Shown here piece by piece: positions 1-64,000 of a stretch of 64,000 nucleotides of DNA. The notes under the pieces are model-generated. The model was not told where the DNA came from. It saw only the letters and a program-made list of their open reading frames with translations, and did not search any database. The first letter of the stretch is position 1, and every line of letters begins with the position of its first letter. The stretch is from the NCBI RefSeq assembly GCF_002834295.1, contig NZ_PISP01000001.1, forward strand, positions 682,001-746,000, in the 5' to 3' direction. The position numbers and the translations under genes were made by a program. Origin of the DNA: Rhodohalobacter barkolensis (lineage in GTDB: Bacteria; Bacteroidota; Rhodothermia; Balneolales; Balneolaceae).

Positions 1-1
1 G

Positions 2-1147
2 ATTCGTAAAAAATATGAATCAGATGAATCGTTTGAAGTAATTTTGAATGCAGACCGGGGAGAAATTCAGATTCTCCATATTCGTGAAGTAGTTCCGGCA
101 GATGAACTGACTGACCCTGTGACTGAAATTACCCTGGAAGAGGCTCAAAAGCATGATCCGGATCTCGAACTATATGACGAGTATGCTCAGGAAATATCTA
201 TTACTGATTTTGGACGCCGTGCAGTTTCAATGGCGCGTCAGCAGTTGGCACAGCGGATTCGTGAAATTGAGAAAGATAATGTATTTGAAGAGTATTCCGA
301 TCGTATTGGAGAAATTGTATTGGGTGATGTATATCAGGTGCGACACAATAAAGATATTCTGGTAAATCACAACGGAGTAGAGTTACTCCTTCCTAAAAAC
401 GAACAGATTTACAAAGATCGATACCGTAAAGGTGATACGATCAGAGCGGTTGTTTCTGAAGTAAAACGTATCGGTGGAAATCCAACGGTAATTATTTCAA
501 GAACATCTCCTCTGTTCCTGGAAAGGTTATTTGAAAATGAGATTCCGGAAGTATTTGATGGAATTATTGAGTTGAAAAGAATTGCACGCGAACCGGGTGA
601 TCGTTCCAAAGTGGCTGTGGTATCTTATGATGAGCGTGTTGATCCGGTAGGAGCCTGTGTGGGTATGAAAGGGATTCGTATTCATGCAATAGTACGAGAG
701 CTTCAAAACGAAAATATTGACGTCATCAATTATAGTGATGACAAGATTGAATTTATCAAACGTGCGCTTCAGCCTGCAAGAGTTGCAAAAGTGGAAATCA
801 GTGAAGATGGGAAGCAAGCAAATGTACTTGTGCCAGCTGACGAAGTTTCCAAAGCGATTGGTAAAGGAGGTGTGAATATCCGCCTTGCCTCAAAACTTGT
901 TGGATGCGAAATCGACGTATACAGGGAAGTAGAAGAGGAAGATGATATCGATCTGGCTGAATTTGAAGTCGATTTTGGAAAAGAGACGATTGATATGCTT
1001 TTCGAAATTGGATGCGACAGCGCACGTGCAGTACTAGAGCTGGATGAAGATGAGATAGTTCGCCGAACCGAAGGTAAAATTACCAAAGAGGAAGCAGAAA
1101 AAATCATCGATATCATTGCTTATGAATTTGAGGACGAGGAAGATTGA
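2..1147 (+). CDS. nusA: Transcription termination/antitermination factor NusA, 5' end outside window
   Basis: NusA binds RNA polymerase and nascent RNA and modulates pausing, termination and antitermination. The frame is open from base 2 (reading IRKKYESDESFEVILNADR), so the true start and probably 30-40 residues lie before the window; the in-frame TTG at 44 lies inside the conserved N-terminal domain and is not the start. Visible in order: the end of the N-terminal domain, an S1 domain beginning near base 300 (GEIVLGDVYQVRHNKDILV), two KH domains (DPVGACVGMKGIRIHAI; KAIGKGGVNIRLASKLVG), and a C-terminal helix-hairpin-helix-type segment (GCDSARAVLELDEDEIVRRT). It stops 66 bp before infB, the usual nusA-infB order. 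Family identity is clear from domain order and context. Confidence 0.97.
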   Translation: MRKKYESDESFEVILNADRGEIQILHIREVVPADELTDPVTEITLEEAQKHDPDLELYDEYAQEISITDFGRRAVSMARQQLAQRIREIEKDNVFEEYSDRIGEIVLGDVYQVRHNKDILVNHNGVELLLPKNEQIYKDRYRKGDTIRAVVSEVKRIGGNPTVIISRTSPLFLERLFENEIPEVFDGIIELKRIAREPGDRSKVAVVSYDERVDPVGACVGMKGIRIHAIVRELQNENIDVINYSDDKIEFIKRALQPARVAKVEISEDGKQANVLVPADEVSKAIGKGGVNIRLASKLVGCEIDVYREVEEEDDIDLAEFEVDFGKETIDMLFEIGCDSARAVLELDEDEIVRRTEGKITKEEAEKIIDIIAYEFEDEED

Positions 1148-1213
1148 TCGTACCTTTCGACTCTAGTTTCTTTTTTAGTTTATAATTTGACAAACCGACG
1201 CAAACAGACATAT

Positions 1214-4102
1214 ATGACGGACCAAAAACCGAAAAAGCTCTTTAAAGTAGCATCAGAATTTAACGTTGCCACTCAATCTATCGTGGATACATTGAGTGAC
1301 AACGGTTTTGATGTCGCTAATCGGCCAAATTCAAAAATCACACCCGAAATGTACGAGGTGCTTGATGGAGTATACGGCGATGACAAAGCAAAGAGCCGAG
1401 AACATGAAAGAGCCAGAGAAGAATACGAAAGTCGTCGGAATCAAATTTTATCGAGCCGAAACGAAAGCGTTTCAATTGACAACTTTTTAGAGCCGATTGA
1501 TGAAAAAGAGGAGGCTAAAGAAGAGAAGAAGGAAGAAAAACCTAAAGAAGAGAAAAAGGCTGAATCCTCAAAAGAGCCTACTCTTGAGCCTCAGGAAGAA
1601 CCTGAAGTAAAAGAAGAGAAAGAAGAAGAACCTGAGGCGGCTTCTGAGGAAGTATCCGATGAGGAAAAAGAAAAAGAAATTGAAGTGAAATCTTCAGATC
1701 AGGAAACTGAAGAATCAGATGATGAAGAGGAAAAGGTTAAACCTGAGGAAGTGAAGAAGGAGGCACCGAAAAAGGAAGAACCTGAGCCTGAATCTGATGA
1801 AGAAGATGAGGAAGATGAAGAAGAGGATTACGATGAAGATGATGAGGAGGAGGAAGACGAGGACGACACAGAAGTAGAAGATATTGAAGATGAAGAAGAC
1901 GATGATGACTCTGACTCTGAGGAGGAAGAAGATTCCGATGAAGATGATGAAGAAGAGATTATTCGGGGACGCTCAAACAAAAAGCTTACAGGTACAAAAG
2001 TAGTTGGGAAAGTTGAGTTTTCTAAAGAACCACGCAAGAAGCGTAAGACCAGAAAACGCAAGAAAGATCGCAAAGATGATGAGACTTCGGATGCTAAAAA
2101 GCAGTCCAAACCACCCAAGGAGGATAAATCGTCTAAGAAATCGAAGAAGAGTAAAAAGAAAGGCCGTCGCTCAAAAGTTGATGAGGAAGATGTAGAGAAG
2201 AAGATGCGCGAAACGATGCAGAAAATGCAGAGTAGCGGCACAGTTGGCAGCAAGCGGTCGAAACGCAGAAGGCAGCGTAAAGAGGAGAGAGAGGAAGAGC
2301 GCGCCATGCAGGAGGAAATGGAGCAGCTCGAAGAACAAATTCTTGAGGTGGCAGAATTTATCACCGTAAGTGATCTTGCGGAAGAACTTGAGGTTAAACC
2401 AACCGATGTAATTACTACATGTATGAATCTCGGTATGATGGTTTCAATCAATCAGCGTCTGGATGCATCTACAATTGAGTTAGTTGCAGCAGAATATGAC
2501 TTCGATGTGGAGTTCGTAGACGCAGAAGAGATGATTGAAGAAGAGATTGAGGTGGAAGAAGATAAACCTGAAGATCTAGAGCCGCGTGCTCCGATTATTA
2601 CCGTAATGGGTCACGTTGATCACGGTAAAACTTCACTTCTTGACTACATTCGAAAAGCGAAGGTAGCTGCAGGTGAAGCTGGTGGTATTACTCAGCACGT
2701 TGGCGCGTATGAAGTTGTTACAGACGACGACAAGAAGATCACCTTCCTGGATACTCCGGGACACGAAGCGTTTACCGCTATGCGTAGCCGTGGTGCACAA
2801 GCCACAGATATTGTAATTCTGGTTGTTGCTGCTGATGATGCCGTGATGCCTCAAACGATTGAGGCGATTAATCACGCCAAAGCAGCCGGTGTATCAATTG
2901 TAGTTGCTATCAATAAAATGGATAAGCCGGAAGCCAACCCTGATAAAATCAAACAGCAGCTCTCCGAACATGGAGTCATTGTAGAGGAGTATGGTGGTAC
3001 AAATCAGGTGGCGCTGGTATCTGCAGAAACCGGCGACGGAATTGATGATCTACTCGAAAAAGTATTGATTGAAGCTGAACTGCTTGAATTGAAAGCCAAT
3101 CCAAACCGACTTGCTCAAGGTATTGTTCTTGAGTCGAGAATTGATAAAGGTAAAGGTACAGTTGCAAACATTTTGGTTCAGAACGGGACACTGAAAGTAG
3201 GTGATCCGTTTGTAGCCGGACCGGTATTTGGCCGTGTTCGTGCAATGGAAAATGAGCATGGAACCCGACTGCAGGATGCCGGACCATCAACACCGGTACA
3301 GCTTATCGGTTTTGACGGGACACCTCAGGCAGGTGATCGACTGATTGTTCCAAAAGATGAGAAGACCGCAAAAGAAGTTGCAAATCAGCGTCAACAGATT
3401 CGAAGAGAGCAGTCACTGCGGCGTGTTAAACATATGACTCTTGATGATCTTTCCAGAAGAATGGCGCTTGGTGAAGTATCAGAATTGAATATCATTATCA
3501 AGGCTGATGTAGACGGCTCCATTGAAGCTCTATCCGGAGCTCTTCAGAAATTAAGTACCGAAGAGGTTTCTGTAAACATTATTCATACGGGATCGGGAGC
3601 CATTACAGAATCTGATGTACTTCTTGCTTCCGCATCTGACGGTATCATTATCGGTTTCCAGGTTCGACCTACTGCCGGTGCACGTAAACTTGCCGAAACC
3701 GAAAGTATCGATATTCGACTGTTCAGCGTTATCTACGATGCAGTTGATGAAGTACACGATGCACTTGAAGGCATGTTGAGTCCTGAGATTTCAGAACAAA
3801 TGAAAGCGATGGTTACCGTACGTGAAGTATTCAAAGTATCCAAAGTAGGTACAATCGCCGGATGTTATGTTACAGAAGGAAAACTTAATCGTAATAACCC
3901 AATCCGGGTCATTCGTGATGGTGTTGTCATTTACGACGGAGAAGTAGATTCACTAAAACGTTTCAAGGATGATGTGAAGGAAGTTCAGGCCGGCTATGAG
4001 TGCGGTGTGAGTATTAAGAACTTCAACGACTTGAAAGTGGGAGATGAATTTGAAAGTTATGAGATTGTCGAAGAGAAACGAAGTCTGGATGATGCAAGAT
4101 AA
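1214..4102 (+). CDS. infB: Translation initiation factor IF-2 with very long acidic linker
   Basis: GTPase that delivers fMet-tRNA to the 30S subunit and promotes subunit joining. I place the start at ATG 1214 (962 aa, [16 protein letters not shown]); an in-frame TTG at 1187 would add nine residues of weak character. Order: IF2-N-like helical domain (about 5-55); a roughly 280-residue Glu/Lys/Asp/Ser-rich disordered region (about 96-375), with an almost purely acidic core near residues 193-250; a second IF2-N-like domain (about 380-435); the G domain with G1 GHVDHGKT (about 465), G2-region [13 protein letters not shown]3 DTPGH, G4 NKMD and G5 SAETGDG; then domains II, III and IV. About 70 residues longer than E. 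coli IF2, the extra length lying in the linker. No Shine-Dalgarno is visible. Confidence 0.98.
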
Positions 4103-4152
4103 TTGCACATTCCCATTTGATTGATTTCAACTCTTCATCAAATCACAGTGAA

Positions 4153-4178
4153 AAGGGTGCTGATGTAAAAGCACCCTT
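4153..4178 (+). other. Perfect hairpin between infB and rbfA
   Basis: An 8-bp perfect stem (AAGGGTGC at 4153-4160, GCACCCTT at 4171-4178) encloses a 10-nt loop. It is followed by CATAATCTAAAT rather than a T-run, so it is not a canonical terminator; attenuation, an RNA processing site or mRNA stabilisation are alternatives. It is the only strong structure in the 110-bp infB-rbfA gap. Confidence 0.5.
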
Positions 4179-4212
4179 CATAATCTAAATTTAGCTTTTC
4201 AAGCAATATATT

Positions 4213-4587
4213 ATGAGTATCCGAACAGAGAGACTCAGTTCCGTAATCAAAAAAGATTTGGGACAGCTTTTACAGAGAAATTATCAGCCTTCCGGTACAT
4301 TTATTACCGTGACACAGGTAAGAATGACTGATGATCTTTCGATTGCGAAGGTGTATTTAAGTGTTTTTTCTCCGAACAAAGATGTTCAGGAAGTCTATAA
4401 ATACATCGATGATCACCAGGATCAAATTCGCTACGAACTTGCTTCAAAAATAAAAAATCAGGTACGACGGATTCCTGAACTTCTTTTCTATGAAGATGAT
4501 ACAGCCGAATATGTAAATAAGATTGAGAATCTGTTTGAAAAGGTGCGTAAACAACGGAAACAAAACTCCGGAGATAAAGACGAATAA
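4213..4587 (+). CDS. rbfA: 30S ribosome-binding factor RbfA
   Basis: Late 30S assembly factor that binds near helix 1 of 16S rRNA and is needed for efficient pre-rRNA processing and cold growth. The 124-aa product has the expected length and the RbfA opening (IRTERLSSVIKKDLGQLLQR), the central strand-forming segment (SIAKVYLSVFS), and the conserved KNQVRRIPELLFYEDDT region that forms the KH-like fold. It sits between infB and truB as in many bacteria, and its TAA stop overlaps the truB ATG by one base, which implies translational coupling. The tail is basic and charged. Confidence 0.96.
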   Translation: MSIRTERLSSVIKKDLGQLLQRNYQPSGTFITVTQVRMTDDLSIAKVYLSVFSPNKDVQEVYKYIDDHQDQIRYELASKIKNQVRRIPELLFYEDDTAEYVNKIENLFEKVRKQRKQNSGDKDE

Positions 4588-5342
4588 TGGCAAAAAAAGC
4601 CATTCCTCTTTCCGACCTTCCTATCGTCAATCAGAACACAGATTCTGATTCCTTTCAAGCCGATCAATTTTCCACCGGTGCCGTAGTACTAATGGATAAA
4701 CCAATGGAGTGGAGCAGTTTCCAATTGGTTAAGTATGTACGTTATCGGATACCTCCGAAAAAAGTTGGTCATGCCGGTACTTTAGATCCGCTGGCTACCG
4801 GTTTATTAGTGCTTTGCACAGGTAAAGCGACAAAATCCATCGAACAGATACAAAATCTTCCGAAAGAGTATATAGCTACTGTTCGGTTCGGTGCTTCCAC
4901 ACCTTCTTACGATTCTGCTTTAGAACCGGATGAAACGGCGGAGTGGGATCATATCACAAAAGAAATGATCGAACAGAAATTGGATAATAATTTTTCAGGT
5001 GAGATACTTCAAAAACCACCGATCTATTCCGCTATCAGTATTAAAGGGGAACGACTTTATAAAAAAGCGCGACGAGGTGAGACTGTAGAAATTGCTGCCC
5101 GACCGGTACAAATTTACGAAACTGAACTACTCAGCGTAAATTTACCGGACATCAAACTGCGTATTCGATGCGGAAAAGGAACTTACATTCGATCACTTGC
5201 ACATGATTTGGGATTAGCTTTGGATAGCCGTGCATATATGTCTGGTCTAAGGAGAACAAAAATAGGCCATTTTGATGTTGAAGATGCAATGACGACAGAT
5301 CAGTTTGATACATTTATAAATTCAGTATCACCGAAATCTTGA
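4587..5342 (+). CDS. truB: tRNA pseudouridine-55 synthase TruB
   Basis: Isomerises U55 in the T-loop of tRNAs. The catalytic motif GHAGTLDPLATGLLVL lies near residues 61-76, with the nucleophilic Asp near 67; downstream are the typical KEYIATVRFGAST, PPIYSAISIKGERLYKKAR and CGKGTYIRSLAHDLG motifs. At 251 aa it is shorter than E. coli TruB (314 aa), which carries a C-terminal PUA domain; here the chain ends soon after the catalytic core. The first 30 residues before the core (polar, SDLPIVNQNTDSDS) are an unusual extension. The start overlaps the rbfA stop by one base. Confidence 0.96.
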   Translation: MAKKAIPLSDLPIVNQNTDSDSFQADQFSTGAVVLMDKPMEWSSFQLVKYVRYRIPPKKVGHAGTLDPLATGLLVLCTGKATKSIEQIQNLPKEYIATVRFGASTPSYDSALEPDETAEWDHITKEMIEQKLDNNFSGEILQKPPIYSAISIKGERLYKKARRGETVEIAARPVQIYETELLSVNLPDIKLRIRCGKGTYIRSLAHDLGLALDSRAYMSGLRRTKIGHFDVEDAMTTDQFDTFINSVSPKS

Positions 5343-5415
5343 GCAGCAAACTTCCAAAACTGAGATTTAACATCTAATATTATCGGAGTTTCTACTTAAT
5401 AAATCAGAATTTACC

Positions 5416-6378
5416 ATGGCAGACATCGTATTTTTAAAAAATGTAGAAAGAGATTTAAACACAGTTCTAACTGTAGGCACTTTTGACGGCGTGCATGCAG
5501 GTCATAAAGTTTTGATCAACTCTGTGATTTCGTCTGCTAAAGAGAGAAATGCCAGAAGTGTAATTGTTACATTTGACCCGCATCCAAGAGATATAATCAA
5601 TCCCGGAAGTGATGGAATTCGGTTGCTGAGTACATTGGAGGAACGCAGTGAGCTTCTCGCTGATCTTGAAGTAGATGAGATGGTTGTAATTCCGTTCGAC
5701 AGGGATTTCTCTCTGTTAACTTCAGAGCAGTTCGTCAGAGATATTGTCTGGGAAAAAATAGGTGTTAAAGAGTTTGTTATTGGGTATGACCACCATTTCG
5801 GCAGGAATCGTGAAGGGACGATTGAAACGGTTCAGCGTCTTGGGGAAGAACTTGGTTTTAAATCGAGCGTGGTTTCTAAACAGGAAGTAGGCGATAAAAC
5901 CGTGAGCAGCACCGCGATTAGGAATGCCATTCAGAAAGAGGGGGATATGCTGCTTGCTGCCTCATTTTTGGAGCGCTACTATATTCTGAATGGAACGGTG
6001 GTTCATGGTGATAAACGAGGTAAACAGATTGGATATCCAACGGCTAATATTCAGCCACAGAATACCAAAAAGATCGTTCCGAAAAGGGGCGTTTATGCTG
6101 TTTGGCTAAGAGTTGATGGAAAGTATCACGGAGGGATGATGAATATCGGGGTTCGTCCAACTTTTGAGGGCGAACAGGAAACACTTGAAGTGAACATCTT
6201 TGATTTTGATAAAAACATCTATGGAAAAGAAGTCCAAATTCAATTTGTAGACAGAATACGGGATGAACGTAGTTTTAAGGGAGTAGAGCAACTTAAAGCC
6301 CAGCTGCGAAGTGATGAGACCAATGCACGAATGAACCTAAAGAACCACTCTCCGGATATTGCAAAACAATTTAAATAA
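5416..6378 (+). CDS. ribF: Bifunctional riboflavin kinase / FMN adenylyltransferase
   Basis: Converts riboflavin to FMN and then FAD in the cytoplasm. The N-terminal nucleotidyltransferase half shows VGTFDGVHAGHK (about residues 21-32, HxGH-type), GYDHHFGRNREG and the SSTAIRNAI motif; the C-terminal flavokinase half shows GDKRGKQIGYPTANI (about 198-212), RGVYAVW and GGMMNIGVRPTF. Length (320 aa) is typical. It follows truB after 73 bp and precedes rpsO, the common truB-ribF-rpsO arrangement. No FMN-riboswitch-like structure is seen upstream. Confidence 0.97.
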   Translation: MADIVFLKNVERDLNTVLTVGTFDGVHAGHKVLINSVISSAKERNARSVIVTFDPHPRDIINPGSDGIRLLSTLEERSELLADLEVDEMVVIPFDRDFSLLTSEQFVRDIVWEKIGVKEFVIGYDHHFGRNREGTIETVQRLGEELGFKSSVVSKQEVGDKTVSSTAIRNAIQKEGDMLLAASFLERYYILNGTVVHGDKRGKQIGYPTANIQPQNTKKIVPKRGVYAVWLRVDGKYHGGMMNIGVRPTFEGEQETLEVNIFDFDKNIYGKEVQIQFVDRIRDERSFKGVEQLKAQLRSDETNARMNLKNHSPDIAKQFK

Positions 6379-6428
6379 GCTTATTTTAACAAGCTATAAG
6401 AGTTTAATAGAACCTTCATAAACAACAG

Positions 6429-6698
6429 ATGAGTATAACAAAAGAACAAAAAGCAGATATTATTGAAAAGCATGGCGGTGACGCCGAAAACAGTGGTTCA
6501 GTAGAAGCCCAAATAGCTATACTAACCGCTCGTATTAATGATCTGACCGGTCACCTGAGTGAAAATAAGAAAGATCACTCTTCAAGACGTGGTCTATTGA
6601 AGATGGTTGGTAAAAGAAGAAGGCTTCTCAACTATCTTAAAAATAACGATATTGTAAAATACCGAGAGCTTATCCAAGAACTGGGTATTCGTAAATAA
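6429..6698 (+). CDS. rpsO: 30S ribosomal protein S15
   Basis: Primary 16S rRNA-binding protein of the platform, 89 aa as expected. Conserved features include [21 protein letters not shown], the [21 protein letters not shown] helix-turn region that contacts rRNA, and the ending [13 protein letters not shown]. There is no Shine-Dalgarno upstream (TTCATAAACAACAG before ATG). A clear intrinsic terminator follows, so pnp is probably transcribed partly from its own promoter. Confidence 0.98.
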
Positions 6699-6707
6699 GC
6701 ATTTCTC

Positions 6708-6740
6708 AAAGGCGCGTAAATCATTACGTGCCTTTTTTAT
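6708..6740 (+). terminator. Rho-independent terminator after rpsO
   Basis: A 12-bp stem (6708-6719 with 6724-6735, one G-U wobble) encloses the tetraloop ATCA, and the 3' arm runs into six T residues at 6733-6738. It lies 10 bp after the rpsO stop. Confidence 0.9.
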
Positions 6741-6838
6741 ATCCTCAAATATGGTCGAAAATTTAAACGATGATATTTGTTTGAATTGCTTTACTAAAAG
6801 GATAGTCGACGAAAGAAAAATAGATACAGATAGATATT

Positions 6839-8956
6839 ATGAAAGAAGATTTTAAAAGCGTAGAGTTTGCACCCGGTAAAACGATTTCGGTAGAAACCGG
6901 TCGTTTAGCCAAATTAGCGGATGGTGCAGTAATGGTAAGAATGGGCGACACAATGGTACTTTGTACGGTTGTTAGCGCAAAAGAAGCTAAACCGGGACAG
7001 GATTTTTTCCCAATGGTTGTAGATTTAAGAGAGAGTTTCACTGCTGCCGGTAAATTTCCCGGTGGATTTATGAAAAGAGAAGGCCGTCCTTCCGATGGTG
7101 AAACATTAGCCAGCCGTTTAATTGACAGAAGTTTACGTCCGCTATTCCCTAAAGGTTATTATAACGATACACAGTATATCTGCCAGGTATTTTCATCTGA
7201 TGGACAAAACGAAGCTGATGTATTAGGAGCTTTTGGTGCTTCTGCTGCGACACACATTTCTGATATTCCATTCGACGGTCCGATGGCTCAGGTAAAAGTT
7301 GGACGTATTGATGGTGAATTCATCATCAATCCAACTATTGATGAGCTTGAAAAAAGCGACATTGACATGATCGTTGCCGGTACTGCCGAGAGCGTGATTA
7401 TGATTGAAGGCGAAATGGGTGAGATCAGCGAAAAAGAGATGCTGAGCGCTATTAAAGAAGGTCACAAATCTATTATTAAGCTCTGTGAATTTCAGGAAGA
7501 ACTGAGAAATGAATTTGGCGTTGAAAAGCGTGAATTTACTCCTGAAGAAGAGGATGAGGATCTGAAAGCTAAAGTTGCTGAGAAGGTCGGAAACCGATTG
7601 AATGAAATTGTAAGCATTGGACTTGGCAAAGAAGATTTTAATGGCAAAGTCAGTGAGTTAAAATCTGAAGTGAAAGAAGCTATTACTGCCGAAGAAGGAT
7701 ATGAAGAAGCGGGCAGCGATATTTCTTCCATTTATGGAGACATGGTAAAAGATGCGCTTCGTAATAATATTCTTGAAAATAGAAAACGAATTGACGGACG
7801 TTCACCGGAAGACATTCGAGATATCTGGACACAGGTTGGATATCTGCCAAGAGCACACGGTTCTGCAATTTTTAGCCGTGGAGAAACTCAGGCACTTGTC
7901 TCTGTAGCTTTGGGTACAAAGCGAGATGCTCAGAGTGTTGACACACTTTACTACGAGGAAGACAAGAAGTTTATGCTTCACTACAACTTCCCTCCATACT
8001 GTGTAGGTGAAGCAGGATTTATGAGAGGTCCGGGCCGACGTGAAATTGGCCACGGTCACTTGGCTGAAAGAGCGCTTAAAAAAGTTCTTCCTAAGTTTGA
8101 AGATTTCAGCTACGTAATTCGTGTACGATCAGACATTACCGAATCTAACGGCTCATCTTCTATGGCCTCCGTTTGCGGTGGTTCCATGGCACTGATGGAT
8201 GCCGGTGTTCCAATGCCAAAACCTGTTGCGGGTATTGCAATGGGAATGATTGTTGGAGAAGACAAATCAGTTGTTCTTTCTGATATTCAAGGTGAAGAGG
8301 ATTTCATGGGCGACATGGACTTCAAAACTGCCGGTACCGCTGATGGTATCACAGCTACTCAAATGGATATGAAAGTTCAGGGAATCAGCTTTGAAGTTCT
8401 TGAAGAAGCACTTGAACAAGCTCATAAAGGTAGAATGCATATTCTTGAGAAGATGGCCGAAACCATTTCCAAGCCTAAAGAGAATATCTCTGAGTACGCT
8501 CCACAATTTGTCAACATGACAATTTCCGGGGATAGTATTGGCGCTGTGATTGGGCCGGGCGGTAAAGTGATTCAAACACTCCAGAAAGAGACAGATACAG
8601 AGATCTGGATCGAAGAGGATGAAGAAGGTAAAGGTCAGATTACAATTAGCGCAGACAGTCTTGAGAAGGCTGAAGCTGCCAAGAAACGTATTCAAGCCGT
8701 TGCCGGTGAACTCGATGAAGGAGCGACCTACAAAGGAACTGTGAAGGCGATTAAAGAGTACGGAGCATTCGTTGAGATTGTACCCGGAAAAGAAGGTCTG
8801 CTACACATTTCTGAACTGGAACACGGACACGTTAAAAAAGTGGAAGATGTGATTTCTGTAGGTGACGAAATTGACGTGAAACTTCTGAAAGTTGAGCACG
8901 GTGGAAAACTAAGACTTTCCAGAAAGGCTCTGCTTCCAAAGCCGGAAGAAAACTAA
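6839..8956 (+). CDS. pnp: Polyribonucleotide nucleotidyltransferase (PNPase)
   Basis: Phosphorolytic 3'-5' exoribonuclease of mRNA decay. The 705 residues comprise two RNase PH-like domains separated by a helical linker (for example GGFMKREGRPSDGETLASRL in the first; SMASVCGGSMALMDAGVPMP in the second), a KH domain near 560-620 (GAVIGPGGKVIQTLQKETDT) and a C-terminal S1 domain (YKGTVKAIKEYGAFVEIVPG, GLLHISELE). Length is standard. It follows the rpsO terminator after about 100 bp, the widespread rpsO-pnp pairing, and has its own intrinsic terminator. Confidence 0.98.
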   Translation: MKEDFKSVEFAPGKTISVETGRLAKLADGAVMVRMGDTMVLCTVVSAKEAKPGQDFFPMVVDLRESFTAAGKFPGGFMKREGRPSDGETLASRLIDRSLRPLFPKGYYNDTQYICQVFSSDGQNEADVLGAFGASAATHISDIPFDGPMAQVKVGRIDGEFIINPTIDELEKSDIDMIVAGTAESVIMIEGEMGEISEKEMLSAIKEGHKSIIKLCEFQEELRNEFGVEKREFTPEEEDEDLKAKVAEKVGNRLNEIVSIGLGKEDFNGKVSELKSEVKEAITAEEGYEEAGSDISSIYGDMVKDALRNNILENRKRIDGRSPEDIRDIWTQVGYLPRAHGSAIFSRGETQALVSVALGTKRDAQSVDTLYYEEDKKFMLHYNFPPYCVGEAGFMRGPGRREIGHGHLAERALKKVLPKFEDFSYVIRVRSDITESNGSSSMASVCGGSMALMDAGVPMPKPVAGIAMGMIVGEDKSVVLSDIQGEEDFMGDMDFKTAGTADGITATQMDMKVQGISFEVLEEALEQAHKGRMHILEKMAETISKPKENISEYAPQFVNMTISGDSIGAVIGPGGKVIQTLQKETDTEIWIEEDEEGKGQITISADSLEKAEAAKKRIQAVAGELDEGATYKGTVKAIKEYGAFVEIVPGKEGLLHISELEHGHVKKVEDVISVGDEIDVKLLKVEHGGKLRLSRKALLPKPEEN

Positions 8957-8979
8957 TTTAAATCGGCTTCAAAAAGATT

Positions 8980-9011
8980 AGCGCCATCGGAATCCGGTGG
9001 CGCTTTTTTTG
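8980..9011 (+). terminator. Rho-independent terminator after pnp
   Basis: An 11-bp stem (8980-8990 with 8994-9004, one wobble pair), a 3-nt loop AAT and a run of seven T at 9004-9010, starting 24 bp after the pnp stop. Confidence 0.92.
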
Positions 9012-9024
9012 TTTTACTTATACC

Positions 9025-9041
9025 TGAGATCCAAGATCTCA
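9025..9041. promoter_or_regulatory. Short perfect palindrome upstream of the M16 peptidase
   Basis: TGAGATC, spacer CAA, GATCTCA: a 7+7 bp perfect inverted repeat lying 27 bp before the peptidase ATG and 14 bp after the pnp terminator tail, where a promoter should be. It could be an operator; a few such repeats are expected by chance in 64 kb. Confidence 0.3.
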
Positions 9042-9068
9042 AAAAATCATTTGATTTAATTTTATTGT

Positions 9069-10322
9069 ATGCAGACAACTGAATCGATTACCGAAGTTAA
9101 AAAAACGGTCCTTTCAAACGGATTGAAAATTGTTACAGAAAATATACCGGGTGTGAAAAGTATAACGGCCGGATTTTGGGTGAAAACGGGCAGCAGACAT
9201 GAATCAGACAAACTGGCCGGTGTAACGCACTTTTTAGAGCACATGCTTTTTAAAGGCACTGAAAAACGAAGCTCATATGATATCGCACAGAGCATGGAGT
9301 CAGTTGGTGGATATCTGAATGCATTCACATCAACGGAGTACACCTGTTACTACTCCCGATGTCTTGATACGCAGATTGATAAAGCGATGGATGTATTGAG
9401 TGATATGATTCAGAACTCACAGTTTCCGGAAGAAGAGCTTCAAAAAGAGAAGAAAGTTGTTCTCGAAGAGATGAAAATGTATAAAGATAGTCCCGATGAT
9501 TATATTTTTGAACTCTTTAGCGGAAATGTATTTAAGGATCATCAGGTGGGGCGACCCATCATTGGCTTCGAAGAGACTGTCTCATCATTTACACGTCAAA
9601 ATTTATTCGATTACATGGATAACCGCTATCGGCCGGATAATATGTTGATTGCAGTTGCCGGTCACGTGGATCACGATGAAGTAATCTCACTGATCCAGGA
9701 AAAACTGGAATTGAAAAATTCAGAGCCAACGGTTGATGAAGAACAACCGCTCACTTCATATGATAAGTTTCAAATTGAAGAGAGCCGGGTTATTGAACAG
9801 ACTCATATGGTAATGGGGCGAAGAGCCTTGAACTACGATCATCCAGACAAATACCTGCTGCTGCTGGCTAATACAGTTTTGGGTGGGGGAATGAGTTCCA
9901 GGCTGCATCAGAATATCCGTGAAAAATATGGATACTGTTATGCAATCGGTACGTTTAACCAATCTTATACAGACACCGGGATGTTCGGAGTTTATATCGG
10001 CACGGATAAAAATTACGTATCTCATGTCCGGGATTTAATTTCCAAAGAGTTTGAAATTATTCAGAATGATAAGGTAGGGGAGAAAGAGTTGAGTGAAGCA
10101 AAATCACAGCTCAAAGGTAAACTGCTGCTTTCGCAAGAGAGTACGAGCAATCGTATGAATCGACTAGCAAAAAGCGAACTCTACTTTAACCGTTTTGTAA
10201 CTCTGGATGAACTGGTTGAAAATATAGATTCTGTTACAGCCGGTGATCTTTTGACTTTTTCTCAGAATTTCTTTGACGCAGATCAATTTTCTGAAGCATT
10301 GTTGACTCCGGAAAATCGGTGA
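9069..10322 (+). CDS. M16 family zinc peptidase (processing-peptidase-like)
   Basis: Zinc metalloprotease of the pitrilysin/insulinase family. The inverted zinc motif HFLEH is at about residues 54-58 (GVTHFLEHMLFKGT), with the downstream third ligand expected at the Glu of KEKKVVLEEMKMYKD. The C-terminal inactive-half signature GGGMSSRLHQNIREKYGYCY is present, so the 417-aa chain carries both half-domains, as in YmxG/PqqL-like and mitochondrial processing peptidase beta proteins. No signal peptide is visible. The pnp-M16 neighbourhood is common in bacteria. Substrate unknown. Confidence 0.9.
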   Translation: MQTTESITEVKKTVLSNGLKIVTENIPGVKSITAGFWVKTGSRHESDKLAGVTHFLEHMLFKGTEKRSSYDIAQSMESVGGYLNAFTSTEYTCYYSRCLDTQIDKAMDVLSDMIQNSQFPEEELQKEKKVVLEEMKMYKDSPDDYIFELFSGNVFKDHQVGRPIIGFEETVSSFTRQNLFDYMDNRYRPDNMLIAVAGHVDHDEVISLIQEKLELKNSEPTVDEEQPLTSYDKFQIEESRVIEQTHMVMGRRALNYDHPDKYLLLLANTVLGGGMSSRLHQNIREKYGYCYAIGTFNQSYTDTGMFGVYIGTDKNYVSHVRDLISKEFEIIQNDKVGEKELSEAKSQLKGKLLLSQESTSNRMNRLAKSELYFNRFVTLDELVENIDSVTAGDLLTFSQNFFDADQFSEALLTPENR

Positions 10323-10381
10323 TAGTATGAAATCTGCCTTGCCGCATTGAGTGGCCACATGGATGATCTATTCGGATAATT

Positions 10382-10418
10382 GGGATTTTTCCATTTCAAT
10401 GTTTAATGAAATAATCCC
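10382..10418 (+). other. Bipartite hairpin in the asnS leader
   Basis: GGGATT (10382-10387) pairs with AATCCC (10413-10418), and inside it ATTTCA (10393-10398) pairs with TGAAAT (10407-10412); a 5-nt bulge TTTCC separates the two stems on one side. There is no T-run after it, so it is not an obvious terminator for the M16 gene; it lies 70 bp before asnS and might act in its leader. Confidence 0.3.
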
Positions 10419-10488
10419 GATATTTCATCGATTGAAAAAATTAGGGTTCTAAATTTCTTTAAAACGTTTAAATAATTACACATCAGAC

Positions 10489-11985
10489 ATGACATATATC
10501 AAACAATTAGCTGATCATCAGGATGAAATTGTAACTCTAAAAGGCTGGGTTTATAACAGCAGAAGCAGTAAAGGATTACATTTTATAGAGTTAAGAGATG
10601 GTTCCGGTTTATGTCAATGCATCGTTTCGGTGGATGAAGTGGGTGAGGAAATTTTCGAAGAAGCCGGAAAACTGAAACAGGAAAGTTCTGTAGAAATTAC
10701 CGGTAAAGTTGTAAAGGATGATCGCAGTGTTGGTGGTTACGAAATTCATGCAACGGATGTCAATATTATTCAAATAGCAGAGAATTATCCGATTACACCT
10801 AAAGATCACGGCGTAGAATTTTTAATGGAAAATCGCCATCTCTGGTTGAGGAGTCAGCGCCAATGGGCTGCAATGCAAATTCGAAATACTATTCAATTTT
10901 CGATTCATCAGTTTTTCCAGAACGAAGGGTTTGTCAGAACGGATGCTCCTGTGTTCACCGGAAATGCTGCAGAAGGGACAACTACACTTTTTGAGACGGA
11001 CTACTTTGATGAGAAAGCTTATCTGACACAGTCCGGCCAGCTCTACGGTGAAGCGATGGCGATGGCACATGGAAAAATTTATACGTTTGGTCCCACGTTT
11101 AGAGCAGAGAAAAGCAAGACTCGTCGTCATCTGACCGAATTCTGGATGGTAGAACCGGAAATGGCGTTTTATGATCTGGATATGAATATGGATCTTGCTG
11201 AAAGTTTTATTCGGTTTATCGTGAAAAGCGTTCTGGATAAACATGAAAGTGAACTTGAGATATTAGAGCGTGATACCACGTTTCTCAAAAAAGCTGCATC
11301 AGAACCATTTAAGCGTATTTCTTACACAGAGGCTGTTGAGCAGCTGAAAAGCGATCAAACGAAAGAGTTACTCGATACCATGGAGAGTGATCGAAATGAA
11401 GAGTTAAGCTCAATCAAAAAGGAACTCGATGAGATCAAAAAGGAGCATGGTTCAGCCAAGAAGTGGAGAAAAGCTCAAATCGATCAACGTATTAAAGAAA
11501 TTCACCTGAGAATTGATCAGGTTGAAGAGGATCTAAGAAATATTCCGGTTTGGAAAAAATCTGCTGCTAATTTTGAATGGGGCAATGATTTTGGTGGTAG
11601 TGATGAAACGATTCTTACTATGCAGTATGATACGCCCATATTGGTGCACCGATATCCTGCAGAGGTAAAAGCATTTTATATGAAGCGAGATCCTGAGGAC
11701 GATAAACTGGCTTTGGCGCTCGATGTTCTTGCTCCTGAAGGATACGGTGAAATAGTAGGAGGGAGTCAGCGAGAAGAGGGTATAGACGTTTTAAAAGCAC
11801 GTATTGCCGAACATGGATTGCCGGAAGAGGTTTTTAGCTGGTATCTGGATCTTCGTAAGTATGGATCGGTACCACATTCAGGTTTTGGTTTGGGAATAGA
11901 ACGAACAGTAGCCTGGATATGCGGACTTTCTCATGTTAGAGAAACAATTCCGTTTCCAAGAATGCTGGGCAGACTTAGACCATAA
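10489..11985 (+). CDS. asnS: Asparagine--tRNA ligase with coiled-coil insertion
   Basis: Class II aminoacyl-tRNA synthetase charging tRNA-Asn. The N-terminal OB fold binds the anticodon ([20 protein letters not shown]); class II motif 2 is [20 protein letters not shown], and motif 3 is [15 protein letters not shown] near the C-terminus. The Asn-type core is complete ([20 protein letters not shown]). At 498 aa it is about 30 longer than E. coli AsnRS because of a charged, probably coiled-coil insertion around residues 286-360 ([20 protein letters not shown]), placed between YTEAVEQL and FEWGNDFG. AsnRS presence suggests the amidotransferase encoded by gatA serves mainly Gln-tRNA. Confidence 0.97.
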
Positions 11986-11999
11986 TTCTGCATCTCTAA

Positions 12000-12061
12000 C
12001 TGAACAGAGTTAAGATTTACCGCAGTGATGTACTTTCCTGCAAACCCTTTACTCTGTTCAG
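12000..12061. repeat. 11-bp perfect inverted repeat between asnS and the S9 peptidase gene
   Basis: CTGAACAGAGT at 12000-12010 and ACTCTGTTCAG at 12051-12061, separated by 40 nt. No T-run follows, so not a classical terminator. About one such pair is expected by chance in a window this size. Confidence 0.3.
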
Positions 12062-12138
12062 ATCTTACCATTCTTTAGCATAATTCATCAGCATTGTGTA
12101 ACCTTAAGGGTACTCACAATTAAGCCAAAAATTTACTG

Positions 12139-14130
12139 ATGATAAAACAACGCTCATTACTTCTCACCTTTCTAATTTCCATATTTCTTGTAAGTCTCAC
12201 ATTTGCTCAATCAGATAAACGACCCGTTGAGATTGATGACTATTTCAATTTAAAGAGTGTGGGCAGTCCGGTAATTAGCCCGGATGGTAAATGGATCGCA
12301 TATACTGTATCAGAAACGGATTTTGATGAAGGATCATCCGAAACAAGGATCTGGATGGTATCGACCGATGGTGGTGACCCTCTTCCTATGACTGCAAAAG
12401 GTACTTCTGCAGGAAATCCACAGTGGACTCCTGATGGAAAATATCTGACATTTTCTGCATCGCGGGATGAGAGTAAGAGCCAGGTCTGGAAGCTTGACAT
12501 GCGTGGAGGAGAAGCTCAACAGGTTACGGATATTGAACAGGGAATAAATGGATTTGAATGGAGCCCGGATGGTTCCCGAATGCTTTTAATGATACGTGAT
12601 GAAGATGAGAATGAATCTGAAGACCCGCAACCTTATGTAATTGATCGTCTTCAATTTAAAAGAGATTACGCAGGCTATTTAGATCGCAGAAGAGTACATA
12701 TTTATACATATACGCCGGGTGATACCACAGCTGTTCAACTCACATTTGGTGATTACGATCATTCATCTCCAACGTGGAGCCCGGATGGTTCAAAGATCGC
12801 ATTTGTAAGTAACAGGACCGAAGAGCCTGATGGTAATCAAAATAATAACATTTGGGTTGTAGATGCTGATCAAGGTGAAGAAGAAGGAGGATTAATTCAG
12901 GTGACCCAAAATGAGGGGAGTGATTCTTCTCCGGCCTGGAGCCCTAATGGACGTGATATCGTATATACCACAAGTGTAGAGCCTGAAAAAATTTGGTATG
13001 CAACGACACATCTCGCTATAACGAAAGCAGATGGAACCGGACCGGAAAGAGTCATAACAAGAGATTTGGATAGAAATGTAAGTTCTCCAAAATTCTCTGA
13101 TGATGGTAATCAGATTTGGTTTCTGTTCGAAGATGCAGGTGAAAGACAGCTTGTATCGGTGAATAGTAATGGAACAGGTTTTGAGCGCGTAATTACAGAT
13201 GATTTAAGCGTTCGTGATTTTGATATGGAAGGTAATCTAACGACAGTCCTTTTAGGTCGTTTTAATGAACCTCATGAAGTTTACAGCTACGATAGTGGTT
13301 CACTCAAACAGTTAACCCAAGCAAACAGAGACTATCTGGCTGAACTGGAATCCCCGGATGTTGAAGAAATTCGTTTTAACAGTGAAGATGGAACTGAAAT
13401 CCATGGTTTTTTAGTGAAGCCAATCGGATATGAAGAGGGGCAAACCTACCCAACTCTGTTATGGATTCACGGTGGGCCTGTTGCACAATTTGAACACAGC
13501 TACCGTTTTGAACCCCAGCTTTTTGCGGCTAAAGGTTACGCGGTTGTTATGGTTAATCCACGGGGATCATCTGGTTATGGACAGGAATTTTCTGAAATAC
13601 TGTTTGCCGATTGGGGAAATAAAGATTTTGAAGATGTAATGGCCGGTATAGATCATGTGATTGATCGGGGCATTGCAGATCCTGAACAGCTTGGAGTTGG
13701 CGGCTGGTCGTATGGCGGAATTCTTACCAATTATGTAATTACCCAAACGGATCGATTTAAAGGAGCCATCTCCGGTGCCAGTGAAACTCTTTACAGATCT
13801 CTCTACGGACACGATCACTACCAGCTTTACTGGGAATTGGAGTTGGGCTTACCTTGGGAAACACCGGAGAATTGGGAGCGAATTTCTCCTTTTAACGACG
13901 TAGCCAATGTTACAACACCCACACTCTGGATGGGGGGATCAGATGACTGGAATGTGCCGATTTTGAGTTCAGAACAGATGTATCAGGCTATGAAAAGACT
14001 TGGCATCGAAACGCAATTGGTTGTTTATCCGGGTGAGCATCATGGCATTCGAAATCCATCATTCCAAAAGGATCGTTTTGAACGCTACCTGGATTGGTTT
14101 GATCAATACGTGAGAGGAGAGTCAGACTAA
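12139..14130 (+). CDS. Secreted S9 family prolyl oligopeptidase / acylaminoacyl-peptidase-like
   Basis: Serine peptidase exported by a Sec signal peptide (KQRSLLLTFLISIFLVSLTF then AQ). Residues about 30-400 form a TolB/PD40-type beta-propeller with repeated 'SPDGxxI' blades (SPDGKWIAYTVSE, TPDGKYLTFSAS, SPDGSKIAFVSNR). The C-terminal alpha/beta hydrolase domain carries the catalytic triad: Ser in GGWSYGG (about 524), Asp in GGSDDWNVP (about 603) and His in PGEHHGIRNP (about 635). The 663-aa length fits S9C enzymes. Likely periplasmic or surface oligopeptide degradation; it stands alone in its transcription unit. Confidence 0.94.
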   Translation: MIKQRSLLLTFLISIFLVSLTFAQSDKRPVEIDDYFNLKSVGSPVISPDGKWIAYTVSETDFDEGSSETRIWMVSTDGGDPLPMTAKGTSAGNPQWTPDGKYLTFSASRDESKSQVWKLDMRGGEAQQVTDIEQGINGFEWSPDGSRMLLMIRDEDENESEDPQPYVIDRLQFKRDYAGYLDRRRVHIYTYTPGDTTAVQLTFGDYDHSSPTWSPDGSKIAFVSNRTEEPDGNQNNNIWVVDADQGEEEGGLIQVTQNEGSDSSPAWSPNGRDIVYTTSVEPEKIWYATTHLAITKADGTGPERVITRDLDRNVSSPKFSDDGNQIWFLFEDAGERQLVSVNSNGTGFERVITDDLSVRDFDMEGNLTTVLLGRFNEPHEVYSYDSGSLKQLTQANRDYLAELESPDVEEIRFNSEDGTEIHGFLVKPIGYEEGQTYPTLLWIHGGPVAQFEHSYRFEPQLFAAKGYAVVMVNPRGSSGYGQEFSEILFADWGNKDFEDVMAGIDHVIDRGIADPEQLGVGGWSYGGILTNYVITQTDRFKGAISGASETLYRSLYGHDHYQLYWELELGLPWETPENWERISPFNDVANVTTPTLWMGGSDDWNVPILSSEQMYQAMKRLGIETQLVVYPGEHHGIRNPSFQKDRFERYLDWFDQYVRGESD

Positions 14131-14349
14131 GTCTAAAAATTATATAAGTACGGGATTAAATGCCTGTTTGTAAATTCAGTCTCATCATTGGGGCTGTATT
14201 TACATTTGGTTTGTAGGACGGTTCAGAGACCTAATCTAAAGCATAAGTGACAAATGAAAAGAATTTGGTTTCTGATACAAATAGGACGTAAATATTTTTT
14301 ATCTTCAGGCTCTAATCAGACAAATTTAAAAACCTAAGTTTTATACCAT

Positions 14350-14574
14350 ATGGGTTCTATAGGCGGTTTTGAATGGGTATTAATTATCCTTGCAATTTTA
14401 CTTCTTTTTGGTGCTAAACGAATACCGGAACTGGCTCGTGGAATAGGTCAGGGCATTCAGGAATTTAGAAAGGCATCTGACGATATCAAGAAAGAGATCG
14501 ACAAAGGAAAAGATGACGTAAACAGTTCGGTTAAGGATAGCAGCGATACAGCAAAGGAAGAATCTAAAAAATAA
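14350..14574 (+). CDS. tatA: Sec-independent protein translocase protein TatA
   Basis: Pore-forming component of the twin-arginine translocase. The 74-aa product has the short periplasmic N-terminus (MGSIGGFEW), one membrane helix (VLIILAILLLF), the GAKRIPELARGIGQGIQEFR hinge/amphipathic helix and a charged, Lys/Asp/Ser-rich tail. TatA/E rather than TatB from length and the FGAKRIPELARG pattern. It ends 12 bp before gatA and is probably cotranscribed with it. tatC is not in the window. Confidence 0.95.
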   Translation: MGSIGGFEWVLIILAILLLFGAKRIPELARGIGQGIQEFRKASDDIKKEIDKGKDDVNSSVKDSSDTAKEESKK

Positions 14575-14586
14575 CGGCATTTCTCA

Positions 14587-16116
14587 ATGAAAAATCTGCT
14601 CTCGATTCAAGAGCAACTGAAATCCGGTGAATTAGAATTACCGGAACTTGCATCAACATATCTCGAAACAATTAAGTCCAAAAATCCTGAAATCAATGCA
14701 ATTGTTCATTTTGATGAGGATTCTGTTTTAAAACAGGCTTCCGATATCCAAAAGAAAATTGACTCCGGAAAGAGTGGTAATCTCGTAGGTGCAGTGGTTG
14801 GAGTAAAAGATGTGATCAGTGAAAAGGGTAAAAAGCTAACCTGCTCCAGCAAAATGCTCAATAACTTTGAAAGTGTATACGACGCTACTGTTATTGAAAA
14901 ATTGAAAAGGGAAGATGCTTTATTGATTGGCCGCTGTAACATGGATGAATTTGCCATGGGCTCGTCAAATGAGAATTCGTATCATGGTCCTGCTAAAAAT
15001 CCTCATGACACTTCCAAAGTGCCGGGTGGATCGAGCGGAGGAAGTGCTGCTGCGGTTGCTGCCGGAATGTGCAACGTCTCTTTGGGATCTGACACAGGCG
15101 GTTCTATTCGACAACCTGCCTCATACTGTGGCGTAGTAGGATTAAAACCAACCTATAGCAGAGTTTCCCGTCACGGACTGGTCGCTTTTGCTTCTTCTTT
15201 CGACTGTATCGGGCCATTTTCTAACAGTGTGGAAGATGCCGCTCTAATGCTCCAGAATATTGCAGGGAAAGATCCAATGGATAACTCATCTGCTGATGTG
15301 AAAGTTGAAAACTATTTGGATGCTGTTCAAAACGATTCCGGTAAACTCAAAATTGGTGTGCCGAAAGAGTATTTCGGTGATGGGCTGGATGATGAAATTC
15401 GAACGATGATAGAAGACCGTTTAAAAGGTCTTGAAAGCGAAGGAGCAGAACTGGTTCCCATCAATCTGCCACATACTAAATATGGAATTGCTACTTACTA
15501 TATTTTAGCAACGGCAGAAGCTTCAAGTAATCTTGCTCGTTATGATGGTGTTCGATATGGGCATCGAGCTGATTTTAAGACCATTGAAGAGGAGTTGGGT
15601 AAGGAGAAAGAAGCTATTGAAAAAGAGATTAAAATAGCTGTAGGTGCAGATAAAGAGGAGGCATTGGAGCGATTGACCAAACTGGACTCACCACTTTCCC
15701 GCCTTTATAAAAAATCGCGAACAGAAGGTTTTGGGAGTGAAGTTAAGCGCAGAATTATGCTGGGCACATATGTATTAAGTGCCGGTTATTATGACGCCTA
15801 CTATGCAAAAGCTCAAAAAGTGAGAAGGCTGATTAAACAAGATTTTGAAACTGCTTTTGAAAAAGTGGATGTCATTGTATCACCGACAGCACCTACAACT
15901 GCCTTTGATTTAGGTTCAAATCAAGATGATCCTGTTCAAATGTATCTGAATGATATTTATACAACCACGGCAAACCTTGCGGGAATTTGCGGGATCAGTG
16001 TGCCTGCTGGTGTACATTCAAACGGGTTGCCGGTAGGAGTACAGTTTCTGGGTAACAGTTTTAGAGAATCCGAGATACTGAGAGCGGGTCGGCGTATAGA
16101 GCGGTTAATCGGATAG
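14587..16116 (+). CDS. gatA: Asp-tRNA(Asn)/Glu-tRNA(Gln) amidotransferase subunit A
   Basis: Amidase subunit of GatCAB, which releases ammonia from glutamine to convert mischarged Glu-tRNA(Gln) (or Asp-tRNA(Asn)). Amidase-signature features are complete: catalytic Lys in VVGVKDVI (about 74), the [15 protein letters not shown] loop (about 145-160) and the Ser pair in [14 protein letters not shown] with the acyl-enzyme Ser near 173. The 509-aa length includes a charged insertion ([20 protein letters not shown]) not found in shorter GatA proteins. gatB and gatC are elsewhere. Confidence 0.96.
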
Positions 16117-16202
16117 TTAAGCGATTTCAATATCCGTAAACCGACTTTTTGTTTGAAGGGCAGATCCGATTTTAAAATCAACAAACTGAATCTTAAAGCG
16201 AT

Positions 16203-16979
16203 ATGTCAAATAACAGACTTTCTGGTAAGTGGATATTAATCACGGGTGCAACATCAGGTATTGGAAAAGCAACGGCTTACCAATTTGCGGGCGAAGGTGC
16301 TAACCTCTATTTAACAGGAAGAAGGGAAGATCGATTAATTTCCATTCGCGATGATATCCAGTCAAAGTTCAGTGTAGAAATCGAGATCTATTCTTTTGAC
16401 ATCCGCGATCGTGAAGCGTGCAAATCTTGTGTGGAATCCATAGAGGGTCCGATCGATATTCTGGTTAACAATGCCGGACTGGCATCAGGTAAGGATCCTG
16501 TTGATCAGGCAGATTTTGAAGATTGGGATAAAATGATTGATACCAATGTGAAAGGTCTGCTTTCAATGACCCGGTTTGTATCAGAGCGAATGAAAAAGAG
16601 TAACGAGGGTCACATTATCAATGTGGGATCTATTGCAGGTCATGAAGCATACGCGGGAGGTTCGGTATATTGCGGAACCAAACACGCCGTAAAAGCGATC
16701 ACCCAAGCGACGAAAATGGATTTACACGGTACCGGTATAAGAGTGAGTGCCGTTTCACCGGGATTGGTAGAAACAGAATTCAGTGAAGTTCGTTTTCACG
16801 GTGACAAAGAGGCAGCAGACAGTGTCTATTCTGATATAAACCCTTTAACTGCGGATGATATAGCTGAAATTATCATCTTTATGGCATCACGACCACCGCA
16901 TGTTAACATAATGGATACGATTGTGCTGCCAACGGATCAATCTTCTTCTACGATGGTACACAGATCTTCAAAAAAATGA
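16203..16979 (+). CDS. Short-chain dehydrogenase/reductase (YdfG-like)
   Basis: NAD(P)-dependent oxidoreductase of the classical SDR family. It has the TGxxxGxG cofactor motif (ITGATSGIGKATA, about 14-26), an Arg pair after strand 2 (LTGRREDR) suggesting NADP(H), NNAG (DILVNNAGLA), the catalytic Ser in INVGSIAGHEA and the YxxxK pair (YCGTKHAVKA). The ending resembles YdfG/3-hydroxy acid dehydrogenases (VSPGLVETEFSEVRFHGD; IIFMASRPPHVNI). Natural substrate is not deducible. Its stop overlaps the next gene's ATG (ATGA), so the two are translationally coupled. Confidence 0.92.
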   Translation: MSNNRLSGKWILITGATSGIGKATAYQFAGEGANLYLTGRREDRLISIRDDIQSKFSVEIEIYSFDIRDREACKSCVESIEGPIDILVNNAGLASGKDPVDQADFEDWDKMIDTNVKGLLSMTRFVSERMKKSNEGHIINVGSIAGHEAYAGGSVYCGTKHAVKAITQATKMDLHGTGIRVSAVSPGLVETEFSEVRFHGDKEAADSVYSDINPLTADDIAEIIIFMASRPPHVNIMDTIVLPTDQSSSTMVHRSSKK

Positions 16980-17947
16980 TGCGTCTTTTAGCAATTCTAC
17001 TATCGTTATTGATTTTTTATTCCTGTTCAGAAGAATCAACCGGATTGAAATTTAAAGATCAAGGCAGAGATGTTCCTCAATTTAAATCTGAAACTGCGTA
17101 TAAGTATGTAGAGGAACAGTTAGATTTCGGACCCCGTGTTCCCGGATCTGAAGCGCACCGCGATGCTGTAGAGTATTTCAGAGAACATTTTCAAGAAACT
17201 GCAGGTCAGCGATCAGTTTTTATTCAGCAATTTGAACAGGAGATCTATAATAAAAATCTTCCCTTCTACAATATTTTAGCTTCATTTGGTACAGAAAACT
17301 CGGATCGTATAGTATTGGCAGCACACTGGGACAGCAGACCCCGGGCCGACCGAGATTCGACAGATTCCGAAAATCCAATACTTGGTGCAGATGATGGAGC
17401 AAGCGGAGTGGCTGTTTTAATGGAACTGGCAAATATATTTGCTGAACATGATCTGCCCGTTGGAGTGGATATTATTCTTTTTGATGGAGAGGACTACGGA
17501 GAAGAGGGAGATCTGGCAAACTATTTTATAGGATCCAGATATTGGTCACAGAATCCTCCGGTTCCGGGTTATAATCCCCGATTTGGTATTCTTTTGGATA
17601 TGGTTGGAGGAGAAGGAGCTGTATTCCCAAAGGAGGGGCATTCGCTGGGATTTGCTCCGAAGCTGGTTGATGAAATTTGGACAATTGCTTCAGAAAAAGG
17701 ACACGATTCACTCTTTTTAGATGAACGCGGTGGCAGAGTTGCCGATGATCATGTTATCGTTGAACAGTATACCGGAATTCCAATGATCAATATTATCCAC
17801 CATCGTGTAAATGAATCCGGCACTATCGACTTCCCTCACTATTGGCATACTCACAGAGATAACATCGAAATCATCGATCAAAATGTTATGCAAGCTGTTG
17901 GAGATGTTTTACTTGAGTTGATCTACAATCGCATTCCAACAGAGTAA
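16976..17947 (+). CDS. M28 family lipoprotein, glutaminyl-peptide cyclotransferase-like
   Basis: Zinc-dependent peptidase-fold enzyme anchored as a lipoprotein: N-terminal hydrophobic helix ending in a lipobox with Cys (LIFYSC, about residue 17). Metal-site motifs fit the M28 glutaminyl cyclase branch: AAHWDSRPRADRD (first His/Asp), LGADDGASGVAVLMELA (bridging Asp), DGEDYGEEGD (Glu) and a C-terminal FPHYWHTHRDN with the last His. At 323 aa it matches bacterial QC-like proteins; the activity could be glutaminyl cyclase or aminopeptidase. The ATG overlaps the SDR stop by 4 bp. Confidence 0.88.
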   Translation: MMRLLAILLSLLIFYSCSEESTGLKFKDQGRDVPQFKSETAYKYVEEQLDFGPRVPGSEAHRDAVEYFREHFQETAGQRSVFIQQFEQEIYNKNLPFYNILASFGTENSDRIVLAAHWDSRPRADRDSTDSENPILGADDGASGVAVLMELANIFAEHDLPVGVDIILFDGEDYGEEGDLANYFIGSRYWSQNPPVPGYNPRFGILLDMVGGEGAVFPKEGHSLGFAPKLVDEIWTIASEKGHDSLFLDERGGRVADDHVIVEQYTGIPMINIIHHRVNESGTIDFPHYWHTHRDNIEIIDQNVMQAVGDVLLELIYNRIPTE

Positions 17948-17968
17948 AAAAATCTTTCGAAGGTTTTT
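17948..17968 (+). terminator. Weak intrinsic terminator after the M28 gene
   Basis: AAAAATCTT (17948-17956) pairs with AAGGTTTTT (17960-17968), one wobble, around a 3-nt loop TCG; the 3' arm itself supplies five T. The stem is A/T-rich and so of moderate strength. It starts at the M28 stop codon. Confidence 0.45.
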
Positions 17969-18027
17969 GTTCTTAACCCCGCACAAGCTCTGATTTCGCT
18001 TTTTACGATACCAGGATAATTTTACGT

Positions 18028-18591
18028 TTACTTTTTGAGAGGTCGTTTATTCTCAAAAGTATGACCATGCACGCTGATCTGCTTTAATTTCCAGAAGAGT
18101 TTACCAAATCCGCTTTTCGGTGCATTAAAATCAATGATAGCCTCAGATTTCCGTTCCATCATGTGATTTACATTTGCTTCATCTAAAAGGTCAAGAACAA
18201 AACCGTTACTGCTCTTTTCCAGTTTTCTAAGAAGATATTTCTCCTGTGGTGATGCGTATCTGCGAAATGAGTAAGTATTTCCTGTGTACTCACCACTCAG
18301 TACGTCACCGTTCATTAAATGAACAATTTGGTTATTCTTAAGTGTATCAAAGAGGTTATCCAATTTTTCGTAGGTCTCCTCTTCAACTGTTGAAATTACA
18401 TCTCTGAGATCAATCTCTTTAACGTTGGCAGAACTTTTCTTGATTTTCTGAACCAGATTCTTCTTTTCTCCAACATTTTTTCCGGCTAATATGATGAGTT
18501 TGCCCGCCGGGTTTGATGTAAATGAATTTAAAAGTTCATTGATCTGATTAGAACTGTGTGGAAGTCGATTATCCTGCTTTGAGCTATTCAT
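18028..18591 (-). CDS. Hypothetical protein, possibly a degenerate P-loop fold
   Basis: I do not recognise this 187-aa protein. It has no signal peptide or membrane helix. After a polar N-terminus, KLIILAGKNVGEKKNLVQKI (about 31-50) looks like a strand-loop-helix with a glycine-containing loop, recalling a P-loop but without an exact GxxxxGK[ST]; KEIDLRDVISTVEE and NQIVHLMNGDVLSG (Walker-B-like hydrophobic strand then Asp) strengthen a loose NTPase-like impression. The C-terminus is basic (FGKLFWKLKQISVHGHTF, ending RPLKK). It lies 64 bp downstream of the CoA-transferase on the same strand and may be cotranscribed. Confidence 0.75.
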   Translation of the reverse strand: MNSSKQDNRLPHSSNQINELLNSFTSNPAGKLIILAGKNVGEKKNLVQKIKKSSANVKEIDLRDVISTVEEETYEKLDNLFDTLKNNQIVHLMNGDVLSGEYTGNTYSFRRYASPQEKYLLRKLEKSSNGFVLDLLDEANVNHMMERKSEAIIDFNAPKSGFGKLFWKLKQISVHGHTFENKRPLKK

Positions 18592-18655
18592 GAATGATTT
18601 AATGAAATTATTTTTAAGAATCGAGATGTTTTAGAATCGATTGTAATATAATGAA

Positions 18656-19927
18656 TTATAGCGACTTGAAACGGTCGTGAGCAGCACGATCCAACATCTC
18701 ACGATGATCGGGATGTGCGATGTTAATTAATTCTGTGGCACGCTCTTTCATTCCTTTACCATATAAACTGGCTACTCCATATTCGGTAACCACATAATGA
18801 ACGTGAGCCCTGGTAGTTACTACGCCGGCACCTTGTTTAAGAAATGGAACAATGCGGTTTGCACCACGTTTTGTTGTAGAGGGAAGGGCAATAATCGGCT
18901 TACCTCTTTCAGACAAAGATGCACCTCGGATAAAATCCATCTGTCCGCCAACACCCGAGTATAGATAGGTACCAATAGAATCAGCACAAACTTGTCCGGT
19001 CAAATCTACTTCAATGGCACTGTTTACAGCCGTTACTTTTGGGTTTCTGCGTATTACAGCAGTATCATTCACATAAGCGCAATCGAGCATTGCCAAATTG
19101 GGATTATCATCCATAAAGTCATAAAGCTTTCTCGTTCCCACAGCAAAAGAGGAGACAATCCGGTTGGGGTGAATTTTTTTATTGCTGTTATTTATGACCC
19201 CGGATTCAACTAATGAAATTAAGCCATCTGAAAACATTTCAGTATGTACCCCAAGGTTTTTATGATTCTTCAATGCGGCTAACACCGCGTCGGGAATACT
19301 GCCAATCCCCATCTGAAGTGCAGCTCCATCTTCTATTAAACTGGCACAGTTTCGGCCTATTTTAAGCTCAACGTCAGAAAGATCGGCAGGAGCATGTTCA
19401 GGCAGCGGATCATCCACTTCAACACCAATATCAATCTCGTCCTGATGAATAATTCCATCACCATGCGTGCGCGGCATGTTCGGATTGATCTGAGCAATAA
19501 CAGTTGTTGCATTATTGACTGCGGCACGAGATGCATCAACAGAAACGCCCATAGAACAGAAACCGTGTTTGTCAGGCGGACTCACCTGAACCAATGCTAC
19601 ATCTAATTTAATGATACCCCGATTAAACAGATGAGGAACTTCACTTAAAAAAATTGGGATATAATCTGCGTAACCCTCTTTGATTGCATTCCGGACATTA
19701 CCTGCTACAAAAAAAGCTCTCGTATTAAAGGAGTCTTTAAAATCAGGGTGCACGTATGGAGCAGGACCTTCTGTATGCAGGTGATATATATTGACATCCC
19801 GTAACTCACTGTGCCGGTCAGTCATTGCCTTGATTAGTTGTAAGGGAGCTGCAGCTGCAGTATGTATATAAACTTTATCCTTTGATTGAATACTCTTAAC
19901 TGCCTCTTCTGATGGAAGATATTTCAT
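18656..19927 (-). CDS. Acetyl-CoA hydrolase/transferase family protein (4-hydroxybutyrate CoA-transferase-like)
   Basis: Class I CoA-transferase that moves CoA between acetyl-CoA and a short acid through a glutamyl-CoA intermediate. The 423-aa chain has the two-domain fold: HLHTEGPAPYVHPDF early on, then QVSPPDKHGFCSMGVSVDAS, GDGIIHQDEIDIGVEVDDP, IGSIPDAVLAALK, and the GVHTEMFSDGLISL segment that carries the conserved Glu; GVGGQMDFIRGA and the ending HVHYVVTEYGVASLYGKGM are family hallmarks. Length and motifs match the 4-hydroxybutyrate/butyrate CoA-transferase branch, but acetate:succinate specificity cannot be excluded. Confidence 0.9.
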   Translation of the reverse strand: MKYLPSEEAVKSIQSKDKVYIHTAAAAPLQLIKAMTDRHSELRDVNIYHLHTEGPAPYVHPDFKDSFNTRAFFVAGNVRNAIKEGYADYIPIFLSEVPHLFNRGIIKLDVALVQVSPPDKHGFCSMGVSVDASRAAVNNATTVIAQINPNMPRTHGDGIIHQDEIDIGVEVDDPLPEHAPADLSDVELKIGRNCASLIEDGAALQMGIGSIPDAVLAALKNHKNLGVHTEMFSDGLISLVESGVINNSNKKIHPNRIVSSFAVGTRKLYDFMDDNPNLAMLDCAYVNDTAVIRRNPKVTAVNSAIEVDLTGQVCADSIGTYLYSGVGGQMDFIRGASLSERGKPIIALPSTTKRGANRIVPFLKQGAGVVTTRAHVHYVVTEYGVASLYGKGMKERATELINIAHPDHREMLDRAAHDRFKSL

Positions 19928-20025
19928 GGTGTAATAGTTAGCTGATTTTTTATGAATATCACTCTGTATTTACAAGATAAGAACTCCTGAGTGGATAAGT
20001 AAAAAGAGAGTTTATGATCTGATAT

Positions 20026-20041
20026 TTTTTTTATAAAAAAA
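20026..20041. promoter_or_regulatory. 16-bp T7-AT-A7 palindrome in divergent promoter region
   Basis: Seven T, then A-T, then seven A form a perfect 16-bp palindrome midway between the divergent CoA-transferase and lipoprotein genes. Such tracts bend or stiffen DNA and can serve as UP elements; as RNA it could also act as a weak bidirectional terminator. Function unproven. Confidence 0.3.
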
Positions 20042-20119
20042 TGATAGACAAAGAACTTTTTTCTCGCTTAATAGAGTAGGTTAAGTTTGTTTTTTTTTAA
20101 AATTAAAATAATTACAGTC

Positions 20120-21160
20120 ATGAGAATCTATAAAAATTTAGCGCTTAGTTTTATCGCACTATTCATTGGGTTTGCTTTTCTATTTACTTCGTGTTCTGAC
20201 GACGTTTCCGGACCGGACTCTAATGAAGAGGAGGATGTAGTTGAGTATACGATTTCAACAACATCAAATGATGGGGGTTCAATTAGTCCAAATGGTAATA
20301 TCACTGTAGAAGAGGGGGATGATCAAACGTTTGATATATCAGCCAGTTCGGGTTATGTGATACAAGATGTGTTGGTTGACGGTAGCTCAGAAGGAGCTGT
20401 GGAAAGTTATTCATTCGAAAATGTACAGAGTGATCACACCATTGAAGCAGTGTTTGAACAAGAACCTGATCTGCCCGAAACGACTCCCGTTCAGGTAGAT
20501 CTTAGCTATTTTGATGATTCAGATGCAGGCACTGACACAGAATATCAAACATTTAATACGGCCAGCAGTTTTGCGGGGATGGCCAATACAACGCTTCAAA
20601 GCTATATGAGTTTTGGACAAATCTATTTTGAAATGAGTTCCAGTGAAGATACTGCATATGAAGACGGAATGTGGGTATGGGAGTATACATACGAGTCGAT
20701 TACCATTCGAATTACAGCGGAGGATATCGGAGAAGGAATAGAATGGAATATGTATCTCGATGGATCGGATCCGGAAACCGGTGAGAATTGGGATAATCAG
20801 CGTTTGATGTCCGGCTATACGACTCACGATAATGGATATGGAGAGTGGTCTTATTATTCAGCTGATCCGGCTGTTACCGAACCTATTCTCTATTACGAGT
20901 GGGAGTTTAGTTCAGAAAGTGATTACTGGATGGAGCTGACTATAACGGATGATGAAACAGGAGAAGTGGGATCACTAACCTATGTAAAAGATGGTGCGGA
21001 TAACACAATTAATTATGTAGATCTTCTTGAAGATAATTCTACAATGATTGTGTATTGGAATACCGACTCAAATACAGGATATATGGAAGAAGTAGGAGTG
21101 GAAAAAGTTTGCTGGAATGACAGCTATGTTACTACAAGTTGCAGTGAACTTGGGTACTAA
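20120..21160 (+). CDS. Lipoprotein with InlB B-repeat-like domain
   Basis: Probably a surface or periplasmic lipoprotein of unknown function. I use ATG 20120 (346 aa) rather than an upstream in-frame TTG at 20087 because it gives a clean lipoprotein signal: basic start MRIYKN, hydrophobic core, lipobox ending LFTSC. After an acidic linker (DSNEEEDVVE), residues about 40-110 form one beta-rich repeat of the type in bacterial surface proteins (YTISTTSNDGGSISPNG, then SGYVIQDVLVDG and HTIEAVF). The remaining 230 residues are acidic and Tyr/Trp-rich with no recognised domain. Followed by a strong terminator, so monocistronic. Confidence 0.85.
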   Translation: MRIYKNLALSFIALFIGFAFLFTSCSDDVSGPDSNEEEDVVEYTISTTSNDGGSISPNGNITVEEGDDQTFDISASSGYVIQDVLVDGSSEGAVESYSFENVQSDHTIEAVFEQEPDLPETTPVQVDLSYFDDSDAGTDTEYQTFNTASSFAGMANTTLQSYMSFGQIYFEMSSSEDTAYEDGMWVWEYTYESITIRITAEDIGEGIEWNMYLDGSDPETGENWDNQRLMSGYTTHDNGYGEWSYYSADPAVTEPILYYEWEFSSESDYWMELTITDDETGEVGSLTYVKDGADNTINYVDLLEDNSTMIVYWNTDSNTGYMEEVGVEKVCWNDSYVTTSCSELGY

Positions 21161-21188
21161 TTAACTAGAGTGAACACCTAAAGTGGAG

Positions 21189-21222
21189 GCCGTATCTGTG
21201 GATAACAGGTACGGCTTTTTTT
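21189..21222 (+). terminator. Rho-independent terminator after the lipoprotein gene
   Basis: An 11-bp stem (21189-21199 with 21205-21215, one wobble pair), loop GGATA, then seven T at 21216-21222. Confidence 0.9.
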
Positions 21223-21258
21223 GTGTTTAATATATATTATCTGTTCGCTATTCACTCT

Positions 21259-21266
21259 TACCTTTG
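21259..21266 (+). promoter_or_regulatory. Possible Bacteroidota-type -7 element
   Basis: TACCTTTG matches the TAnnTTTG -7 consensus of Bacteroidota and lies 59 bp before the ATG of the next gene, right after the upstream terminator. A clear -33 TTTG at the usual spacing is not visible, so this is tentative. Confidence 0.3.
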
Positions 21267-21324
21267 ATATCTTCGGCATCCACTCAAAAAAGAATTGTGA
21301 ATTAAACCTGTCTAGTAAATAATT

Positions 21325-21819
21325 ATGGCCGATAATGACTATCTGAAACCTGAAGGCGAAATCAAGCTAACGGATAAACAGTTGATGGAAGCTCCGGAAA
21401 TTGAAGAAATTGCCAAAGAAGTTATTGAAACTCACAAAATTGAACTCGGCCCTGCTCAAGTAGGGTATCTTTTGGTTTATCCAAACATATCCAAGCAGAG
21501 AGCTGCAAAATGTATGAAAGCAACAAGAGAGGTGAAGCACTACTCCGGTAATGATTATCTGATTGAAGTGTCCGGAGATTTATGGGATATGCTCGATAAA
21601 GACACCAAAAAAATGTTGATGTACCATCAATTACTTCACATCGATCCTGTATTTAAAGCGAAAAATCAGGAGTGGAAAATGAAGGTAAGACGACCGGATT
21701 TCTCAGATTTTTATGAAATTAATGACAAGTATGGGAATGAGTGGTATAAAACCATTCAGGCTACGGTTTCCTCACTCTACGATTTAGACCCGAAGCAGGA
21801 GAGCAAGGTAAAAGTTTAG
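21325..21819 (+). CDS. Putative phage-type metallopeptidase-fold protein with altered HExxH
   Basis: Cytoplasmic 164-aa protein resembling the 'putative phage metallopeptidase' family: a substrate strand (YLIEVSGDLWDMLDKDTKK) precedes the motif helix LMYHQLLHID at about residues 98-107. The zinc-binding helix has both His spaced as in HExxH, but the catalytic Glu codon is CAA (Gln). Downstream is KVRRPDFSDFYEINDKYG, which follows the motif helix as in that family. With Glu missing it may be a non-catalytic metal-binding protein. It lies 71 bp before prmA and probably in the same unit. Family assignment is from motif and layout only. Confidence 0.7.
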   Translation: MADNDYLKPEGEIKLTDKQLMEAPEIEEIAKEVIETHKIELGPAQVGYLLVYPNISKQRAAKCMKATREVKHYSGNDYLIEVSGDLWDMLDKDTKKMLMYHQLLHIDPVFKAKNQEWKMKVRRPDFSDFYEINDKYGNEWYKTIQATVSSLYDLDPKQESKVKV

Positions 21820-21857
21820 TTTTACCAAGAGTCTGAAATATTCTGCTTATTTTAAAC

Positions 21858-21878
21858 TGAGAACTGAGAACTGAGATA
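21858..21878. repeat. Heptanucleotide TGAGANN array upstream of prmA
   Basis: Three in-register 7-nt units, TGAGAAC TGAGAAC TGAGATA, end 12 bp before the prmA ATG. The same TGAGANN heptad recurs at 26069-26096 upstream of queG. Confidence 0.7.
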
Positions 21879-21890
21879 GAGTAATATTGG

Positions 21891-22733
21891 ATGAACTATA
21901 TTAAACTGGTATTCAAACTTAAGGATCGTTATCAGGAACCATTTATTGCTGAATTGATGGAGATGGATTTTTACGGGTTTGAACAGTTTGATAACCGTTT
22001 GATAGCATACGTAGAAAAGCCCCGATACAATGACTCGAACCGGGAAATGATCGAACAGATGATAGGAATCTATCCCGACGCAGAGTTTGTAGAAACGGAA
22101 GATCTTGAAGAACAGAACTGGAATCAGGAGTGGGAAAAATCTATTCAGCCTCAGGTTATCGGACAGTTTTTTGTTCGTCCAACGTGGTCAACCGTAACTC
22201 CATCAAAGGGACAAATTCTCGTCGAAATCGATCCTAAGATGGCATTCGGGACCGGATATCACGCCACTACCCGTTTGATGCTTAATCAACTTTCATCGAT
22301 TGATGTATCCGGAAAGAAAGTTTTAGACGCCGGAACCGGAACCGGAATATTGGCAATTGCTACGGTAAAATTAGGCGCAAAAAAGGCTGTTGGTTTTGAT
22401 GTGGATTCCTGGAGTGAAGTAAACGCAACAGAGAATGCACTGATCAATAATGTTGGTGACCAGGTAGATATACGATTTGGAAGCGTTGAACAGGTTAAAG
22501 ATACCGAGATTTTTGACGTGACCCTTGCCAATATTAACAGAAACGTTATTCTTGAAATTATTCCATTTCTGGTAAAGCATACGAATATCGGTGGAGATAT
22601 ATGTTTAACCGGTTTATTGAACACAGATGAAGATATCATACGGGAAGTGTTGAAGATTCACCCTGTAGATATTGTTGAGCAAACGAGAGAGGATGAATGG
22701 ATTCTATTTCATTTAAAAAAGATTCAAGCCTAA
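21891..22733 (+). CDS. prmA: Ribosomal protein L11 methyltransferase
   Basis: SAM-dependent enzyme that trimethylates lysines and the N-terminus of ribosomal protein L11. The N-terminal substrate-recognition domain (about 1-90) leads to FVRPTW and MAFGTGYHATTRLML, SAM motif I is VLDAGTGTGILAIATVKLGA (about 144-163), followed by GFDVD (ribose-binding acidic residue) and the catalytic-loop motif LANINRNVI, the counterpart of NANIL in PrmA. The 280-aa length is typical. The stop is one base before the ppx ATG, so the genes are tightly linked. Confidence 0.93.
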   Translation: MNYIKLVFKLKDRYQEPFIAELMEMDFYGFEQFDNRLIAYVEKPRYNDSNREMIEQMIGIYPDAEFVETEDLEEQNWNQEWEKSIQPQVIGQFFVRPTWSTVTPSKGQILVEIDPKMAFGTGYHATTRLMLNQLSSIDVSGKKVLDAGTGTGILAIATVKLGAKKAVGFDVDSWSEVNATENALINNVGDQVDIRFGSVEQVKDTEIFDVTLANINRNVILEIIPFLVKHTNIGGDICLTGLLNTDEDIIREVLKIHPVDIVEQTREDEWILFHLKKIQA

Positions 22734-22734
22734 G

Positions 22735-23667
22735 ATGAATTCTTCACCTGTTTATGCTTCTATTGATATTGGAACCAACTCAGTGTTGCTACTTGTAGCT
22801 TGCTTTGATGATAATCAATTAGAGGTTTTAGACGAGTTACAGGAAATTCCGAGACTGGGAAAAGGTGTAGACAGTGATAAAAATTTGCATCCGGAGAGTT
22901 GTGAGAGAGTGATCAGTGTGCTTAAAAATTACCGTGCTTACCTTGAGCAAAATTATCCGGAATTAATTGATGAAGTAATTGTAACGGCAACCAGTGCAGT
23001 ACGTGACTCATCTAACAGAAATCAATTTTTAGAACAGATATTTCAGGAAACCGGATGGGAAGTGAGACTTCTAAGCGGTGATGAAGAGGCTGAAACAACA
23101 TATTCCGGTGCGATAAGTGTTTTGCCTTATCAAAATAAAAAATTTGTAGTGTTAGATATTGGTGGAGGCAGTACAGAAATTGCTGGGGGAAATGGCTTAG
23201 TGCTGAACAGTGGAATATCCGTGGATATGGGTAGCGTAAGGTTTTCGGAGAGATATTTACTGAACGATCCCCCGACGAGGGATCAAATAGAGGCAGTCCG
23301 AAGCGAAGCGCAGTCTTTGCTTGATAAAAATAGTGTTAGTCTACAAGGATTTGAACTTGTTGGGGTTGCGGGAACAGTGACTTCGATTGCTGCAATTTTA
23401 TTGGGATTAAACGATTATCAAGCAGAAAAAATAAACGGCTATCGGTTAAAAAGAAGTGATGTCCAGCGCTTTATTAACGAATTTGCTAAAATTACCTCAA
23501 GGGAAATTGAAGAGAAGTACTCACCCTTTTTGAAAGGCAGAGGAGACGTGATTACCGGCGGACTTATCATTTTGGATGAGTTTATGAAACTGTTTGAATT
23601 TGACGAGCTAACTGTATCAACGGGTGGAATTCGTCACGGAATACTGATATCGAGTTTAAATCTATAA
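22735..23667 (+). CDS. ppx: Exopolyphosphatase / guanosine pentaphosphatase family (Ppx/GppA)
   Basis: ASKHA-fold phosphatase acting on polyphosphate and/or pppGpp. Phosphate-1 motif ASIDIGTNSVLLLV is at about residues 8-21, VIVTATSAVRDSSNR and LLSGDEEAETTYSGA follow, and the second phosphate motif is LDIGGGSTEIAGG (about 140-152); GVAGTVTSIAAILLGL is the adenosine-region counterpart. At 310 aa it is the short form lacking the C-terminal HD-like domain of E. coli Ppx, as is common in Bacteroidota-type proteins. Directly coupled to prmA. Confidence 0.92.
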   Translation: MNSSPVYASIDIGTNSVLLLVACFDDNQLEVLDELQEIPRLGKGVDSDKNLHPESCERVISVLKNYRAYLEQNYPELIDEVIVTATSAVRDSSNRNQFLEQIFQETGWEVRLLSGDEEAETTYSGAISVLPYQNKKFVVLDIGGGSTEIAGGNGLVLNSGISVDMGSVRFSERYLLNDPPTRDQIEAVRSEAQSLLDKNSVSLQGFELVGVAGTVTSIAAILLGLNDYQAEKINGYRLKRSDVQRFINEFAKITSREIEEKYSPFLKGRGDVITGGLIILDEFMKLFEFDELTVSTGGIRHGILISSLNL

Positions 23668-23700
23668 ATGATGCCTGACTGTTTAATTACTTATATGAAA

Positions 23701-23734
23701 TTAAAAAGGCGTTCATTAAAAATATGAACGCCTT
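23701..23734 (-). terminator. Rho-independent terminator of the beta-barrel gene (possibly bidirectional)
   Basis: Perfect 11-bp stem (AAGGCGTTCAT 23706-23716 with ATGAACGCCTT 23724-23734) and a 7-nt loop. Read on the minus strand the stem is followed by TTTTTAA, fitting termination of the gene ending at 23763; it also sits after ppx on the plus strand but without a T-run there. Confidence 0.85.
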
Positions 23735-23762
23735 ACTCTGTCTTGATAGTCAGTGAATTCGT

Positions 23763-24239
23763 TTAATTGATTGGAAATCTTAATCCAACTGACACAACCA
23801 GTTGGTCATAATCACTTAAAGCATACTTGATTTCCGGTGCGAGCTTGGCAAAATCAAGATCGTACTCCAAACCTGCGCCAATGTTTAAACCCAATTCTGA
23901 GTTCGATACATCATTCATACCATCTAAATCGAAACTTTGACGAGCATAGTTTATACCTGATAAAGCATAGACAATAAGATCATCTTCTTTAACAAAAAGG
24001 TAATTACCATTCAGGTTAAGCTCCCAAAATGTGATGCCGTCGCCGGTGAAGTAATAGATGATATCTGCTCCTGCGCGGAAATCTTCATTTATTGTATAGA
24101 TTCCATCAATTTTAAGACCGATTTCTTCTATATTTTCACCGTAAGCGAGGCCACCACCTACGCTTGTTTGTGCAACTGCAGTAGAATGAATTACAAATAC
24201 AAAAATTAATGCAAGTGAATATGTCAGTAGTTTTTTCAT
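23763..24239 (-). CDS. Small outer-membrane beta-barrel protein
   Basis: The 158-aa product begins with a Sec signal peptide (MKKLLTYSLALIFVFVIHST, cleavage near AVAQ) and then alternates hydrophobic and polar residues in about eight strands (GGGLAYGENIEEIGLKIDGI, FWELNLNGNYLFV, LGLNIGAGLEYDLDF), ending in an aromatic/hydrophobic strand LVVSVGLRFPIN. This is the pattern of OmpX/OprF-like outer-membrane barrels. Function unknown; it has its own terminator and is monocistronic. Confidence 0.85.
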   Translation of the reverse strand: MKKLLTYSLALIFVFVIHSTAVAQTSVGGGLAYGENIEEIGLKIDGIYTINEDFRAGADIIYYFTGDGITFWELNLNGNYLFVKEDDLIVYALSGINYARQSFDLDGMNDVSNSELGLNIGAGLEYDLDFAKLAPEIKYALSDYDQLVVSVGLRFPIN

Positions 24240-24366
24240 AGTGCTATTGTTATGTTTATTTTCTGTTCGTGTAGAGGTTTAAATTTTATATACTCTCTAC
24301 TATATATTAGCGTAAAGAGGCAGTTAAACCTATCATCGGTTTAACATCTTATTTGAATTTATTTAG

Positions 24367-25002
24367 ATGTCGGACGATAAAATTAATACAGACCAACAGA
24401 CGACGACCCGCGAAAATGCATCTGCAAGTAGTCTTGAAGATGATAAACTTGTAGAAAGAGCTGTTTCGGGCGATCAGGAAGCCTATAAAACACTTACTGA
24501 AAAATATGAGACGCCTCTTTATTACCATTTGATAAAAATGGTGAAGGATAAAGAGCAGGTTCGGGATTTGGTTCAGGAAGCATTCATGAAGGCATTTGAC
24601 AACCTGGAATCATATAATACCAATTACGCTTTTTCTACCTGGCTTTATCGAATTACCACCAACCACGCCATCGATTATTTGCGCAAAAAAAAGCTGCAAA
24701 CCACATCTATTGATGAGCCTTTGAAAACCAGGGAAGGTGAGATGAAAATTCAGATTGAAGATGAACAATCTGAAACCGATCGAACAATTATTCGAAAACA
24801 ACGCAGCAGTATTATTCATGAAGCAATAGAAGAACTGCCTGAAAAATATCGAGTTGTAATCAAGCTTCGGCATTTCGATGAGCTGAGCTACGATGAGATT
24901 TCTGAACAACTCGATCTGCCTTTGGGAACTGTGAAGGCGCATATATTCAGAGCCCGTGAAATGCTTTACAAAGAATTAAAGGATAGAAGGGGAGAGTTTT
25001 AA
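24367..25002 (+). CDS. ECF-type RNA polymerase sigma factor
   Basis: Alternative sigma-70 family factor with only regions 2 and 4. Region 2 (about 30-110) includes DLVQEAFMKAFDNLESYN and FSTWLYRITTNHAIDYLRKK; after a polar linker (DEQSETDRTIIRKQR), region 4 (about 145-205) shows LPEKYRVVIKLRHFDELSYD and the HTH EISEQLDLPLGTVKAHIFRA. 211 aa is usual. No anti-sigma gene follows (the next gene is convergent), so its control is not evident from context. The N-terminal 25 residues are polar and unstructured. Confidence 0.94.
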   Translation: MSDDKINTDQQTTTRENASASSLEDDKLVERAVSGDQEAYKTLTEKYETPLYYHLIKMVKDKEQVRDLVQEAFMKAFDNLESYNTNYAFSTWLYRITTNHAIDYLRKKKLQTTSIDEPLKTREGEMKIQIEDEQSETDRTIIRKQRSSIIHEAIEELPEKYRVVIKLRHFDELSYDEISEQLDLPLGTVKAHIFRAREMLYKELKDRRGEF

Positions 25003-25110
25003 ATCTGAAAGGTTTAAAAACCTAATGTACTCGGGTGGTTATTTGCAATTCTGATACCTGCGCCAAAATTTATTTTGCTAATCCTTTAGAAAGGAAAGTC
25101 TCGGTAAAAA

Positions 25111-26058
25111 TTATTTACTTTTTAAATTTTGTTCTGCCAGCTTCGCATTTCTGACAAACCACTTATGAGTGGCTCTGCGTACGGCACTCCCTTCAAATAT
25201 ATCGTCGAATTCTTTTTCTGTTATTTCGCTCCATTTACGATCGGCAGGGTAGAGAACATTTTCCCGGGGTTTTAAATCTTTATAATTTCCATATTCAGCC
25301 TTTCGATTCCAGGGACAGACATCCTGACAAATATCACATCCAAACATCCATTCGCCAAGTTGCTCTTGAAACTCTTTCGGCATGGTCTCTTTCATCTCTA
25401 TGGTTAAGTAGGAGATACACTTGCTTCCATCCACTTTTTGAGGCTCGTATATTGCATCTGTAGGGCAGGCGTCGATACATTTGGTACAAGTGCCGCAGTG
25501 GTCCGTTTCAGGAGCATCATAAACAAATGGAACGTCCAGAATCATCTCCCCAATAAAAAACCATGAACCGTGTGTTTTGTTCATCAGCATGCTGTTCTTG
25601 CCAATCCAGCCATTACCGGATAGCCGTCCCCACGCACGGTCTAAAACAGGAGCGGAATCAACAAAAATGCGGCCGTTAATATCACCAATCAAATCCTGAG
25701 AGTAGCGAAAAAGATGTTTTAAACGATTTTTGAAGAGTTTGTGATAGTCTCTTCCGCGTGCATATTTAGAAATTTTTGGCACTTTATAATTCTGATCATA
25801 CTGTTCGTTCTCTTCGAAGCGGTATCCTGCAATAACACTGACTACACTCTTCGCTCCGGGTACAAGTTTGGTAGGGTCTGTTCTTTTATCGAAATAGTTT
25901 TCCATCCAGTTCATATTTCCGTGATGACCGGAATTTAACCACTCCTCGAGCCTGTAGGCTTCCTCGTCCAGTTTACCGGCTTTGGCAAAACCGCAGCGAT
26001 CAAATCCCAACTCAAGTGCTTTGGCACGGATGTGTATGGTATTTTTGAGGGGATCCAT
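25111..26058 (-). CDS. queG: Epoxyqueuosine reductase QueG
   Basis: Cobalamin- and Fe-S-dependent enzyme for the last step of queuosine synthesis on tRNA. Near residues 188-200 is the first cluster motif CGTCTKCIDACPTDAI and near 240 the second, GCDICQDVCPWN; upstream are the cobalamin-domain motifs ARGRDYHKLFKNRL and FVDSAPVLDRAWGRLSGNGW. 315 aa corresponds to the form lacking the C-terminal HEAT-like repeats of some QueG proteins. Transcribed after the FKBP lipoprotein gene with an 85-bp gap holding a TGAGANN array. Confidence 0.95.
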   Translation of the reverse strand: MDPLKNTIHIRAKALELGFDRCGFAKAGKLDEEAYRLEEWLNSGHHGNMNWMENYFDKRTDPTKLVPGAKSVVSVIAGYRFEENEQYDQNYKVPKISKYARGRDYHKLFKNRLKHLFRYSQDLIGDINGRIFVDSAPVLDRAWGRLSGNGWIGKNSMLMNKTHGSWFFIGEMILDVPFVYDAPETDHCGTCTKCIDACPTDAIYEPQKVDGSKCISYLTIEMKETMPKEFQEQLGEWMFGCDICQDVCPWNRKAEYGNYKDLKPRENVLYPADRKWSEITEKEFDDIFEGSAVRRATHKWFVRNAKLAEQNLKSK

Positions 26059-26068
26059 AGGATAGATG

Positions 26069-26096
26069 TGAGATATGAGAAATGAGACGTGAGAGA
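26069..26096. repeat. Heptanucleotide TGAGANN array upstream of queG
   Basis: Four in-register 7-nt units (TGAGATA, TGAGAAA, TGAGACG, TGAGAGA on the plus strand) begin 11 bp upstream of the queG start codon. A following ACTCACGCCTCATA at 26103-26116 is nearly complementary to the third and fourth units, so the region can fold. Confidence 0.7.
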
Positions 26097-26143
26097 TTTA
26101 TGACTCACGCCTCATACTTCCAAAAAAAGATAGAAAAAGAGTA

Positions 26144-26863
26144 TTACTCTTTGATGTCGATTAGTTCAACTTCAAAGATCAGTACTGAGCCCGGTAGAAT
26201 AATGCTTCCGGGAGGTGGGTTTGTTCCATAAGCGAGTTCTGATGGAATAAAGAACTCATAAGTAGCACCTTCGCGCATTAACTGCAATCCTTCAGTCCAT
26301 CCCGGAATGACGCCGTTTAATGGGAAAGTAATAGTCTGCTCTCTGCTGTAAGAACTGTCAAATTCTTCGCCTGAGATGAGCGTGCCGCGATAGTGTACTT
26401 CCACTTCATCTTCGGCAGATGGACGCTCACCTGATCCTTCTTCAATCACTCTGTACTGAAGACCGGATTCTGTAACCATTACATCTTCTTTCTCTGCATT
26501 CTCATCCAGAAATTCCTGACCTTCTGCACGTACTCCTTCAGCTTGCTCAGATCGCTCCATTTCCTGACGTTGCTGGATTTCCATCATGTATGATTGAATC
26601 GTTTGCTGCATTGCAGCCATCTCCATCTCAGGATCTTCTTCGGCTAATGCTTGTTGAAAGCCGGCAACAAAATTTTTCATTTCGATGTCGGTTAAACCTT
26701 CCTGCGCCATGCCGGATCCCTGAAGGAAGCCAATGCTGTAACTGACAGAATCAGCTTTTGAACTTAAATCTGCCTCAGAACTGTAATTGCCTGATTCGCA
26801 GGCTGAAAAAAGAAAAAGTGCCGTAAAGGCCAAAGTTATAAATGTATAGGAAAAGTATTTCAT
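26144..26863 (-). CDS. FKBP-type peptidyl-prolyl cis-trans isomerase lipoprotein
   Basis: Periplasmic or membrane-attached proline isomerase of the Mip/FkpA type. I choose the ATG at 26863 (239 aa) because it gives a proper lipoprotein signal (MKYFSYTFITLAF, lipobox LFSAC); a longer frame from 26935 adds 24 unrelated residues. The N-terminal dimerisation part (SVSYSIGFLQGSGM to MEIQQRQEMER) precedes the FKBP domain: VTESGLQYRVIEEGSG, EVHYRGTLISGEEFDSSY, GVIPGWTEGLQLMREG, FFIPSELAYG and the terminal LIFEVELIDI. Upstream of queG, same direction. Confidence 0.94.
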   Translation of the reverse strand: MKYFSYTFITLAFTALFLFSACESGNYSSEADLSSKADSVSYSIGFLQGSGMAQEGLTDIEMKNFVAGFQQALAEEDPEMEMAAMQQTIQSYMMEIQQRQEMERSEQAEGVRAEGQEFLDENAEKEDVMVTESGLQYRVIEEGSGERPSAEDEVEVHYRGTLISGEEFDSSYSREQTITFPLNGVIPGWTEGLQLMREGATYEFFIPSELAYGTNPPPGSIILPGSVLIFEVELIDIKE

Positions 26864-27117
26864 GAAGTAAATAAATCTGTAATAGTTATAGTTATGATTT
26901 AAGAGTTGAAAAGTCCAAGTAATAATTACCCTCAACTATAAAACCGAATACAATATAGTGGAGATATTGCAAAGTATCAGGAATCAGTTTTGTAAGTGTT
27001 AGAAATTTCGTTCACTGGTTAGAAGAAAGAAAATGCGGATCTACATCCATTGTGTGATAATTTTTTGTCTGATAAATTCTCCTTAGACAAAACCTCGTTA
27101 TCTATTTATTGAAAGAG

Positions 27118-29247
27118 TTATACCATTGAGAGGGAACGCCTAATGAGCCATTCTGCAGTGAGTAATATCAGTACCGCAAAGAACCATAAATAATGAAATT
27201 GGAAAAGGTACGATTGCGTAGAAGTGATCTCTTCAATTTCCTCAAATAGCCTTTCATCCTCTAAATAAGTGTTAAAACGCTCGAAGTCGTGGTTTTCTAA
27301 AAATAATCCCCCACTGTTTTCCGCAATATTTCGCAACGTTAGATCATCGCGGCGTGTATTCAGGAGTTCAATATTTGATTGGCCGACCACTATTCTTGTT
27401 TCGTCGGTTCCAAGTTCCCGGTTATTCAGTGTTGCGACAGCTTCTGCTCTGTAAACTCCACTGGGTAATCTTCCGATATCGGCAGTATAGGTTTCTGAAT
27501 TCGTGTTCGTCATTCTAAATGTCCGGTCAGAGACTTCTTCTTCTGTATCAATCAAACGAACTTCAATTAAGCCATTTGGTTCTGTTTCACCACGCTCATT
27601 GAATAAGGTGCCACGTAATTGAACGGATTCATTCTCTGTAAATTGGTTTTGAATGGGTTCAATGATTAGTCTCCTGCGATCGGGCGGCGTTGATGTCCAT
27701 GAAACCAGGTTGTCTACCAAAGATCTGAAAAATTCAACGGTTTGATCCTGATTGCTTAATCGATATTGATACCAGCCATATGCATTTATGGATGATTGTC
27801 TCAAATTGCTTCCCTCATCGGATACTAAAACGGGAATATCTGTAGCTGTACCCTGAAAATTTGCAGTAAGCAGGGTTTGTCCTGAGGGAGCTACAGTATA
27901 ATTCCCCTGATGTGCAGTCAAAGCTGGCAGAGAGCGCTCCGGAGGAATCGTCAGTTCCAGTAAGGGGTGTGTAAGATCAGCAGAAAGCCTCACTGGTCTG
28001 ATATCAATGGGAGATTGCAGATTTTGATGAGTTATGATTTCTGAGCTGTTTAAATCTGATTCACCGGAAAATGATGATGGGAGTGCAAATGTAAGCAGAG
28101 GCTTTTGCTCAATCAGTTCATCTATTTGATTAGTGACGTCTGATCCTGTAGGAGGTTTACCGTGTAGTATAATAAGATCAATATCATCGATGTCTATGTC
28201 GGGAGAAAAAGGATCTGTATCAGCAAACTGATCTGTTCCGATCCAGGTGGATTTAATCAATTCATTCTGAATGTCTGTAGCAATTTGATTTCGAATTGCG
28301 GCAACATCAGGATGTATTTCGAAAGCGATCGAGAGAATCCGGGTTTTATCATCTAATACATCTGTTGTAAATTCAAACCGATTATTTTCAGTTGTAAACT
28401 CATTTTTAATGGGTGTGATTTCAACGGCTAACTCTTTGAAACCGGGTTCGCTGTATTGCCTGTCAAACTCTATTTGCTGACTGCCTGAAGCTGTTTGAAT
28501 TTCAATTTCTTCAGATTCAATCAAAACACCATTTTCGATTAATCTCACTTCGGTACGTTCACCTTCAGCCTGCTGGTACTGTATTTCAGCAGTAATTCTG
28601 TTTACAGTATTCGTATAAACAGGGTCGTTAAAGTTTACATTGGCTACAGAAATATCTCTTACAGTTGTTGTATCTCCCAATGGAACAGTAAAAACCGGAA
28701 TGGAAAGATCGGAAGAAGTGAATATTGGATTTCTTCCCTGAGTGGCTATTCCATCACTAAATATCACTGCGGCTGTAACCTGATTTTCATTTTCCAAAAT
28801 ATGATTCACAACAGCATTAAGGTGAGTACCTGAGCCATTCAGTTGTAAAGTTTCATCTGAATAAATTTCAGTATCGAACAGGTATTCAGAGTAGTTAAAA
28901 CGATCATCTTGCACGTCACGAAACTGATCTATCCAGCCTTGATAATCATCTAAACCTGAATAGCTGCCCCTTTCCAGGGAAACACTGCTTGAATTATCAA
29001 AATAGACGGCAATTTGAGGCGTCTCAGTCGTGCTGGTCTCAAAGGTTAGAAATGGATTGAGCAGCAGTAAAATTAAAATAATGAGTGAGGAGGACCGAAG
29101 TGCAATTAACGCCCATTTCTTAACAGGACCACCTTTGGTCAAATCCCGGTAGCTGAAATATGCAACAGCAACAGACAGGAGAGCCAGTATTGTTAAAATC
29201 AGAAGTGGAAGTACAGGGCTCACTCCCTGAAAAAATGCACTGTACAT
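27118..29247 (-). CDS. Membrane-anchored VWA-like protein downstream of MoxR
   Basis: 709-aa protein with two N-terminal membrane helices (PLLILTILALLSVAVAYFSY and LIILILLLLNPFLTF) and one near the C-terminus (YLWFFAVLILLTAEWLI). After the second helix, AVYFDNSSSVS (about 84-90) is a MIDAS-like DxSxS, and SGTHLNAVV and AAVIFSDGIATQG supply the Thr and Asp positions of a VWA fold. The middle (DIDLIILHGKPP) resembles the GATase-like insert of BatA-type proteins, and beta-sandwich segments follow. It is the last gene of the parvulin-parvulin-MoxR-VWA run; MoxR-VWA pairs act as metal-cofactor or complex-assembly chaperones. Confidence 0.82.
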   Translation of the reverse strand: MYSAFFQGVSPVLPLLILTILALLSVAVAYFSYRDLTKGGPVKKWALIALRSSSLIILILLLLNPFLTFETSTTETPQIAVYFDNSSSVSLERGSYSGLDDYQGWIDQFRDVQDDRFNYSEYLFDTEIYSDETLQLNGSGTHLNAVVNHILENENQVTAAVIFSDGIATQGRNPIFTSSDLSIPVFTVPLGDTTTVRDISVANVNFNDPVYTNTVNRITAEIQYQQAEGERTEVRLIENGVLIESEEIEIQTASGSQQIEFDRQYSEPGFKELAVEITPIKNEFTTENNRFEFTTDVLDDKTRILSIAFEIHPDVAAIRNQIATDIQNELIKSTWIGTDQFADTDPFSPDIDIDDIDLIILHGKPPTGSDVTNQIDELIEQKPLLTFALPSSFSGESDLNSSEIITHQNLQSPIDIRPVRLSADLTHPLLELTIPPERSLPALTAHQGNYTVAPSGQTLLTANFQGTATDIPVLVSDEGSNLRQSSINAYGWYQYRLSNQDQTVEFFRSLVDNLVSWTSTPPDRRRLIIEPIQNQFTENESVQLRGTLFNERGETEPNGLIEVRLIDTEEEVSDRTFRMTNTNSETYTADIGRLPSGVYRAEAVATLNNRELGTDETRIVVGQSNIELLNTRRDDLTLRNIAENSGGLFLENHDFERFNTYLEDERLFEEIEEITSTQSYLFQFHYLWFFAVLILLTAEWLIRRSLSMV

Positions 29248-29284
29248 ACGCTAAATTATTGTGTGAATCTTGGCTTAATACACG

Positions 29285-30280
29285 TTAAAGTGTATTCAAG
29301 AGTTGGTCAATAATATCTACTGTAGTTAACCCTTCTGCTTCAGCTGCATAATTGGTTACAATTCTGTGTCGAAGAACAGGAATAGATAGTGCTTCCACAT
29401 CCTCCATTTCAACATTGTAACGTCCTTTTGAAAGGGCACGGGTCTTTGCACCTAAAATCAAATATTGTGAGGCCCTTGGGCCGGCTCCCCAACTTAAATA
29501 TTTATTGACGAATTCCGGAGCTTGATCTGTTTTAGGGCGAGTTTGAGTAACCAGTTTTATGGTTTTATCCAATACGTGTTCGGGTACCGGTACTTCCCGT
29601 ATCAGCTTTTGAAAATCAAGAATCTGACTTTTCTCAAGTATAGATTCTATGCTTGTATTCCTTACTGATGTTGTCTGTTTTACAATTTGTTTCTCTTCAT
29701 CCGGGTTAGGATAATTCAGATGAATATGAAACATAAATCTGTCGAGCTGTGCTTCGGGCAGGGGATAGGTTCCTTCCTGTTCAATTGGATTTTGGGTGGC
29801 CAAAACAAAAAATGGATCATCCAGTGTAAATGTCTGCCCGGATGCGGTCACTTTATGTTCCTGCATGCCCTCCAGAAGTGCAGCCTGTGTTTTTGGAGGG
29901 GTACGGTTAATTTCATCGGCGAGAACAATGTTTGCAAAAATGGGTCCCTTAATGAACTTGAAGTGTTTTCGACCGGTTTCTTTGTCATCCTCGATAACTT
30001 CGGTTCCGGTAATATCACCGGGCATTAAATCGGGGGTGAACTGAATCCTGCTGAACGAGAGATTCATCGTCTCGGCTACCGTTTGAATCAATAGCGTTTT
30101 GGCTAATCCCGGTACGCCTACAAGAACACAATGACCTCCTGAAAAGAGAGAGATTAAAAGCTGATCGACTACATCTGTCTGCCCAACAACAACTTTTGAA
30201 ATCTCTTTTTTGATATCAGAAAAAGATCGGCTAAATAATTCGGCTGCTTTTTCCGGAACCTCCATTTTTACTGAACTCAT
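29285..30280 (-). CDS. MoxR family AAA+ ATPase
   Basis: Cytoplasmic AAA+ chaperone, 331 aa. The variant Walker A GVPGLAKTL (about 58-66) is characteristic of MoxR; Walker B is VLADEINR (about 121-128), followed by KTQAALLEGMQEH, sensor 1 LATQNPIEQEGTYPLPEAQLD and the Arg-rich lid GAGPRASQYL. It is 37 bp upstream of the VWA-like gene and 17 bp downstream of the PpiC/SurA gene. The DUF58 protein that usually lies next to MoxR is absent here. Confidence 0.95.
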   Translation of the reverse strand: MSSVKMEVPEKAAELFSRSFSDIKKEISKVVVGQTDVVDQLLISLFSGGHCVLVGVPGLAKTLLIQTVAETMNLSFSRIQFTPDLMPGDITGTEVIEDDKETGRKHFKFIKGPIFANIVLADEINRTPPKTQAALLEGMQEHKVTASGQTFTLDDPFFVLATQNPIEQEGTYPLPEAQLDRFMFHIHLNYPNPDEEKQIVKQTTSVRNTSIESILEKSQILDFQKLIREVPVPEHVLDKTIKLVTQTRPKTDQAPEFVNKYLSWGAGPRASQYLILGAKTRALSKGRYNVEMEDVEALSIPVLRHRIVTNYAAEAEGLTTVDIIDQLLNTL

Positions 30281-30297
30281 AATAAAAAATGATATGA

Positions 30298-31704
30298 TTA
30301 AGGAGTAGCGTCTATGGGCTCTTCCATTTCAGTCGGTTCCGTTAAACTTTCTACATCGGGCATTGGGATTTTAAACTCTATGTAAAATTCTTCCCGTAAA
30401 TTTTCCAGCCAGCTTCTGAACTCGTTCATCTGCTTTTGTTGTAAAGCGATATCTCTGATGCGATCATAATCTTGTTCAAGACTCGCAATATGCTCGGGTA
30501 TGTGTCTGTCTAAACGAACAATTCGAAACGCGCGGCTTACATTTTGTCTGGGTGGATTATATGACCGAGGTTCTGAAATTTGGCCCTCTTCTTCAAGCAG
30601 CAATACAATTCGGTAGAGTGCAGGTTCAAGCTGACTTATTGGGATTAAACGCTCACCTGTCTGCCTATTTACAACTCTGCCGCCAAAAGATTTAGTCTCT
30701 TCATCTTCAGAATATCTACGTGCCATTTCCGCAAATTGTTTGTCGTGATTAAGCACACTGTCTCTAATCGCAGTGAGCTTGTCTATGGCAATTTGTTCAT
30801 CAACTTGTTCTTCATCAATTTCTACTAAAATATGACTGGTAGCAATTTGATCTCCTTGCCGATCATCTAATCGAATAACATGATATCCAAACTCAGTTCT
30901 AACCACTTCAGATATTTCGCCTTCTTCAAGTGCTGTTGCAGCAGCAGAATAGTTTGCTACCAAATCGTTGATCGGCAACATTGGAAGAGAACCTCCTCGC
31001 TGTGCCGACTGATCTTCACTATATTGACGAGCCATCTCTTCAAAACTCTTTCCGTGGTTTACAACAGAATCACGAAGTGCTTCAGCTTTTTGAAACGCCT
31101 GACTGCGGGCATCTTCGAGTGGGGGAGGAATTGCAACAATTTGAGATATACCGACCTGTTCCGGAATAGTGGGTAATTGATTATCCGGTATGTTATTAAA
31201 AAACTCTTCAACTTCTGGGCGGGTAATGTTGATATCACTCATTCTCGTCTGTTGAACTCGCTGAACAATCATCTGTTCTCTGAATTGGTCCCTGAAATCA
31301 GCTCGTAATTGAATTATACTTTTTCCAAAGGCTTCTTCAACAGCACTTTCACTTCCTGCCTGACGAACCAAATCATTAATTCTGGTATCCATCTGACGGT
31401 TTACCATGTCGTCTGACACTGTGATGGAATCAATTTGTGCTTGTTCCAGCATCACAAAGTTATCTACCATGCTTTGCAGAGCGCTATACCATAAATCTTC
31501 TGTAAACTCTACTTCTTCCCCCTGGGCTTCAGCTTGATTGATATATTGCCTAACTTCATCATCCACATCAGATTTGAGGATAATCCGGTCATTGACTACA
31601 GCGATAATTCGATCTGCCACATTGGATTGCTGTGCAAAAATGGATGAAGAAAATATAGTGAGTAGTACAGTAAGAAAGAGGAGCCTTTTTAAAAAATGAG
31701 TCAT
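30298..31704 (-). CDS. SurA-like periplasmic peptidylprolyl isomerase with two parvulin domains
   Basis: Outer-membrane-protein folding factor. Sec signal peptide (KRLLFLTVLLTIFSSSIF, then AQQ), the SurA-N segment VADRIIAVVNDRIILKSDVD, a helical core and two PpiC rotamase domains: about 180-270 (FEEMARQYSEDQSAQRGG; FGYHVIRLDDRQGD) and about 280-385 (HILVEIDEEQVDEQ; FAEMARRYSEDEETKSFGG). The duplicated 'EMARxYSED' motif marks the repeat. 468 aa resembles SurA. Next to a second parvulin-type lipoprotein upstream, so the operon seems devoted to envelope protein folding. Confidence 0.92.
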   Translation of the reverse strand: MTHFLKRLLFLTVLLTIFSSSIFAQQSNVADRIIAVVNDRIILKSDVDDEVRQYINQAEAQGEEVEFTEDLWYSALQSMVDNFVMLEQAQIDSITVSDDMVNRQMDTRINDLVRQAGSESAVEEAFGKSIIQLRADFRDQFREQMIVQRVQQTRMSDINITRPEVEEFFNNIPDNQLPTIPEQVGISQIVAIPPPLEDARSQAFQKAEALRDSVVNHGKSFEEMARQYSEDQSAQRGGSLPMLPINDLVANYSAAATALEEGEISEVVRTEFGYHVIRLDDRQGDQIATSHILVEIDEEQVDEQIAIDKLTAIRDSVLNHDKQFAEMARRYSEDEETKSFGGRVVNRQTGERLIPISQLEPALYRIVLLLEEEGQISEPRSYNPPRQNVSRAFRIVRLDRHIPEHIASLEQDYDRIRDIALQQKQMNEFRSWLENLREEFYIEFKIPMPDVESLTEPTEMEEPIDATP

Positions 31705-31724
31705 TATAACTTCAGGTAATTTAC

Positions 31725-32627
31725 TTATTGAGTTGTGTTATTTTGATATTCAGATAGTATAGATTCGATATCCGTAACGTTCGTACGATCGATTTCATTA
31801 TTCGCGCTGGCCTCAAGATACAGATTTCGAATGTAACTGTTCGTAATTCTTCTGGCTTTCTCGAGTTTCAACCACTCTTCAATCTGTGGAATAAGCCAAT
31901 CAAGATCAGGATGATCGCCTGCAGGTCTTTCTTCCATCAGCTGCACTAAATGATAGTTTCCGCCATAAAAGTAGATAGGTGATCTTTCTGATAAACCAAT
32001 TACAGTTAAATACTGATTGAGCATTGGAATATCTTCTCCTGCCATGGAAATGGGCCAGAATTGTTGGGATTGTCTGTATTGGAGGTCAGGATTTGTACTG
32101 TAATCCTCCAAAATTTCTCTCCAATCCCTGCCTCTCATGAGATCCCGGTTGGCGTTATCGGCATCAGTTCTTGTCTGAGTCGTGATATGGCGATAACGCA
32201 CATATTTCTCATCCAGTGTGAATTGATCTTTGTGTGTTTGATAATAAGTTTGTGCTTCTTCACGTGTAACTTCAATCTCATCTAAATTTCTATCTACGAG
32301 ATAATCTTTTAAAGCCTGCTCAAGCAGTTGATTTTCCATTCGTTGAAGTTTTCTACCAACTTCAGAAGTTTTATCTAATCCAATATTTTGAGCGTGTTTT
32401 ACGGTAACTGCAGAGTTAATCCACTGGTCGGTGTAACTTTGAATGGCTTGCAGGGAATCTTGCTCAAGCACGGTTTTGGGGATCTCTTCCAAAGCCATTT
32501 GAAGAGTTAGTACTTCACCACCGGCACGAGCCAGAACGGGTGAATCTGTCTGTTGCAGACCGCCATTGCAAGCCGTAATCAACAATATACTTGAGAAGTA
32601 GAGTGACAGGTAGAAGATGTATTTCAT
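31725..32627 (-). CDS. PpiC/SurA-like lipoprotein
   Basis: 300-aa lipoprotein (signal MKYIFYLSLYFSSILLI with lipobox TAC) related to SurA/PrsA folding factors. An N-terminal SurA_N-like helical part (VLARAGGEVLTLQMALEEIP; QSYTDQWINSAVTVKHAQ; QLLEQALKDYLVDRNLDEI) leads to EEAQTYYQTHKDQFTL and a weak rotamase-like region (VRYRHITTQTRTD; WREILEDYSTNPD; FYGGNYHLVQLME). The parvulin active-site residues are not convincing, so it may be purely chaperone-like. First gene of the four-gene run, 20 bp before the SurA-like gene. Confidence 0.8.
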   Translation of the reverse strand: MKYIFYLSLYFSSILLITACNGGLQQTDSPVLARAGGEVLTLQMALEEIPKTVLEQDSLQAIQSYTDQWINSAVTVKHAQNIGLDKTSEVGRKLQRMENQLLEQALKDYLVDRNLDEIEVTREEAQTYYQTHKDQFTLDEKYVRYRHITTQTRTDADNANRDLMRGRDWREILEDYSTNPDLQYRQSQQFWPISMAGEDIPMLNQYLTVIGLSERSPIYFYGGNYHLVQLMEERPAGDHPDLDWLIPQIEEWLKLEKARRITNSYIRNLYLEASANNEIDRTNVTDIESILSEYQNNTTQ

Positions 32628-32800
32628 AGACAGAAATCTTTTTGATGCGCCGGATTATTCTATGAAAATCAACCCGAACAAGACTTGACAAAATAACATT
32701 AAAAAATGCCTTTAAAAACAGTAAATATGAATAGCAGGCCAAGCATTTGACTAGCCGGTCATATTTAATTTCTCATGACCGTAATTTAAAATTGGGTAGG

Positions 32801-34132
32801 TCAGAATAGAATTCCGGCAATCGTGGCGGTCATCATATTGGCCATTGTACCCGCTAATACAGCTAAAAGACCAAATCGAGCCAGATCCGATTTTCGATTT
32901 GGAGCTAATCCGCCAATACCTCCAATCTGAATTGCAATAGATGAAAAATTAGCAAATCCACAAAGGGCAAAAGTAGCCATGGTTATCGTTTTTGGAGATA
33001 GAACACCTTCCGAAACCATATCTGCCATCTGAAGATAGGCAACAAATTCATTCAACACTACTTTTGTACCCAATAGTGAACCCATATTTACAGCATCAGC
33101 CCAAGGTACACCTAACAGAAAAGCAATGGGAGCTAGAGCCCAGCCCAGCAGGGTTTCAATTGTCAGGTCAAAGTCAGGGAATATTGAATTAAAACCGGTT
33201 AATTCACCAATTTCAAACAGAAAATAGTTGGCCATTGCTAAGAGTGCAATAAATGCAAGAAGCATCGCACCTACATTTGCAGCCAGTTTTAATCCAACTC
33301 CTGCACCTGTAGCTGCAGCATCAATACCGTTTGCATCCGTTTGCTCAACACTCATTTTAACATCGCCTTGTGTTGCCGGCTCGGCATTCTCGGGGTAAAG
33401 AATTTTTGCAATGACCAGTGCGGCAGGTGCAGCCATTAAACTTGCTCCCAAAAGCTGTTCAGCAAATAACAGTCGACCTACATCAAGAGAAACATCATTG
33501 GCAAGGGCATAGGAATTTCCAAGCATCTGAACATAGGCTGCCATCACACCACCGGCGATCGTTGCCATACCTCCGGTCATCACTGTCAGCAGTTCAGACT
33601 GCGTCATTTTACTAATGTAGGGTTTTATCACCAGTGGAGATTCTGTTTGACCCACGAAAATATTTGCTACTACAGAAAGAGATTCAGCCCCGGAAGTACC
33701 CATAACTTTCTGCATTCCCTTCGACATCAAACTGACAACCTTCTGGAGGATTCCGTAGTGATAGAGAATTGCAGTAAGGGAGGCGAAAAATACAATGGTT
33801 GGCAGAACCTGGAATGCAAAAAAGTTACCCAGGCTACCTTCCATACCGGGACTTTTGGCCAGATCACCAAATATAAACTCCGCCCCGGCTGTTGTAAAAT
33901 CCAGTACAACCACAAAGAAACTGGAGACCCAACTAAAAAAAGCTTTTGGCCAACCCAATGGTACCCAAACCTCAGCCATATCAGATCCTTTTAGAATAAA
34001 TACAGCCAATATAAACTGAATTCCCAGACCTGTACCCACCAGTTTCCAGTTAACGGCTTTTCTATTTTTACTGAGCAGAAGGGCAATGCCTATAATTACG
34101 GCCATTCCAATAAGTCCGCGGAGGATATTCAT
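32801..34132 (-). CDS. Concentrative nucleoside transporter (NupC/CNT family)
   Basis: Ion-coupled inner-membrane importer of nucleosides; 443 aa with about ten hydrophobic helices. CNT hallmarks are present: the G-x-T-E substrate loop in VGQTESPLVIKPYI, MTGGMATIAGGVMAAYV, GTKVVLNEFVAYL and the C-terminal ALCGFANFSSIAIQIGG. The start codon overlaps the tdk stop by 4 bp (ATGA), so uptake and phosphorylation are translationally coupled; by inference thymidine or other pyrimidine nucleosides are the cargo. A hydrophilic stretch around residues 250-270 is a cytoplasmic loop. Confidence 0.95.
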   Translation of the reverse strand: MNILRGLIGMAVIIGIALLLSKNRKAVNWKLVGTGLGIQFILAVFILKGSDMAEVWVPLGWPKAFFSWVSSFFVVVLDFTTAGAEFIFGDLAKSPGMEGSLGNFFAFQVLPTIVFFASLTAILYHYGILQKVVSLMSKGMQKVMGTSGAESLSVVANIFVGQTESPLVIKPYISKMTQSELLTVMTGGMATIAGGVMAAYVQMLGNSYALANDVSLDVGRLLFAEQLLGASLMAAPAALVIAKILYPENAEPATQGDVKMSVEQTDANGIDAAATGAGVGLKLAANVGAMLLAFIALLAMANYFLFEIGELTGFNSIFPDFDLTIETLLGWALAPIAFLLGVPWADAVNMGSLLGTKVVLNEFVAYLQMADMVSEGVLSPKTITMATFALCGFANFSSIAIQIGGIGGLAPNRKSDLARFGLLAVLAGTMANMMTATIAGILF

Positions 34133-34773
34133 GCGTTTGTCTCTTTAGGTTGATCGGGTTTATCTGAGATGTTCATTTTAGGAATAGGTTTACCCCTTTT
34201 TTTATCTACAGGGGGGCGAAAACAGTGACGGGCCCTGGGCTCGTAAGCGTCTTTCTCACCAACCAAAACTTTATCTTTGTTTTCAACAACCCGCTGAGAG
34301 AAGTTGGCTATTCTGCCACTTTCTGAACAAATAGCGTGTAATTTGGTGACAAACTCAGCAATGGCTAATAGTTGAGGCATGGGCTCAAAAGGCTTGCCTT
34401 CAAAATCCATATCCAATCCGGCGATGATGACCCGTTTCCCATCGTTTGCAAGAGTGTTTGCAACCTCAACAATGCGGTCGTCAAAAAACTGTGCTTCATC
34501 GATACAGACAACTTTAGCTGTAGATGTTAAAAGTATGATCTGGTCTGCTGTATCAACCTGAATACCGGGTAGGGCATTTTCATTATGAGAGACAACTTCT
34601 GTTTCGCTGTAGCGGTTGTCGATTGCAGGTTTAACCACAACGACACGCTGACCTGCGATATGCGCACGCTTGGCCCTGCGTATTAATTCTTCGGTTTTTC
34701 CACTAAACATTCCGCCGCAAATCACTTCAATCCAACCCACATGATCTGAGACAAAACCGGGTTCGTTAATCAT
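34129..34773 (-). CDS. tdk: Thymidine kinase
   Basis: Type II thymidine kinase of the salvage pathway. Walker A is GGMFSGKTEELIRR (about 20-33), then VVVKPAIDNRY, CIDEAQFFDD with the catalytic Glu, and VIIAGLDMDFEGKPFEPMP, the lasso-domain start. Zinc-binding Cys normally found in this enzyme are only partly present (CSESG late; ARHCF near the C-terminus), so the zinc site may be altered. 214 aa, with a Lys/Pro-rich C-terminal tail. First gene of a two-gene operon with the nucleoside transporter. Confidence 0.95.
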   Translation of the reverse strand: MINEPGFVSDHVGWIEVICGGMFSGKTEELIRRAKRAHIAGQRVVVVKPAIDNRYSETEVVSHNENALPGIQVDTADQIILLTSTAKVVCIDEAQFFDDRIVEVANTLANDGKRVIIAGLDMDFEGKPFEPMPQLLAIAEFVTKLHAICSESGRIANFSQRVVENKDKVLVGEKDAYEPRARHCFRPPVDKKRGKPIPKMNISDKPDQPKETNA

Positions 34774-34995
34774 TCTATTCTATTAGTCATTTCATTTACT
34801 GCGTGGAATATATCCTTGTAGAGATAAAAGGAAAAGTTTTCTTTTTATAGGTCTTTACACCCAATGAATTCTGTTGAAATTTCTTTTGCAGACGGTCGGT
34901 TAATCAAAAAATTATTACCTTTTCCGGATACAAAACTTCAAAATAATCCTGCTTTCAAGGATTGATTTACAAAAAGACTATTCGTGATATCCAGA

Positions 34996-37596
34996 ATGTT
35001 CGATTTAGCCCCGAAGATAAGTTCCAACCCTTTTAAAACTCTAAGCACATGTATTCTAATTGTTACGCTGTTTAGTAGCAGTGTGTATGGTCAAATCCTG
35101 GAAGATTTTGAGGATGGAACCAAAACAAGTTATGCCACTGAAAGCGTTAATTTGCAAACCGGAGAGTGGGTATTAGATGATGCCTTACTCGGGAGTTCTG
35201 ATGGTGATCGAAAAAATGGGAATCAATCTGTAAGGTTGCGTGACGGATCGCTTGACATGAATTTTGATTTTCCGGATGGAGCAAATGAAGTGCAATTTTA
35301 TGCCTCAAATGCGGGATTTAGCGGAGATACGGGGGGAGTTGTTCGATTACTGTACTCGCAGAATCAGGGCGAAAACTGGCAACAAGTAGGAGATAATATT
35401 GAGTTGACTGATGATCTCAGTCTTTATTCCATTCCGATGTCGTTTTCGGGTGATGTTCGTTTTAAAATTGAAAAATTTGAGGGTGGAAGAGTAAATATCG
35501 ATGATTTTTCAATTGAACCTTTTACTGAATTGGCTGAAGATCCTACGCTTCAACTGCGAATAGATGGAGAAATTTTAGAAGATGGGAGTGAGGTAGAATT
35601 CCCGGTTATCAATGATGGAGATGAATATTCCATTGAGTTGAGAATCACAAATATGGGTGAACCGGACCTCAACATCAACGGGGTGGGAAGCACTCAACCC
35701 GGTATTTTTTCGATGAACCCGATTCCTACAGATCCAATATCCGGTGGGGAATCAGTAACGGTAAATCTCAGTTATTCGCCAAATAATCCGGGTCTCCATA
35801 ATGCAACTCTAACTATAGAAAGTAATGATGCTGCATCACCGCAACTTGAGATCAATTTGAACGGTGAAGCCATTGATGAAAATGACTTAATTACTATAGA
35901 GAAAGCGAGAGAAGTAGCGTTTGGTACAAGGGTCTCTATTGCGGGCAGGGTTACCGTTTCAGATGAATTCAATGGCCCAATATTTTTTCAGGATGAATCG
36001 GCCGGTATTGCAGCGTATGAGTCTTCATTAATTGACGCCGTTGAGCGAGGCGATTCAATTCGTGTGAACGGTCCTGTAACTGAATACAATCCAATCAACG
36101 GTACAACCGGATCATTTTTAAAACAGATAGCCGCAGTTGAGGGGGATAATGAAGTTAGTTTCGAAATAATTGACGTTGAGCGAGTTGATCCTCAGCCAAC
36201 AGATATGAACATCGAAATGATGAATAGTGGCGATTTTGAAGGCAGATTGGTAAGGTTTGAATCCGTCGACTTTCAAAACTCGGGAATATTTCAGGGAGAA
36301 AGTAATTACACCATATCAGATGCAAGCGGCAGTGGAGAGCTGAGAATCGATGGAAATGTAGATGATCTGGTGGGAGCTTTTATTCCCGAAGAGCCTGTTG
36401 AAATCACCGGTGTTATTGACCGATTTAATGGTACCTACCAAATCAAGCCGAGGGATGGAAATGATCTGCCTGCCGAACGATATATTCCTGAAGGGGATGA
36501 CATCGATAAAGATCTTACATTTGATGTTGTTACCTGGAATATTGAGTGGTTTGGTGCCGAAAACTTAGGCCCGGAAGACAATGATCTTCAGATGAATAAT
36601 GTGATTAGAGTTATTGAAGAGATTGACGCAGATATCTTTGCACTGCAAGAGATTGCTAATCAGGTGGCATTTTTTGGTTTGGTTGACAGCTTAGATAATT
36701 ACAGTGGATTTACTTCAAATTATTCACAAAGCCAGCAAACAGCTTACCTGTTTAAAACTTCAGTTATGGATTCACTGGACTCAGGAATACTTTTTGATGG
36801 ACAGGATAGTTTTGACTGGGCCGGCCGCCTTCCACTCTTTTTTGAAGTAAATGCAACCGTGGATGGAATTACCCGGCGTATCATTCTCTATAACGTTCAT
36901 GCCAAAGCATTTGGGGATCAGCCATCTTACAACCGAAGATTAAATGCAGCCCAATCTCTGAAAGCCTATTTAGATGATAACAGATCAAATGAACGCGTAA
37001 TATTCCTGGGAGATTTTAATGACCAGCTCACGCTTTCAACATACGATGGTGCAGATGAATCACCCTATTCGGTATTTTTGGAGGATGATTCATATCTAGC
37101 GATTACAAAAACGTTGGAAGATTTAGGTTTTGCAAGCTATTTGGATGATCAGTTTCAAAGTATGATTGATCATTTGGTGATTAATGAAAACTTGTTTGAC
37201 TACTATCTGGATAGGTCACAAAGGGTAGAAGACCCCAGTTATATTGAAAATTTCGCAAATACAACTTCCGATCACGCACCGGTTTGGTCAAGATTTCAAT
37301 TTACCGGCCAGCCTCAGGAACTGCCTTCAGAAATTTCTGTAGAACCAAATTATCCAAATCCATTTAATCCAACGACTGTTATTCCATTTTCGCTACCATC
37401 TCCCTCAAACATAACGATTGAAGTATTTGACATCTTGGGACGAAAGGTGGCAACTCCTGCAAATAATCAAGATTTCCCTGCAGGTGAAAATGAAATTGAG
37501 TTTAATGCAGCAGGACTGTCCAGTGGCGTTTATATCTACAGAATTCAGTTTGAAGACGGTACGGTTGTCAATGAAAAAATGATGTTGGTCAAATAG
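34996..37596 (+). CDS. Secreted endonuclease/exonuclease/phosphatase-family protein with type IX sorting domain
   Basis: Large exoprotein, 866 aa from ATG 34996 (a GTG at 34984 is possible). Sec signal peptide (STCILIVTLFSSSVYG); jelly-roll-like region to about 175; HYDIN/choice-of-anchor-like immunoglobulin domain (TLTIESNDAASPQLEINLNG) to about 295; two OB-like domains (ITIEKAREVAFGTRVSIAGR; VRFESVDFQNSG; PVEITGVIDRFNGTYQI); EEP catalytic domain about 510-775 with VVTWNIEWFG, FALQEI, YNVHAKAFG, FLGDFNDQ and SDHAPVW; C-terminal sorting domain NYPNPFNPTT to GVYIYRIQFEDG. The layout matches extracellular nucleases such as ExeM-like proteins, though phosphatase activity is possible. Divergent from tdk-nupC. 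Confidence 0.9.
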   Translation: MFDLAPKISSNPFKTLSTCILIVTLFSSSVYGQILEDFEDGTKTSYATESVNLQTGEWVLDDALLGSSDGDRKNGNQSVRLRDGSLDMNFDFPDGANEVQFYASNAGFSGDTGGVVRLLYSQNQGENWQQVGDNIELTDDLSLYSIPMSFSGDVRFKIEKFEGGRVNIDDFSIEPFTELAEDPTLQLRIDGEILEDGSEVEFPVINDGDEYSIELRITNMGEPDLNINGVGSTQPGIFSMNPIPTDPISGGESVTVNLSYSPNNPGLHNATLTIESNDAASPQLEINLNGEAIDENDLITIEKAREVAFGTRVSIAGRVTVSDEFNGPIFFQDESAGIAAYESSLIDAVERGDSIRVNGPVTEYNPINGTTGSFLKQIAAVEGDNEVSFEIIDVERVDPQPTDMNIEMMNSGDFEGRLVRFESVDFQNSGIFQGESNYTISDASGSGELRIDGNVDDLVGAFIPEEPVEITGVIDRFNGTYQIKPRDGNDLPAERYIPEGDDIDKDLTFDVVTWNIEWFGAENLGPEDNDLQMNNVIRVIEEIDADIFALQEIANQVAFFGLVDSLDNYSGFTSNYSQSQQTAYLFKTSVMDSLDSGILFDGQDSFDWAGRLPLFFEVNATVDGITRRIILYNVHAKAFGDQPSYNRRLNAAQSLKAYLDDNRSNERVIFLGDFNDQLTLSTYDGADESPYSVFLEDDSYLAITKTLEDLGFASYLDDQFQSMIDHLVINENLFDYYLDRSQRVEDPSYIENFANTTSDHAPVWSRFQFTGQPQELPSEISVEPNYPNPFNPTTVIPFSLPSPSNITIEVFDILGRKVATPANNQDFPAGENEIEFNAAGLSSGVYIYRIQFEDGTVVNEKMMLVK

Positions 37597-37800
37597 TTAA
37601 ATAGTAATACCAAAGAGGCATGTTCAATTTTTGAAAAAAATTGTGTGGAGTCATAGAGGACAAAAAATTCAGAGTATACATAAAGCTCATTTTTGTGTAT
37701 TTTCACGCTTCGTAAAATTTGTGGACTTCAACAACAGATTTCACACTTCATAACTACTGATTACTTTAAGAATACCAAGAGGCTAAACGTGTTTTTTACT

Positions 37801-40242
37801 ATGCGACATTTTGTATATCTGATTGCCGGACTACTATTTCTTTTATCTGCAACCGATTTATCTGCACAGAGTTTCAACCCCGCCGACTTAAATAATGTAA
37901 ATGTCAGTGAATTGAGTGATGAAGAAATTCGTCAGGCAGACCGTGAAATCCAGGACAGAGGGTTAAGCTTGAGCGAATTTCAGCAGCTTGCATTGGCACA
38001 GGGTGCTTCGCAGACCCAGGTTAATCAACTGATTCAGCGCATCAGGCAAGTTCGCAGTGGACAAGGCACAGCTCAGGATAGTGTTGAAACCGGTGAAACA
38101 AGAACGATAGAAACTGCACCGGATCGTAGCAGTGTTTCACGAAACGACACAACACAACAAGAGATGATATCAGATTCACTCAAGGTTTTTGGTATGGATC
38201 TTTTTGGCAGATCTTCAATTAGTTTTGAACCATCATTTAACGTTCCAACACCCAAAGATTACACATTGGGTTCCGGTGACGAAATAGTAATTGATATCTG
38301 GGGAGCGGCAGAACAGACGTACAGGGTAACTGTTAGCCCGGAAGGAAACATCCGAATTCCAAATTTAGGTCCAATTCAGGTTAATGGTCTGCAGATGGAT
38401 GATGCTGAGAATAGAATATTGAACCGTTTAACGGATATCTATTCAGGTCTAAATCCAAATGATCCGGATCAGGGAAACACGTATGCTCAGGTAACTCTCG
38501 GCAATGTGCGAAGCATCAAGGTAACTGTAATTGGCGAAGTTGTTCAACCCGGTACCTATACCATTTCTTCACTATCTACGGCATTCAACGCTCTCTATGC
38601 ATCCGGCGGGCCTACAAGGCAAGGTACATTTCGTAAAATTCAAATTATCAGGGATAAGGAAGTCAGAGAAACGTTAGATGTTTATGACTTCTTGGTTGAT
38701 GGTAATCAGGAAAGTAATATTCGACTACGTGATCAGGATGTTATTAAAGTTGATCCTTATGAAAATCGAGTTCATGTATGGGGAGAAACAAAACGGAATG
38801 GATTTTTTGAAACACTTCCCGGCGAAACTTTGGAAGATCTTATTACATATGCAGCCGGATTTACCGATGAAGCGTATACACAGAGAGTAACCCTGGAAGG
38901 GATGACACCTACTATGAGAAACGTTACTTCTCTATTTTACCCTGAAGAGTCTGATACAGAAATCCAAAATGGTGACAAACTTCGAGTCGGAAAAATCCTG
39001 GATCGCTTTGTTAATAGAATTGAGATCCAAGGTGCTGTTTTCCGTCCCGGAGTTTATGAATACGAGGAAGGAGTAACACTCTATGATGTTATTGAAAAAG
39101 CCGATGGGTTGAAAGAAGATGCTTTCAGAGGAAGAGGAGTCATTGAGAGATTACAAGAAAATCGCGAACCTGAACTTCTCTCTTTTAATATTGAAAGGTT
39201 GATGGATGACCCTGCTGCATATGACATTCCGCTCCAGCCGGATGATGTAATTCGTATTTCAAGCATTTTTGATCTTCAGGAAGAATACACCGTCACAGTA
39301 AGGGGAGCGGTAAACAGTTCCGGTACTTTTGATTACAGAGAGGGTATAAAATTGAAGGATGCCATTTTGAGTGCAGACGGTTTCAGGGATAATGCTGCTG
39401 CATATCGTGTTGATGTTGCTCGCCGAGTGACAGATGGCGGTCAGACAAGAAGTAACCGTACAGCAGAAACATTCAGGTTTGATGTAGATGAAACTCTGGG
39501 TTTTGAAGATGAAGAAGGTGATTTTGAACTAATGCCATTTGATCAGATTTACGTAAGGACTAAGCCAAACTATCAAACACAGCAAACTGTACGGATTGAA
39601 GGCGAAGTCCAGTTTCCGGGCGAATATGTGATCAGTAGCCGAACAATGAGGCTATCTGAATTGGTAGATATGGCCGGTGGGTTATCTGAATATGCTTACC
39701 CTCAGGGCGCATCCCTTGAGAGAAGACTGAGTGATGAAATTGATGAGGAGTTGGAGTTTCTGGATGAAGAGGAGAGATCAGAGAACCTTGAGAATCGTGA
39801 AAGAACTTCTGTTGGAATTCGCTTGAATGAAGCCCTTCAGCGTCCAGACTCCGATTTAGACCTGATTCTGGAACAGGGAGACGTAATTACGGTTCCAAAA
39901 GAGTTGATGACCGTTCGTATTGAGGGAGAAGTGCTAAATCCAACCAGTGTAAGATATGATGACAGTCGTTCTTTTAGATCTTATTTGAGTGCAGCAGGTG
40001 GCGTAACCGATAATGCAAAACGTAGTCGGGCATATATAGTATATGCGAATGGTGAGGTAGATCGGTCCAAACGGTTTCTCTTTTTCAGAAACAACCCATC
40101 GGTAGAACCGGGCGCTACAATCGTAATACCGAGAAAACCTGATAAAAGGGAAATGACAGCCCAGGAAAGAATCAGTATTGCTGCTTCATTGGCATCAACA
40201 GCAGCAACGATTGCATTGGTATTAGATAGAATTAGTAACTAA
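37801..40242 (+). CDS. SLBB-domain polysaccharide export protein (Wza-like)
   Basis: Outer-membrane polysaccharide exporter. ATG 37801 (813 aa) gives a clean Sec signal peptide (HFVYLIAGLLFLLSATDLSA, then Q); longer frames upstream lack one. A Gln/Asp-rich helical N-terminus is followed by the Poly_export domain (YTLGSGDEIVIDIWGAAEQT to VSPEGNIRIPNLGPIQV), then at least five SLBB domains recognisable by 'GEV..PGTY' openings (VIGEVVQPGTYTIS; IQGAVFRPGVYEYEEG; VRGAVNSSGTFDYREG; IEGEVQFPGEYVISS; IEGEVLNPTSVRYDD). It ends with a probable membrane helix (ISIAASLASTAATIALVL). The convergent GT2 gene suggests an exopolysaccharide locus. Confidence 0.93.
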   Translation: MRHFVYLIAGLLFLLSATDLSAQSFNPADLNNVNVSELSDEEIRQADREIQDRGLSLSEFQQLALAQGASQTQVNQLIQRIRQVRSGQGTAQDSVETGETRTIETAPDRSSVSRNDTTQQEMISDSLKVFGMDLFGRSSISFEPSFNVPTPKDYTLGSGDEIVIDIWGAAEQTYRVTVSPEGNIRIPNLGPIQVNGLQMDDAENRILNRLTDIYSGLNPNDPDQGNTYAQVTLGNVRSIKVTVIGEVVQPGTYTISSLSTAFNALYASGGPTRQGTFRKIQIIRDKEVRETLDVYDFLVDGNQESNIRLRDQDVIKVDPYENRVHVWGETKRNGFFETLPGETLEDLITYAAGFTDEAYTQRVTLEGMTPTMRNVTSLFYPEESDTEIQNGDKLRVGKILDRFVNRIEIQGAVFRPGVYEYEEGVTLYDVIEKADGLKEDAFRGRGVIERLQENREPELLSFNIERLMDDPAAYDIPLQPDDVIRISSIFDLQEEYTVTVRGAVNSSGTFDYREGIKLKDAILSADGFRDNAAAYRVDVARRVTDGGQTRSNRTAETFRFDVDETLGFEDEEGDFELMPFDQIYVRTKPNYQTQQTVRIEGEVQFPGEYVISSRTMRLSELVDMAGGLSEYAYPQGASLERRLSDEIDEELEFLDEEERSENLENRERTSVGIRLNEALQRPDSDLDLILEQGDVITVPKELMTVRIEGEVLNPTSVRYDDSRSFRSYLSAAGGVTDNAKRSRAYIVYANGEVDRSKRFLFFRNNPSVEPGATIVIPRKPDKREMTAQERISIAASLASTAATIALVLDRISN

Positions 40243-40258
40243 GAAATTTGAGACCGGT

Positions 40259-41320
40259 TTAATTATTATCGGTCTTAAAGTTCAGTTCTGTAAAAGTACG
40301 TTTTCCTTTCAGGAAATAATCTGTAATGATAAGTCTGCCATAGACTAATTTCTTTGGTGTGGCAGACTTTGATTCCCTTTTACCAATTTTACGTTTAGCT
40401 AACGTTTTAGATAGCTGAGCATAATATGAAAAGTGTGCTTTGATAATCGCTAACGTTTCTTTTGGGTTACCTGAAACAAGTGATTTTAGCCCTGCAATCC
40501 CATCCAGACAGAGTCTGCCAAAAATCTTAAATACCGGATTCTGATCAAGATTTTTGGTCATCATAATCAGATTATTGCGGTAGTTATAGAAAACTTTTCT
40601 TGGATTGCCCATAGGAAGAGAACCTCCTCCAAGGTGGTAAACAATACTTTTGGGCTGATTCATTACTTTAAAACCACACTTATGCGCCCGCCAACACAAA
40701 TCGATCTCCTCCATATGGAATTCAAAATCTTCATCAAACCCATTCAGTGAGTTGAATAGATCTTTTCGAATTGCAATAGCTGCACCGGAAGCCCAGAAGA
40801 TTTCAACCGGTTCATCATATTGCCCCTCATCTTTTTCAACATGATCAAAAATTCTACCCATACAAAAAGGATAGCCCATTTTGTCGATATACCCTCCGGC
40901 AGCTCCGGCATATTCAAAATAATCAGACTGTTCAACTGATCTGATTTTTGGTTGTACAATTCCAACATCAGGATCTAAAAAACTTTCATCCATTGCGGAA
41001 AGCCATGCGATATCCGTTTCGGCATCGTTATTAAGGAAGATTAAGATTTCGCCTTTGGCATAGTTGGCAGCACGATTGTTTCCACCGCAATAGCCGAAGT
41101 TCTTTTCCATTTTTATAATCCGGCATTTGGGATAATTCTCTTCTACCCACTCTGCAGATCCATCAACTGATGCGTTATCAGCAATGATGATTTCAAAGGA
41201 AGAGTGATCTGTTTTTATAACCGATGGCAGAAATCGTTGAAGATGCTCAAGTGCATTCCAGGTAACAATAATGATACTATATTTTGGATCTGGGTTCTTT
41301 TCACTCACTTCGATTTGCAA
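40259..41320 (-). CDS. Glycosyltransferase family 2 protein
   Basis: Cytoplasmic GT-A glycosyltransferase, 353 aa. The nucleotide-sugar half has YSIIIVTWNALEHLQRFLPS, IIIADNASVDGSAEW, KNFGYCGGNNRAANYAKGE and the metal-binding FLNNDAETD (about 93-101); the acceptor half has FWASGAAIAIRKDLF, FDEDFEFHMEEIDLCWRAH with the catalytic acidic residues, and a basic C-terminal tail. This fits the rhamnosyltransferase-like GT2 group making cell-surface glycans. It converges on the SLBB export gene with only 16 bp between stops. Confidence 0.93.
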   Translation of the reverse strand: MQIEVSEKNPDPKYSIIIVTWNALEHLQRFLPSVIKTDHSSFEIIIADNASVDGSAEWVEENYPKCRIIKMEKNFGYCGGNNRAANYAKGEILIFLNNDAETDIAWLSAMDESFLDPDVGIVQPKIRSVEQSDYFEYAGAAGGYIDKMGYPFCMGRIFDHVEKDEGQYDEPVEIFWASGAAIAIRKDLFNSLNGFDEDFEFHMEEIDLCWRAHKCGFKVMNQPKSIVYHLGGGSLPMGNPRKVFYNYRNNLIMMTKNLDQNPVFKIFGRLCLDGIAGLKSLVSGNPKETLAIIKAHFSYYAQLSKTLAKRKIGKRESKSATPKKLVYGRLIITDYFLKGKRTFTELNFKTDNN

Positions 41321-41333
41321 ATATTTTTAAAAA

Positions 41334-41345
41334 GTTATCGATAAC
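41334..41345. promoter_or_regulatory. 12-bp palindrome between divergent GT2 and phosphoesterase genes
   Basis: GTTATCGATAAC, perfectly symmetric, 13 bp upstream of the GT2 start in a 90-bp divergent intergenic region. Possible operator; about 16 such 12-bp palindromes are expected by chance in this window, so support is weak. Confidence 0.2.
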
Positions 41346-41410
41346 ATATAAAAGATTTTGCTCGCACTACAAGAGTTCATATAATTAAATAAAGATCATT
41401 TTAAGACGGC

Positions 41411-41917
41411 ATGACAAAGATAGGATTAATATCCGATACACATAACTATTATGATCCACAAATAGAGGAGTACTTCTCCGACAGAGATGAAATCTGGCAC
41501 GCAGGAGATTTTGGATCGATCGAGATCGCGGAAAAATTAGAGAAAATTGCCCCTCTGATTGGTGTATATGGTAATATTGACGGCCAGGATATTCGGAAAG
41601 TTTATCCTCTGCATCAGCGTTTTAGTAAAGAAGGGGTGGATGTTTGGATGACTCATATTGGTGGAGTGCCGGGGCGATATTGTATCCCAATCATCGAAGA
41701 AATCAAAAAGAACACCCCCGACCTTTTTATTTGCGGACACTCTCATATTCTCAAGATTGCCAGAGATCAGTCTTTGGATAAAATGTTATATATGAATCCG
41801 GGCGCCGCAGGTAAGCATGGATTCCAGGTTCATCGAACCATTGTACGTTTCAGTATAGATAATGGTAAAATCCATGATCTGGAAGTGATCAATCTCGGTA
41901 AAATGGGAATTGGCTGA
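41411..41917 (+). CDS. YfcE/MJ0936-family metallophosphoesterase
   Basis: Two-metal phosphodiesterase, 168 aa. Metal ligands appear in order: GLISDTHNYYD (Asp9, His11), IWHAGDFGS, GVYGNIDGQD, MTHIGG and CGHSHILKIA, with the family ending MNPGAAGKHGFQ. Members hydrolyse phosphodiesters such as bis-pNPP or cyclic nucleotides; the physiological substrate cannot be told. Divergent from the GT2 gene and 90 bp upstream of the carotenoid desaturase gene. Confidence 0.93.
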   Translation: MTKIGLISDTHNYYDPQIEEYFSDRDEIWHAGDFGSIEIAEKLEKIAPLIGVYGNIDGQDIRKVYPLHQRFSKEGVDVWMTHIGGVPGRYCIPIIEEIKKNTPDLFICGHSHILKIARDQSLDKMLYMNPGAAGKHGFQVHRTIVRFSIDNGKIHDLEVINLGKMGIG

Positions 41918-42007
41918 TCCTGATTTCCACTCAATTTTCTTATACAAATTGTAACGATTTTATCCGGTTCTCTGTTTAATTCCGAAAATTATCAATGGAA
42001 AAAAGTA

Positions 42008-43489
42008 ATGGATCAAAAAGTCATTGTAATTGGGGCCGGACTTGGAGGGCTGGCAGTTTCATCTCTTTTGGCAAATAGAGGATTTGACGTCACCATTTTT
42101 GAGAAAAACTCTACTCATGGTGGGAAAATGCAGGAGATGGAAGTTGAAGGTTTTCGGTTTGATACAGGCCCGAGTCTTTTTACAATGCCTTTCATTTTAG
42201 AGAAGTTATTTGATATATGTGGGGAAAATCTACATGATTTTTTGACTTTTGAAGAGCTGGATCCACTGTGTCGTTATTTTTACAGAGATGGAGTTTGTTT
42301 CGACAACTATTCTGATGTCGAGAAAAGTAAAAGAGAGATCAGAGAGTTCGCTCCTGAAGACGAGGAGGCGTACTCTGAATTTTTAAATCATGCTGCCAAA
42401 CTGTACGTTCAAACAGCAGATGCATTTCTTTTTAATCCACTTTATGATCTGTCAGATCTAAAAGGTTTGAAATTCACCGATTTTCTTGGGATTGATGCTT
42501 TCTCTACGGTTTCGGACGTGATAGATCAGCGTTTTCAGTCTGATCATCTCAAGAAATTTTTTAAACGCTTTACGACCTACAACGGATCATCTCCTTTTCA
42601 AGCTCCGGCAACACTAAATGTGATACCACACGTAGAACTGAATCAGGGGGGATATTATGTAAGAGGAGGTTTATACAGAATCTCTGAAGCACTTTACGAA
42701 CTGGCCAAAAAGATGGGAGTTCAAATTGAATTTAATGCGCCCGTTCAAAAGATTTCTGTAGCTGATAAATATGTCCAGTCAGTAAAATTGAAAGATGGAT
42801 CGGAGCATAACGCCGATTTTATTGTTGCCAATTCCGATGCTACAGATACCCTTCTAAATTTGATTAATGAGTCTGCTGTTTCGGTGTTCAAGAGAAAAAA
42901 GCAGGAATCTATCGAGCCCTCTTGTTCCGGGTTTGTAATGCTTTTGGGAGTAAAGAAGCAGTGGCCACAATTGAAACATCATAACATCTTTTTTTCTGAA
43001 AATTACGAGAATGAGTTCTCCCGGATATTTGAAGAGAAGATCTTGCCTGAAGATCCTACAATTTATGTGGCGAATACTTCATATACAGATTCCAATCATG
43101 CACCAGATGGTTGCTCTAATTTGTTTGTATTGGTAAATGCTCCTTATGTGACCGCAGACCAGGACTGGAACAGTTTACGGGAGAAATACAGCCAACATTT
43201 AATTCAGGAACTTGAAAGAAGAGGATTGGAGGGTATTGAAGAATCTCTGGTGGTTAAAGAGATCATTACTCCAGTTGACTTTCTAAAGAGATACGGTTCC
43301 AATCGTGGCAGTATCTATGGAACCTCATCCAACAGTAAGTTTGCCGCATTCTTGCGTCCCAGAAATAAAGTAAGGGGCATAAAGAATCTTTATATGGTTG
43401 GAGGGAGCACCCATCCGGGAGGTGGTATTCCGCTTGTGATTCAAAGTGCATTTAATGCAATTGAATTATTGGAAAGATTCAGAAAGTAG
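42008..43489 (+). CDS. CrtI/CrtD-type phytoene desaturase family oxidoreductase
   Basis: FAD-dependent carotenoid desaturase or saturase, 493 aa. N-terminal dinucleotide-binding motif VIVIGAGLGGLAVSSLLANR (about 5-24) with FEKNSTHGGKM; GFRFDTGPSLFTMP; central FQAPATLNVIPHVE and GGYYVRGGLYRISEAL; C-terminal KNLYMVGGSTHPGGGIPLVI, the CrtI-family signature. The CrtD branch (hydroxyneurosporene/methoxyneurosporene desaturase) is plausible, but CrtI or an isorenieratene-type step is not excluded. No other crt gene is nearby. It supports a pigmented organism. Confidence 0.9.
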   Translation: MDQKVIVIGAGLGGLAVSSLLANRGFDVTIFEKNSTHGGKMQEMEVEGFRFDTGPSLFTMPFILEKLFDICGENLHDFLTFEELDPLCRYFYRDGVCFDNYSDVEKSKREIREFAPEDEEAYSEFLNHAAKLYVQTADAFLFNPLYDLSDLKGLKFTDFLGIDAFSTVSDVIDQRFQSDHLKKFFKRFTTYNGSSPFQAPATLNVIPHVELNQGGYYVRGGLYRISEALYELAKKMGVQIEFNAPVQKISVADKYVQSVKLKDGSEHNADFIVANSDATDTLLNLINESAVSVFKRKKQESIEPSCSGFVMLLGVKKQWPQLKHHNIFFSENYENEFSRIFEEKILPEDPTIYVANTSYTDSNHAPDGCSNLFVLVNAPYVTADQDWNSLREKYSQHLIQELERRGLEGIEESLVVKEIITPVDFLKRYGSNRGSIYGTSSNSKFAAFLRPRNKVRGIKNLYMVGGSTHPGGGIPLVIQSAFNAIELLERFRK

Positions 43490-43518
43490 TATTTGTGCCA
43501 AACCAGTATTTCCAAATC

Positions 43519-43545
43519 ATCAGAATTGAATGATTCATATCTGAT
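43519..43545. other. Convergent-gene inverted repeat
   Basis: ATCAGA-AT-TGAAT-G-ATTCA-TA-TCTGAT: 11 of 13 positions pair symmetrically. It lies between the stops of the carotenoid desaturase and rlmD genes, where a bidirectional terminator is expected, but lacks strong T-runs. Confidence 0.35.
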
Positions 43546-43555
43546 AAGTTCAATT

Positions 43556-44962
43556 TTACCTTCGGGTTAATTTAGCAACGGCTTCAATGTGGTAGGTTTG
43601 AGGAAACATGTCTACCGGTTGAACTGATTCAACAACATAGAACTCTTTGAGTTTTTCCAAATCTCTTGCCATCGTTGATGGATTACAGCTAACGTAAACC
43701 AAACGATCTACATCAAGATTGCACAATTGCTCTACAACATCGGGGTGCATGCCCGACCGGGGAGGATCTGTGATTACACAGTCGGGTTGTCCATTTTGGG
43801 CCAGAAAATCATCGTTAAATGTGTCTTTCATATCACCGAGAACAAACTCCGCGTTTTCCACACCATTTTCCTGTGCGTTAAAATTTGCATTTTCTACAGC
43901 CACATCAACGATTTCAATTCCGGTTACTTTATCGGCTTTATCAGCCATATAAAGTGACAGCGTTCCTACTCCACAGTACAGATCAAATAGATGTCCACCG
44001 TTGTCCAATTCAGCATATTCTCTGGCTACGGAGTAGAGTTTTTCTGCCTGACGTGTATTGGTTTGAAAAAAAGCATTCGCGTGAATTTTAAAGGAGTGAT
44101 TTCCAATCTGATCCACAATATAACCGGGACCGTGAAGTACATGTTCAAACCGGCCAACAGCTGTTGGATTTGGCTGGTCGTTTACGTTGTTCACAATGGT
44201 TGTTATCTGGGGGAAATTTTCGAGCAGTGCCGTCTTGATGGATTCCATGGTATCCGGTTCATCACGGAACGTAACGAGATTAACCATTAAATCGTCGGTA
44301 AAGTGACTGTTTCGTATCACCAAGTGTCGCATAAAACCTTCTTTTTTATAGGTGTCAAATGCGGCTATATTATTTTGGATACAGGAATTTCTGACAAAAT
44401 CGAGAAGCTGATAGGAGATTGGGTCCTGTAGGTGACATTCATTCAGATTAAGAATTTTATCAAACCGACCGGGGGCATGTAGTCCCGCAGCGAAAGCGGA
44501 GTCATCTACATATTCATCCCGTTGAATCTCCTCTTCAGTCAGCCATCGTTTAGTACCAAAACTATACTCCATTTTATTTCGGTAATAAAACTCCTGGTCG
44601 CATCCTAAAATGGGTTTTACAACTTCCGGATCCAGATGCGCGATACGTTCAATATGATCACGAACATGCTGTTCTTTATGTTTGATCTGTTCTGTATAGG
44701 GGAGATGCTGCCAGGTACAACCGCCACATACATTTGCATGGCTGCACTTTGGCTCTATTCTTTGAGGGGAGGGCTTTAGAAGTTCCAAAACTTTCGCCTC
44801 TCGGAATGACTTCTTCTTACGGGTAATTCGAGCTTTTACAATGTCTCCGGGGGCTGTTCCCGGAACAAAAACGGCAATCCCATCATGTTTTGCAATACCT
44901 TTACCTTTAAAAGCTGTGGACTCAATCGTCAGTTCTACTTCGCTGCCTTTTTTTAATGCCAT
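43556..44962 (-). CDS. rlmD: 23S rRNA (uracil-5-)-methyltransferase RlmD/RumA
   Basis: SAM-dependent enzyme forming 5-methyluridine in 23S rRNA (U1939 in E. coli); RlmC-type specificity is an alternative. The 468-aa chain starts with a TRAM domain (GSEVELTIESTAFKGKGIAK), then an Fe-S Cys set C-x5-C-x2-C (CSHANVCGGCTWQ) with a fourth Cys in ILGCDQEFYYRNK. The methyltransferase domain has FDLYCGVGTLSLYMA (SAM), ITDPPRSGMHPDVV and the nucleophile region YVSCNPSTMARDL. Convergent with the carotenoid desaturase gene. Confidence 0.93.
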   Translation of the reverse strand: MALKKGSEVELTIESTAFKGKGIAKHDGIAVFVPGTAPGDIVKARITRKKKSFREAKVLELLKPSPQRIEPKCSHANVCGGCTWQHLPYTEQIKHKEQHVRDHIERIAHLDPEVVKPILGCDQEFYYRNKMEYSFGTKRWLTEEEIQRDEYVDDSAFAAGLHAPGRFDKILNLNECHLQDPISYQLLDFVRNSCIQNNIAAFDTYKKEGFMRHLVIRNSHFTDDLMVNLVTFRDEPDTMESIKTALLENFPQITTIVNNVNDQPNPTAVGRFEHVLHGPGYIVDQIGNHSFKIHANAFFQTNTRQAEKLYSVAREYAELDNGGHLFDLYCGVGTLSLYMADKADKVTGIEIVDVAVENANFNAQENGVENAEFVLGDMKDTFNDDFLAQNGQPDCVITDPPRSGMHPDVVEQLCNLDVDRLVYVSCNPSTMARDLEKLKEFYVVESVQPVDMFPQTYHIEAVAKLTRR

Positions 44963-45011
44963 AGATGGAATTTCTTAAATATGTGGTGATCGAATTTAAT
45001 TAAGAGAGGTC

Positions 45012-45593
45012 TTATAGATCTTTAGTTTCTTCCTGAGTTAATGCATGCTGATATTGAGTTTCGAACTGAATTTGAAAAGCTGTTTTAGTGTCCGCAATCT
45101 CAATGATTTTCTGCATTGAGAGGTCCAGCTGCTTCATGATTCGTTTAGAAGACGATTCAAGGAATTTTACGGCTGTTTGTGGATTTCTTTTTTTGAGAGT
45201 CTCGAAATCCGGTGTAAAAAAACCGAGGAGGGTACAGTTGGTCATGCATTGGGCTGAAGACAACCTGCGAGTTTCATATCCAACAGAAACAAGTCCAATT
45301 TCCTGTGGTGATTCAACCGTTATCGAAAAGGGTTCTTGATTATCAGAGGCTGTATTTATATTGCCGGTCTGATTTCTCACTTGAAGCTGAATTTTTCCTT
45401 CCTCTATGAAATATAAGCCACTTCCGGGATCATCCTGGTAGTAAACATATTCACCGCTTTTGTAATTACGGCGATGGCAGAGTTGTAAAAGCTCATATCT
45501 TTCAGTAACAGAAAGGTTCTTTAGCAATTCTGAGTTTTGAACAATGTTACTTTGTTGTTTCAATTTCTGGAGTTTACTGTTTTTTCCAAGCAT
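45012..45593 (-). CDS. Cyclic nucleotide-binding-domain protein without DNA-binding domain
   Basis: 193 aa from ATG 45593; a longer frame would run into the upstream omp85 gene. The cNMP-binding beta-roll is recognisable: LLQLCHRRNYKSGEYVYYQD, PGSGLYFIEEGKIQLQV, and IGLVSVGYETRRLSSAQCMT. The next helix FETLKKRNPQTAVKFLESSS resembles the Crp dimerisation helix, but only about 30 residues remain after it and no winged HTH is present. It may be a cytoplasmic ligand sensor acting by protein contact. It is 11 bp downstream of the Omp85 gene and almost certainly cotranscribed. Confidence 0.85.
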   Translation of the reverse strand: MLGKNSKLQKLKQQSNIVQNSELLKNLSVTERYELLQLCHRRNYKSGEYVYYQDDPGSGLYFIEEGKIQLQVRNQTGNINTASDNQEPFSITVESPQEIGLVSVGYETRRLSSAQCMTNCTLLGFFTPDFETLKKRNPQTAVKFLESSSKRIMKQLDLSMQKIIEIADTKTAFQIQFETQYQHALTQEETKDL

Positions 45594-45604
45594 AATTGAT
45601 CGTT

Positions 45605-47995
45605 TTAAAATGAATGCCCAATACCAAAGCTGAAATACATTTGTCGATTTTCGAACCATCCCAGTTCTAAATCGTGAATTCGATAAGTGAAGTCAAATCT
45701 TGCTACTAGAAATTCCCAGTCTAATCGTAGACCAATACCTGATCCAACTGCAATCTGTTTATAAAATTCATCAATCCGAAATCTTCCTTCCCTCAACAGA
45801 TCTGTTTCCTGATCATCAATAAAGGTGTTTCCCGGCCCATACCATACATTACCGGCATCTGTATGCCATGCAAGGTACCAATCAGCACTGAGAACATTCT
45901 TCATAAATGTTTGTCTGAATTCTGTAAACGCAGCAAGTTTTACTTCACCGCCGGGAATCGTTACTTCATCCGGTGGAATACTTCCCGGTCCCAGTCGAAA
46001 AGGACTCCAGCCGCGTATATCATTACTCCCGCCGGCAAAAAATCTACGGTTTAGAGGAATATTATCACTATCACCAATTGGGTGTGCGTACCCACTAAAT
46101 ATTCTGAAAGCGGCAACAGCATCGGGTGTAATACTGAAATATCTTCTGTAGTCTGCCGAAAGTTTAAAAAACCTGCTGTATGCAAGGGAATTAGAAGAAA
46201 TACCTAATGGGGAAGGAAGGGTTTCTTCCAGTTCGCCGGGTGTAATAATGTAGCGGTCGACCAGATAGGGCACATTACCGCCTAATGCTGCAGAAACTTC
46301 ACTAAAGTAGCCGTAATCTCTTTTTATCAGGTTTGTATCTTGTGCCCGGAGAGTGTACCGAATTACAGAAGAGAATTGTGGCCGGAAATCTTCTTCAATT
46401 CTCAACAATTCAAGAGAGTTCTCTCCGAACTCATTAATCAGGTTCTGTCTGAACTGAGATGACGGATCAGTATCCACAACATCGAGTTCAAACATGTCGA
46501 TGAAGCTCTGATATTGCTGAGAATGACGTAACTCATACCTTAAATTAAATCTCACATCTGAGTTAATATCAAAAAAGAGCTGGTTGCTTTGACTATAGCT
46601 CAGTGAATACCGGGTTCGGGCTGATTCAATCCAAGGAGCATCACTTAAAAAACTAAGTGCCCGATTCAATCTCGGCAAAGTATATTCAACTCTGAATTCG
46701 TAGCTTTGAAATATATCAGATCCGGTTGTAGTTCTGTTACCCTCGTCATCACGGGGTGAAATTTCATTCAGGGTACTGGAAGTTACAAATTCAAGATTTG
46801 TATTTATTCCTATCGATAGGTTTTCAGCACGGCCGAGCAAGTTATTGTTATTGTAATTCAGGCCAATTCCGGTACCAAAACCATACCTTCTCATGCCGAA
46901 AAACTCTGTACGTATGGAGTGCTTTGGCAGAGTCTGAAGATCAAAAAACACAGGAATATTCTCATTTGAATAATCGGGAAGTGATCCGTCTTCACTTAAT
47001 CCAAAGCGATTGATTAAGAGCATTCCTAAATTTTGATAGGCATTTACGGTTCTAAGATATGAAGACTGGTTAAATGATTCTCCCGCACGAAACTGAAGTT
47101 GTTCTGTCAATAAATCAAAATGTGTGTTTGCTTCATCTTGTTTGTCCATATAGATGGCAAATCCCGGTTCAGCAAATCGGCTATCCTCTTCAGTTATGGA
47201 CTGGTCAAATTCTCCATTGCCATCCGGACCTGCAAGCTGAATATTGACATCTCCAAATGTATAAAACTCACCTGGGTTAATGGTGTAGAGTACATCTAAT
47301 ATGTATCTATCGTCTTCGTCACGTTTAATCAAAGCTCGAACGGAGTCTCGCTGAACGGATGCGAATCCATTGTTTTTTAAAAAATCGATTATTCGAGTCT
47401 GTTCCTGGCGTAATTTTTGAGCAGCATACTGTTCATTCACTTGAAAAGTAGAGTCATTTTCAGCACGCCCTGCAAATAAACTCTCGCTAAAAAATTCGTC
47501 CTCTAATTCCTGGTTATCTTCAAAATTGGGTAAGCCGGTATAGGAGATACTGCGTAACCTGGAGGACCTTCCCTCATCAATAATAAAGGAGACTTCGTAT
47601 CTGCGAGGCCGATACTCAATAATTGTGGTATCGACGGAAGCATCAAAAAAGCCGAGATTTTCGTAGTAGAGGCGAATTCTTTCTATATCGCTAGCTACGG
47701 TTTCACGGTCGAGAAGGGCCGGTGATTCACCAACACCAACAAGCTGGTAGATATAGTACCACGGAGTGAATCGAGGGATACCTAAGAATTCGCGGTTGTT
47801 TCGTGTCCTGACCAATGTGCTCAGTGCACTGTTACTCACAGATTCATTTCCGGTGAAACGGACCATTCTTACTACTTGCTCCGGTTCATTCTCTTCAACA
47901 GATTCCTCACCTTGCTCTCCGTTTTGTGCAGCCGATTGTTCTGCAACGAGTAGTAGAGTGATCAATAAAAAGAACGGCAAGTAAAAATAACGCAC
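45605..47995 (-). CDS. Omp85/BamA-TamA family outer-membrane protein
   Basis: 796 aa with a Sec signal peptide (LPFFLLITLLLVAEQSAA) and an acidic linker. POTRA-like repeats occupy about residues 40-290 (VVRMVRFTGNESVSNSALST, YEVSFIIDEGRSSRLRSISY, LDVLYTINPGEFYTFGDV). A 16-strand barrel follows with the conserved FFAGGSNDIRGW (the (V/I)RG(F/Y)-type lid motif) and the C-terminal targeting strand ending in Phe (MYFSFGIGHSF). More like TamA or an accessory Omp85 than the main BamA, since only about three POTRA domains are visible. Forms an operon with the cNMP-binding gene. Confidence 0.92.
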   Translation of the reverse strand: MRYFYLPFFLLITLLLVAEQSAAQNGEQGEESVEENEPEQVVRMVRFTGNESVSNSALSTLVRTRNNREFLGIPRFTPWYYIYQLVGVGESPALLDRETVASDIERIRLYYENLGFFDASVDTTIIEYRPRRYEVSFIIDEGRSSRLRSISYTGLPNFEDNQELEDEFFSESLFAGRAENDSTFQVNEQYAAQKLRQEQTRIIDFLKNNGFASVQRDSVRALIKRDEDDRYILDVLYTINPGEFYTFGDVNIQLAGPDGNGEFDQSITEEDSRFAEPGFAIYMDKQDEANTHFDLLTEQLQFRAGESFNQSSYLRTVNAYQNLGMLLINRFGLSEDGSLPDYSNENIPVFFDLQTLPKHSIRTEFFGMRRYGFGTGIGLNYNNNNLLGRAENLSIGINTNLEFVTSSTLNEISPRDDEGNRTTTGSDIFQSYEFRVEYTLPRLNRALSFLSDAPWIESARTRYSLSYSQSNQLFFDINSDVRFNLRYELRHSQQYQSFIDMFELDVVDTDPSSQFRQNLINEFGENSLELLRIEEDFRPQFSSVIRYTLRAQDTNLIKRDYGYFSEVSAALGGNVPYLVDRYIITPGELEETLPSPLGISSNSLAYSRFFKLSADYRRYFSITPDAVAAFRIFSGYAHPIGDSDNIPLNRRFFAGGSNDIRGWSPFRLGPGSIPPDEVTIPGGEVKLAAFTEFRQTFMKNVLSADWYLAWHTDAGNVWYGPGNTFIDDQETDLLREGRFRIDEFYKQIAVGSGIGLRLDWEFLVARFDFTYRIHDLELGWFENRQMYFSFGIGHSF

Positions 47996-48171
47996 GCAGG
48001 TGATCGGGTTTCTAAGTTGGTGAAATTAATCTCAGGCTGAAAATAGGATTTTTCAGGGAAAGATTTGTGATTAATAAGGGGTAAAGCGTTTGTTTATTGC
48101 TTTATTTGAAATTCAATACTCGAATTAGAAAACGGTTTAACGGGAGTTGAATTATGTTAAACGATAGGAAT

Positions 48172-48204
48172 AAAAAAACGCGGTACTCATAAAGTCCGCG
48201 TTTT
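48172..48204 (-). terminator. Rho-independent terminator after the DUF2795-like gene
   Basis: AAAACGCGG (48175-48183) pairs with CCGCGTTTT (48196-48204), extended by AC/GT with a bulge. Read on the minus strand the stem is followed by seven T (48178-48172). It terminates the gene ending at 48239 and could act in both directions. Confidence 0.85.
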
Positions 48205-48238
48205 AAAATAATTGAATAAAAGAGAGGGTCATATTGGT

Positions 48239-48493
48239 TTATACATCGTCGTAATCGAATCCTTCATCTTCTTCTCCATGGAAAAAATCCTCTTTTCGAA
48301 TATAGTCCGGCCAAATATCTTCAATTCCTTCATAAATGGTTTCTTCACCCTCTTCAATTTCATCAAGTTCGTAGAGGTTATCGATGGCCTGCTGCGGTAA
48401 ACCGTTACGCTCGGCCCACTCGATTAATTCTTCTCTTGTTGCCGGAAAAGGTGCATCATCAAGTGCTGCGGCTAATTCAACTGTCCAAATCAT
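48239..48493 (-). CDS. DUF2795-like small acidic protein
   Basis: 84-aa cytoplasmic protein, strongly acidic at its C-terminus (EEGEETIYEGIEDIW; EDEGFDYDDV). The N-terminal half, MIWTVELAAALDDAPFPATR followed by EELIEWAERNGLPQQAIDNL, resembles DUF2795 proteins, small helical proteins in which 'LxxxxxPaTKxELixyAxxngap' precedes an 'L..L..d..Y.s..di' segment. Function unknown. Monocistronic with its own terminator; the start is the ATG at 48493. Confidence 0.8.
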   Translation of the reverse strand: MIWTVELAAALDDAPFPATREELIEWAERNGLPQQAIDNLYELDEIEEGEETIYEGIEDIWPDYIRKEDFFHGEEDEGFDYDDV

Positions 48494-48774
48494 AATATTT
48501 TCTTTTCAGTAGGTGTTTAGTTGCAATGTTATTTCTATCTGTTTTCGAATTCTATAAAACGTTTCCTGATGAGAAATGCAAATAATTTCGCGGAAAATAG
48601 ATAAAAAGAGTCAGATCTCATCAAAAAATATTTACAGACATTGAATTTCCATATAAAATGAGCATCCATCTTTGAAAGTTGGATAACTCCTTAACGTCAG
48701 TAAACTCTTTTCCACGGCATGATGTTCTTTTAATATCTTACAATAACACAAATAAATAGTTAAAAATTTTACAC

Positions 48775-49485
48775 ATGAATATTCTGTACATCTTTCCACA
48801 TCCGGACGATGAATCATTTGGTCCTGCACCGGCAATGAGTGCTCAGCTTCGTCAGGGACATAATGTGCATCTTCTTACACTAACGAAAGGAGAAGCAACA
48901 AAACAGCGTTTCCGTTTGGGTGTTGATAAAAAGGAGATGGCTGAGATTCGCTATAAAGAGATGCAGTGTGTGGAAAGAACGTTGGGGTTAAGCAGCATGA
49001 CGGTTCTGGATCTTCCTGATAACGAACTGAAACGGATGAATCCGATTGAAATTGAAAATGTCATAGAGTCTCAGATTCACAGGCTAAAACCGGATGTAAT
49101 TATTACTTATGCCGTACATGGAGTCAGCGGTTTTGAAGATCATTTGGTGAGTCACGCCGTTGTTAAAAGGGTTTTTTGCAAACTGAAGGAGGAGGGAAGT
49201 GCTTATCCGAAGCGCCTGGCATTTTTTACGCGAATGGGGGAGGTCTATACAGATGGTACATTCAGACTGTCTGCGTCAAGTGATGAGGAGATTAAGTTCG
49301 TGAAGAAGTGTAATGACGCCGATATGGAGAATTTCAATGCGGCCCTGGATTGTTATGAAACGTATAAAGAGGTTATCGATGGGAGTGGTGTCCGGGAGGT
49401 TACAACGAAAGACGTACCTTTTGAAATTTTCGGTGAAGAAATTAGTGGGCGGCTTGAATCTATCGTGGATGGTTTGGAATCATAA
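48775..49485 (+). CDS. PIG-L family deacetylase (BshB/LmbE-like)
   Basis: Zinc-dependent N-acetylglucosaminyl deacetylase fold, 236 aa. The metal/catalytic motif PHPDDESFG is at about residues 9-17 (His, Asp, Asp), and the third ligand is the His of EDHLVSHAVVKR. VHLLTLTKGEATK and VLDLPDNELKR are typical of the family. BshB2-type bacillithiol synthesis (deacetylation of GlcNAc-malate) is a good candidate, since Bacteroidota-type bacteria make bacillithiol, but bshA and bshC are not in the window. Monocistronic. Confidence 0.9.
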   Translation: MNILYIFPHPDDESFGPAPAMSAQLRQGHNVHLLTLTKGEATKQRFRLGVDKKEMAEIRYKEMQCVERTLGLSSMTVLDLPDNELKRMNPIEIENVIESQIHRLKPDVIITYAVHGVSGFEDHLVSHAVVKRVFCKLKEEGSAYPKRLAFFTRMGEVYTDGTFRLSASSDEEIKFVKKCNDADMENFNAALDCYETYKEVIDGSGVREVTTKDVPFEIFGEEISGRLESIVDGLES

Positions 49486-49521
49486 TATTCTTATCAAATC
49501 AGATCTGATCAAACAAGAATA
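49486..49521. other. Nested inverted repeats between convergent genes
   Basis: TATTCTT (49486-49492) and AAGAATA (49515-49521) flank the 12-bp palindrome ATCAGATCTGAT (49497-49508). Position between converging stops suggests a bidirectional terminator, though the inner palindrome has little loop and T-runs are short. Confidence 0.35.
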
Positions 49522-49527
49522 CAGAAA

Positions 49528-49944
49528 TTACTCTTCAATATTCCACATACCGGATTCAATAATTTCTAAGCTGTTACCGGCAGGATCGCGAAAGTAGATT
49601 GATTTTAAACCGCCCGGCCACTTTACACTTGATTCAATCTCAATGCCCTTTTCCTTTAAGTGCGATTTCCAGCTTTTAAACTGATTTCGTTCAACAGAAA
49701 AAGCAATGTGTGCAGCTCCGGTCGTTCCATGAAGTGGTATTTTATTGCCATTCACATAAGTTTGCTCCTGGTTGGTGTGAATGGGGTTAAATATCAGAAG
49801 CATGGTGTTTCCGCATCTGTAAAAAAGATGACGATTTTCCTCTTTTCGGATTAAGTTTAACCCTAACGTTTCTGAGTAAAACCTTTCAGAACGTTCAAGA
49901 TTGCGTGAATACAAGCAGGTCTCAATAATTCGATTCAATTTCAT
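49528..49944 (-). CDS. VOC family protein (glyoxalase/fosfomycin-resistance-like)
   Basis: 138-aa metalloenzyme-fold protein with two beta-alpha-beta-beta-beta units. The first has IIETCLYSRNLERSERFYSE and LGLNLIRKEENRHLFYRCGN; the second has GAAHIAFSVERN, GIEIESSVKWPGGLKSIYFRDPAGN and LEIIE. Metal ligands could be the His of AHIAF and the Glu of LEIIE, with a first ligand less clear (Glu in RIIETCLY instead of His). This is the glyoxalase/bleomycin-resistance/dioxygenase superfamily; substrate unknown. Convergent with the PIG-L gene. Confidence 0.88.
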   Translation of the reverse strand: MKLNRIIETCLYSRNLERSERFYSETLGLNLIRKEENRHLFYRCGNTMLLIFNPIHTNQEQTYVNGNKIPLHGTTGAAHIAFSVERNQFKSWKSHLKEKGIEIESSVKWPGGLKSIYFRDPAGNSLEIIESGMWNIEE

Positions 49945-50043
49945 TTTCGTAAAATTTCAAATGTGGTTTAGTATCACAAATCCTGTTATTCGGATACAAA
50001 TAGCCGGGTAAACGGGTAAATATGTATTTTAGTAAATGATGGA

Positions 50044-52104
50044 TTAATTAGATGACTTTGTTCCTCTTATATCGATGGCAAAAGCACCTTCACCTTTTTC
50101 TAAAACAAATAGAGGGTTCATTTCCATTTCGAGAATTTCGGGATGATTTACTGCAATTCTGCTCATACTGATGAGTGCTTGTTTAACCGCATCCATGTCG
50201 GCCGGAGGTAGATTTCGCCATCCTTTTAGCTTCTTGCCGGCAATGGTCGATTCAATTAATTGGTTTGCTTCACTATCGCTGAGAGGTGCCACGGCGGTTT
50301 CTACATCCTTGTAGAGTTCTACTTCAGTGCCTCCCGTACCAAAAACCACCAGGGGACCAAATTGTTCATCCTGCTTAATCCCGATAATGATTTCCTGTCC
50401 GCCCCGAAGCATCTTCTGAATCAATACGCCATCCATTTCAGCATTTGATCTTTCAGCGGCTTGAGTGATTTCATTCCACGCTTTTTTTACATCCTCCGAG
50501 TTTTGCAGATTCACTTTCACTCCACCAATATCTGATTTGTGAGTATGTTCTTTGGCAAGAATCTTCATTACCACCGGATAACCCATTTTATTTGAAGCAT
50601 CCAAGGCATCGGCTAAGTTTTCAGCTTCTGTTTGTTCAGGAAGTTTTATCCCGTACGCTTCAATCAGATGTTCCCAGTTTTCATTTTTGATATAGGTATC
50701 CGCATCGGCAGGAATATATTTGGCTGCTTCTTCCGGCTGATGATTTTCTGAATTCATCCACTCTTTACGCTGAACCATCGCAGCGATAATCGATGCGGCC
50801 CGCTCCGGAAACGACACATTTGGAACACGTCGCTTATGCAAAATATTAAGTGCCTCATCCACAGATGCTTTACCCATGATGGAAGCAATGACAGGTTTTT
50901 TGTGTAAACCGGCAGTTTCTCCCACAACTTCAGCTAAACTCGCGGGCAGAAACCAGTCCTGGGGCGCCTGAATAACAATAACTGCATCTACAGTCTCATC
51001 TGTCAGAAGAGCTTCGAGTGCAAGTGTATAGGTTGCGGGACCTGAGCCTGCAAGAACGTCTACCGGATTTTTCGCACTTGCGGCTTTCGGTAAACGGCTT
51101 TTGAGATAATTTTTAGTTTCGTTTGTTAGCGGAGCCATTTCAAGACCGACTTTTTCAAGGGCATCCACGGCTAAAATTGCGGGTCCTCCGGCGTTGGTGA
51201 GAACAGCTACCCGTTTTCCTTTTGGAAGGGGCTGCCAGGCCAGTGTTCGTGCCCAATCGAACATCTCTTCCATAGTTCTCGCTTCAAGGACTCCCGATTT
51301 TCGAAATGCGGCTGAATATGCCTCTTTGCTTCCTGATAATGCTCCTGTATGTGATGAAACAGCTTCTGCACCTTTTTCACTCTGCCCGCCTTTCAAAATA
51401 ACAAAAGGTTTTTTACGGGCTATTTCGCGAGATATCTTTAAAAATTTAGCTCCATCCGAAACTCCCTCAGCATATGCTGTTATAACCTCAGTTTGACGAT
51501 CATTTCCGATCAGATCAATCATTTCGGTTTCTGTTACATCAATCTGGTTGCCCAAACTTACGATACGAGAGAAACCCACTCCGGCACCACGAGCCCAGTC
51601 TATCACGGCAGCGACCATCGCCCCGGATTGTGATATAAACCCAATGCCTCCCTGCTCAGGCATCCCAACCACAAATGTGGTATTGACAGGTGTATGTGTG
51701 TCTATGGTTCCAATGCAATTAGGACCAATGATTCGAATACCGTGCTTTTCGGCAACTTCTTTCAATTTATCTTCCAGCTCCTGGCCTTCTTCTCCCGTTT
51801 CGCTAAAGCCACCACTGACAACAATGGCGTTTTTAATCTCTTTTGCCCCGCATTGTTCAATGATTTTAGGAACGATTGTAGCCGGCAGTACAACCACAGC
51901 CAAATCTATTCCATCAGGCAGATCTTCCACAGATGAGTAGCAGGGAATATCCAGTATTTCTGATGCATTTTTGTTTACGGGGAAAATTTCACCCTTGAAT
52001 TTATATTTCAATAGGTTACGAATAACACCGTATCCCAATTTGTGAGGATCTCTTGACGCGCCAATAACAGCGACTTTTTTGGGAGAGAAGAAAGATTCGA
52101 TCAT
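50044..52104 (-). CDS. Acetate--CoA ligase (ADP-forming), fused alpha-beta
   Basis: Reversible ADP-forming acyl-CoA synthetase that conserves energy as ATP. The 686-aa chain fuses the alpha part (CoA-binding FFSPKKVAVIGASRDPHKLG; ligase domain IIGPNCIGTIDT, GFISQSGAMVAAVIDWA, and the phosphohistidine region KGGQSEKGAEAVSSHTGALS) with the ATP-grasp beta part (MGYPVVMKILAKEHTHKSDI, GGVKVNLQ, GQEIIIGIKQDEQFGP, MEMNPLFVLEKGEGAFAID). The substrate could also be propionate or aryl acids from amino acids; the divergent tryptophanase makes the latter attractive. Confidence 0.93.
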   Translation of the reverse strand: MIESFFSPKKVAVIGASRDPHKLGYGVIRNLLKYKFKGEIFPVNKNASEILDIPCYSSVEDLPDGIDLAVVVLPATIVPKIIEQCGAKEIKNAIVVSGGFSETGEEGQELEDKLKEVAEKHGIRIIGPNCIGTIDTHTPVNTTFVVGMPEQGGIGFISQSGAMVAAVIDWARGAGVGFSRIVSLGNQIDVTETEMIDLIGNDRQTEVITAYAEGVSDGAKFLKISREIARKKPFVILKGGQSEKGAEAVSSHTGALSGSKEAYSAAFRKSGVLEARTMEEMFDWARTLAWQPLPKGKRVAVLTNAGGPAILAVDALEKVGLEMAPLTNETKNYLKSRLPKAASAKNPVDVLAGSGPATYTLALEALLTDETVDAVIVIQAPQDWFLPASLAEVVGETAGLHKKPVIASIMGKASVDEALNILHKRRVPNVSFPERAASIIAAMVQRKEWMNSENHQPEEAAKYIPADADTYIKNENWEHLIEAYGIKLPEQTEAENLADALDASNKMGYPVVMKILAKEHTHKSDIGGVKVNLQNSEDVKKAWNEITQAAERSNAEMDGVLIQKMLRGGQEIIIGIKQDEQFGPLVVFGTGGTEVELYKDVETAVAPLSDSEANQLIESTIAGKKLKGWRNLPPADMDAVKQALISMSRIAVNHPEILEMEMNPLFVLEKGEGAFAIDIRGTKSSN

Positions 52105-52240
52105 GATCGATAAAGTTATTAGGATATTTTTATCTTAAATTAGACAGTGTTTGAGGAAAAGGCAAAGTCAAAACTCAATTATTACGGATAAACTTTTCGT
52201 TGATCTGCCATCAAGAAGACTAACAAACGATTATCATACC

Positions 52241-53635
52241 ATGGAGCTAAAAGGATTTAAGACTGACACCATCATTGAGCCATTTCGAATTCGATCAGTG
52301 GAGCCTATCCGGTTCACCACAATGGAACAACGTAAAGCCCTGTTGAGTGAAGCGGGTTATAACCCATTTTTATTGAAAGCAAAGGATGTGGTTATTGATC
52401 TTCTAACGGATAGCGGAACAGGGGCCATGTCTGCAAAACAGTGGGCGGGCATGATTAGCAGTGATGAATCTTATGCAGGATCTGAGTCATTTTACAGATT
52501 CGAAAGCGCAGTTCAGGATATAACCGGTTTTAAACATGTTATCCCCACGCACCAGGGAAGGGCTGCTGAAAATATTCTCTTTACAACGATCGCCAAAAAA
52601 GGGGATGTCATTCCCAGTAACACTCATTTTGATACCACCCGTGCCCACGTCGAACACAACGGAGCAGAGGCTTTAGACCTGGTGATTGATGAAGGACGCC
52701 AGCCGCTGACTATCCATCCGTTTAAAGGAAATATGAACGTTGAAAAACTGGAAGGGACAATCAAGCGAGTTGGACAAGACAATATTCCGGTCATCATGCT
52801 AACGTTGACGAATAATTCGGGTGGCGGGCAACCGGTTAGTATGGAGAATGTAAAAGCGGTGTCCAAAATAGCCCGAAGTCATGATATACCATTTTTTATT
52901 GATGCATGTCGATTTGCCGAAAACAGCTGGTTTATCAAAACCAGGGAAGAAGGGTATGAGGACAAAAAACCGATAGAGATTGCACACGAGATCTTTAGCT
53001 ATGCTGATGGATGCACCATGAGTGCCAAAAAAGACGGTATGGCCAATATCGGTGGATTTCTTGCTTTGAATAATGATAAACTCGCTCAGGATTGTCGAAG
53101 CCTTACAATACTTACCGAAGGTTTTCCAACCTACGGAGGAATGGCCGGTTATGATATGGAAGCTGTTGCTACCGGTCTGTACGAAGCATTGGATGAGGGA
53201 TATCTGAAATATCGTATCAGATCCACAGCATATTTGGGAGATAAACTGATTGATGCGGGAATTTCGATTGTGCAGCCAACGGGAGGTCATGCCGTTTACA
53301 TTGACGCAAAAGAGATGCTGCCTCAAATTGATCCGCTTGAATATCCGGCCTGGAGTTTGACCAACGCACTTTATCTGATTGGAGGTGTGCGTGCCGTTGA
53401 AATTGGAAGTGTCATGTTTGGCTTGCAGCCGGATGGTTCAGAGAAACCCGCATCCATGGAGCTGGTGCGGCTGGCAATTCCGCGAAGAGTGTACACTCAA
53501 AGCCATATCGACTATTTAGCTGAGGTTGTGATTCATGCATATAATCAGAGAAATGAACTGAAAGGATATAAAATTATATCATCGCCTGCTGTATTGAGGC
53601 ACTTTTCAGCTAAACTTCAGCCGTTGGATCAGTAA
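52241..53635 (+). CDS. tnaA: Tryptophanase
   Basis: PLP-dependent beta-eliminating lyase making indole, pyruvate and ammonia from tryptophan. Start at ATG 52241 (464 aa, close to E. coli's 471); frames from 52151 add a non-homologous leader. Conserved: EPFRIRSVEPI, DLLTDSGTGAMS, GSESFYRFESAV, IPTHQGRAAENILF, FIDACRFAEN, PLP lysine in MSAKKDGMANIGGF (about 261-274) and TEGFPTYGGMAG. Tryptophanase rather than tyrosine phenol-lyase because the C-terminus reads VLRHFSAKL with His where TPL has Phe (E. coli TnaA His463 equivalent), and AVEIGSVMFG matches TnaA. No TnaC-like leader peptide was found. Confidence 0.92.
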   Translation: MELKGFKTDTIIEPFRIRSVEPIRFTTMEQRKALLSEAGYNPFLLKAKDVVIDLLTDSGTGAMSAKQWAGMISSDESYAGSESFYRFESAVQDITGFKHVIPTHQGRAAENILFTTIAKKGDVIPSNTHFDTTRAHVEHNGAEALDLVIDEGRQPLTIHPFKGNMNVEKLEGTIKRVGQDNIPVIMLTLTNNSGGGQPVSMENVKAVSKIARSHDIPFFIDACRFAENSWFIKTREEGYEDKKPIEIAHEIFSYADGCTMSAKKDGMANIGGFLALNNDKLAQDCRSLTILTEGFPTYGGMAGYDMEAVATGLYEALDEGYLKYRIRSTAYLGDKLIDAGISIVQPTGGHAVYIDAKEMLPQIDPLEYPAWSLTNALYLIGGVRAVEIGSVMFGLQPDGSEKPASMELVRLAIPRRVYTQSHIDYLAEVVIHAYNQRNELKGYKIISSPAVLRHFSAKLQPLDQ

Positions 53636-53777
53636 TCTAATCAAGCAGATTTAATTAATTTGCTTATAGATTTGATGAGTTCATATTTATCAAGGTAAAA
53701 TACGATGAACCCTAAATTTCAATTATTTTGTTGAACATATAGATATAGAGAGTAAACATTCATTTAATAATACTGAC

Positions 53778-55142
53778 ATGCTACAATCGATCAATCCCGT
53801 AAATGAGGAACTCATAAAGGAGTATGAGGAGCACACAGATTCTGAAATTGAGAATATCCTAAAGAGAAATGATAAAGCATTCAAAAGCTGGCGCACCGTT
53901 GACTTTGGTCACAGGGCAGATTTGATGAGGAAAGCCGGTGATGTTCTTCGAAACAACCGAGATGAGTATGCGGAACTGATGACAAGAGAGATGGGAAAGC
54001 CAATATCCGGAGCCCGAGCAGAAGTGGACAAATGTGCCTGGGTTTGTGATTATTACGCAGAGAACGGAGAGGCATTTTTAAATGATGAAATTATCGAAAC
54101 TGATGCTTCTAAAAGCTTTGTTACTTTTGAGCCATTGGGTAGTGTTCTTGCAGTAATGCCCTGGAACTTTCCGTTCTGGCAGGTTTTTCGTTTTGCTGTA
54201 CCCGGTCTTATGGCCGGTAATGCCGGGCTGCTTAAACATGCTTCTAACGTTACGGGTTGCGCTTTGGCCATTGAGGATGTTTTCAAGAAAGCGGGTTTTC
54301 CTGAGGATCTTTTTCGAACATTGAAAATAGGAAGCAGTAAAGTTGCCGGGGTGATTGAAAATCCGATTATAAAAGCTGTAACTCTCACGGGCAGTGTTCC
54401 GGCCGGAAAAGCTGTCGCGGAAAAGGCGGGATCAGAGCTTAAGAAAACAGTACTGGAGTTGGGTGGAAGTGATCCTTACCTGATTTTGGATGACGCCGAT
54501 ATCGATAAAGCCATTCCAACTTGTGTAAACAGCCGTCTGATCAACAATGGCCAAAGTTGTATTGCGGCTAAACGGTTCATCGTGGTTGAATCCAGGTTCG
54601 AAGAGTTTGAAGAGAAATTTGTAGAGGAAATGAAGAACCGAACGATGGGTGATCCTATGGACGACTCGTTCGATTTAGGTCCGCAGGCAAGAAATGACCT
54701 TCGGGATGAACTTCACGATCAAGTTAAACGAAGTATTGATAAGGGAGCTAAATGTTTGCTGGGCGGAGAGATACCTGACCGGAAAGGCGCCTGGTATCCT
54801 CCAACTGTGTTGACTGATGTTAAGCAGGGTATGGCTGCCTATGAAGAAGAACTTTTTGGTCCGGTTGCAGCAATTATCAAGGCGAAAGATGAAGAGGAGG
54901 CCATTCAAATTGCAAACGACAGTATATTTGGATTAGGTGCAGCGGTCTTCACAGAGGATCTTGGTAAAGGGGAGAAGATTGCTTCGAAAAAATTAAATGC
55001 CGGTAACTGTTTTGTAAACTCTTTAGTCAAATCAGATCCAAGGCTGCCTTTTGGCGGAATTAAGGAGAGTGGTTATGGTCGTGAATTATCACACTTTGGA
55101 ATTAAGGAGTTTGTGAACGTAAAAACAGTATATGTGGGATAA
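53778..55142 (+). CDS. NAD(P)-dependent succinate-semialdehyde/aldehyde dehydrogenase
   Basis: Aldehyde dehydrogenase superfamily enzyme, 454 aa. Catalytic Glu in LELGGSDPYLIL (about 228-239), nucleophile Cys261 in NNGQSCIAAKRFIV, cofactor-binding MPWNFPFWQVFRF and TGSVPAGKAVAEKAG, and the C-terminal LPFGGIKESGYGREL. These, and the short N-terminus (MLQSINPVNEELIKEYE), match the succinate-semialdehyde dehydrogenase (GabD/Sad-like) branch, but the natural aldehyde is uncertain. It follows tnaA by 142 bp and ends with a strong terminator, so it may be cotranscribed with tnaA. Confidence 0.92.
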   Translation: MLQSINPVNEELIKEYEEHTDSEIENILKRNDKAFKSWRTVDFGHRADLMRKAGDVLRNNRDEYAELMTREMGKPISGARAEVDKCAWVCDYYAENGEAFLNDEIIETDASKSFVTFEPLGSVLAVMPWNFPFWQVFRFAVPGLMAGNAGLLKHASNVTGCALAIEDVFKKAGFPEDLFRTLKIGSSKVAGVIENPIIKAVTLTGSVPAGKAVAEKAGSELKKTVLELGGSDPYLILDDADIDKAIPTCVNSRLINNGQSCIAAKRFIVVESRFEEFEEKFVEEMKNRTMGDPMDDSFDLGPQARNDLRDELHDQVKRSIDKGAKCLLGGEIPDRKGAWYPPTVLTDVKQGMAAYEEELFGPVAAIIKAKDEEEAIQIANDSIFGLGAAVFTEDLGKGEKIASKKLNAGNCFVNSLVKSDPRLPFGGIKESGYGRELSHFGIKEFVNVKTVYVG

Positions 55143-55195
55143 TCGGTGGTTGGTATTCTGTAAATTAGAAAACTCAACGATCTTGTAACATTAAA

Positions 55196-55236
55196 CGGGT
55201 TCGTTTCTCTTTTATACTAAACGAACCCGATTTTTA
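55196..55236 (+). terminator. Rho-independent terminator after the aldehyde dehydrogenase
   Basis: Perfect 11-bp stem (CGGGTTCGTTT 55196-55206 with AAACGAACCCG 55219-55229), 12-nt loop, then ATTTTTAT. Confidence 0.88.
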
Positions 55237-55240
55237 TATC

Positions 55241-55384
55241 ATGGATCTTCTTTCAAGACTTCTCGGACTATACATGCTCTTAGATATATTAAAAGGTATT
55301 GCTCAAATGTTTTTCAGGCTTTTTTTTGTCCGGATGAAAGAGCGTATGCCTGCCTACATTTACGTAAAATCCAAAAGAGGATAG
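55241..55384 (+). CDS. Possible 47-aa hydrophobic/basic small protein
   Basis: An uninterrupted ATG-to-TAG frame starting 5 bp after the terminator T-run of the aldehyde dehydrogenase and stopping 6 bp before the convergent P1B ATPase stop. The product begins MDLLSRLLGLYMLLDILKGI, continues with an aromatic hydrophobic segment (AQMFFRLFFV) and ends strongly basic (VKSKRG): one membrane-spanning or amphipathic helix plus a positive tail. It fills the gap almost exactly. There is no ribosome-binding site (normal here) and no recognised family; it could be a small membrane protein, a toxin-like peptide, or chance. Confidence 0.35.
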   Translation: MDLLSRLLGLYMLLDILKGIAQMFFRLFFVRMKERMPAYIYVKSKRG

Positions 55385-55390
55385 TAATAT

Positions 55391-57355
55391 TCAGGAATTT
55401 GATGAAAAGTTCATTTTCTGAATTCTAACTGCATTTAGGATAGCCAGAAGTGCAACTCCTACATCAGCAAAGACCGCTTCCCACAGAGAGGCCATTCCTA
55501 AAGCCCCCAGAGCCAGTACAACCGTCTTAACACCCAGGGCGAGACCTATGTTCTGCCAGACTATGTTTCGTGTCTTACGTGCAATCCTTATCGATTCTGC
55601 TATTTTGGTAAGTTGGTCGGATTGAATCACGACATCAGCCGTCTCTACTGCCGCATCACTTCCCATCGCACCCATTGCAATTCCAACATCACTTAAAGCT
55701 AAAACCGGTGCATCATTTATTCCGTCTCCGGCATAGGCTACTTTGCCTTTTGTTCGCTCTTTAATCTCTTCAAGTTTTTCTGATTTCTGTTCCGGTAGCA
55801 AATCTCCATAGATTTCATCAATTTTCAGATCACGGCCAACTTCCTCGACTACTTCTTTGTGATCTCCGCTGAGCATAACCGTTCGATCCACGCCCAGATG
55901 ATGTAATTGTCGGATCGCGTGTTTAGCGTCATCTTTCAACCGATCAGAAATGGTTACAGTAGCTTGATGAATACCGTCAATTGCCATATGTACTTTTGTG
56001 GAAGAATTTTTGGATTCAGAACCTGACTTATTCAATTCAACCTGTTCGTTCTCCATTAGCTTTTGATTACCAATGACCACAGTTTGTCCCTCAATAATGG
56101 ACTTTAATCCATAACCCGGTATTTCGTTCTGTTGATCTACTTTCAGCGAATGTTCGGGAGTGTAGATGTAATCAGTAATTGCTCTTGCAATAGGATGATT
56201 TGAGACTTTCTCAACCGCAAACAGATAAGAGCCTATTTGCGATTCGTTCATGTCGGAGTACAGTTCAATATTTTGAACAGAAAATGTAGCGTGTGTCAGG
56301 GTTCCGGTTTTGTCAAAGACTACCGTTTTGACCGAACGGAGTGCATCCAGAAAATTACCTCCTTTCACCAATATTCCATTTTTAGATGCTGCACCGATTC
56401 CGCCAAAATATCCAAGCGGGATAGAGATCACCAAAGCGCAAGGGCAGGAGATCACAAGAAAGACCAGTCCGCGATAGAGCCACTCCTCGAATACGTATGA
56501 TGAGACAAAAAGAGCGGGAAGAGCTACAAGAAGAGTTGCCAGCAATACCACAATGGGAGTGTAAACTTTCGCGAATGAGCGTATGAACAGTTCCGTTTTT
56601 GCTTTCCTGGATGTCGCTTCCTGTACCATCTTCAGGATTCGGGAGATGGAACTGTTTTCGTAAGTTTTTTGGACCTCCAGCTCAATAACCCGATTTAAAT
56701 TGATCATTCCGGCTAACACATTCTCATTATCCGAAATATGTCGAGGTTTACTTTCGCCGGTAATGGCAGAAGTGTCAAATGCAGCGCGATCGGTTATCAG
56801 TTTTCCGTCTAAAGGTACTCTCTCTCCCGGTTTCACTTGAATAATCTGGCCAATTGGTACACTATCCGGGTGAACAGTTTTGAAAGAGTTCCCGTCTTTG
56901 ACGTGAGCTACCTCTGCCCGTACGTCGAGCAGGGCACGGATACTGCTTCTTGCCTTTTGAACGGCACTATGTTGAAATGCTTCACCAACAGAATAAAAAA
57001 GCATAACAGCCACGCCTTCGGGGTACTCGCCAATAAAGAAAGCTCCAAATGTGGCTATACTCATCAAAAAGAATTCTGTGAACACTTCGCCTCTGATCAG
57101 GCTTTCCCATCCCATTTTTACAACCGGATACCCGACCGGCAGATATGCAATCAGATACCAGGCAAGACGAAAACTTTCATTAAACCATACCGGATCAATG
57201 AAATAGTCCAGAATTAACCCAATGGTTAATAGCAGGGCAGAAACGATTGGCTGCCAGTGTTTGGTGAGAAAATTTACTTCATCAGTAGAGTAAGAGGGGG
57301 TATCATGATTTACACTGCATGTTTTACACCCTGTTTGAGCTGAAGATTGTGACAT
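55391..57355 (-). CDS. P1B-type heavy-metal-translocating ATPase (CPC motif, no HMA domain)
   Basis: Metal-exporting P-type ATPase, 654 aa. Order: short Cys-bearing N-terminus (TGCKTCSVNHD, about 8-18) instead of an HMA domain; helices from about 33; actuator motif TSAITGESKPR; transmembrane metal site VISCPCALVIS (about 303-313); phosphorylation site FDKTGTLTHA (about 346); SNHPIARAI (the HP motif of P1B pumps); hinge GDGINDAPVLALSDVGIAMG; two C-terminal helices. CPC fits Zn/Cd/Pb or Cu pumps; the last-helix residues (ADVGVALLAILNAVR, with an Asp) favour the Zn/Cd group. It follows the Fur-family gene by 80 bp on the same strand, suggesting metal-responsive control. Confidence 0.93.
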   Translation of the reverse strand: MSQSSAQTGCKTCSVNHDTPSYSTDEVNFLTKHWQPIVSALLLTIGLILDYFIDPVWFNESFRLAWYLIAYLPVGYPVVKMGWESLIRGEVFTEFFLMSIATFGAFFIGEYPEGVAVMLFYSVGEAFQHSAVQKARSSIRALLDVRAEVAHVKDGNSFKTVHPDSVPIGQIIQVKPGERVPLDGKLITDRAAFDTSAITGESKPRHISDNENVLAGMINLNRVIELEVQKTYENSSISRILKMVQEATSRKAKTELFIRSFAKVYTPIVVLLATLLVALPALFVSSYVFEEWLYRGLVFLVISCPCALVISIPLGYFGGIGAASKNGILVKGGNFLDALRSVKTVVFDKTGTLTHATFSVQNIELYSDMNESQIGSYLFAVEKVSNHPIARAITDYIYTPEHSLKVDQQNEIPGYGLKSIIEGQTVVIGNQKLMENEQVELNKSGSESKNSSTKVHMAIDGIHQATVTISDRLKDDAKHAIRQLHHLGVDRTVMLSGDHKEVVEEVGRDLKIDEIYGDLLPEQKSEKLEEIKERTKGKVAYAGDGINDAPVLALSDVGIAMGAMGSDAAVETADVVIQSDQLTKIAESIRIARKTRNIVWQNIGLALGVKTVVLALGALGMASLWEAVFADVGVALLAILNAVRIQKMNFSSNS

Positions 57356-57358
57356 GGA

Positions 57359-57394
57359 TCAAGTTAATTTCAAAATTGCTATCATTTAACTTGA
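57359..57394. promoter_or_regulatory. Inverted repeat upstream of the P1B ATPase
   Basis: TCAAGTTAA (57359-57367) and TTAACTTGA (57386-57394), perfect 9-bp arms with an 18-bp spacer, starting 3 bp from the ATPase start codon and lying wholly in the fur-ATPase gap. Candidate operator for a metal-responsive regulator. The motif differs from the palindrome upstream of the Fur gene, so if it is regulatory another protein may bind it. Confidence 0.4.
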
Positions 57395-57435
57395 AGATAA
57401 GAAGTGACCGGCATGCAACACTATTGCAAAGATAT

Positions 57436-57855
57436 TTAGGCAGCACAGGAAGGACAGAACCCACTGATGACAAAATTCCCTTTTTTGGGAATAAACTGTT
57501 CAGGAAGTGAAAAGTTTGGAATGTTTAAGTCTCTAAAGCAGAACGTTTTCTCACAATCAGTACAGAAAAAATGTAGGTGCGTGTCATCGGGATAGGAGCA
57601 TGTGCATTCGGCCGGACAGAGAGCGTATTTGGTGCTGTCTCCCGCGTCATCAATTCTGTGCACAAGACCTTTCTCTTCAAATGTTCTTAGTGTACGGTAC
57701 AGAGTGGTTCTGTCTGAACGGGTAAAATGGTTCTCCAGTAAAGTAAGACTCACAGCTGCCTCGTTTTTAACCAGGAAGTTTAAAACCATCAACCGCATTG
57801 AAGTAGGTTGAATTTTACGATTTTGAAGTTGATTGATGAGAATCTTTTCTTCCAT
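57436..57855 (-). CDS. Fur-family transcriptional regulator (Zur/PerR/Fur-like)
   Basis: 139-aa metal-sensing repressor. Winged HTH: LINQLQNRKIQPTSMRLMVL with recognition helix region RSDRTTLYRTLRTFEEKGLV. The dimerisation domain has HLHFFCTDCEKTFC and the C-terminal GFCPSC, giving two Cys pairs for structural zinc, plus sensing ligands in the CTCSYPDDTHLHF region. The unusual CPAECTCSYPDD insert adds two more Cys before the His-x-His motif. Adjacent P1B ATPase points to Zn or another divalent metal as effector; iron or peroxide sensing cannot be excluded. Candidate operator sites lie directly upstream. Confidence 0.93.
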   Translation of the reverse strand: MEEKILINQLQNRKIQPTSMRLMVLNFLVKNEAAVSLTLLENHFTRSDRTTLYRTLRTFEEKGLVHRIDDAGDSTKYALCPAECTCSYPDDTHLHFFCTDCEKTFCFRDLNIPNFSLPEQFIPKKGNFVISGFCPSCAA

Positions 57856-57861
57856 GACTAA

Positions 57862-57891
57862 TACTTATAAGTAATTCTGAATGACTTATAA
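57862..57891. promoter_or_regulatory. Candidate Fur-family operator: 12-bp palindrome plus half-site repeat
   Basis: TACTTATAAGTA (57862-57873) is perfectly palindromic and sits 6 bp upstream of the regulator's ATG. Its half ACTTATAA recurs in direct orientation at 57884-57891, 21 bp (two helical turns) away, just before the stop of the next upstream gene. The TTATAA core recalls PerR/Fur boxes. Probably autoregulation, by inference. Confidence 0.5.
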
Positions 57892-57892
57892 T

Positions 57893-58309
57893 TTAATGGT
57901 GATGGCGGTAGGTTACAATTCTTTGCCACATTAGTATTGCAAAGATGAGGATTGAGCTCAGAATCAGGCCTCTGCTTGCAATGGAAACAAAAAAGTGTGT
58001 TTGAAAGAGTGTAGTTATAACCAAAAGCATCAAACCGAAATTATAGAAACCAAAAACCAGCCAGCCGGCCCAACCTGGTCCTCTTCTGGGTTCTGATAAT
58101 TTTTTGGGAAACATCCAGTACGCTGTTCCCATTGCCAGTTGTACGACCCATCCCCAGATAGCCATTTCGTAATGAGCCGGCAGCAGTGCCCAAATAAAAG
58201 GGTGAACCGCTATCACTTTATGAATCAGGATAAGGGTGCCCACGCTTACTGATAGCAGCAGGTAGAGGAGAGATGATCGAATCATCCAGATGGATTGAGA
58301 GGGCATCAT
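57893..58309 (-). CDS. Four-helix membrane protein, haem-copper oxidase subunit I-like fragment
   Basis: 138-aa integral membrane protein with four predicted helices. Helix 2 carries HYEMAIWGWVVQLAMGTAYW followed by MFPKK, a His-x7-W/Q-x3-G-WMFP pattern shared with the neighbouring paralogue; this motif is typical of small proteins annotated as cbb3-type oxidase subunit I-like or NnrS-like. A single haem- or Cu-binding His per subunit suggests it works as an oligomer or with its paralogue. C-terminus is His-rich (TYRHHH). It lies in the nitrite/NO cluster, so a role in NO chemistry or electron transfer is inferred. Only 8 bp from the next paralogue gene. Confidence 0.75.
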   Translation of the reverse strand: MMPSQSIWMIRSSLLYLLLSVSVGTLILIHKVIAVHPFIWALLPAHYEMAIWGWVVQLAMGTAYWMFPKKLSEPRRGPGWAGWLVFGFYNFGLMLLVITTLFQTHFFVSIASRGLILSSILIFAILMWQRIVTYRHHH

Positions 58310-58317
58310 AACAATAA

Positions 58318-58740
58318 CTATCTTTGTTTTTTACGGTTTTGAAGCCTTGGCCAAATCTCGATGGTATATAGAATCACGGCGATCCACTGCAACAACGCTG
58401 ATACAACAATACTGATTTGAATAACTTTGCCATCCTTTAAAAGTGGAATAAACGGTTCAGATAAAAATCGAAGGATCAAACCGATATTTAAAGTCCAAAA
58501 TGTTGCCCAAACCAAAATTGATTCTCTTCTTTTTTTGTCCCGGTGTTTGCGGGGAAACATCCATACTGATACCCCGATGATCAACTGAGTAATCCAGCCC
58601 ATAACCAGCATATGCAAATAGATTGGCAATAAAGAGAGTTTACTGCTCATTAAAGGGATTTCATCCAGAAAGACGAGCGTAATCCCTAATACAAAGTAGA
58701 TAACACCGGCTTTTATAAACCATCGGCTTGTAGTCGGCAT
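58318..58740 (-). CDS. Four-helix membrane protein, paralogue of the downstream gene product
   Basis: 140 aa, four hydrophobic helices. Helix 2 motif: HMLVMGWITQLIIGVSVW followed by MFPRK, aligning with HYEMAIWGW... of the next gene (same His, GW, Q, G and WMFP positions), so the two genes arose by tandem duplication. Loops are positively charged (RKHRDKKRRES), fixing the cytoplasmic side. It lacks the full set of His ligands of a haem-copper oxidase, so if it binds haem it must use few ligands or share them. Function inferred only from context. Confidence 0.75.
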   Translation of the reverse strand: MPTTSRWFIKAGVIYFVLGITLVFLDEIPLMSSKLSLLPIYLHMLVMGWITQLIIGVSVWMFPRKHRDKKRRESILVWATFWTLNIGLILRFLSEPFIPLLKDGKVIQISIVVSALLQWIAVILYTIEIWPRLQNRKKQR

Positions 58741-58776
58741 AGTGGATTATTTTAGGATAAACATGTTCAAATTTTA

Positions 58777-59262
58777 TCATCTCACCAGCGAAACAGCAAA
58801 GTAGAGAATGATCAGCCCCAAGATTAAATTGATCCGGCCACCCCAGCTCGAGGCCTTGCGATATCTGTAAGTAGTTTCACTATTGGGATCTTTCTTCATT
58901 AAATCTGCGGCTTTTGGGCCGAGCCAGAAATCATGAATCGCTGCTACAATTAACATCAAGGAGAATGCGATCAATTTACTGAATAGGGTTGATCCATACT
59001 CACTTTGCCAGAATGTGACTGAAATCAGATCCTGTACGCTGAAGCCCCGGCCAAGCAGGGCGGTGATTCCGGTAATTATGAGAATAGGGAAGAGTAGCCA
59101 ACTCAGTCGGCTGAAACGTGTGCCCAGTTCAGTAAATAGAAGTCCGCGTTGTGTAGCAAGTTTTTTTCGGGTTGCAGGTACCAGAACGGCAGCCGTAAAG
59201 ATTATACCGCCAATCCAGAAACAAACAATGGTGATGTGGACAAACACTGACCAAAAATACAT
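58777..59262 (-). CDS. CopD-like membrane protein
   Basis: 161 aa with four helices: FVHITIVCFWIGGIIFTAAV (His and conserved WIGG), LSWLLFPILIITGITALL, LIAFSLMLIVAAIHDFWL and GGRINLILGLIILYFAVSL. The pattern VHI...FWIGG, a central G-x-T and the late HDFWLGP match the CopD/PcoD-like copper-resistance/DUF2269 superfamily of small membrane proteins proposed to carry copper or haem. It sits downstream of the RIC gene and just upstream of the two four-helix membrane proteins, so it may help handle copper for NirK or the cupredoxins. Substrate unproven. Confidence 0.8.
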   Translation of the reverse strand: MYFWSVFVHITIVCFWIGGIIFTAAVLVPATRKKLATQRGLLFTELGTRFSRLSWLLFPILIITGITALLGRGFSVQDLISVTFWQSEYGSTLFSKLIAFSLMLIVAAIHDFWLGPKAADLMKKDPNSETTYRYRKASSWGGRINLILGLIILYFAVSLVR

Positions 59263-59349
59263 GAACCGACGGGGTTTGTTGTTGAACTGAGATGAAATCG
59301 TTTCGACCTTTCAAAACCGAAACGATGAATTATTATTACAGCAATCAAA

Positions 59350-60090
59350 TCATAAATCAGATAGAAGTGTCTCTGCTTTTTTAAATAAGATGTTATTCTC
59401 GAGGTGAACGTGCTGATGCAGGTCCTCTTCAAATCCGGCCAGGTTCTGGTAAAGTATTTGATAGGTTGCACATGCATCTGCAGGAGGTGTAAAATCGTTG
59501 CTTAGAGAACGGATCTCTTTCATGATATCGCCGGCACCTTCATGATCATCAATCATGTGATCGAGTTCTGCACGTAGCTGATTTGCCAATTTCTCATTTA
59601 CTTCTTCACCGTTTTTAATCTGAAGATGTATATTTTTAATCAATGGAAAAACAGTCTGCTCTTCATCTTGGAGGTGTTGAATCAGCTCATTGGAAAGCTT
59701 TGCAAACAATTGATAGATCTCGATATTTTCCGGGTGACGCTCTCCATGAACGTTGGCAACTTTCGCAGCATACACCAAAATTTCCTCCGTTTTGGTACGC
59801 ACAAAGGTGTGATGATTATTGATGATGTAGTCTATCAAAAAGTCGGGTTCCCATAGGTTAAACTTCTGATTGACGGTTGTTCCACCGGTAGGCATTGTGC
59901 TCAATTTTAAAGTGACCTGGTCGGGATTGATACCTTTACGTTCGCAAACCTCTCCAAGCGGTAAACCGCCTCCACAGCAGAAGTCAATTCCAAACTCTTT
60001 GAAAACACCGGCAGCGTGGTAGTTATCAGCAACAATATCACCAATGTTTCTCTGTACTAAAGTTGTTGGGTCGTTATTCATCATGGTCAA
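59350..60090 (-). CDS. ric: Iron-sulfur cluster repair di-iron protein (RIC/YtfE/ScdA)
   Basis: Cytoplasmic haemerythrin-like protein that repairs Fe-S clusters damaged by NO or oxidants. N-terminal ScdA_N/DUF542 domain with the Cys pair and glycines (GIDFCCGGGLPLGEVCERKG, about 34-53); then a four-helix haemerythrin domain with ligands in DYIINNHHTFVRTKTE, NVHGERHPE, QHLQDEEQTVFPLI, ELDHMIDDHEGAGDIM and LHQHVHLENNILFKKAETLL. 246 aa is standard. It directly follows the Rrf2 regulator gene (30 bp), the arrangement expected for NO-stress control. Confidence 0.96.
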   Translation of the reverse strand: MTMMNNDPTTLVQRNIGDIVADNYHAAGVFKEFGIDFCCGGGLPLGEVCERKGINPDQVTLKLSTMPTGGTTVNQKFNLWEPDFLIDYIINNHHTFVRTKTEEILVYAAKVANVHGERHPENIEIYQLFAKLSNELIQHLQDEEQTVFPLIKNIHLQIKNGEEVNEKLANQLRAELDHMIDDHEGAGDIMKEIRSLSNDFTPPADACATYQILYQNLAGFEEDLHQHVHLENNILFKKAETLLSDL

Positions 60091-60120
60091 TACTTATTTA
60101 TAGATTGTTATTGAGGTTAT

Positions 60121-60531
60121 TTAAATTTTAATATTTCGATACTCTGAAAAATCACTCAATGTACTTTCCTTTATAAACTTAAACGTGATATCTGATAAAA
60201 ATTCTAAGTCTTTAAACAAAGCGGACAGTTCCAATTTTGTATCCGGTTTTCCTTTATCGGTGTACATTTCAATAAATGAGGGATTGGAAGCCTGAATGAT
60301 GTCAATTAAGAAAATTTCTGATGCAGGTCTGGCCAGTAAAACCCCTCCATTTGATCCTCGTTTTGATCTGACCAGACCGGCTTTTTTCAGTTTTTGGAGT
60401 ACCTTAACCAGATACTCATTGGGCATATCCAGTTCACGACTAATCCTCTTGGTAGACACCGGAGTGTCACCAGATTGAAGAGCTAAATACTCACAAGCTC
60501 TTAACCCATATTTACCTGAATTGGATAGCAT
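60121..60531 (-). CDS. Rrf2-family transcriptional regulator lacking the Fe-S cysteine cluster
   Basis: 136 aa from ATG 60531; a longer frame to 60624 would overlap the cupredoxin gene. N-terminal winged HTH: MLSNSGKYGLRACEYLALQS and ISRELDMPNEYLVKVLQKLK, then the wing LVRSKRGSNGGVLLARPASE, characteristic of Rrf2/IscR/NsrR. The three-Cys cluster-binding loop of NsrR/IscR is absent: the only Cys is residue 13 in the HTH, and the corresponding region reads NPSFIEMYTDKGKPDTKLEL. It probably regulates ric and the nitrite genes, but by some non-cluster signal. Confidence 0.9.
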   Translation of the reverse strand: MLSNSGKYGLRACEYLALQSGDTPVSTKRISRELDMPNEYLVKVLQKLKKAGLVRSKRGSNGGVLLARPASEIFLIDIIQASNPSFIEMYTDKGKPDTKLELSALFKDLEFLSDITFKFIKESTLSDFSEYRNIKI

Positions 60532-60566
60532 TTGGATGGTTTCTTTTTGAGTATGAATGAACTTGT

Positions 60567-61034
60567 TTACTGTACGCGCAAGATTCCGACCATTCCAGCC
60601 ATGTAGTGTCCGGGGAAGGTGCAAACAAAGTCATAGTCGCCTTTGGTTTCAGGAACTGTAAACTCCATCTCTACTGATTCACCGCCGCCCAGCATTGGTG
60701 TGTTAAAGATCACCTGGTCTTCATAATCAGGTGCGATGAACTCGTTATCTCTGGCCGACATGGAAGCCTGTGCAAAAGCATCGGTATCTGTTCCAAGGTC
60801 AACAATGGCAATGTTGTGAGACATAGTCTGGGGTGGCATATCACTTTTAGTCTCAAATACGATTTTGATGGTTTCACCCGGTTCAGCTTCAATCAGGGTT
60901 ACATCAAATTTCATATTGTCCATTCCTTTGATGTTTACGGTTCGTATATCATCGCTTTCGTTAGATGCAAATGCCGGTATAGCGATAAGGAGTGCTGTAA
61001 ATAGTGTGATAATTGTTTTAATTGTACGTTTCAT
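60567..61034 (-). CDS. Azurin/auracyanin-like cupredoxin
   Basis: Periplasmic type 1 copper electron carrier, 155 aa with a Sec signal peptide (IKTIITLFTALLIAIPAFA). The mature domain starts TVNIKGMDNMKFDVTLIEAE and has the copper ligands His in QTMSHNIAI, then Cys, His and Met in FVCTFPGHYMAGMVG. The insertion TDTDAFAQASMSARDNEF and the spacing match azurin-type proteins. Likely electron donor to NirK or acceptor from the quinol-oxidising chain. Located between the second cupredoxin and the Rrf2 gene. Confidence 0.93.
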   Translation of the reverse strand: MKRTIKTIITLFTALLIAIPAFASNESDDIRTVNIKGMDNMKFDVTLIEAEPGETIKIVFETKSDMPPQTMSHNIAIVDLGTDTDAFAQASMSARDNEFIAPDYEDQVIFNTPMLGGGESVEMEFTVPETKGDYDFVCTFPGHYMAGMVGILRVQ

Positions 61035-61066
61035 AATTCTATTAGATTTAGTTTTTTATAAACTGT

Positions 61067-61471
61067 TTAGTTGTTTTTGTCCGATGATCGGACGGTAAAT
61101 TTTCCTTTGTGTCCCATACGTTCGTGTGGGCGGCAGAAGTAGTTGTATTCACCGGTTACATTTGGGCGGTAAAACCACTCCTGACCTTTTTGAAGCAGAT
61201 CTGAATCAAATGATTCAGCCGACTCCGGAATCCCAAGTTCTCTGCGATTATCCGGATGGTAGGCGGTAACGGTGTGTATGCCTTCCTCTACCACAAACCT
61301 CAGCAGATCACCTTTTTGAATATCTGCTTCAGCCGGAACAAACCTGGAATTTTCCATTGATCCCACAATTCGAATGGTAACTGTATCGGCTTCAGCATTT
61401 TGATTGTTTTGTGCATAAAGTCCGCTAACAGTCAGTACTAAAAGGGTGATATGTAAAACAATTAATTTCAA
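61067..61471 (-). CDS. Plastocyanin-like cupredoxin
   Basis: 134 aa with signal peptide (LIVLHITLLVLTVSGLYA, then Q). Type 1 copper ligands: His in EEGIHTVTAYHP, and Cys, His, Met in YNYFCRPHERMGHKGKF. The Cys-to-His and His-to-Met spacings are those of plastocyanin/pseudoazurin-type proteins, different from the neighbouring azurin-like protein; SMENSRFVPAEADIQKGD is the typical strand before the first ligand. The ATG overlaps the end of the SCO gene by 4 bp, so the two are translationally coupled. Putative electron shuttle for nitrite reduction or copper carrier. Confidence 0.92.
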   Translation of the reverse strand: MKLIVLHITLLVLTVSGLYAQNNQNAEADTVTIRIVGSMENSRFVPAEADIQKGDLLRFVVEEGIHTVTAYHPDNRRELGIPESAESFDSDLLQKGQEWFYRPNVTGEYNYFCRPHERMGHKGKFTVRSSDKNN

Positions 61472-62112
61472 CGGGTTAGACTTTCAATAAGAGTGATATC
61501 GTCAGCCAGATTTCCGATAATACCTTCAATCCTGTGGCTGATATTACCGTGTTTATCCAGAACTGTTATCAGGTTTGAGTGATCAAAATGTCCATCACTG
61601 CGCTCCCGATACTGAACTCCCAGGAGGGAGGCAAGTTGCCGGATATCCATTTGATCAGCCGTTACAAAATGCCAGTCGGGCAGATCGAGCTGTTCATATT
61701 CGGCATACTCTTTCAGTGCTTGGGGTGTGTCGTTTTTGTAATCAAAACTTACAGCCAGAACATTGATGTTTTCCTGAGTCTCTTCACTCAGTGAGGAGTA
61801 TAGCTTCCAGGTTCGCTGAATCAGCATCGGACAGGTTTCCGTACACTTTCCGTAAAACATTACCACTATGAGTGGCTGTCCGGCAAAATCTTTGATCTGT
61901 ACGGATTCACTGTTTTGGTTGACCCATGTTGTCGGAATCTGATGCAGTGACTCGGAATGATTGATTGCTTCAGAGTCAAGCTCTTTCATCTGCTCCATGT
62001 CATGCTCGTGACCATGATCATGTCCATCTCCCTGACTGTGCTGAGCCGTTGCTGTAACCGCTGATGCGGATAGCACAAATAAAGTAATGAGTGTTGCTTT
62101 GAAAACTTTCAT
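61468..62112 (-). CDS. SCO1/SenC-family copper chaperone with His-rich N-terminus
   Basis: Thioredoxin-fold copper metallochaperone, 214 aa. Signal peptide (TLITLFVLSASAVTATA, then Q) is followed by a His-rich stretch (HSQGDGHDHGHEHDMEQM) that could bind copper or zinc. The SCO motif YGKCTETCPM (CxxxC, about 89-98) and the third ligand His in FDHSNLITVL (about 175) complete the copper site. Probable function: metallating NirK or a terminal oxidase, or thiol reduction. In an operon with the cupredoxin (4-bp overlap) and the NirV-like gene (1 bp gap). Confidence 0.94.
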   Translation of the reverse strand: MKVFKATLITLFVLSASAVTATAQHSQGDGHDHGHEHDMEQMKELDSEAINHSESLHQIPTTWVNQNSESVQIKDFAGQPLIVVMFYGKCTETCPMLIQRTWKLYSSLSEETQENINVLAVSFDYKNDTPQALKEYAEYEQLDLPDWHFVTADQMDIRQLASLLGVQYRERSDGHFDHSNLITVLDKHGNISHRIEGIIGNLADDITLIESLTR

Positions 62113-62113
62113 A

Positions 62114-62905
62114 TTAAATCTCCATCTTATTGCTGTTCATATCGTAAGCGCATCGAAAACCGAGCATACCTGTTGAGCTTGTAGGCTTAAAACTCATTCG
62201 TGTGATGTATCGGATTGACATTGCGTAACTGTACACAGATGCATCACCCTGCATTCGGCCTACGGTTCCGCAATCGAGTGAGATATCATCGGCAATGGGA
62301 GGATTGAAATCTTCGACCCACTCCATAATCAGACCGAAAAGATCTTTGACTCCATATCGATTTTCGATACCCGTTGATCCCACATCGCTTTTGATCTTTG
62401 TATCCACCGCGGAGTACCACCCGATCAGCTCACTACTGAAACGGTTCGCCTCAAGGTTTGAATCGAAATCCATCGCCTGAGCAGCATATTCCCATTCGTT
62501 TAAAGTAGGAAGCCGACCTCCGTTCCATTCGCAATAAGAATTAGCGGCATACCAGGATACTCTAGTAACCGGTCTGTCCATTATCTCATCACTACCCGGG
62601 TTTAAATCATATTCCCAATGACGCAGATAATCACTGCCGGCAAAAAGTGGAGAGATGGAAGAGCGCTGCCACTCCGGATTTTCCTTCAAAAACTCAAGGT
62701 AATCTTCGTTTGTAACAGCGGTCTCATCAATTTTAAAAGGCTCCACCTGATGCGGTTCGCCCACAACTTCCGGCAAGACAGAGTGAAAGCTGCCTTCCGG
62801 TATGGCAATAGCCTGATTCTGTGCTTGCACAACCGGCAGTTGTATAGCCAGTAAAAAGCCAAGAACCGCAGCTACTTTATGATATGTGTTGAAAGGCAGT
62901 TTCAT
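62114..62905 (-). CDS. nirV: NirV-like formylglycine-generating-enzyme-family protein
   Basis: 263-aa exported protein (signal peptide HKVAAVLGFLLAIQLPVVQA) with the SUMF1/FGE fold: PFKIDETAVTNEDYLEFLKE, DRPVTRVSWYAANSYCEWNG, GRLPTLNEWEYAAQAM, DLFGLIMEWVED and GMLGFRCAYD. The pair of catalytic Cys expected between the MEWVED and GFRCA segments of true FGEs is not seen (that region reads GRMQGDASVYSYAMSIRYIT), as is typical of NirV-type proteins linked to nirK. It probably assists NirK maturation, a known association rather than a proven mechanism. Starts 4 bp after the nirK stop. Confidence 0.9.
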   Translation of the reverse strand: MKLPFNTYHKVAAVLGFLLAIQLPVVQAQNQAIAIPEGSFHSVLPEVVGEPHQVEPFKIDETAVTNEDYLEFLKENPEWQRSSISPLFAGSDYLRHWEYDLNPGSDEIMDRPVTRVSWYAANSYCEWNGGRLPTLNEWEYAAQAMDFDSNLEANRFSSELIGWYSAVDTKIKSDVGSTGIENRYGVKDLFGLIMEWVEDFNPPIADDISLDCGTVGRMQGDASVYSYAMSIRYITRMSFKPTSSTGMLGFRCAYDMNSNKMEI

Positions 62906-62909
62906 CTTT

Positions 62910-64000
62910 CTATTGTCTTGGACCGGCTTTTAGTGTACCTGTCGCACCTTTTTCTGCATCGGCAAATTCGTGGTCGATCAGGGTGTATTTTCCTTCCTCA
63001 GGCACGATGAATTCAACAGTAGCTGAACCGGACGCGCCTAAAAGCACAGTCTGCATGCCTCGCATTTCATTGTATGGATGTCCCTCTAACCAAACACGGT
63101 CAAAAATAGCACCAATCACATGGAAACTGGATGTCAGGCTTGGTCCGTTGTTTGAAAAGTGAATGCGCACCCGTTCGCCTTCATTGGCTGTTAGGGGCTG
63201 ATCGTGCAGAATAGTTTGGTGGCCATTGAATACAACATGAGATGGCTGTTTGGTCTGAGCGCCTTCAAAATCGTACTGATAGAGGTCGCCGGCTCCTTTT
63301 TTAAGGTAGTATTCTGATTGAACGACTACGTACTCCTCATCAACACGATCATCTGTTTCGTAACCATCTTTTGGGGAAACAACAACGACACCGTGCTGAC
63401 CCATTGCAGTGTGCATCAATACACTTGGAGTTCCACAGTGGTAGATGTATGTCCCTGCATAATTTGCATACCAGTCAAATGAAATGGTTTCACCGGGAGC
63501 AATGGTTCTCCACTTATCATCTTTTGCTACAGTACCGGAGTGGAAGTCCATAGAATGTGGCATTGGCATGATGGATGGCTCTGCACCCATATAATCGTTT
63601 TCTGAGATCTGTTTCAGGTAATCTGAGCCTTCCAGACCGGGCTTGGTGATAGTGACCATCTCATCCGATCGGTTTTTCATTGTGAAGGTAATTTTATCAC
63701 CCTCTTTTACGTGAATGACCGGACCCGGTACCATTCCGCCAAATGTCCATGCCCGAAAACGAACGCCATCAGCGACTTCAATTTCCTGAGTAAAGGTGTC
63801 CAGGCGAATTTCGTGGTGCTTATTGCCTTCATAGTCAAGCGGCTTTAGATGAGGTAACATGGTTACATACTCGCCAACAACCGGAGGGCCGTCGTAATCT
63901 TCTGTATAAACTTCTGCTTCGGGCATACCAAAAGTCAAGCCGTCAATGGTGTATTCCTGTGATTGTGCTTGCAGGTTCATCAAACCTGCGGTTATAAATA
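62910..64000 (-). CDS. nirK: Copper-containing nitrite reductase NirK, 5' end outside window
   Basis: Periplasmic trimeric enzyme reducing nitrite to NO in denitrification. The frame is open to the window edge (upstream residues FITAGLMNLQAQS look like the end of a signal peptide), so the true start is beyond base 64000; 363 codons are visible. Two cupredoxin domains: the first has the type 2 Cu ligands in PHSMDFHS (Asp and His) and the type 1 site YHCGTPSVLMHTAMGQHG (His, Cys, His, Met); the second has the remaining ligands in SSFHVIGAIFDRVW. The 'YHCGTPxVLMH' form marks the class II NirK branch rather than the Alcaligenes/Achromobacter type. First gene of the run. Confidence 0.96.
   Translation of the reverse strand, partial: FITAGLMNLQAQSQEYTIDGLTFGMPEAEVYTEDYDGPPVVGEYVTMLPHLKPLDYEGNKHHEIRLDTFTQEIEVADGVRFRAWTFGGMVPGPVIHVKEGDKITFTMKNRSDEMVTITKPGLEGSDYLKQISENDYMGAEPSIMPMPHSMDFHSGTVAKDDKWRTIAPGETISFDWYANYAGTYIYHCGTPSVLMHTAMGQHGVVVVSPKDGYETDDRVDEEYVVVQSEYYLKKGAGDLYQYDFEGAQTKQPSHVVFNGHQTILHDQPLTANEGERVRIHFSNNGPSLTSSFHVIGAIFDRVWLEGHPYNEMRGMQTVLLGASGSATVEFIVPEEGKYTLIDHEFADAEKGATGTLKAGPRQ

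Follow-up and report, generated by a model that had tools for sequence, protein, structure and literature searches.

Two adjacent four-helix haem-copper oxidase homologues in a denitrification gene cluster, with ligand histidines apparently divided between them

The window, a 64,000-nucleotide stretch of a Rhodohalobacter barkolensis contig, carries two adjacent open reading frames for small membrane proteins, A (57,893–58,309, 138 aa) and B (58,318–58,740, 140 aa), both on the minus strand, with B upstream of A and 8 bases between them. They sit in a close-packed run of genes on that strand. From its upstream end, the run encodes a NirK-like copper nitrite reductase, that is, an NO producer (62,910–63,983; TIGR02376, E = 8.6e-58, under the equivalog cut-off, with a start that may lie beyond the window end), a formylglycine-generating-enzyme-like (SUMF) domain protein (62,114–62,905; Pfam FGE-sulfatase, 1e-27), a SCO1/SenC copper chaperone (61,468–62,112; Pfam SCO1-SenC, 1e-18) and two cupredoxins (61,067–61,471, Pfam Copper-bind, 6e-7; 60,567–61,034, Pfam Copper-bind, 6.6e-14). 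These are followed by an Rrf2-family regulator (60,121–60,624; Pfam Rrf2, 1e-25; NsrR, 1e-11, sub-threshold; the listed start is probably too early), a di-iron Fe-S cluster repair protein of the RIC/ScdA/YtfE type (59,350–60,090; TIGR03652, E = 4e-69, above cut-off) and a CopD-domain membrane protein (58,777–59,262; Pfam CopD, E = 6e-13) whose gene ends 36 bp upstream of B. The CopD-domain gene adjoins B in the window's own genus and lies near B in some other loci. The first-pass annotation had placed A and B next to NO-handling genes, and these Pfam and NCBIfam-type profile matches bear it out. Directly downstream of A, the run continues with a Fur-family regulator (57,436–57,855) and a metal P-type ATPase (55,391–57,355), possibly a separate metal-homeostasis unit.

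A and B are homologous to one another (31% identity over most of their length, E = 1.1e-13), in keeping with the tandem arrangement first read from the letters. AlphaFold single-chain models (pLDDT 91.2 for B and 92.6 for A) predict four helices in each, again as the annotation had it. The basic loops that it described are found at cytoplasmic loop 2 (7 Lys + Arg in B, 4 in A) and at the C-terminus (5 in B, 2 in A), and not in the other loops, which hold 0–2 each. This charge distribution points to an N-in/C-in topology in which the helix-2 histidine lies close to the periplasmic end. A motif shared at matching positions of helix 2 had also been described; the alignment upholds it for GW, Q, G and WMFP, and not for the histidine. 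A reads A-H46-Y-E48-M-A-I-W-G-W and B reads Y41-L-H43-M-L-V-M-G-W, so that when both are anchored on GW, A His46 (codon 58,172–58,174, minus strand) falls opposite B Tyr41, and B His43 (codon 58,612–58,614, minus strand) falls opposite A Glu48 (codon 58,166–58,168, minus strand), an offset of two residues. The alignment thus rules out equivalent histidines in A and B, and we refer to A as the 'H-x-E' type and to B as the 'x-x-H' type.

Sequence profiles relate both proteins to the haem-copper oxidase (HCO) superfamily. Pfam COX1 gave sub-threshold matches to B (26.9 bits, E = 2.7e-6), aligned to model positions 310–397 of 436 in the last third (unit 3), and to A (19.4 bits, E = 5e-4), aligned to positions 4–147 in the first third (unit 1). 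Two single-copy relatives, a class of about 151 aa in Bacteroidia, scored above the COX1 cut-off (L076, 37.0 bits; L070, 35.7 bits; cut-off 34.8). When all PDB chains were searched with a profile built from B plus its relatives, only the cbb3 oxidase subunit CcoN matched (3mk7, 8smr; E-values of 0.01 and 0.04; over helices IX–XI), with nothing else at E 1, and the alignment set His43 on the second His of the helix-X HxH; the A profile had no match to PDB sequences at E 10. In hhalign comparisons, the A, B and single-copy profiles scored higher against CcoN units 1 and 3 than all 40 of 40 column shuffles and higher than three other protein families from these loci, at probabilities that were low (B, 48%, and A, 15%, against unit 3; A, 6%, against unit 1), so that the better match of A is also to unit 3, not unit 1. 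Neither protein matched CcoN unit 2, and neither sequence has a His matching the CuB/FeB ligands of that unit. The matches from this profile check fall in a haem-protein family. NnrS (PF05940) matched neither A nor B at E 1 and gave a sub-threshold match to one single-copy relative (E = 0.002). Two further matches were below their curated cut-offs, DUF2871 (PF11070) to the L076 protein (E = 1.9e-5) and the LIC_13387 family (NF047765) to B (E = 0.0023).

Fold comparisons gave the same placement. The top PDB matches for both models were HCO or NO reductase subunit I, aligned over the full length of the query. B fitted best on the third unit, TM IX–XII (for example 3omn residues 376–524, Z 14.2, rmsd 3.1, 131 aligned), and A on unit 1 of a quinol-type NO reductase (qNOR; 6qq6 residues 277–441, Z 14.5, rmsd 2.5, 137 aligned). 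Next came the trimeric MAPEG enzymes (Z about 10–12) and, for A, styrene oxide isomerase (8pnu, Z 10.0, rmsd 3.0, 123 aligned), which was not among the matches listed for the B model. Foldseek E-values were weak (0.05 at best) and helical bundles easily reach high Z; our acceptance of the HCO-unit fold therefore rests on the agreement of three lines, sequence profile, fold and ligand position, and not on Z by itself. The haem-copper oxidase scaffold named in the annotation is therefore retained, since the COX1 profile, the CcoN-only PDB match and the subunit I fold matches all lead to it. Its description of each protein as one helix pair of an oxidase has to be revised, as both models hold a complete four-helix unit, of which an HCO has three in pseudo-symmetric arrangement; a helix-pair fragment is ruled out. 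Twelve helices in one chain, as in HCO catalytic subunit I and NnrS, are absent, with four in A and four in B. On the sequence profiles and models, A and B are best assigned as single-unit members of the HCO superfamily, each predicted to supply one four-helix unit of three.

The offset between the two histidines becomes legible beside the relatives. Helix 2 carries H-x-H in 15 of 16 single-copy Bacteroidia relatives (H-x-N in L075) and in the relative from Thermus, and in all of these the motif is followed by G, G, W and P at fixed spacing. Among the paired sequences, every A retains the first His (29/29) and has Glu as its second-site residue in 28/29 (Trp in L072), while every B retains the second His (29/29) and has an aromatic first-site residue in 28/29 (Val in the other one). 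The conservation of the single His, on which the annotation had staked its cofactor idea, thus holds in both proteins: the remaining His is invariant across the pair (58/58), and A and B have lost strictly complementary residues. H-x-H is likely the ancestral state, later divided, since HCOs themselves have it as well as the Bacteroidia and Thermus relatives; the long Thermus branch keeps the rooting of the tree from being firm.

The same H-x-H motif marks helix X of HCOs, where the first His binds the high-spin haem and the second the low-spin haem (for example bovine H376/H378). In CcoN, the helix-II His and the second helix-X His are the two axial ligands of low-spin haem b. When hhalign aligned the profiles to CcoN, His46 of A fell on the helix-II His (P-L-H-T-N) and His43 of B on the second His of helix X. 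Alignments to the aa3 and qNOR units scored poorly and gave the same His register in only part of the comparisons. We assign A the helix-II role because of the His that it keeps, its Pfam placement and its qNOR fold match.

The pair is kept as a unit. At 29/29 pair loci B precedes A on one strand, and the two genes mostly overlap or lie within a few bases of each other, commonly with a 4-base start/stop overlap at the junction. Each B-carrying genome sampled from the window's class also has A (28/28), and strong matches to the A profile (E = 5.5e-37 or better) occur only in the 28 pair genomes. In the tree, A, B and the single-copy proteins form three groups, each with 98–100% bootstrap. Presence of A in 28/28 B genomes, together with the supported tree groups, argues that the pair is not a chance arrangement. 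Decaying pseudogenes are ruled out, the pair being kept in 28/28 genomes with invariant residues. One locus, L040 (LKNA01000023.1), comes from a metagenome-assembled genome titled Chitinophagaceae; it has the same operon as the window with a B 80% identical, and the title may be wrong.

The pair loci lie mostly in denitrifying genomes (NirK, NosZ, RIC). Across 296 genomes of the phylum, NirK was found in 32 of 43 carriers of the B family and in 33 of 253 non-carriers (p = 6e-16, relatedness ignored, so that the association is inflated by the relatedness of the genomes), and NirK or NosZ in 42/43 carriers against 92/253 non-carriers. Within the window's own family, NirK was present in 20/20 B carriers and 2/16 non-carriers. 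Neighbours at other loci include RIC, a 739-aa qNOR-type protein, a NOR-like HCO with a CoxB-like partner, NosZ and Crp/Fnr regulators, and a recurring set elsewhere consists of a DUF1858-DUF2249 protein, a 12-helix three-repeat HCO-like protein and an Fe-S assembly protein. Thermus plasmids carry a similar gene set with the H-x-H relative, one of them beside a nar operon.

Several other proteins stood out in these neighbourhoods. At nine Balneolaceae-type loci (L047:7471-9291, plus strand, and 8 others), a protein of about 606 aa without a Pfam or NCBIfam match is encoded between RIC and B; it has conserved Cys-containing stretches (GLNCGGHAFASDGYLLPSLL and CLCDHLGNGAL). A many-helix protein of about 414 aa with no Pfam match is usually encoded close upstream of B (L059:11525-12769, minus strand, and 12 other loci), and its H-A-H-S-H...GW motif resembles an NnrS/HCO relative. 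Three-repeat HCO-like proteins of 421–430 aa, with H-x-H in the second repeat and not the third, adjoin DUF1858-DUF2249 and Fe-S assembly genes (L069:8776-10041 and L076:10245-11510, both minus strand; L085-L089). At L139-L143 (genomes G171, G061, G211, G092 and G270), helix VI of an HCO subunit I reads GHHSQQINV or GHMSQQINV and lacks the active-site Tyr, making these proteins candidate non-canonical NO reductases.

On balance we favour a reading, with somewhat better than even confidence, in which the single-unit HCO members A and B form a hetero-oligomer, most probably a trimer, that holds haem between its subunits and takes part in NO handling. It is based on family, fold, topology, ligand division, operon conservation and denitrification context. 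From these we infer the likely trimer, the haem, the choice of interface, the redox role and the NO chemistry. The annotation's suggestion that any cofactor would be shared between subunits gains support here. A heterodimer, which it proposed, fits less well. A trimer is the simplest assembly, given the pseudo three-fold symmetry of HCO subunit I and the trimers formed by the MAPEG enzymes and styrene oxide isomerase, the single-unit proteins of known structure among the fold matches.

The ancestor would have been a homotrimer with H-x-H on every helix 2, so that at each interface one subunit could supply its first His and the adjoining subunit its second. Duplication may then have left A with the first His, Glu replacing the second, and B with the second. 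Because A has only the first His and B only the second, a complete two-His haem site would exist only where helix 2 of A meets helix 2 of B, as a copy of the oxidase II/X low-spin site. An A-A or B-B interface could contribute no more than a single His, and a haem there would stay open to NO; an AB2 or A2B trimer would have one other interface with one His and an open haem face. Electrons could enter from the periplasmic side, with the co-encoded cupredoxins as donors, and the complex might bind NO, relay electrons to it, or reduce the NO released by the neighbouring nitrite reductase.

How far this reaches into catalysis depends on the rest of the denitrification pathway. The window genome has NirK and a clade II NosZ. 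Its only HCO catalytic subunits are two, aa3-type and ba3-type, both with the oxidase motif H-P-x-V-Y, and searches for globin/flavohaemoglobin, flavodiiron ODP and Hcp found no match in this genome, which is 97% complete, with positive results in control genomes. Among the 20 genomes of the family with A/B and NirK, 14 have only O2-reductase-type HCOs, as classed by score and length with some sequences read. A qNOR query found no match in the own-family genomes in a search that had no positive control, and PF00115 was used instead. NirK and NosZ without a recognised NO reductase therefore leave room for A/B acting on NO. At its strongest, this would make A/B the missing NO reductase, a heterotrimer with a bis-His electron-transfer haem at one interface and, at another, a one-His haem with a Glu close by or an added metal, turning NO into N2O. 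However, neither protein has a CuB/FeB-type His cluster, and NO could escape, be handled by RIC or be slowly reduced by the ba3 oxidase; the completeness of the genome and the partial reading of the HCO matches also weigh on the apparent gap. Moreover, single-unit relatives in Bacteroidia adjoin true NO reductases (qNOR or NOR-like enzymes), and the family is therefore at least sometimes accessory, not a simple substitute for one. We consider such a reductase quite unlikely, and the proposal that A and B together are the unrecognised NO reductase of the NirK- and NosZ-bearing family members, built of three one-third subunits with low-spin ligands from two genes, a long shot.

Two non-catalytic roles deserve a hearing. 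A/B could be a haem-based membrane sensor or signal-input protein, passing an NO or anoxia signal to soluble partners. The Thermus H-x-H relative directly follows a DUF2249 pair corresponding to drpA-drpB, genes whose products Thermus requires to respond to nitrate (PMC6282519), and in Bacteroidia the relatives are associated with DrpB-like DUF1858-DUF2249 proteins and with Crp/Fnr and Rrf2 regulators. Yet A and B lack a soluble output domain, no DrpA/DrpB homologue lies beside them in the window operon, and the association with regulators may be mere co-regulation; we judge a sensor unlikely. The SCO, CopD and cupredoxin neighbours, and the loss of one of two ligand His from each protein, would also suit assembly or stability factors that deliver copper or haem to NirK or another denitrification enzyme and have kept the fold and lost the cofactor. 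Had haem binding been lost, however, a His invariant in 58/58 sequences with strictly complementary losses would be unexpected, and we hold this role to be rather improbable.

If A and B form the haem-bearing hetero-oligomer that we favour, an HCO haem site would apparently be split between two genes, each His of one ancestral H-x-H being left in a different paralogue. Whether a trimer of four-helix proteins gave rise to oxidases and NO reductases would become directly testable with small, expressible proteins, and A/B would be a concrete candidate to fill the missing NO step where denitrifiers encode NirK and NosZ and no recognised NO reductase.

Single-unit HCO homologues are already known, and the pair with divided ligands appears to be new. 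Pei and colleagues reportedly described four-helix HCO homologues encoded by single genes, with a best match to HCO TM 9–12, a helix-2 His and a denitrification or NO context, and are said to have proposed homo- or heterotrimers. A and B have in common with them the four helices, a gene of their own, the TM 9–12 match, the helix-2 His and the setting among denitrification and NO genes. That work is Pei, Li, Kinch and Grishin 2014 (Protein Sci 23:1220), as cited in PMC11218638 and PMC4602095; the literature that we searched, to which its full text did not belong, held no description of an A/B pair with complementary His loss.

Other membrane proteins offer parallels. Styrene oxide isomerase is a trimer that binds haem b at each of its interfaces by a single His (PMC11374702); its four-helix fold resembles that of A (8pnu, as above), but it is a homotrimer of the styrene degradation pathway with no detected sequence relation to A or B. 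The trimeric MAPEG enzymes (PMC4602095), among them mPGES-1, LTC4 synthase and MGST2, share the same four-helix fold; they are glutathione enzymes rather than haem proteins, and no sequence relation to the pair was found, with no Pfam MAPEG match reported for A or B. YgdD/DUF423 of E. coli, a four-helix protein, has been modelled as a homotrimer resembling MAPEG enzymes and the core of HCOs (PMC4602095); unlike A/B it has no link to NO genes in that paper, and it is likened to them by description, not by sequence. DUF2871 and the LIC_13387 family are likewise short membrane families, with the sub-threshold matches given above. NnrS is, like A/B, an NO-linked HCO-like membrane protein, but it has 12 helices in one chain, and neither A nor B matches its profile. 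In CcoN (3mk7, 8smr), the His positions of the low-spin haem b site match A on helix II and B on helix X; CcoN places them in one 12-helix chain together with CuB ligands, whereas A and B are separate four-helix proteins without CuB ligands.

Follow-up and report, generated by a model that had tools for sequence, protein, structure and literature searches.

We analyzed a window of 64,000 nucleotides from Rhodohalobacter barkolensis (contig NZ_PISP01000001.1, positions 682,001 to 746,000). A run of genes, all on the reverse strand, extends across one end of this window. At its head lies the gene of a 124-amino-acid protein, for which no Pfam match was obtained. It is followed by genes for a NirK-like copper nitrite reductase (62910..64000, with its start about 40 bases past the window; L035:8911-10041), a formylglycine-generating-enzyme-like (FGE-sulfatase) protein (62114..62905), an SCO1/SenC protein (61468..62112), a plastocyanin-like cupredoxin (61067..61471), an azurin-like cupredoxin (60567..61034), a regulator of the Rrf2 family (60121..60531), the iron-sulfur repair di-iron protein RIC (59350..60081), a CopD-like membrane protein (58777..59262) and two small proteins with some weak resemblance to COX1. 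The FGE-like, SCO, cupredoxin and CopD-like assignments derive from profile matches. The ric product exceeds the cut-off of the NCBIfam family FeS_repair_RIC (E 4e-69), and the NirK-like protein scores below its equivalog cut-off (196 of 296 bits). Only 36 bases separate the azurin gene from rrf2, and no operator-like site is seen at the start of rrf2 itself; co-transcription of rrf2 with the operon is thus likely.

Other elements of the run deserve mention in their own right. The two small membrane proteins (57893-58309 and 58318-58740) are found beside ric across the genus, and each weakly resembles a stretch of COX1, not the same one in the two cases. Full genes of the COX1 family were found at just two places in the genome (C1:409200-410525 and C3:177700-179061). 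A hairpin in the gap between ric and copD (59297-59326) is present in three Rhodohalobacter genomes. Its stem varies in sequence on both sides, the z-scores are -2.1, -4.0 and -2.8, and it is perhaps an mRNA stability element. A short CCGC-loop-GCGG hairpin with a non-conserved loop lies just before nirK in R. barkolensis (L035 ~10065-10080) and in a second species (L037 ~7580-7592).

The rrf2 gene and its orthologues

The rrf2 product, P0001, is a protein of 136 amino acids read from an ATG start with no internal stop. It matches the Pfam Rrf2 family (PF02082; E 5.2e-26, 91.8 bits, cut-off 30) and passes the NCBIfam cut-off for TIGR00738 (88.2, cut-off 73.3), confirming the family assignment made in a preliminary description of this DNA. 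That description also considered the helix-turn-helix (HTH) and wing to be kept, and indeed a complete Rrf2 fold is predicted, comprising a winged HTH with an RGSNGG tip (RGxxGG) and a long dimerisation helix (residues 103-122). The protein contains a single cysteine, and we considered whether others might be hidden by an annotation or sequencing error. A wrong start does not hide any: the upstream in-frame TTG (60624) would overlap the azurin gene and brings no extra cysteine, and the orthologues begin at the same methionine. A frameshift is unlikely, as stops interrupt both alternative frames across the C-terminal half and two other genomes likewise lack the cysteines.

Full-length close matches to P0001 were found in two others among 58 genomes searched, both from the genus Rhodohalobacter: G009 (about 44-45% identity) and G019, R. 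halophilus JZ3C29 (about 41-42%). Statements about this group refer to three sequences only, P0001 and its orthologues P0002 and P0003. The order SCO, cupredoxin, azurin, rrf2, ric, copD is kept in both genomes; G009 is a metagenome-assembled genome with 9% contamination, and its contig starts inside the SCO gene, so that nirK and the promoter lie beyond view. A profile of the three orthologues retrieved no further close member from 394 genomes of the phylum (a draw without G009). In this search, G019 and R. barkolensis (G000), both part of the profile, scored E 1e-71 or better, and the next hit, at 2.4e-22, was a protein with cluster cysteines. A scan of genome contigs returned 18 loci, the orthologues ranking first (E 6e-31 and 5e-28) and the remaining loci at 6e-17 or worse.

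Judged from its substitution pattern, the cysteine-free rrf2 gene is under constraint. Between G009 and G019, dN is 0.29 and dS 1.51; in both comparisons with the window gene, whole-gene dS is saturated. Residues 1-85 are identical at 61 of 85 positions in the G009/G019 pair, with a dN/dS of about 0.15, and the part after residue 85 at 25 of 54, with a dN/dS of about 0.25. Across orthologue pairs, the C-terminal half retains 11-25 identical residues of 50-54. The reading-head helix (residues 36-47; 60391..60426) conforms to [MLI][PS]NEYLVK..QK in the three proteins, in which NEYLVK and the wing glycines are invariant. The protein nevertheless evolves faster than others of the same three genomes, with pairwise identities of 41-62%, against 60-72% for RIC, 86-90% for azurin and 87-95% for a four-cysteine Rrf2 protein, Rrf2A.

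Loss of the cluster ligands

We aligned P0001 with other Rrf2 proteins (85 rows; the partial matches L054 and L056 are left out of this table and of the tree). The ligand columns C7, C92, C99 and C105, numbered after the four-cysteine Rrf2 protein P0004 described below, hold residues other than cysteine in all three orthologues, each from a different species. None of the three connector cysteines of NsrR is present in any of them (0 of 3 columns), and the place of E. coli NsrR Asp8 is taken by K7 in P0001 and I7 in the orthologues. The IscR signature Cys-X5-Cys-X5-Cys-X2-His is absent as well, for P0001 has neither cysteine nor histidine after residue 13. The RsrR ligands E8, H12, C90 and C110, as listed in PMC9218516, are also missing at the aligned places in this one-cysteine protein. 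The connector (residues 86-102; 60226..60276), where the cluster cysteines of the relatives sit, contains no cysteine or histidine. A substitute conserved metal site in the C-terminal half was considered and rejected: no cysteine, histidine, aspartate or glutamate is invariant after residue 85, the invariant set in this half being S85, K99, L105, L109, F119, K121, T124, L125, F128 and R132. The preliminary description had stated that the three cluster cysteines are missing and that a cluster cannot be bound in the usual way, allowing that close homologues with these cysteines would make the protein a normal NsrR. Both statements stand, and neither of the two orthologues has the cysteines.

The sole cysteine, C13 (codon 60493..60495), was placed by the same description in the HTH itself. 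The protein does have one cysteine only, but this residue lies in the first helix (predicted residues 4-18), ahead of the HTH proper (helices 27-34 and 38-50). It is a cysteine in all three orthologues and in none of the 82 other rows, where S, V, A, M, I, T or L is found instead.

The structural model of P0001 has the complete Rrf2 fold, with a mean pLDDT of 87.5 and a poorly defined connector at the ligand region (low confidence at about residues 91-100). Among Rrf2 chains, structural overlap is best with CymR (TMq 0.69-0.75, rmsd 2.8-3.3) and lower with NsrR (0.61-0.67); Foldseek ranks RsrR first by E-value. CymR of Bacillus subtilis and Staphylococcus aureus, a cluster-free Rrf2 dimer, is also among the best sequence matches. 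However, P0001 reaches only 59.1 of the 195 bits required by the NCBIfam CymR model and has no link to cysteine metabolism. P0001 resembles NsrR in standing beside ric and a nitrite reductase, but it lacks the three ligand cysteines and Asp8 and scores 45 against an NsrR threshold of 182.

Rrf2 proteins that dispense with a cluster are known. PMC9218516 describes CymR, the monothiol SifR/YwnA and the dithiol SaiR and HypR, as well as two large sequence clusters with no conserved cysteine or histidine, so that a lack of cluster cysteines is no exception within the superfamily. SifR/YwnA, like P0001, has a single conserved cysteine and no cluster ligands according to the same text; its cysteine, however, caps the N-terminus of helix 5 within an HxxPNPxC motif, which is absent from P0001. 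The Rrf2 protein NsrR-Th of Thermus thermophilus likewise belongs to a denitrification cluster, with a ScdA-domain protein as its neighbor. It is no precedent for cysteine loss, as it keeps the three cysteines and binds an iron-sulfur cluster (PMC5748679). Metagenomic work has recorded Rrf2 genes adjacent to clade II nosZ, with no mechanism given in the available part of the report (PMC6264515). A literature search, to which most subscription papers were external, found no published description of a cysteine-free Rrf2 protein in denitrification loci of Balneolota.

A four-cysteine paralogue, its putative operator and a second cysteine-free clade

The R. barkolensis genome contains four Rrf2 genes: P0001, a pair with cysteines at C1:1387-1389 kb, and the four-cysteine P0004 (C6:349154-349618), located directly before a cytochrome c gene and nosZ. 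The same four-cysteine gene precedes cytc-nosZ in all three genomes that carry the cysteine-free gene, each time with an operator-like site before it. P0001 shares superfamily, genome and type of operon with these nos-linked proteins of Balneolota, but they keep C7, C92, C99 and C105, and their reading head is ISFHFLTK instead of NEYLVK. A related group of Rrf2 proteins from sister genomes, clade B, is encoded together with ric and nosZ in a single cluster, into which the nirK operon of G003 and G005 continues; these two genomes have no Rrf2 gene between azurin and ric. No clade B member was found among the Rrf2 matches and loci of the three genomes carrying the cysteine-free gene.

Cysteine content also varies among these relatives. 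P0004 and most Balneolota relatives have a conserved fourth cysteine in helix 1 (residue 7), one residue before the place of Asp8 in ScNsrR and E. coli NsrR, which may be a cross-subunit cluster ligand. The nos-linked proteins of G005 and G016 (L153:10882-11295 and L086:1495-1923) have lost the middle ligand cysteine only (GLPGCG to GLPIFQ), and are possible two-cysteine intermediates.

A palindrome, TTAAGA-N8-TCTTAA, occurs twice upstream of the nirK operon, both in R. barkolensis (L035:10502 and 10556) and in G019 (L037:7090 and 7144). The same palindrome is found before cytc-nosZ and before the four-cysteine rrf2 gene and, in sister genomes that do not encode the cysteine-free protein, upstream of four-cysteine Rrf2 genes, nosZ, ric and nirK. 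Sites were scored with a matrix built from ten operator sites, which themselves score high by construction; sites outside the matrix were found before the Rrf2 gene of G005 (27.0 bits), G004 (25.4), G008 (25.4) and G013 (23.7), and before nirK of G005 (one of its two sites). With a 16-site matrix, 472,704 shuffled positions yielded nothing that scored over 19 bits. Simple pattern counts do not stand out. At up to 3 mismatches, the R. barkolensis genome has 9 sites and the reversed control pattern 16, which amounts to noise apart from the best three, and at up to 2 mismatches the total in 28 genomes of the genus is not above control. The argument thus rests on the position of the sites and not on their number.

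Since the operator is present in genomes without the cysteine-free gene, it is most likely that of the Rrf2 proteins with retained cluster cysteines. We also considered the twin sites as a mark of the cysteine-free protein, but G005 has twins without that protein. No convincing second operator specific to P0001 emerged when the island's intergenic gaps were searched for palindromes in common. According to the preliminary description, this protein, if not constitutive, must have some other way of sensing NO, nitrite or redox. The presence in the same genome of P0004, whose probable operator stands at the nirK-operon promoter, argues otherwise: the NO sensor for this operon is probably the separate four-cysteine paralogue.

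Cysteine loss has also occurred elsewhere in the order. In another family (f3), the Rrf2 gene directly before cytc-nosZ encodes a protein without any ligand cysteine; of 128 Balneolales genomes, 9 carry it (loci L009, L012, L017, L021, L029 and L167-L175). This clade spans five genera, as judged by table codes, and the other four matches in the search were cluster-type proteins. The shared operator precedes the cysteine-free gene in all nine genomes and cytc-nosZ in eight of them, five of the nine having also served as seed of this search. In the five genomes of this clade that were checked, the other Rrf2 match is in each case a four-cysteine protein with the ISFHFLTK head.

In the tree of the 85 rows, the two cysteine-free groups are placed apart and each forms one clade, the window group on a long branch (the label '3Cys' in this tree is loose, L044 and L053 lacking one ligand column). 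The tree does not support an origin of P0001 as a recent duplicate of the nos-linked four-cysteine Rrf2, among which it is not nested. Long branches make this placement unsafe, however, and AU tests on 79 rows, with six long-branch rows removed, do not reject a join with clade B (p 0.35) or clade A (p 0.33). Cluster-free Rrf2 proteins are already known; less expected was a further cysteine-free clade, placed apart from the first and standing at nosZ in a different Balneolales family, with the operator kept and a four-cysteine paralogue alongside in the genomes checked.

Possible roles of the cysteine-free protein

We tentatively favor the view that P0001 is a cluster-independent Rrf2 DNA-binding protein made within an NO-controlled nirK-azurin-ric operon, with the paralogue acting as sensor. 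P0004 would bind operators of the TTAAGA-N8-TCTTAA type in front of its own gene and of cytc-nosZ, and two more at the nirK-operon promoter. Damage of its cluster by NO would open the nirK operon, and the cysteine-free protein would then be made along with NirK and RIC. This protein would bind DNA without a cluster, its amount setting its activity, and would most likely limit or time the expression of this operon or of some other target. In support of this scheme, the ligands are lost in all three orthologues, the DNA-binding part is constrained, the fold is nearest to that of CymR and the operator was found independently of P0001. The 'constitutive' option of the preliminary description is close to this explanation and remains live. 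On the other side, the reading head of P0001 is unlike that of the four-cysteine paralogues and no specific operator was found for it, so that an action on the nirK operon itself can only be proposed. Furthermore, according to PMC9338935, ScNsrR with its three cysteines changed to alanine cannot dock on DNA. Ligand loss can thus also mean loss of binding, and cysteine-free forms must have an altered connector, as CymR has.

A protein blind to any signal does not account for the invariant C13. This residue might be nitrosylated or oxidised, shifting the packing of helix 1 and the HTH and releasing DNA, in a manner comparable to the lone surface thiol of S. aureus CymR. The sensing thiol of the latter is Cys25, and C13 is not at that place. 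Its position also differs from that of the SifR cysteine, and its column is otherwise variable, with a residue that looks half-buried rather than reactive. Although C13 has persisted in proteins that share as little as 41% identity, and although monothiol sensors exist in the family (SifR, PMC9218516; S. aureus CymR, PMC9338935), the conservation concerns three sequences only, and we regard such a sensor as unlikely. Rather more doubtful is a partnership in which P0001 would pair with the four-cysteine Rrf2, or compete with it for the same operators, a sensor and its blind copy together setting a threshold. Four-cysteine and cysteine-free proteins do occur as pairs in all genomes of the window group and in all those examined from the second clade, where the shared operator precedes both the cysteine-free gene and cytc-nosZ. 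Against this, NEYLVK in P0001 differs from the SFHFLTK of its four-cysteine paralogues.

P0001 might instead be controlled by a partner protein, RIC or another operon product, as CymR of B. subtilis is by CysK. According to PMC9338935, this CymR binds DNA only when complexed with O-acetylserine thiol-lyase. CymR, itself without a cluster, is the nearest fold by overlap, and ric is the immediate neighbor in 3 of 3 genomes; adjacency is the sole hint of a partner, however, and the poorly conserved C-terminal half does not point to a conserved partner surface. We consider such control improbable. Least credible is that the gene is a relic on its way out, having lost both binding and sensing and being kept in the operon by chance. 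Its evolution is much faster than that of ric and azurin, and it is absent from sister genomes, but the frame is intact in three species, dN is well below dS in both halves in the G009/G019 comparison, and the NEYLVK head and wing glycines have not changed.

With the cluster-independent regulator as the preferred reading, we may also speculate, with considerable reserve, that a design with two regulators recurs in the denitrification loci of Balneolales. An NO-sensing four-cysteine Rrf2 would control a blind cysteine-free copy that acts on the same or a linked promoter, and the ratio of the two would give the expression of nirK and nosZ a threshold or a memory. Such a design would have had two independent origins, one at nosZ within a different family and the other at nirK-ric within Rhodohalobacter.

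Rrf2 proteins encoded beside denitrification genes are routinely taken for NsrR-type NO sensors. Neither P0001 nor the nosZ-linked clade can hold the cluster, and a cysteine-bearing paralogue elsewhere in the genome, together with its putative operator, would account for NO control, a warning against naming such regulators by their neighborhood. The nosZ-linked clade, in which the operator has been kept and the ligands lost, is a clean experiment of nature on how an Rrf2 protein acts after it has lost its cluster.
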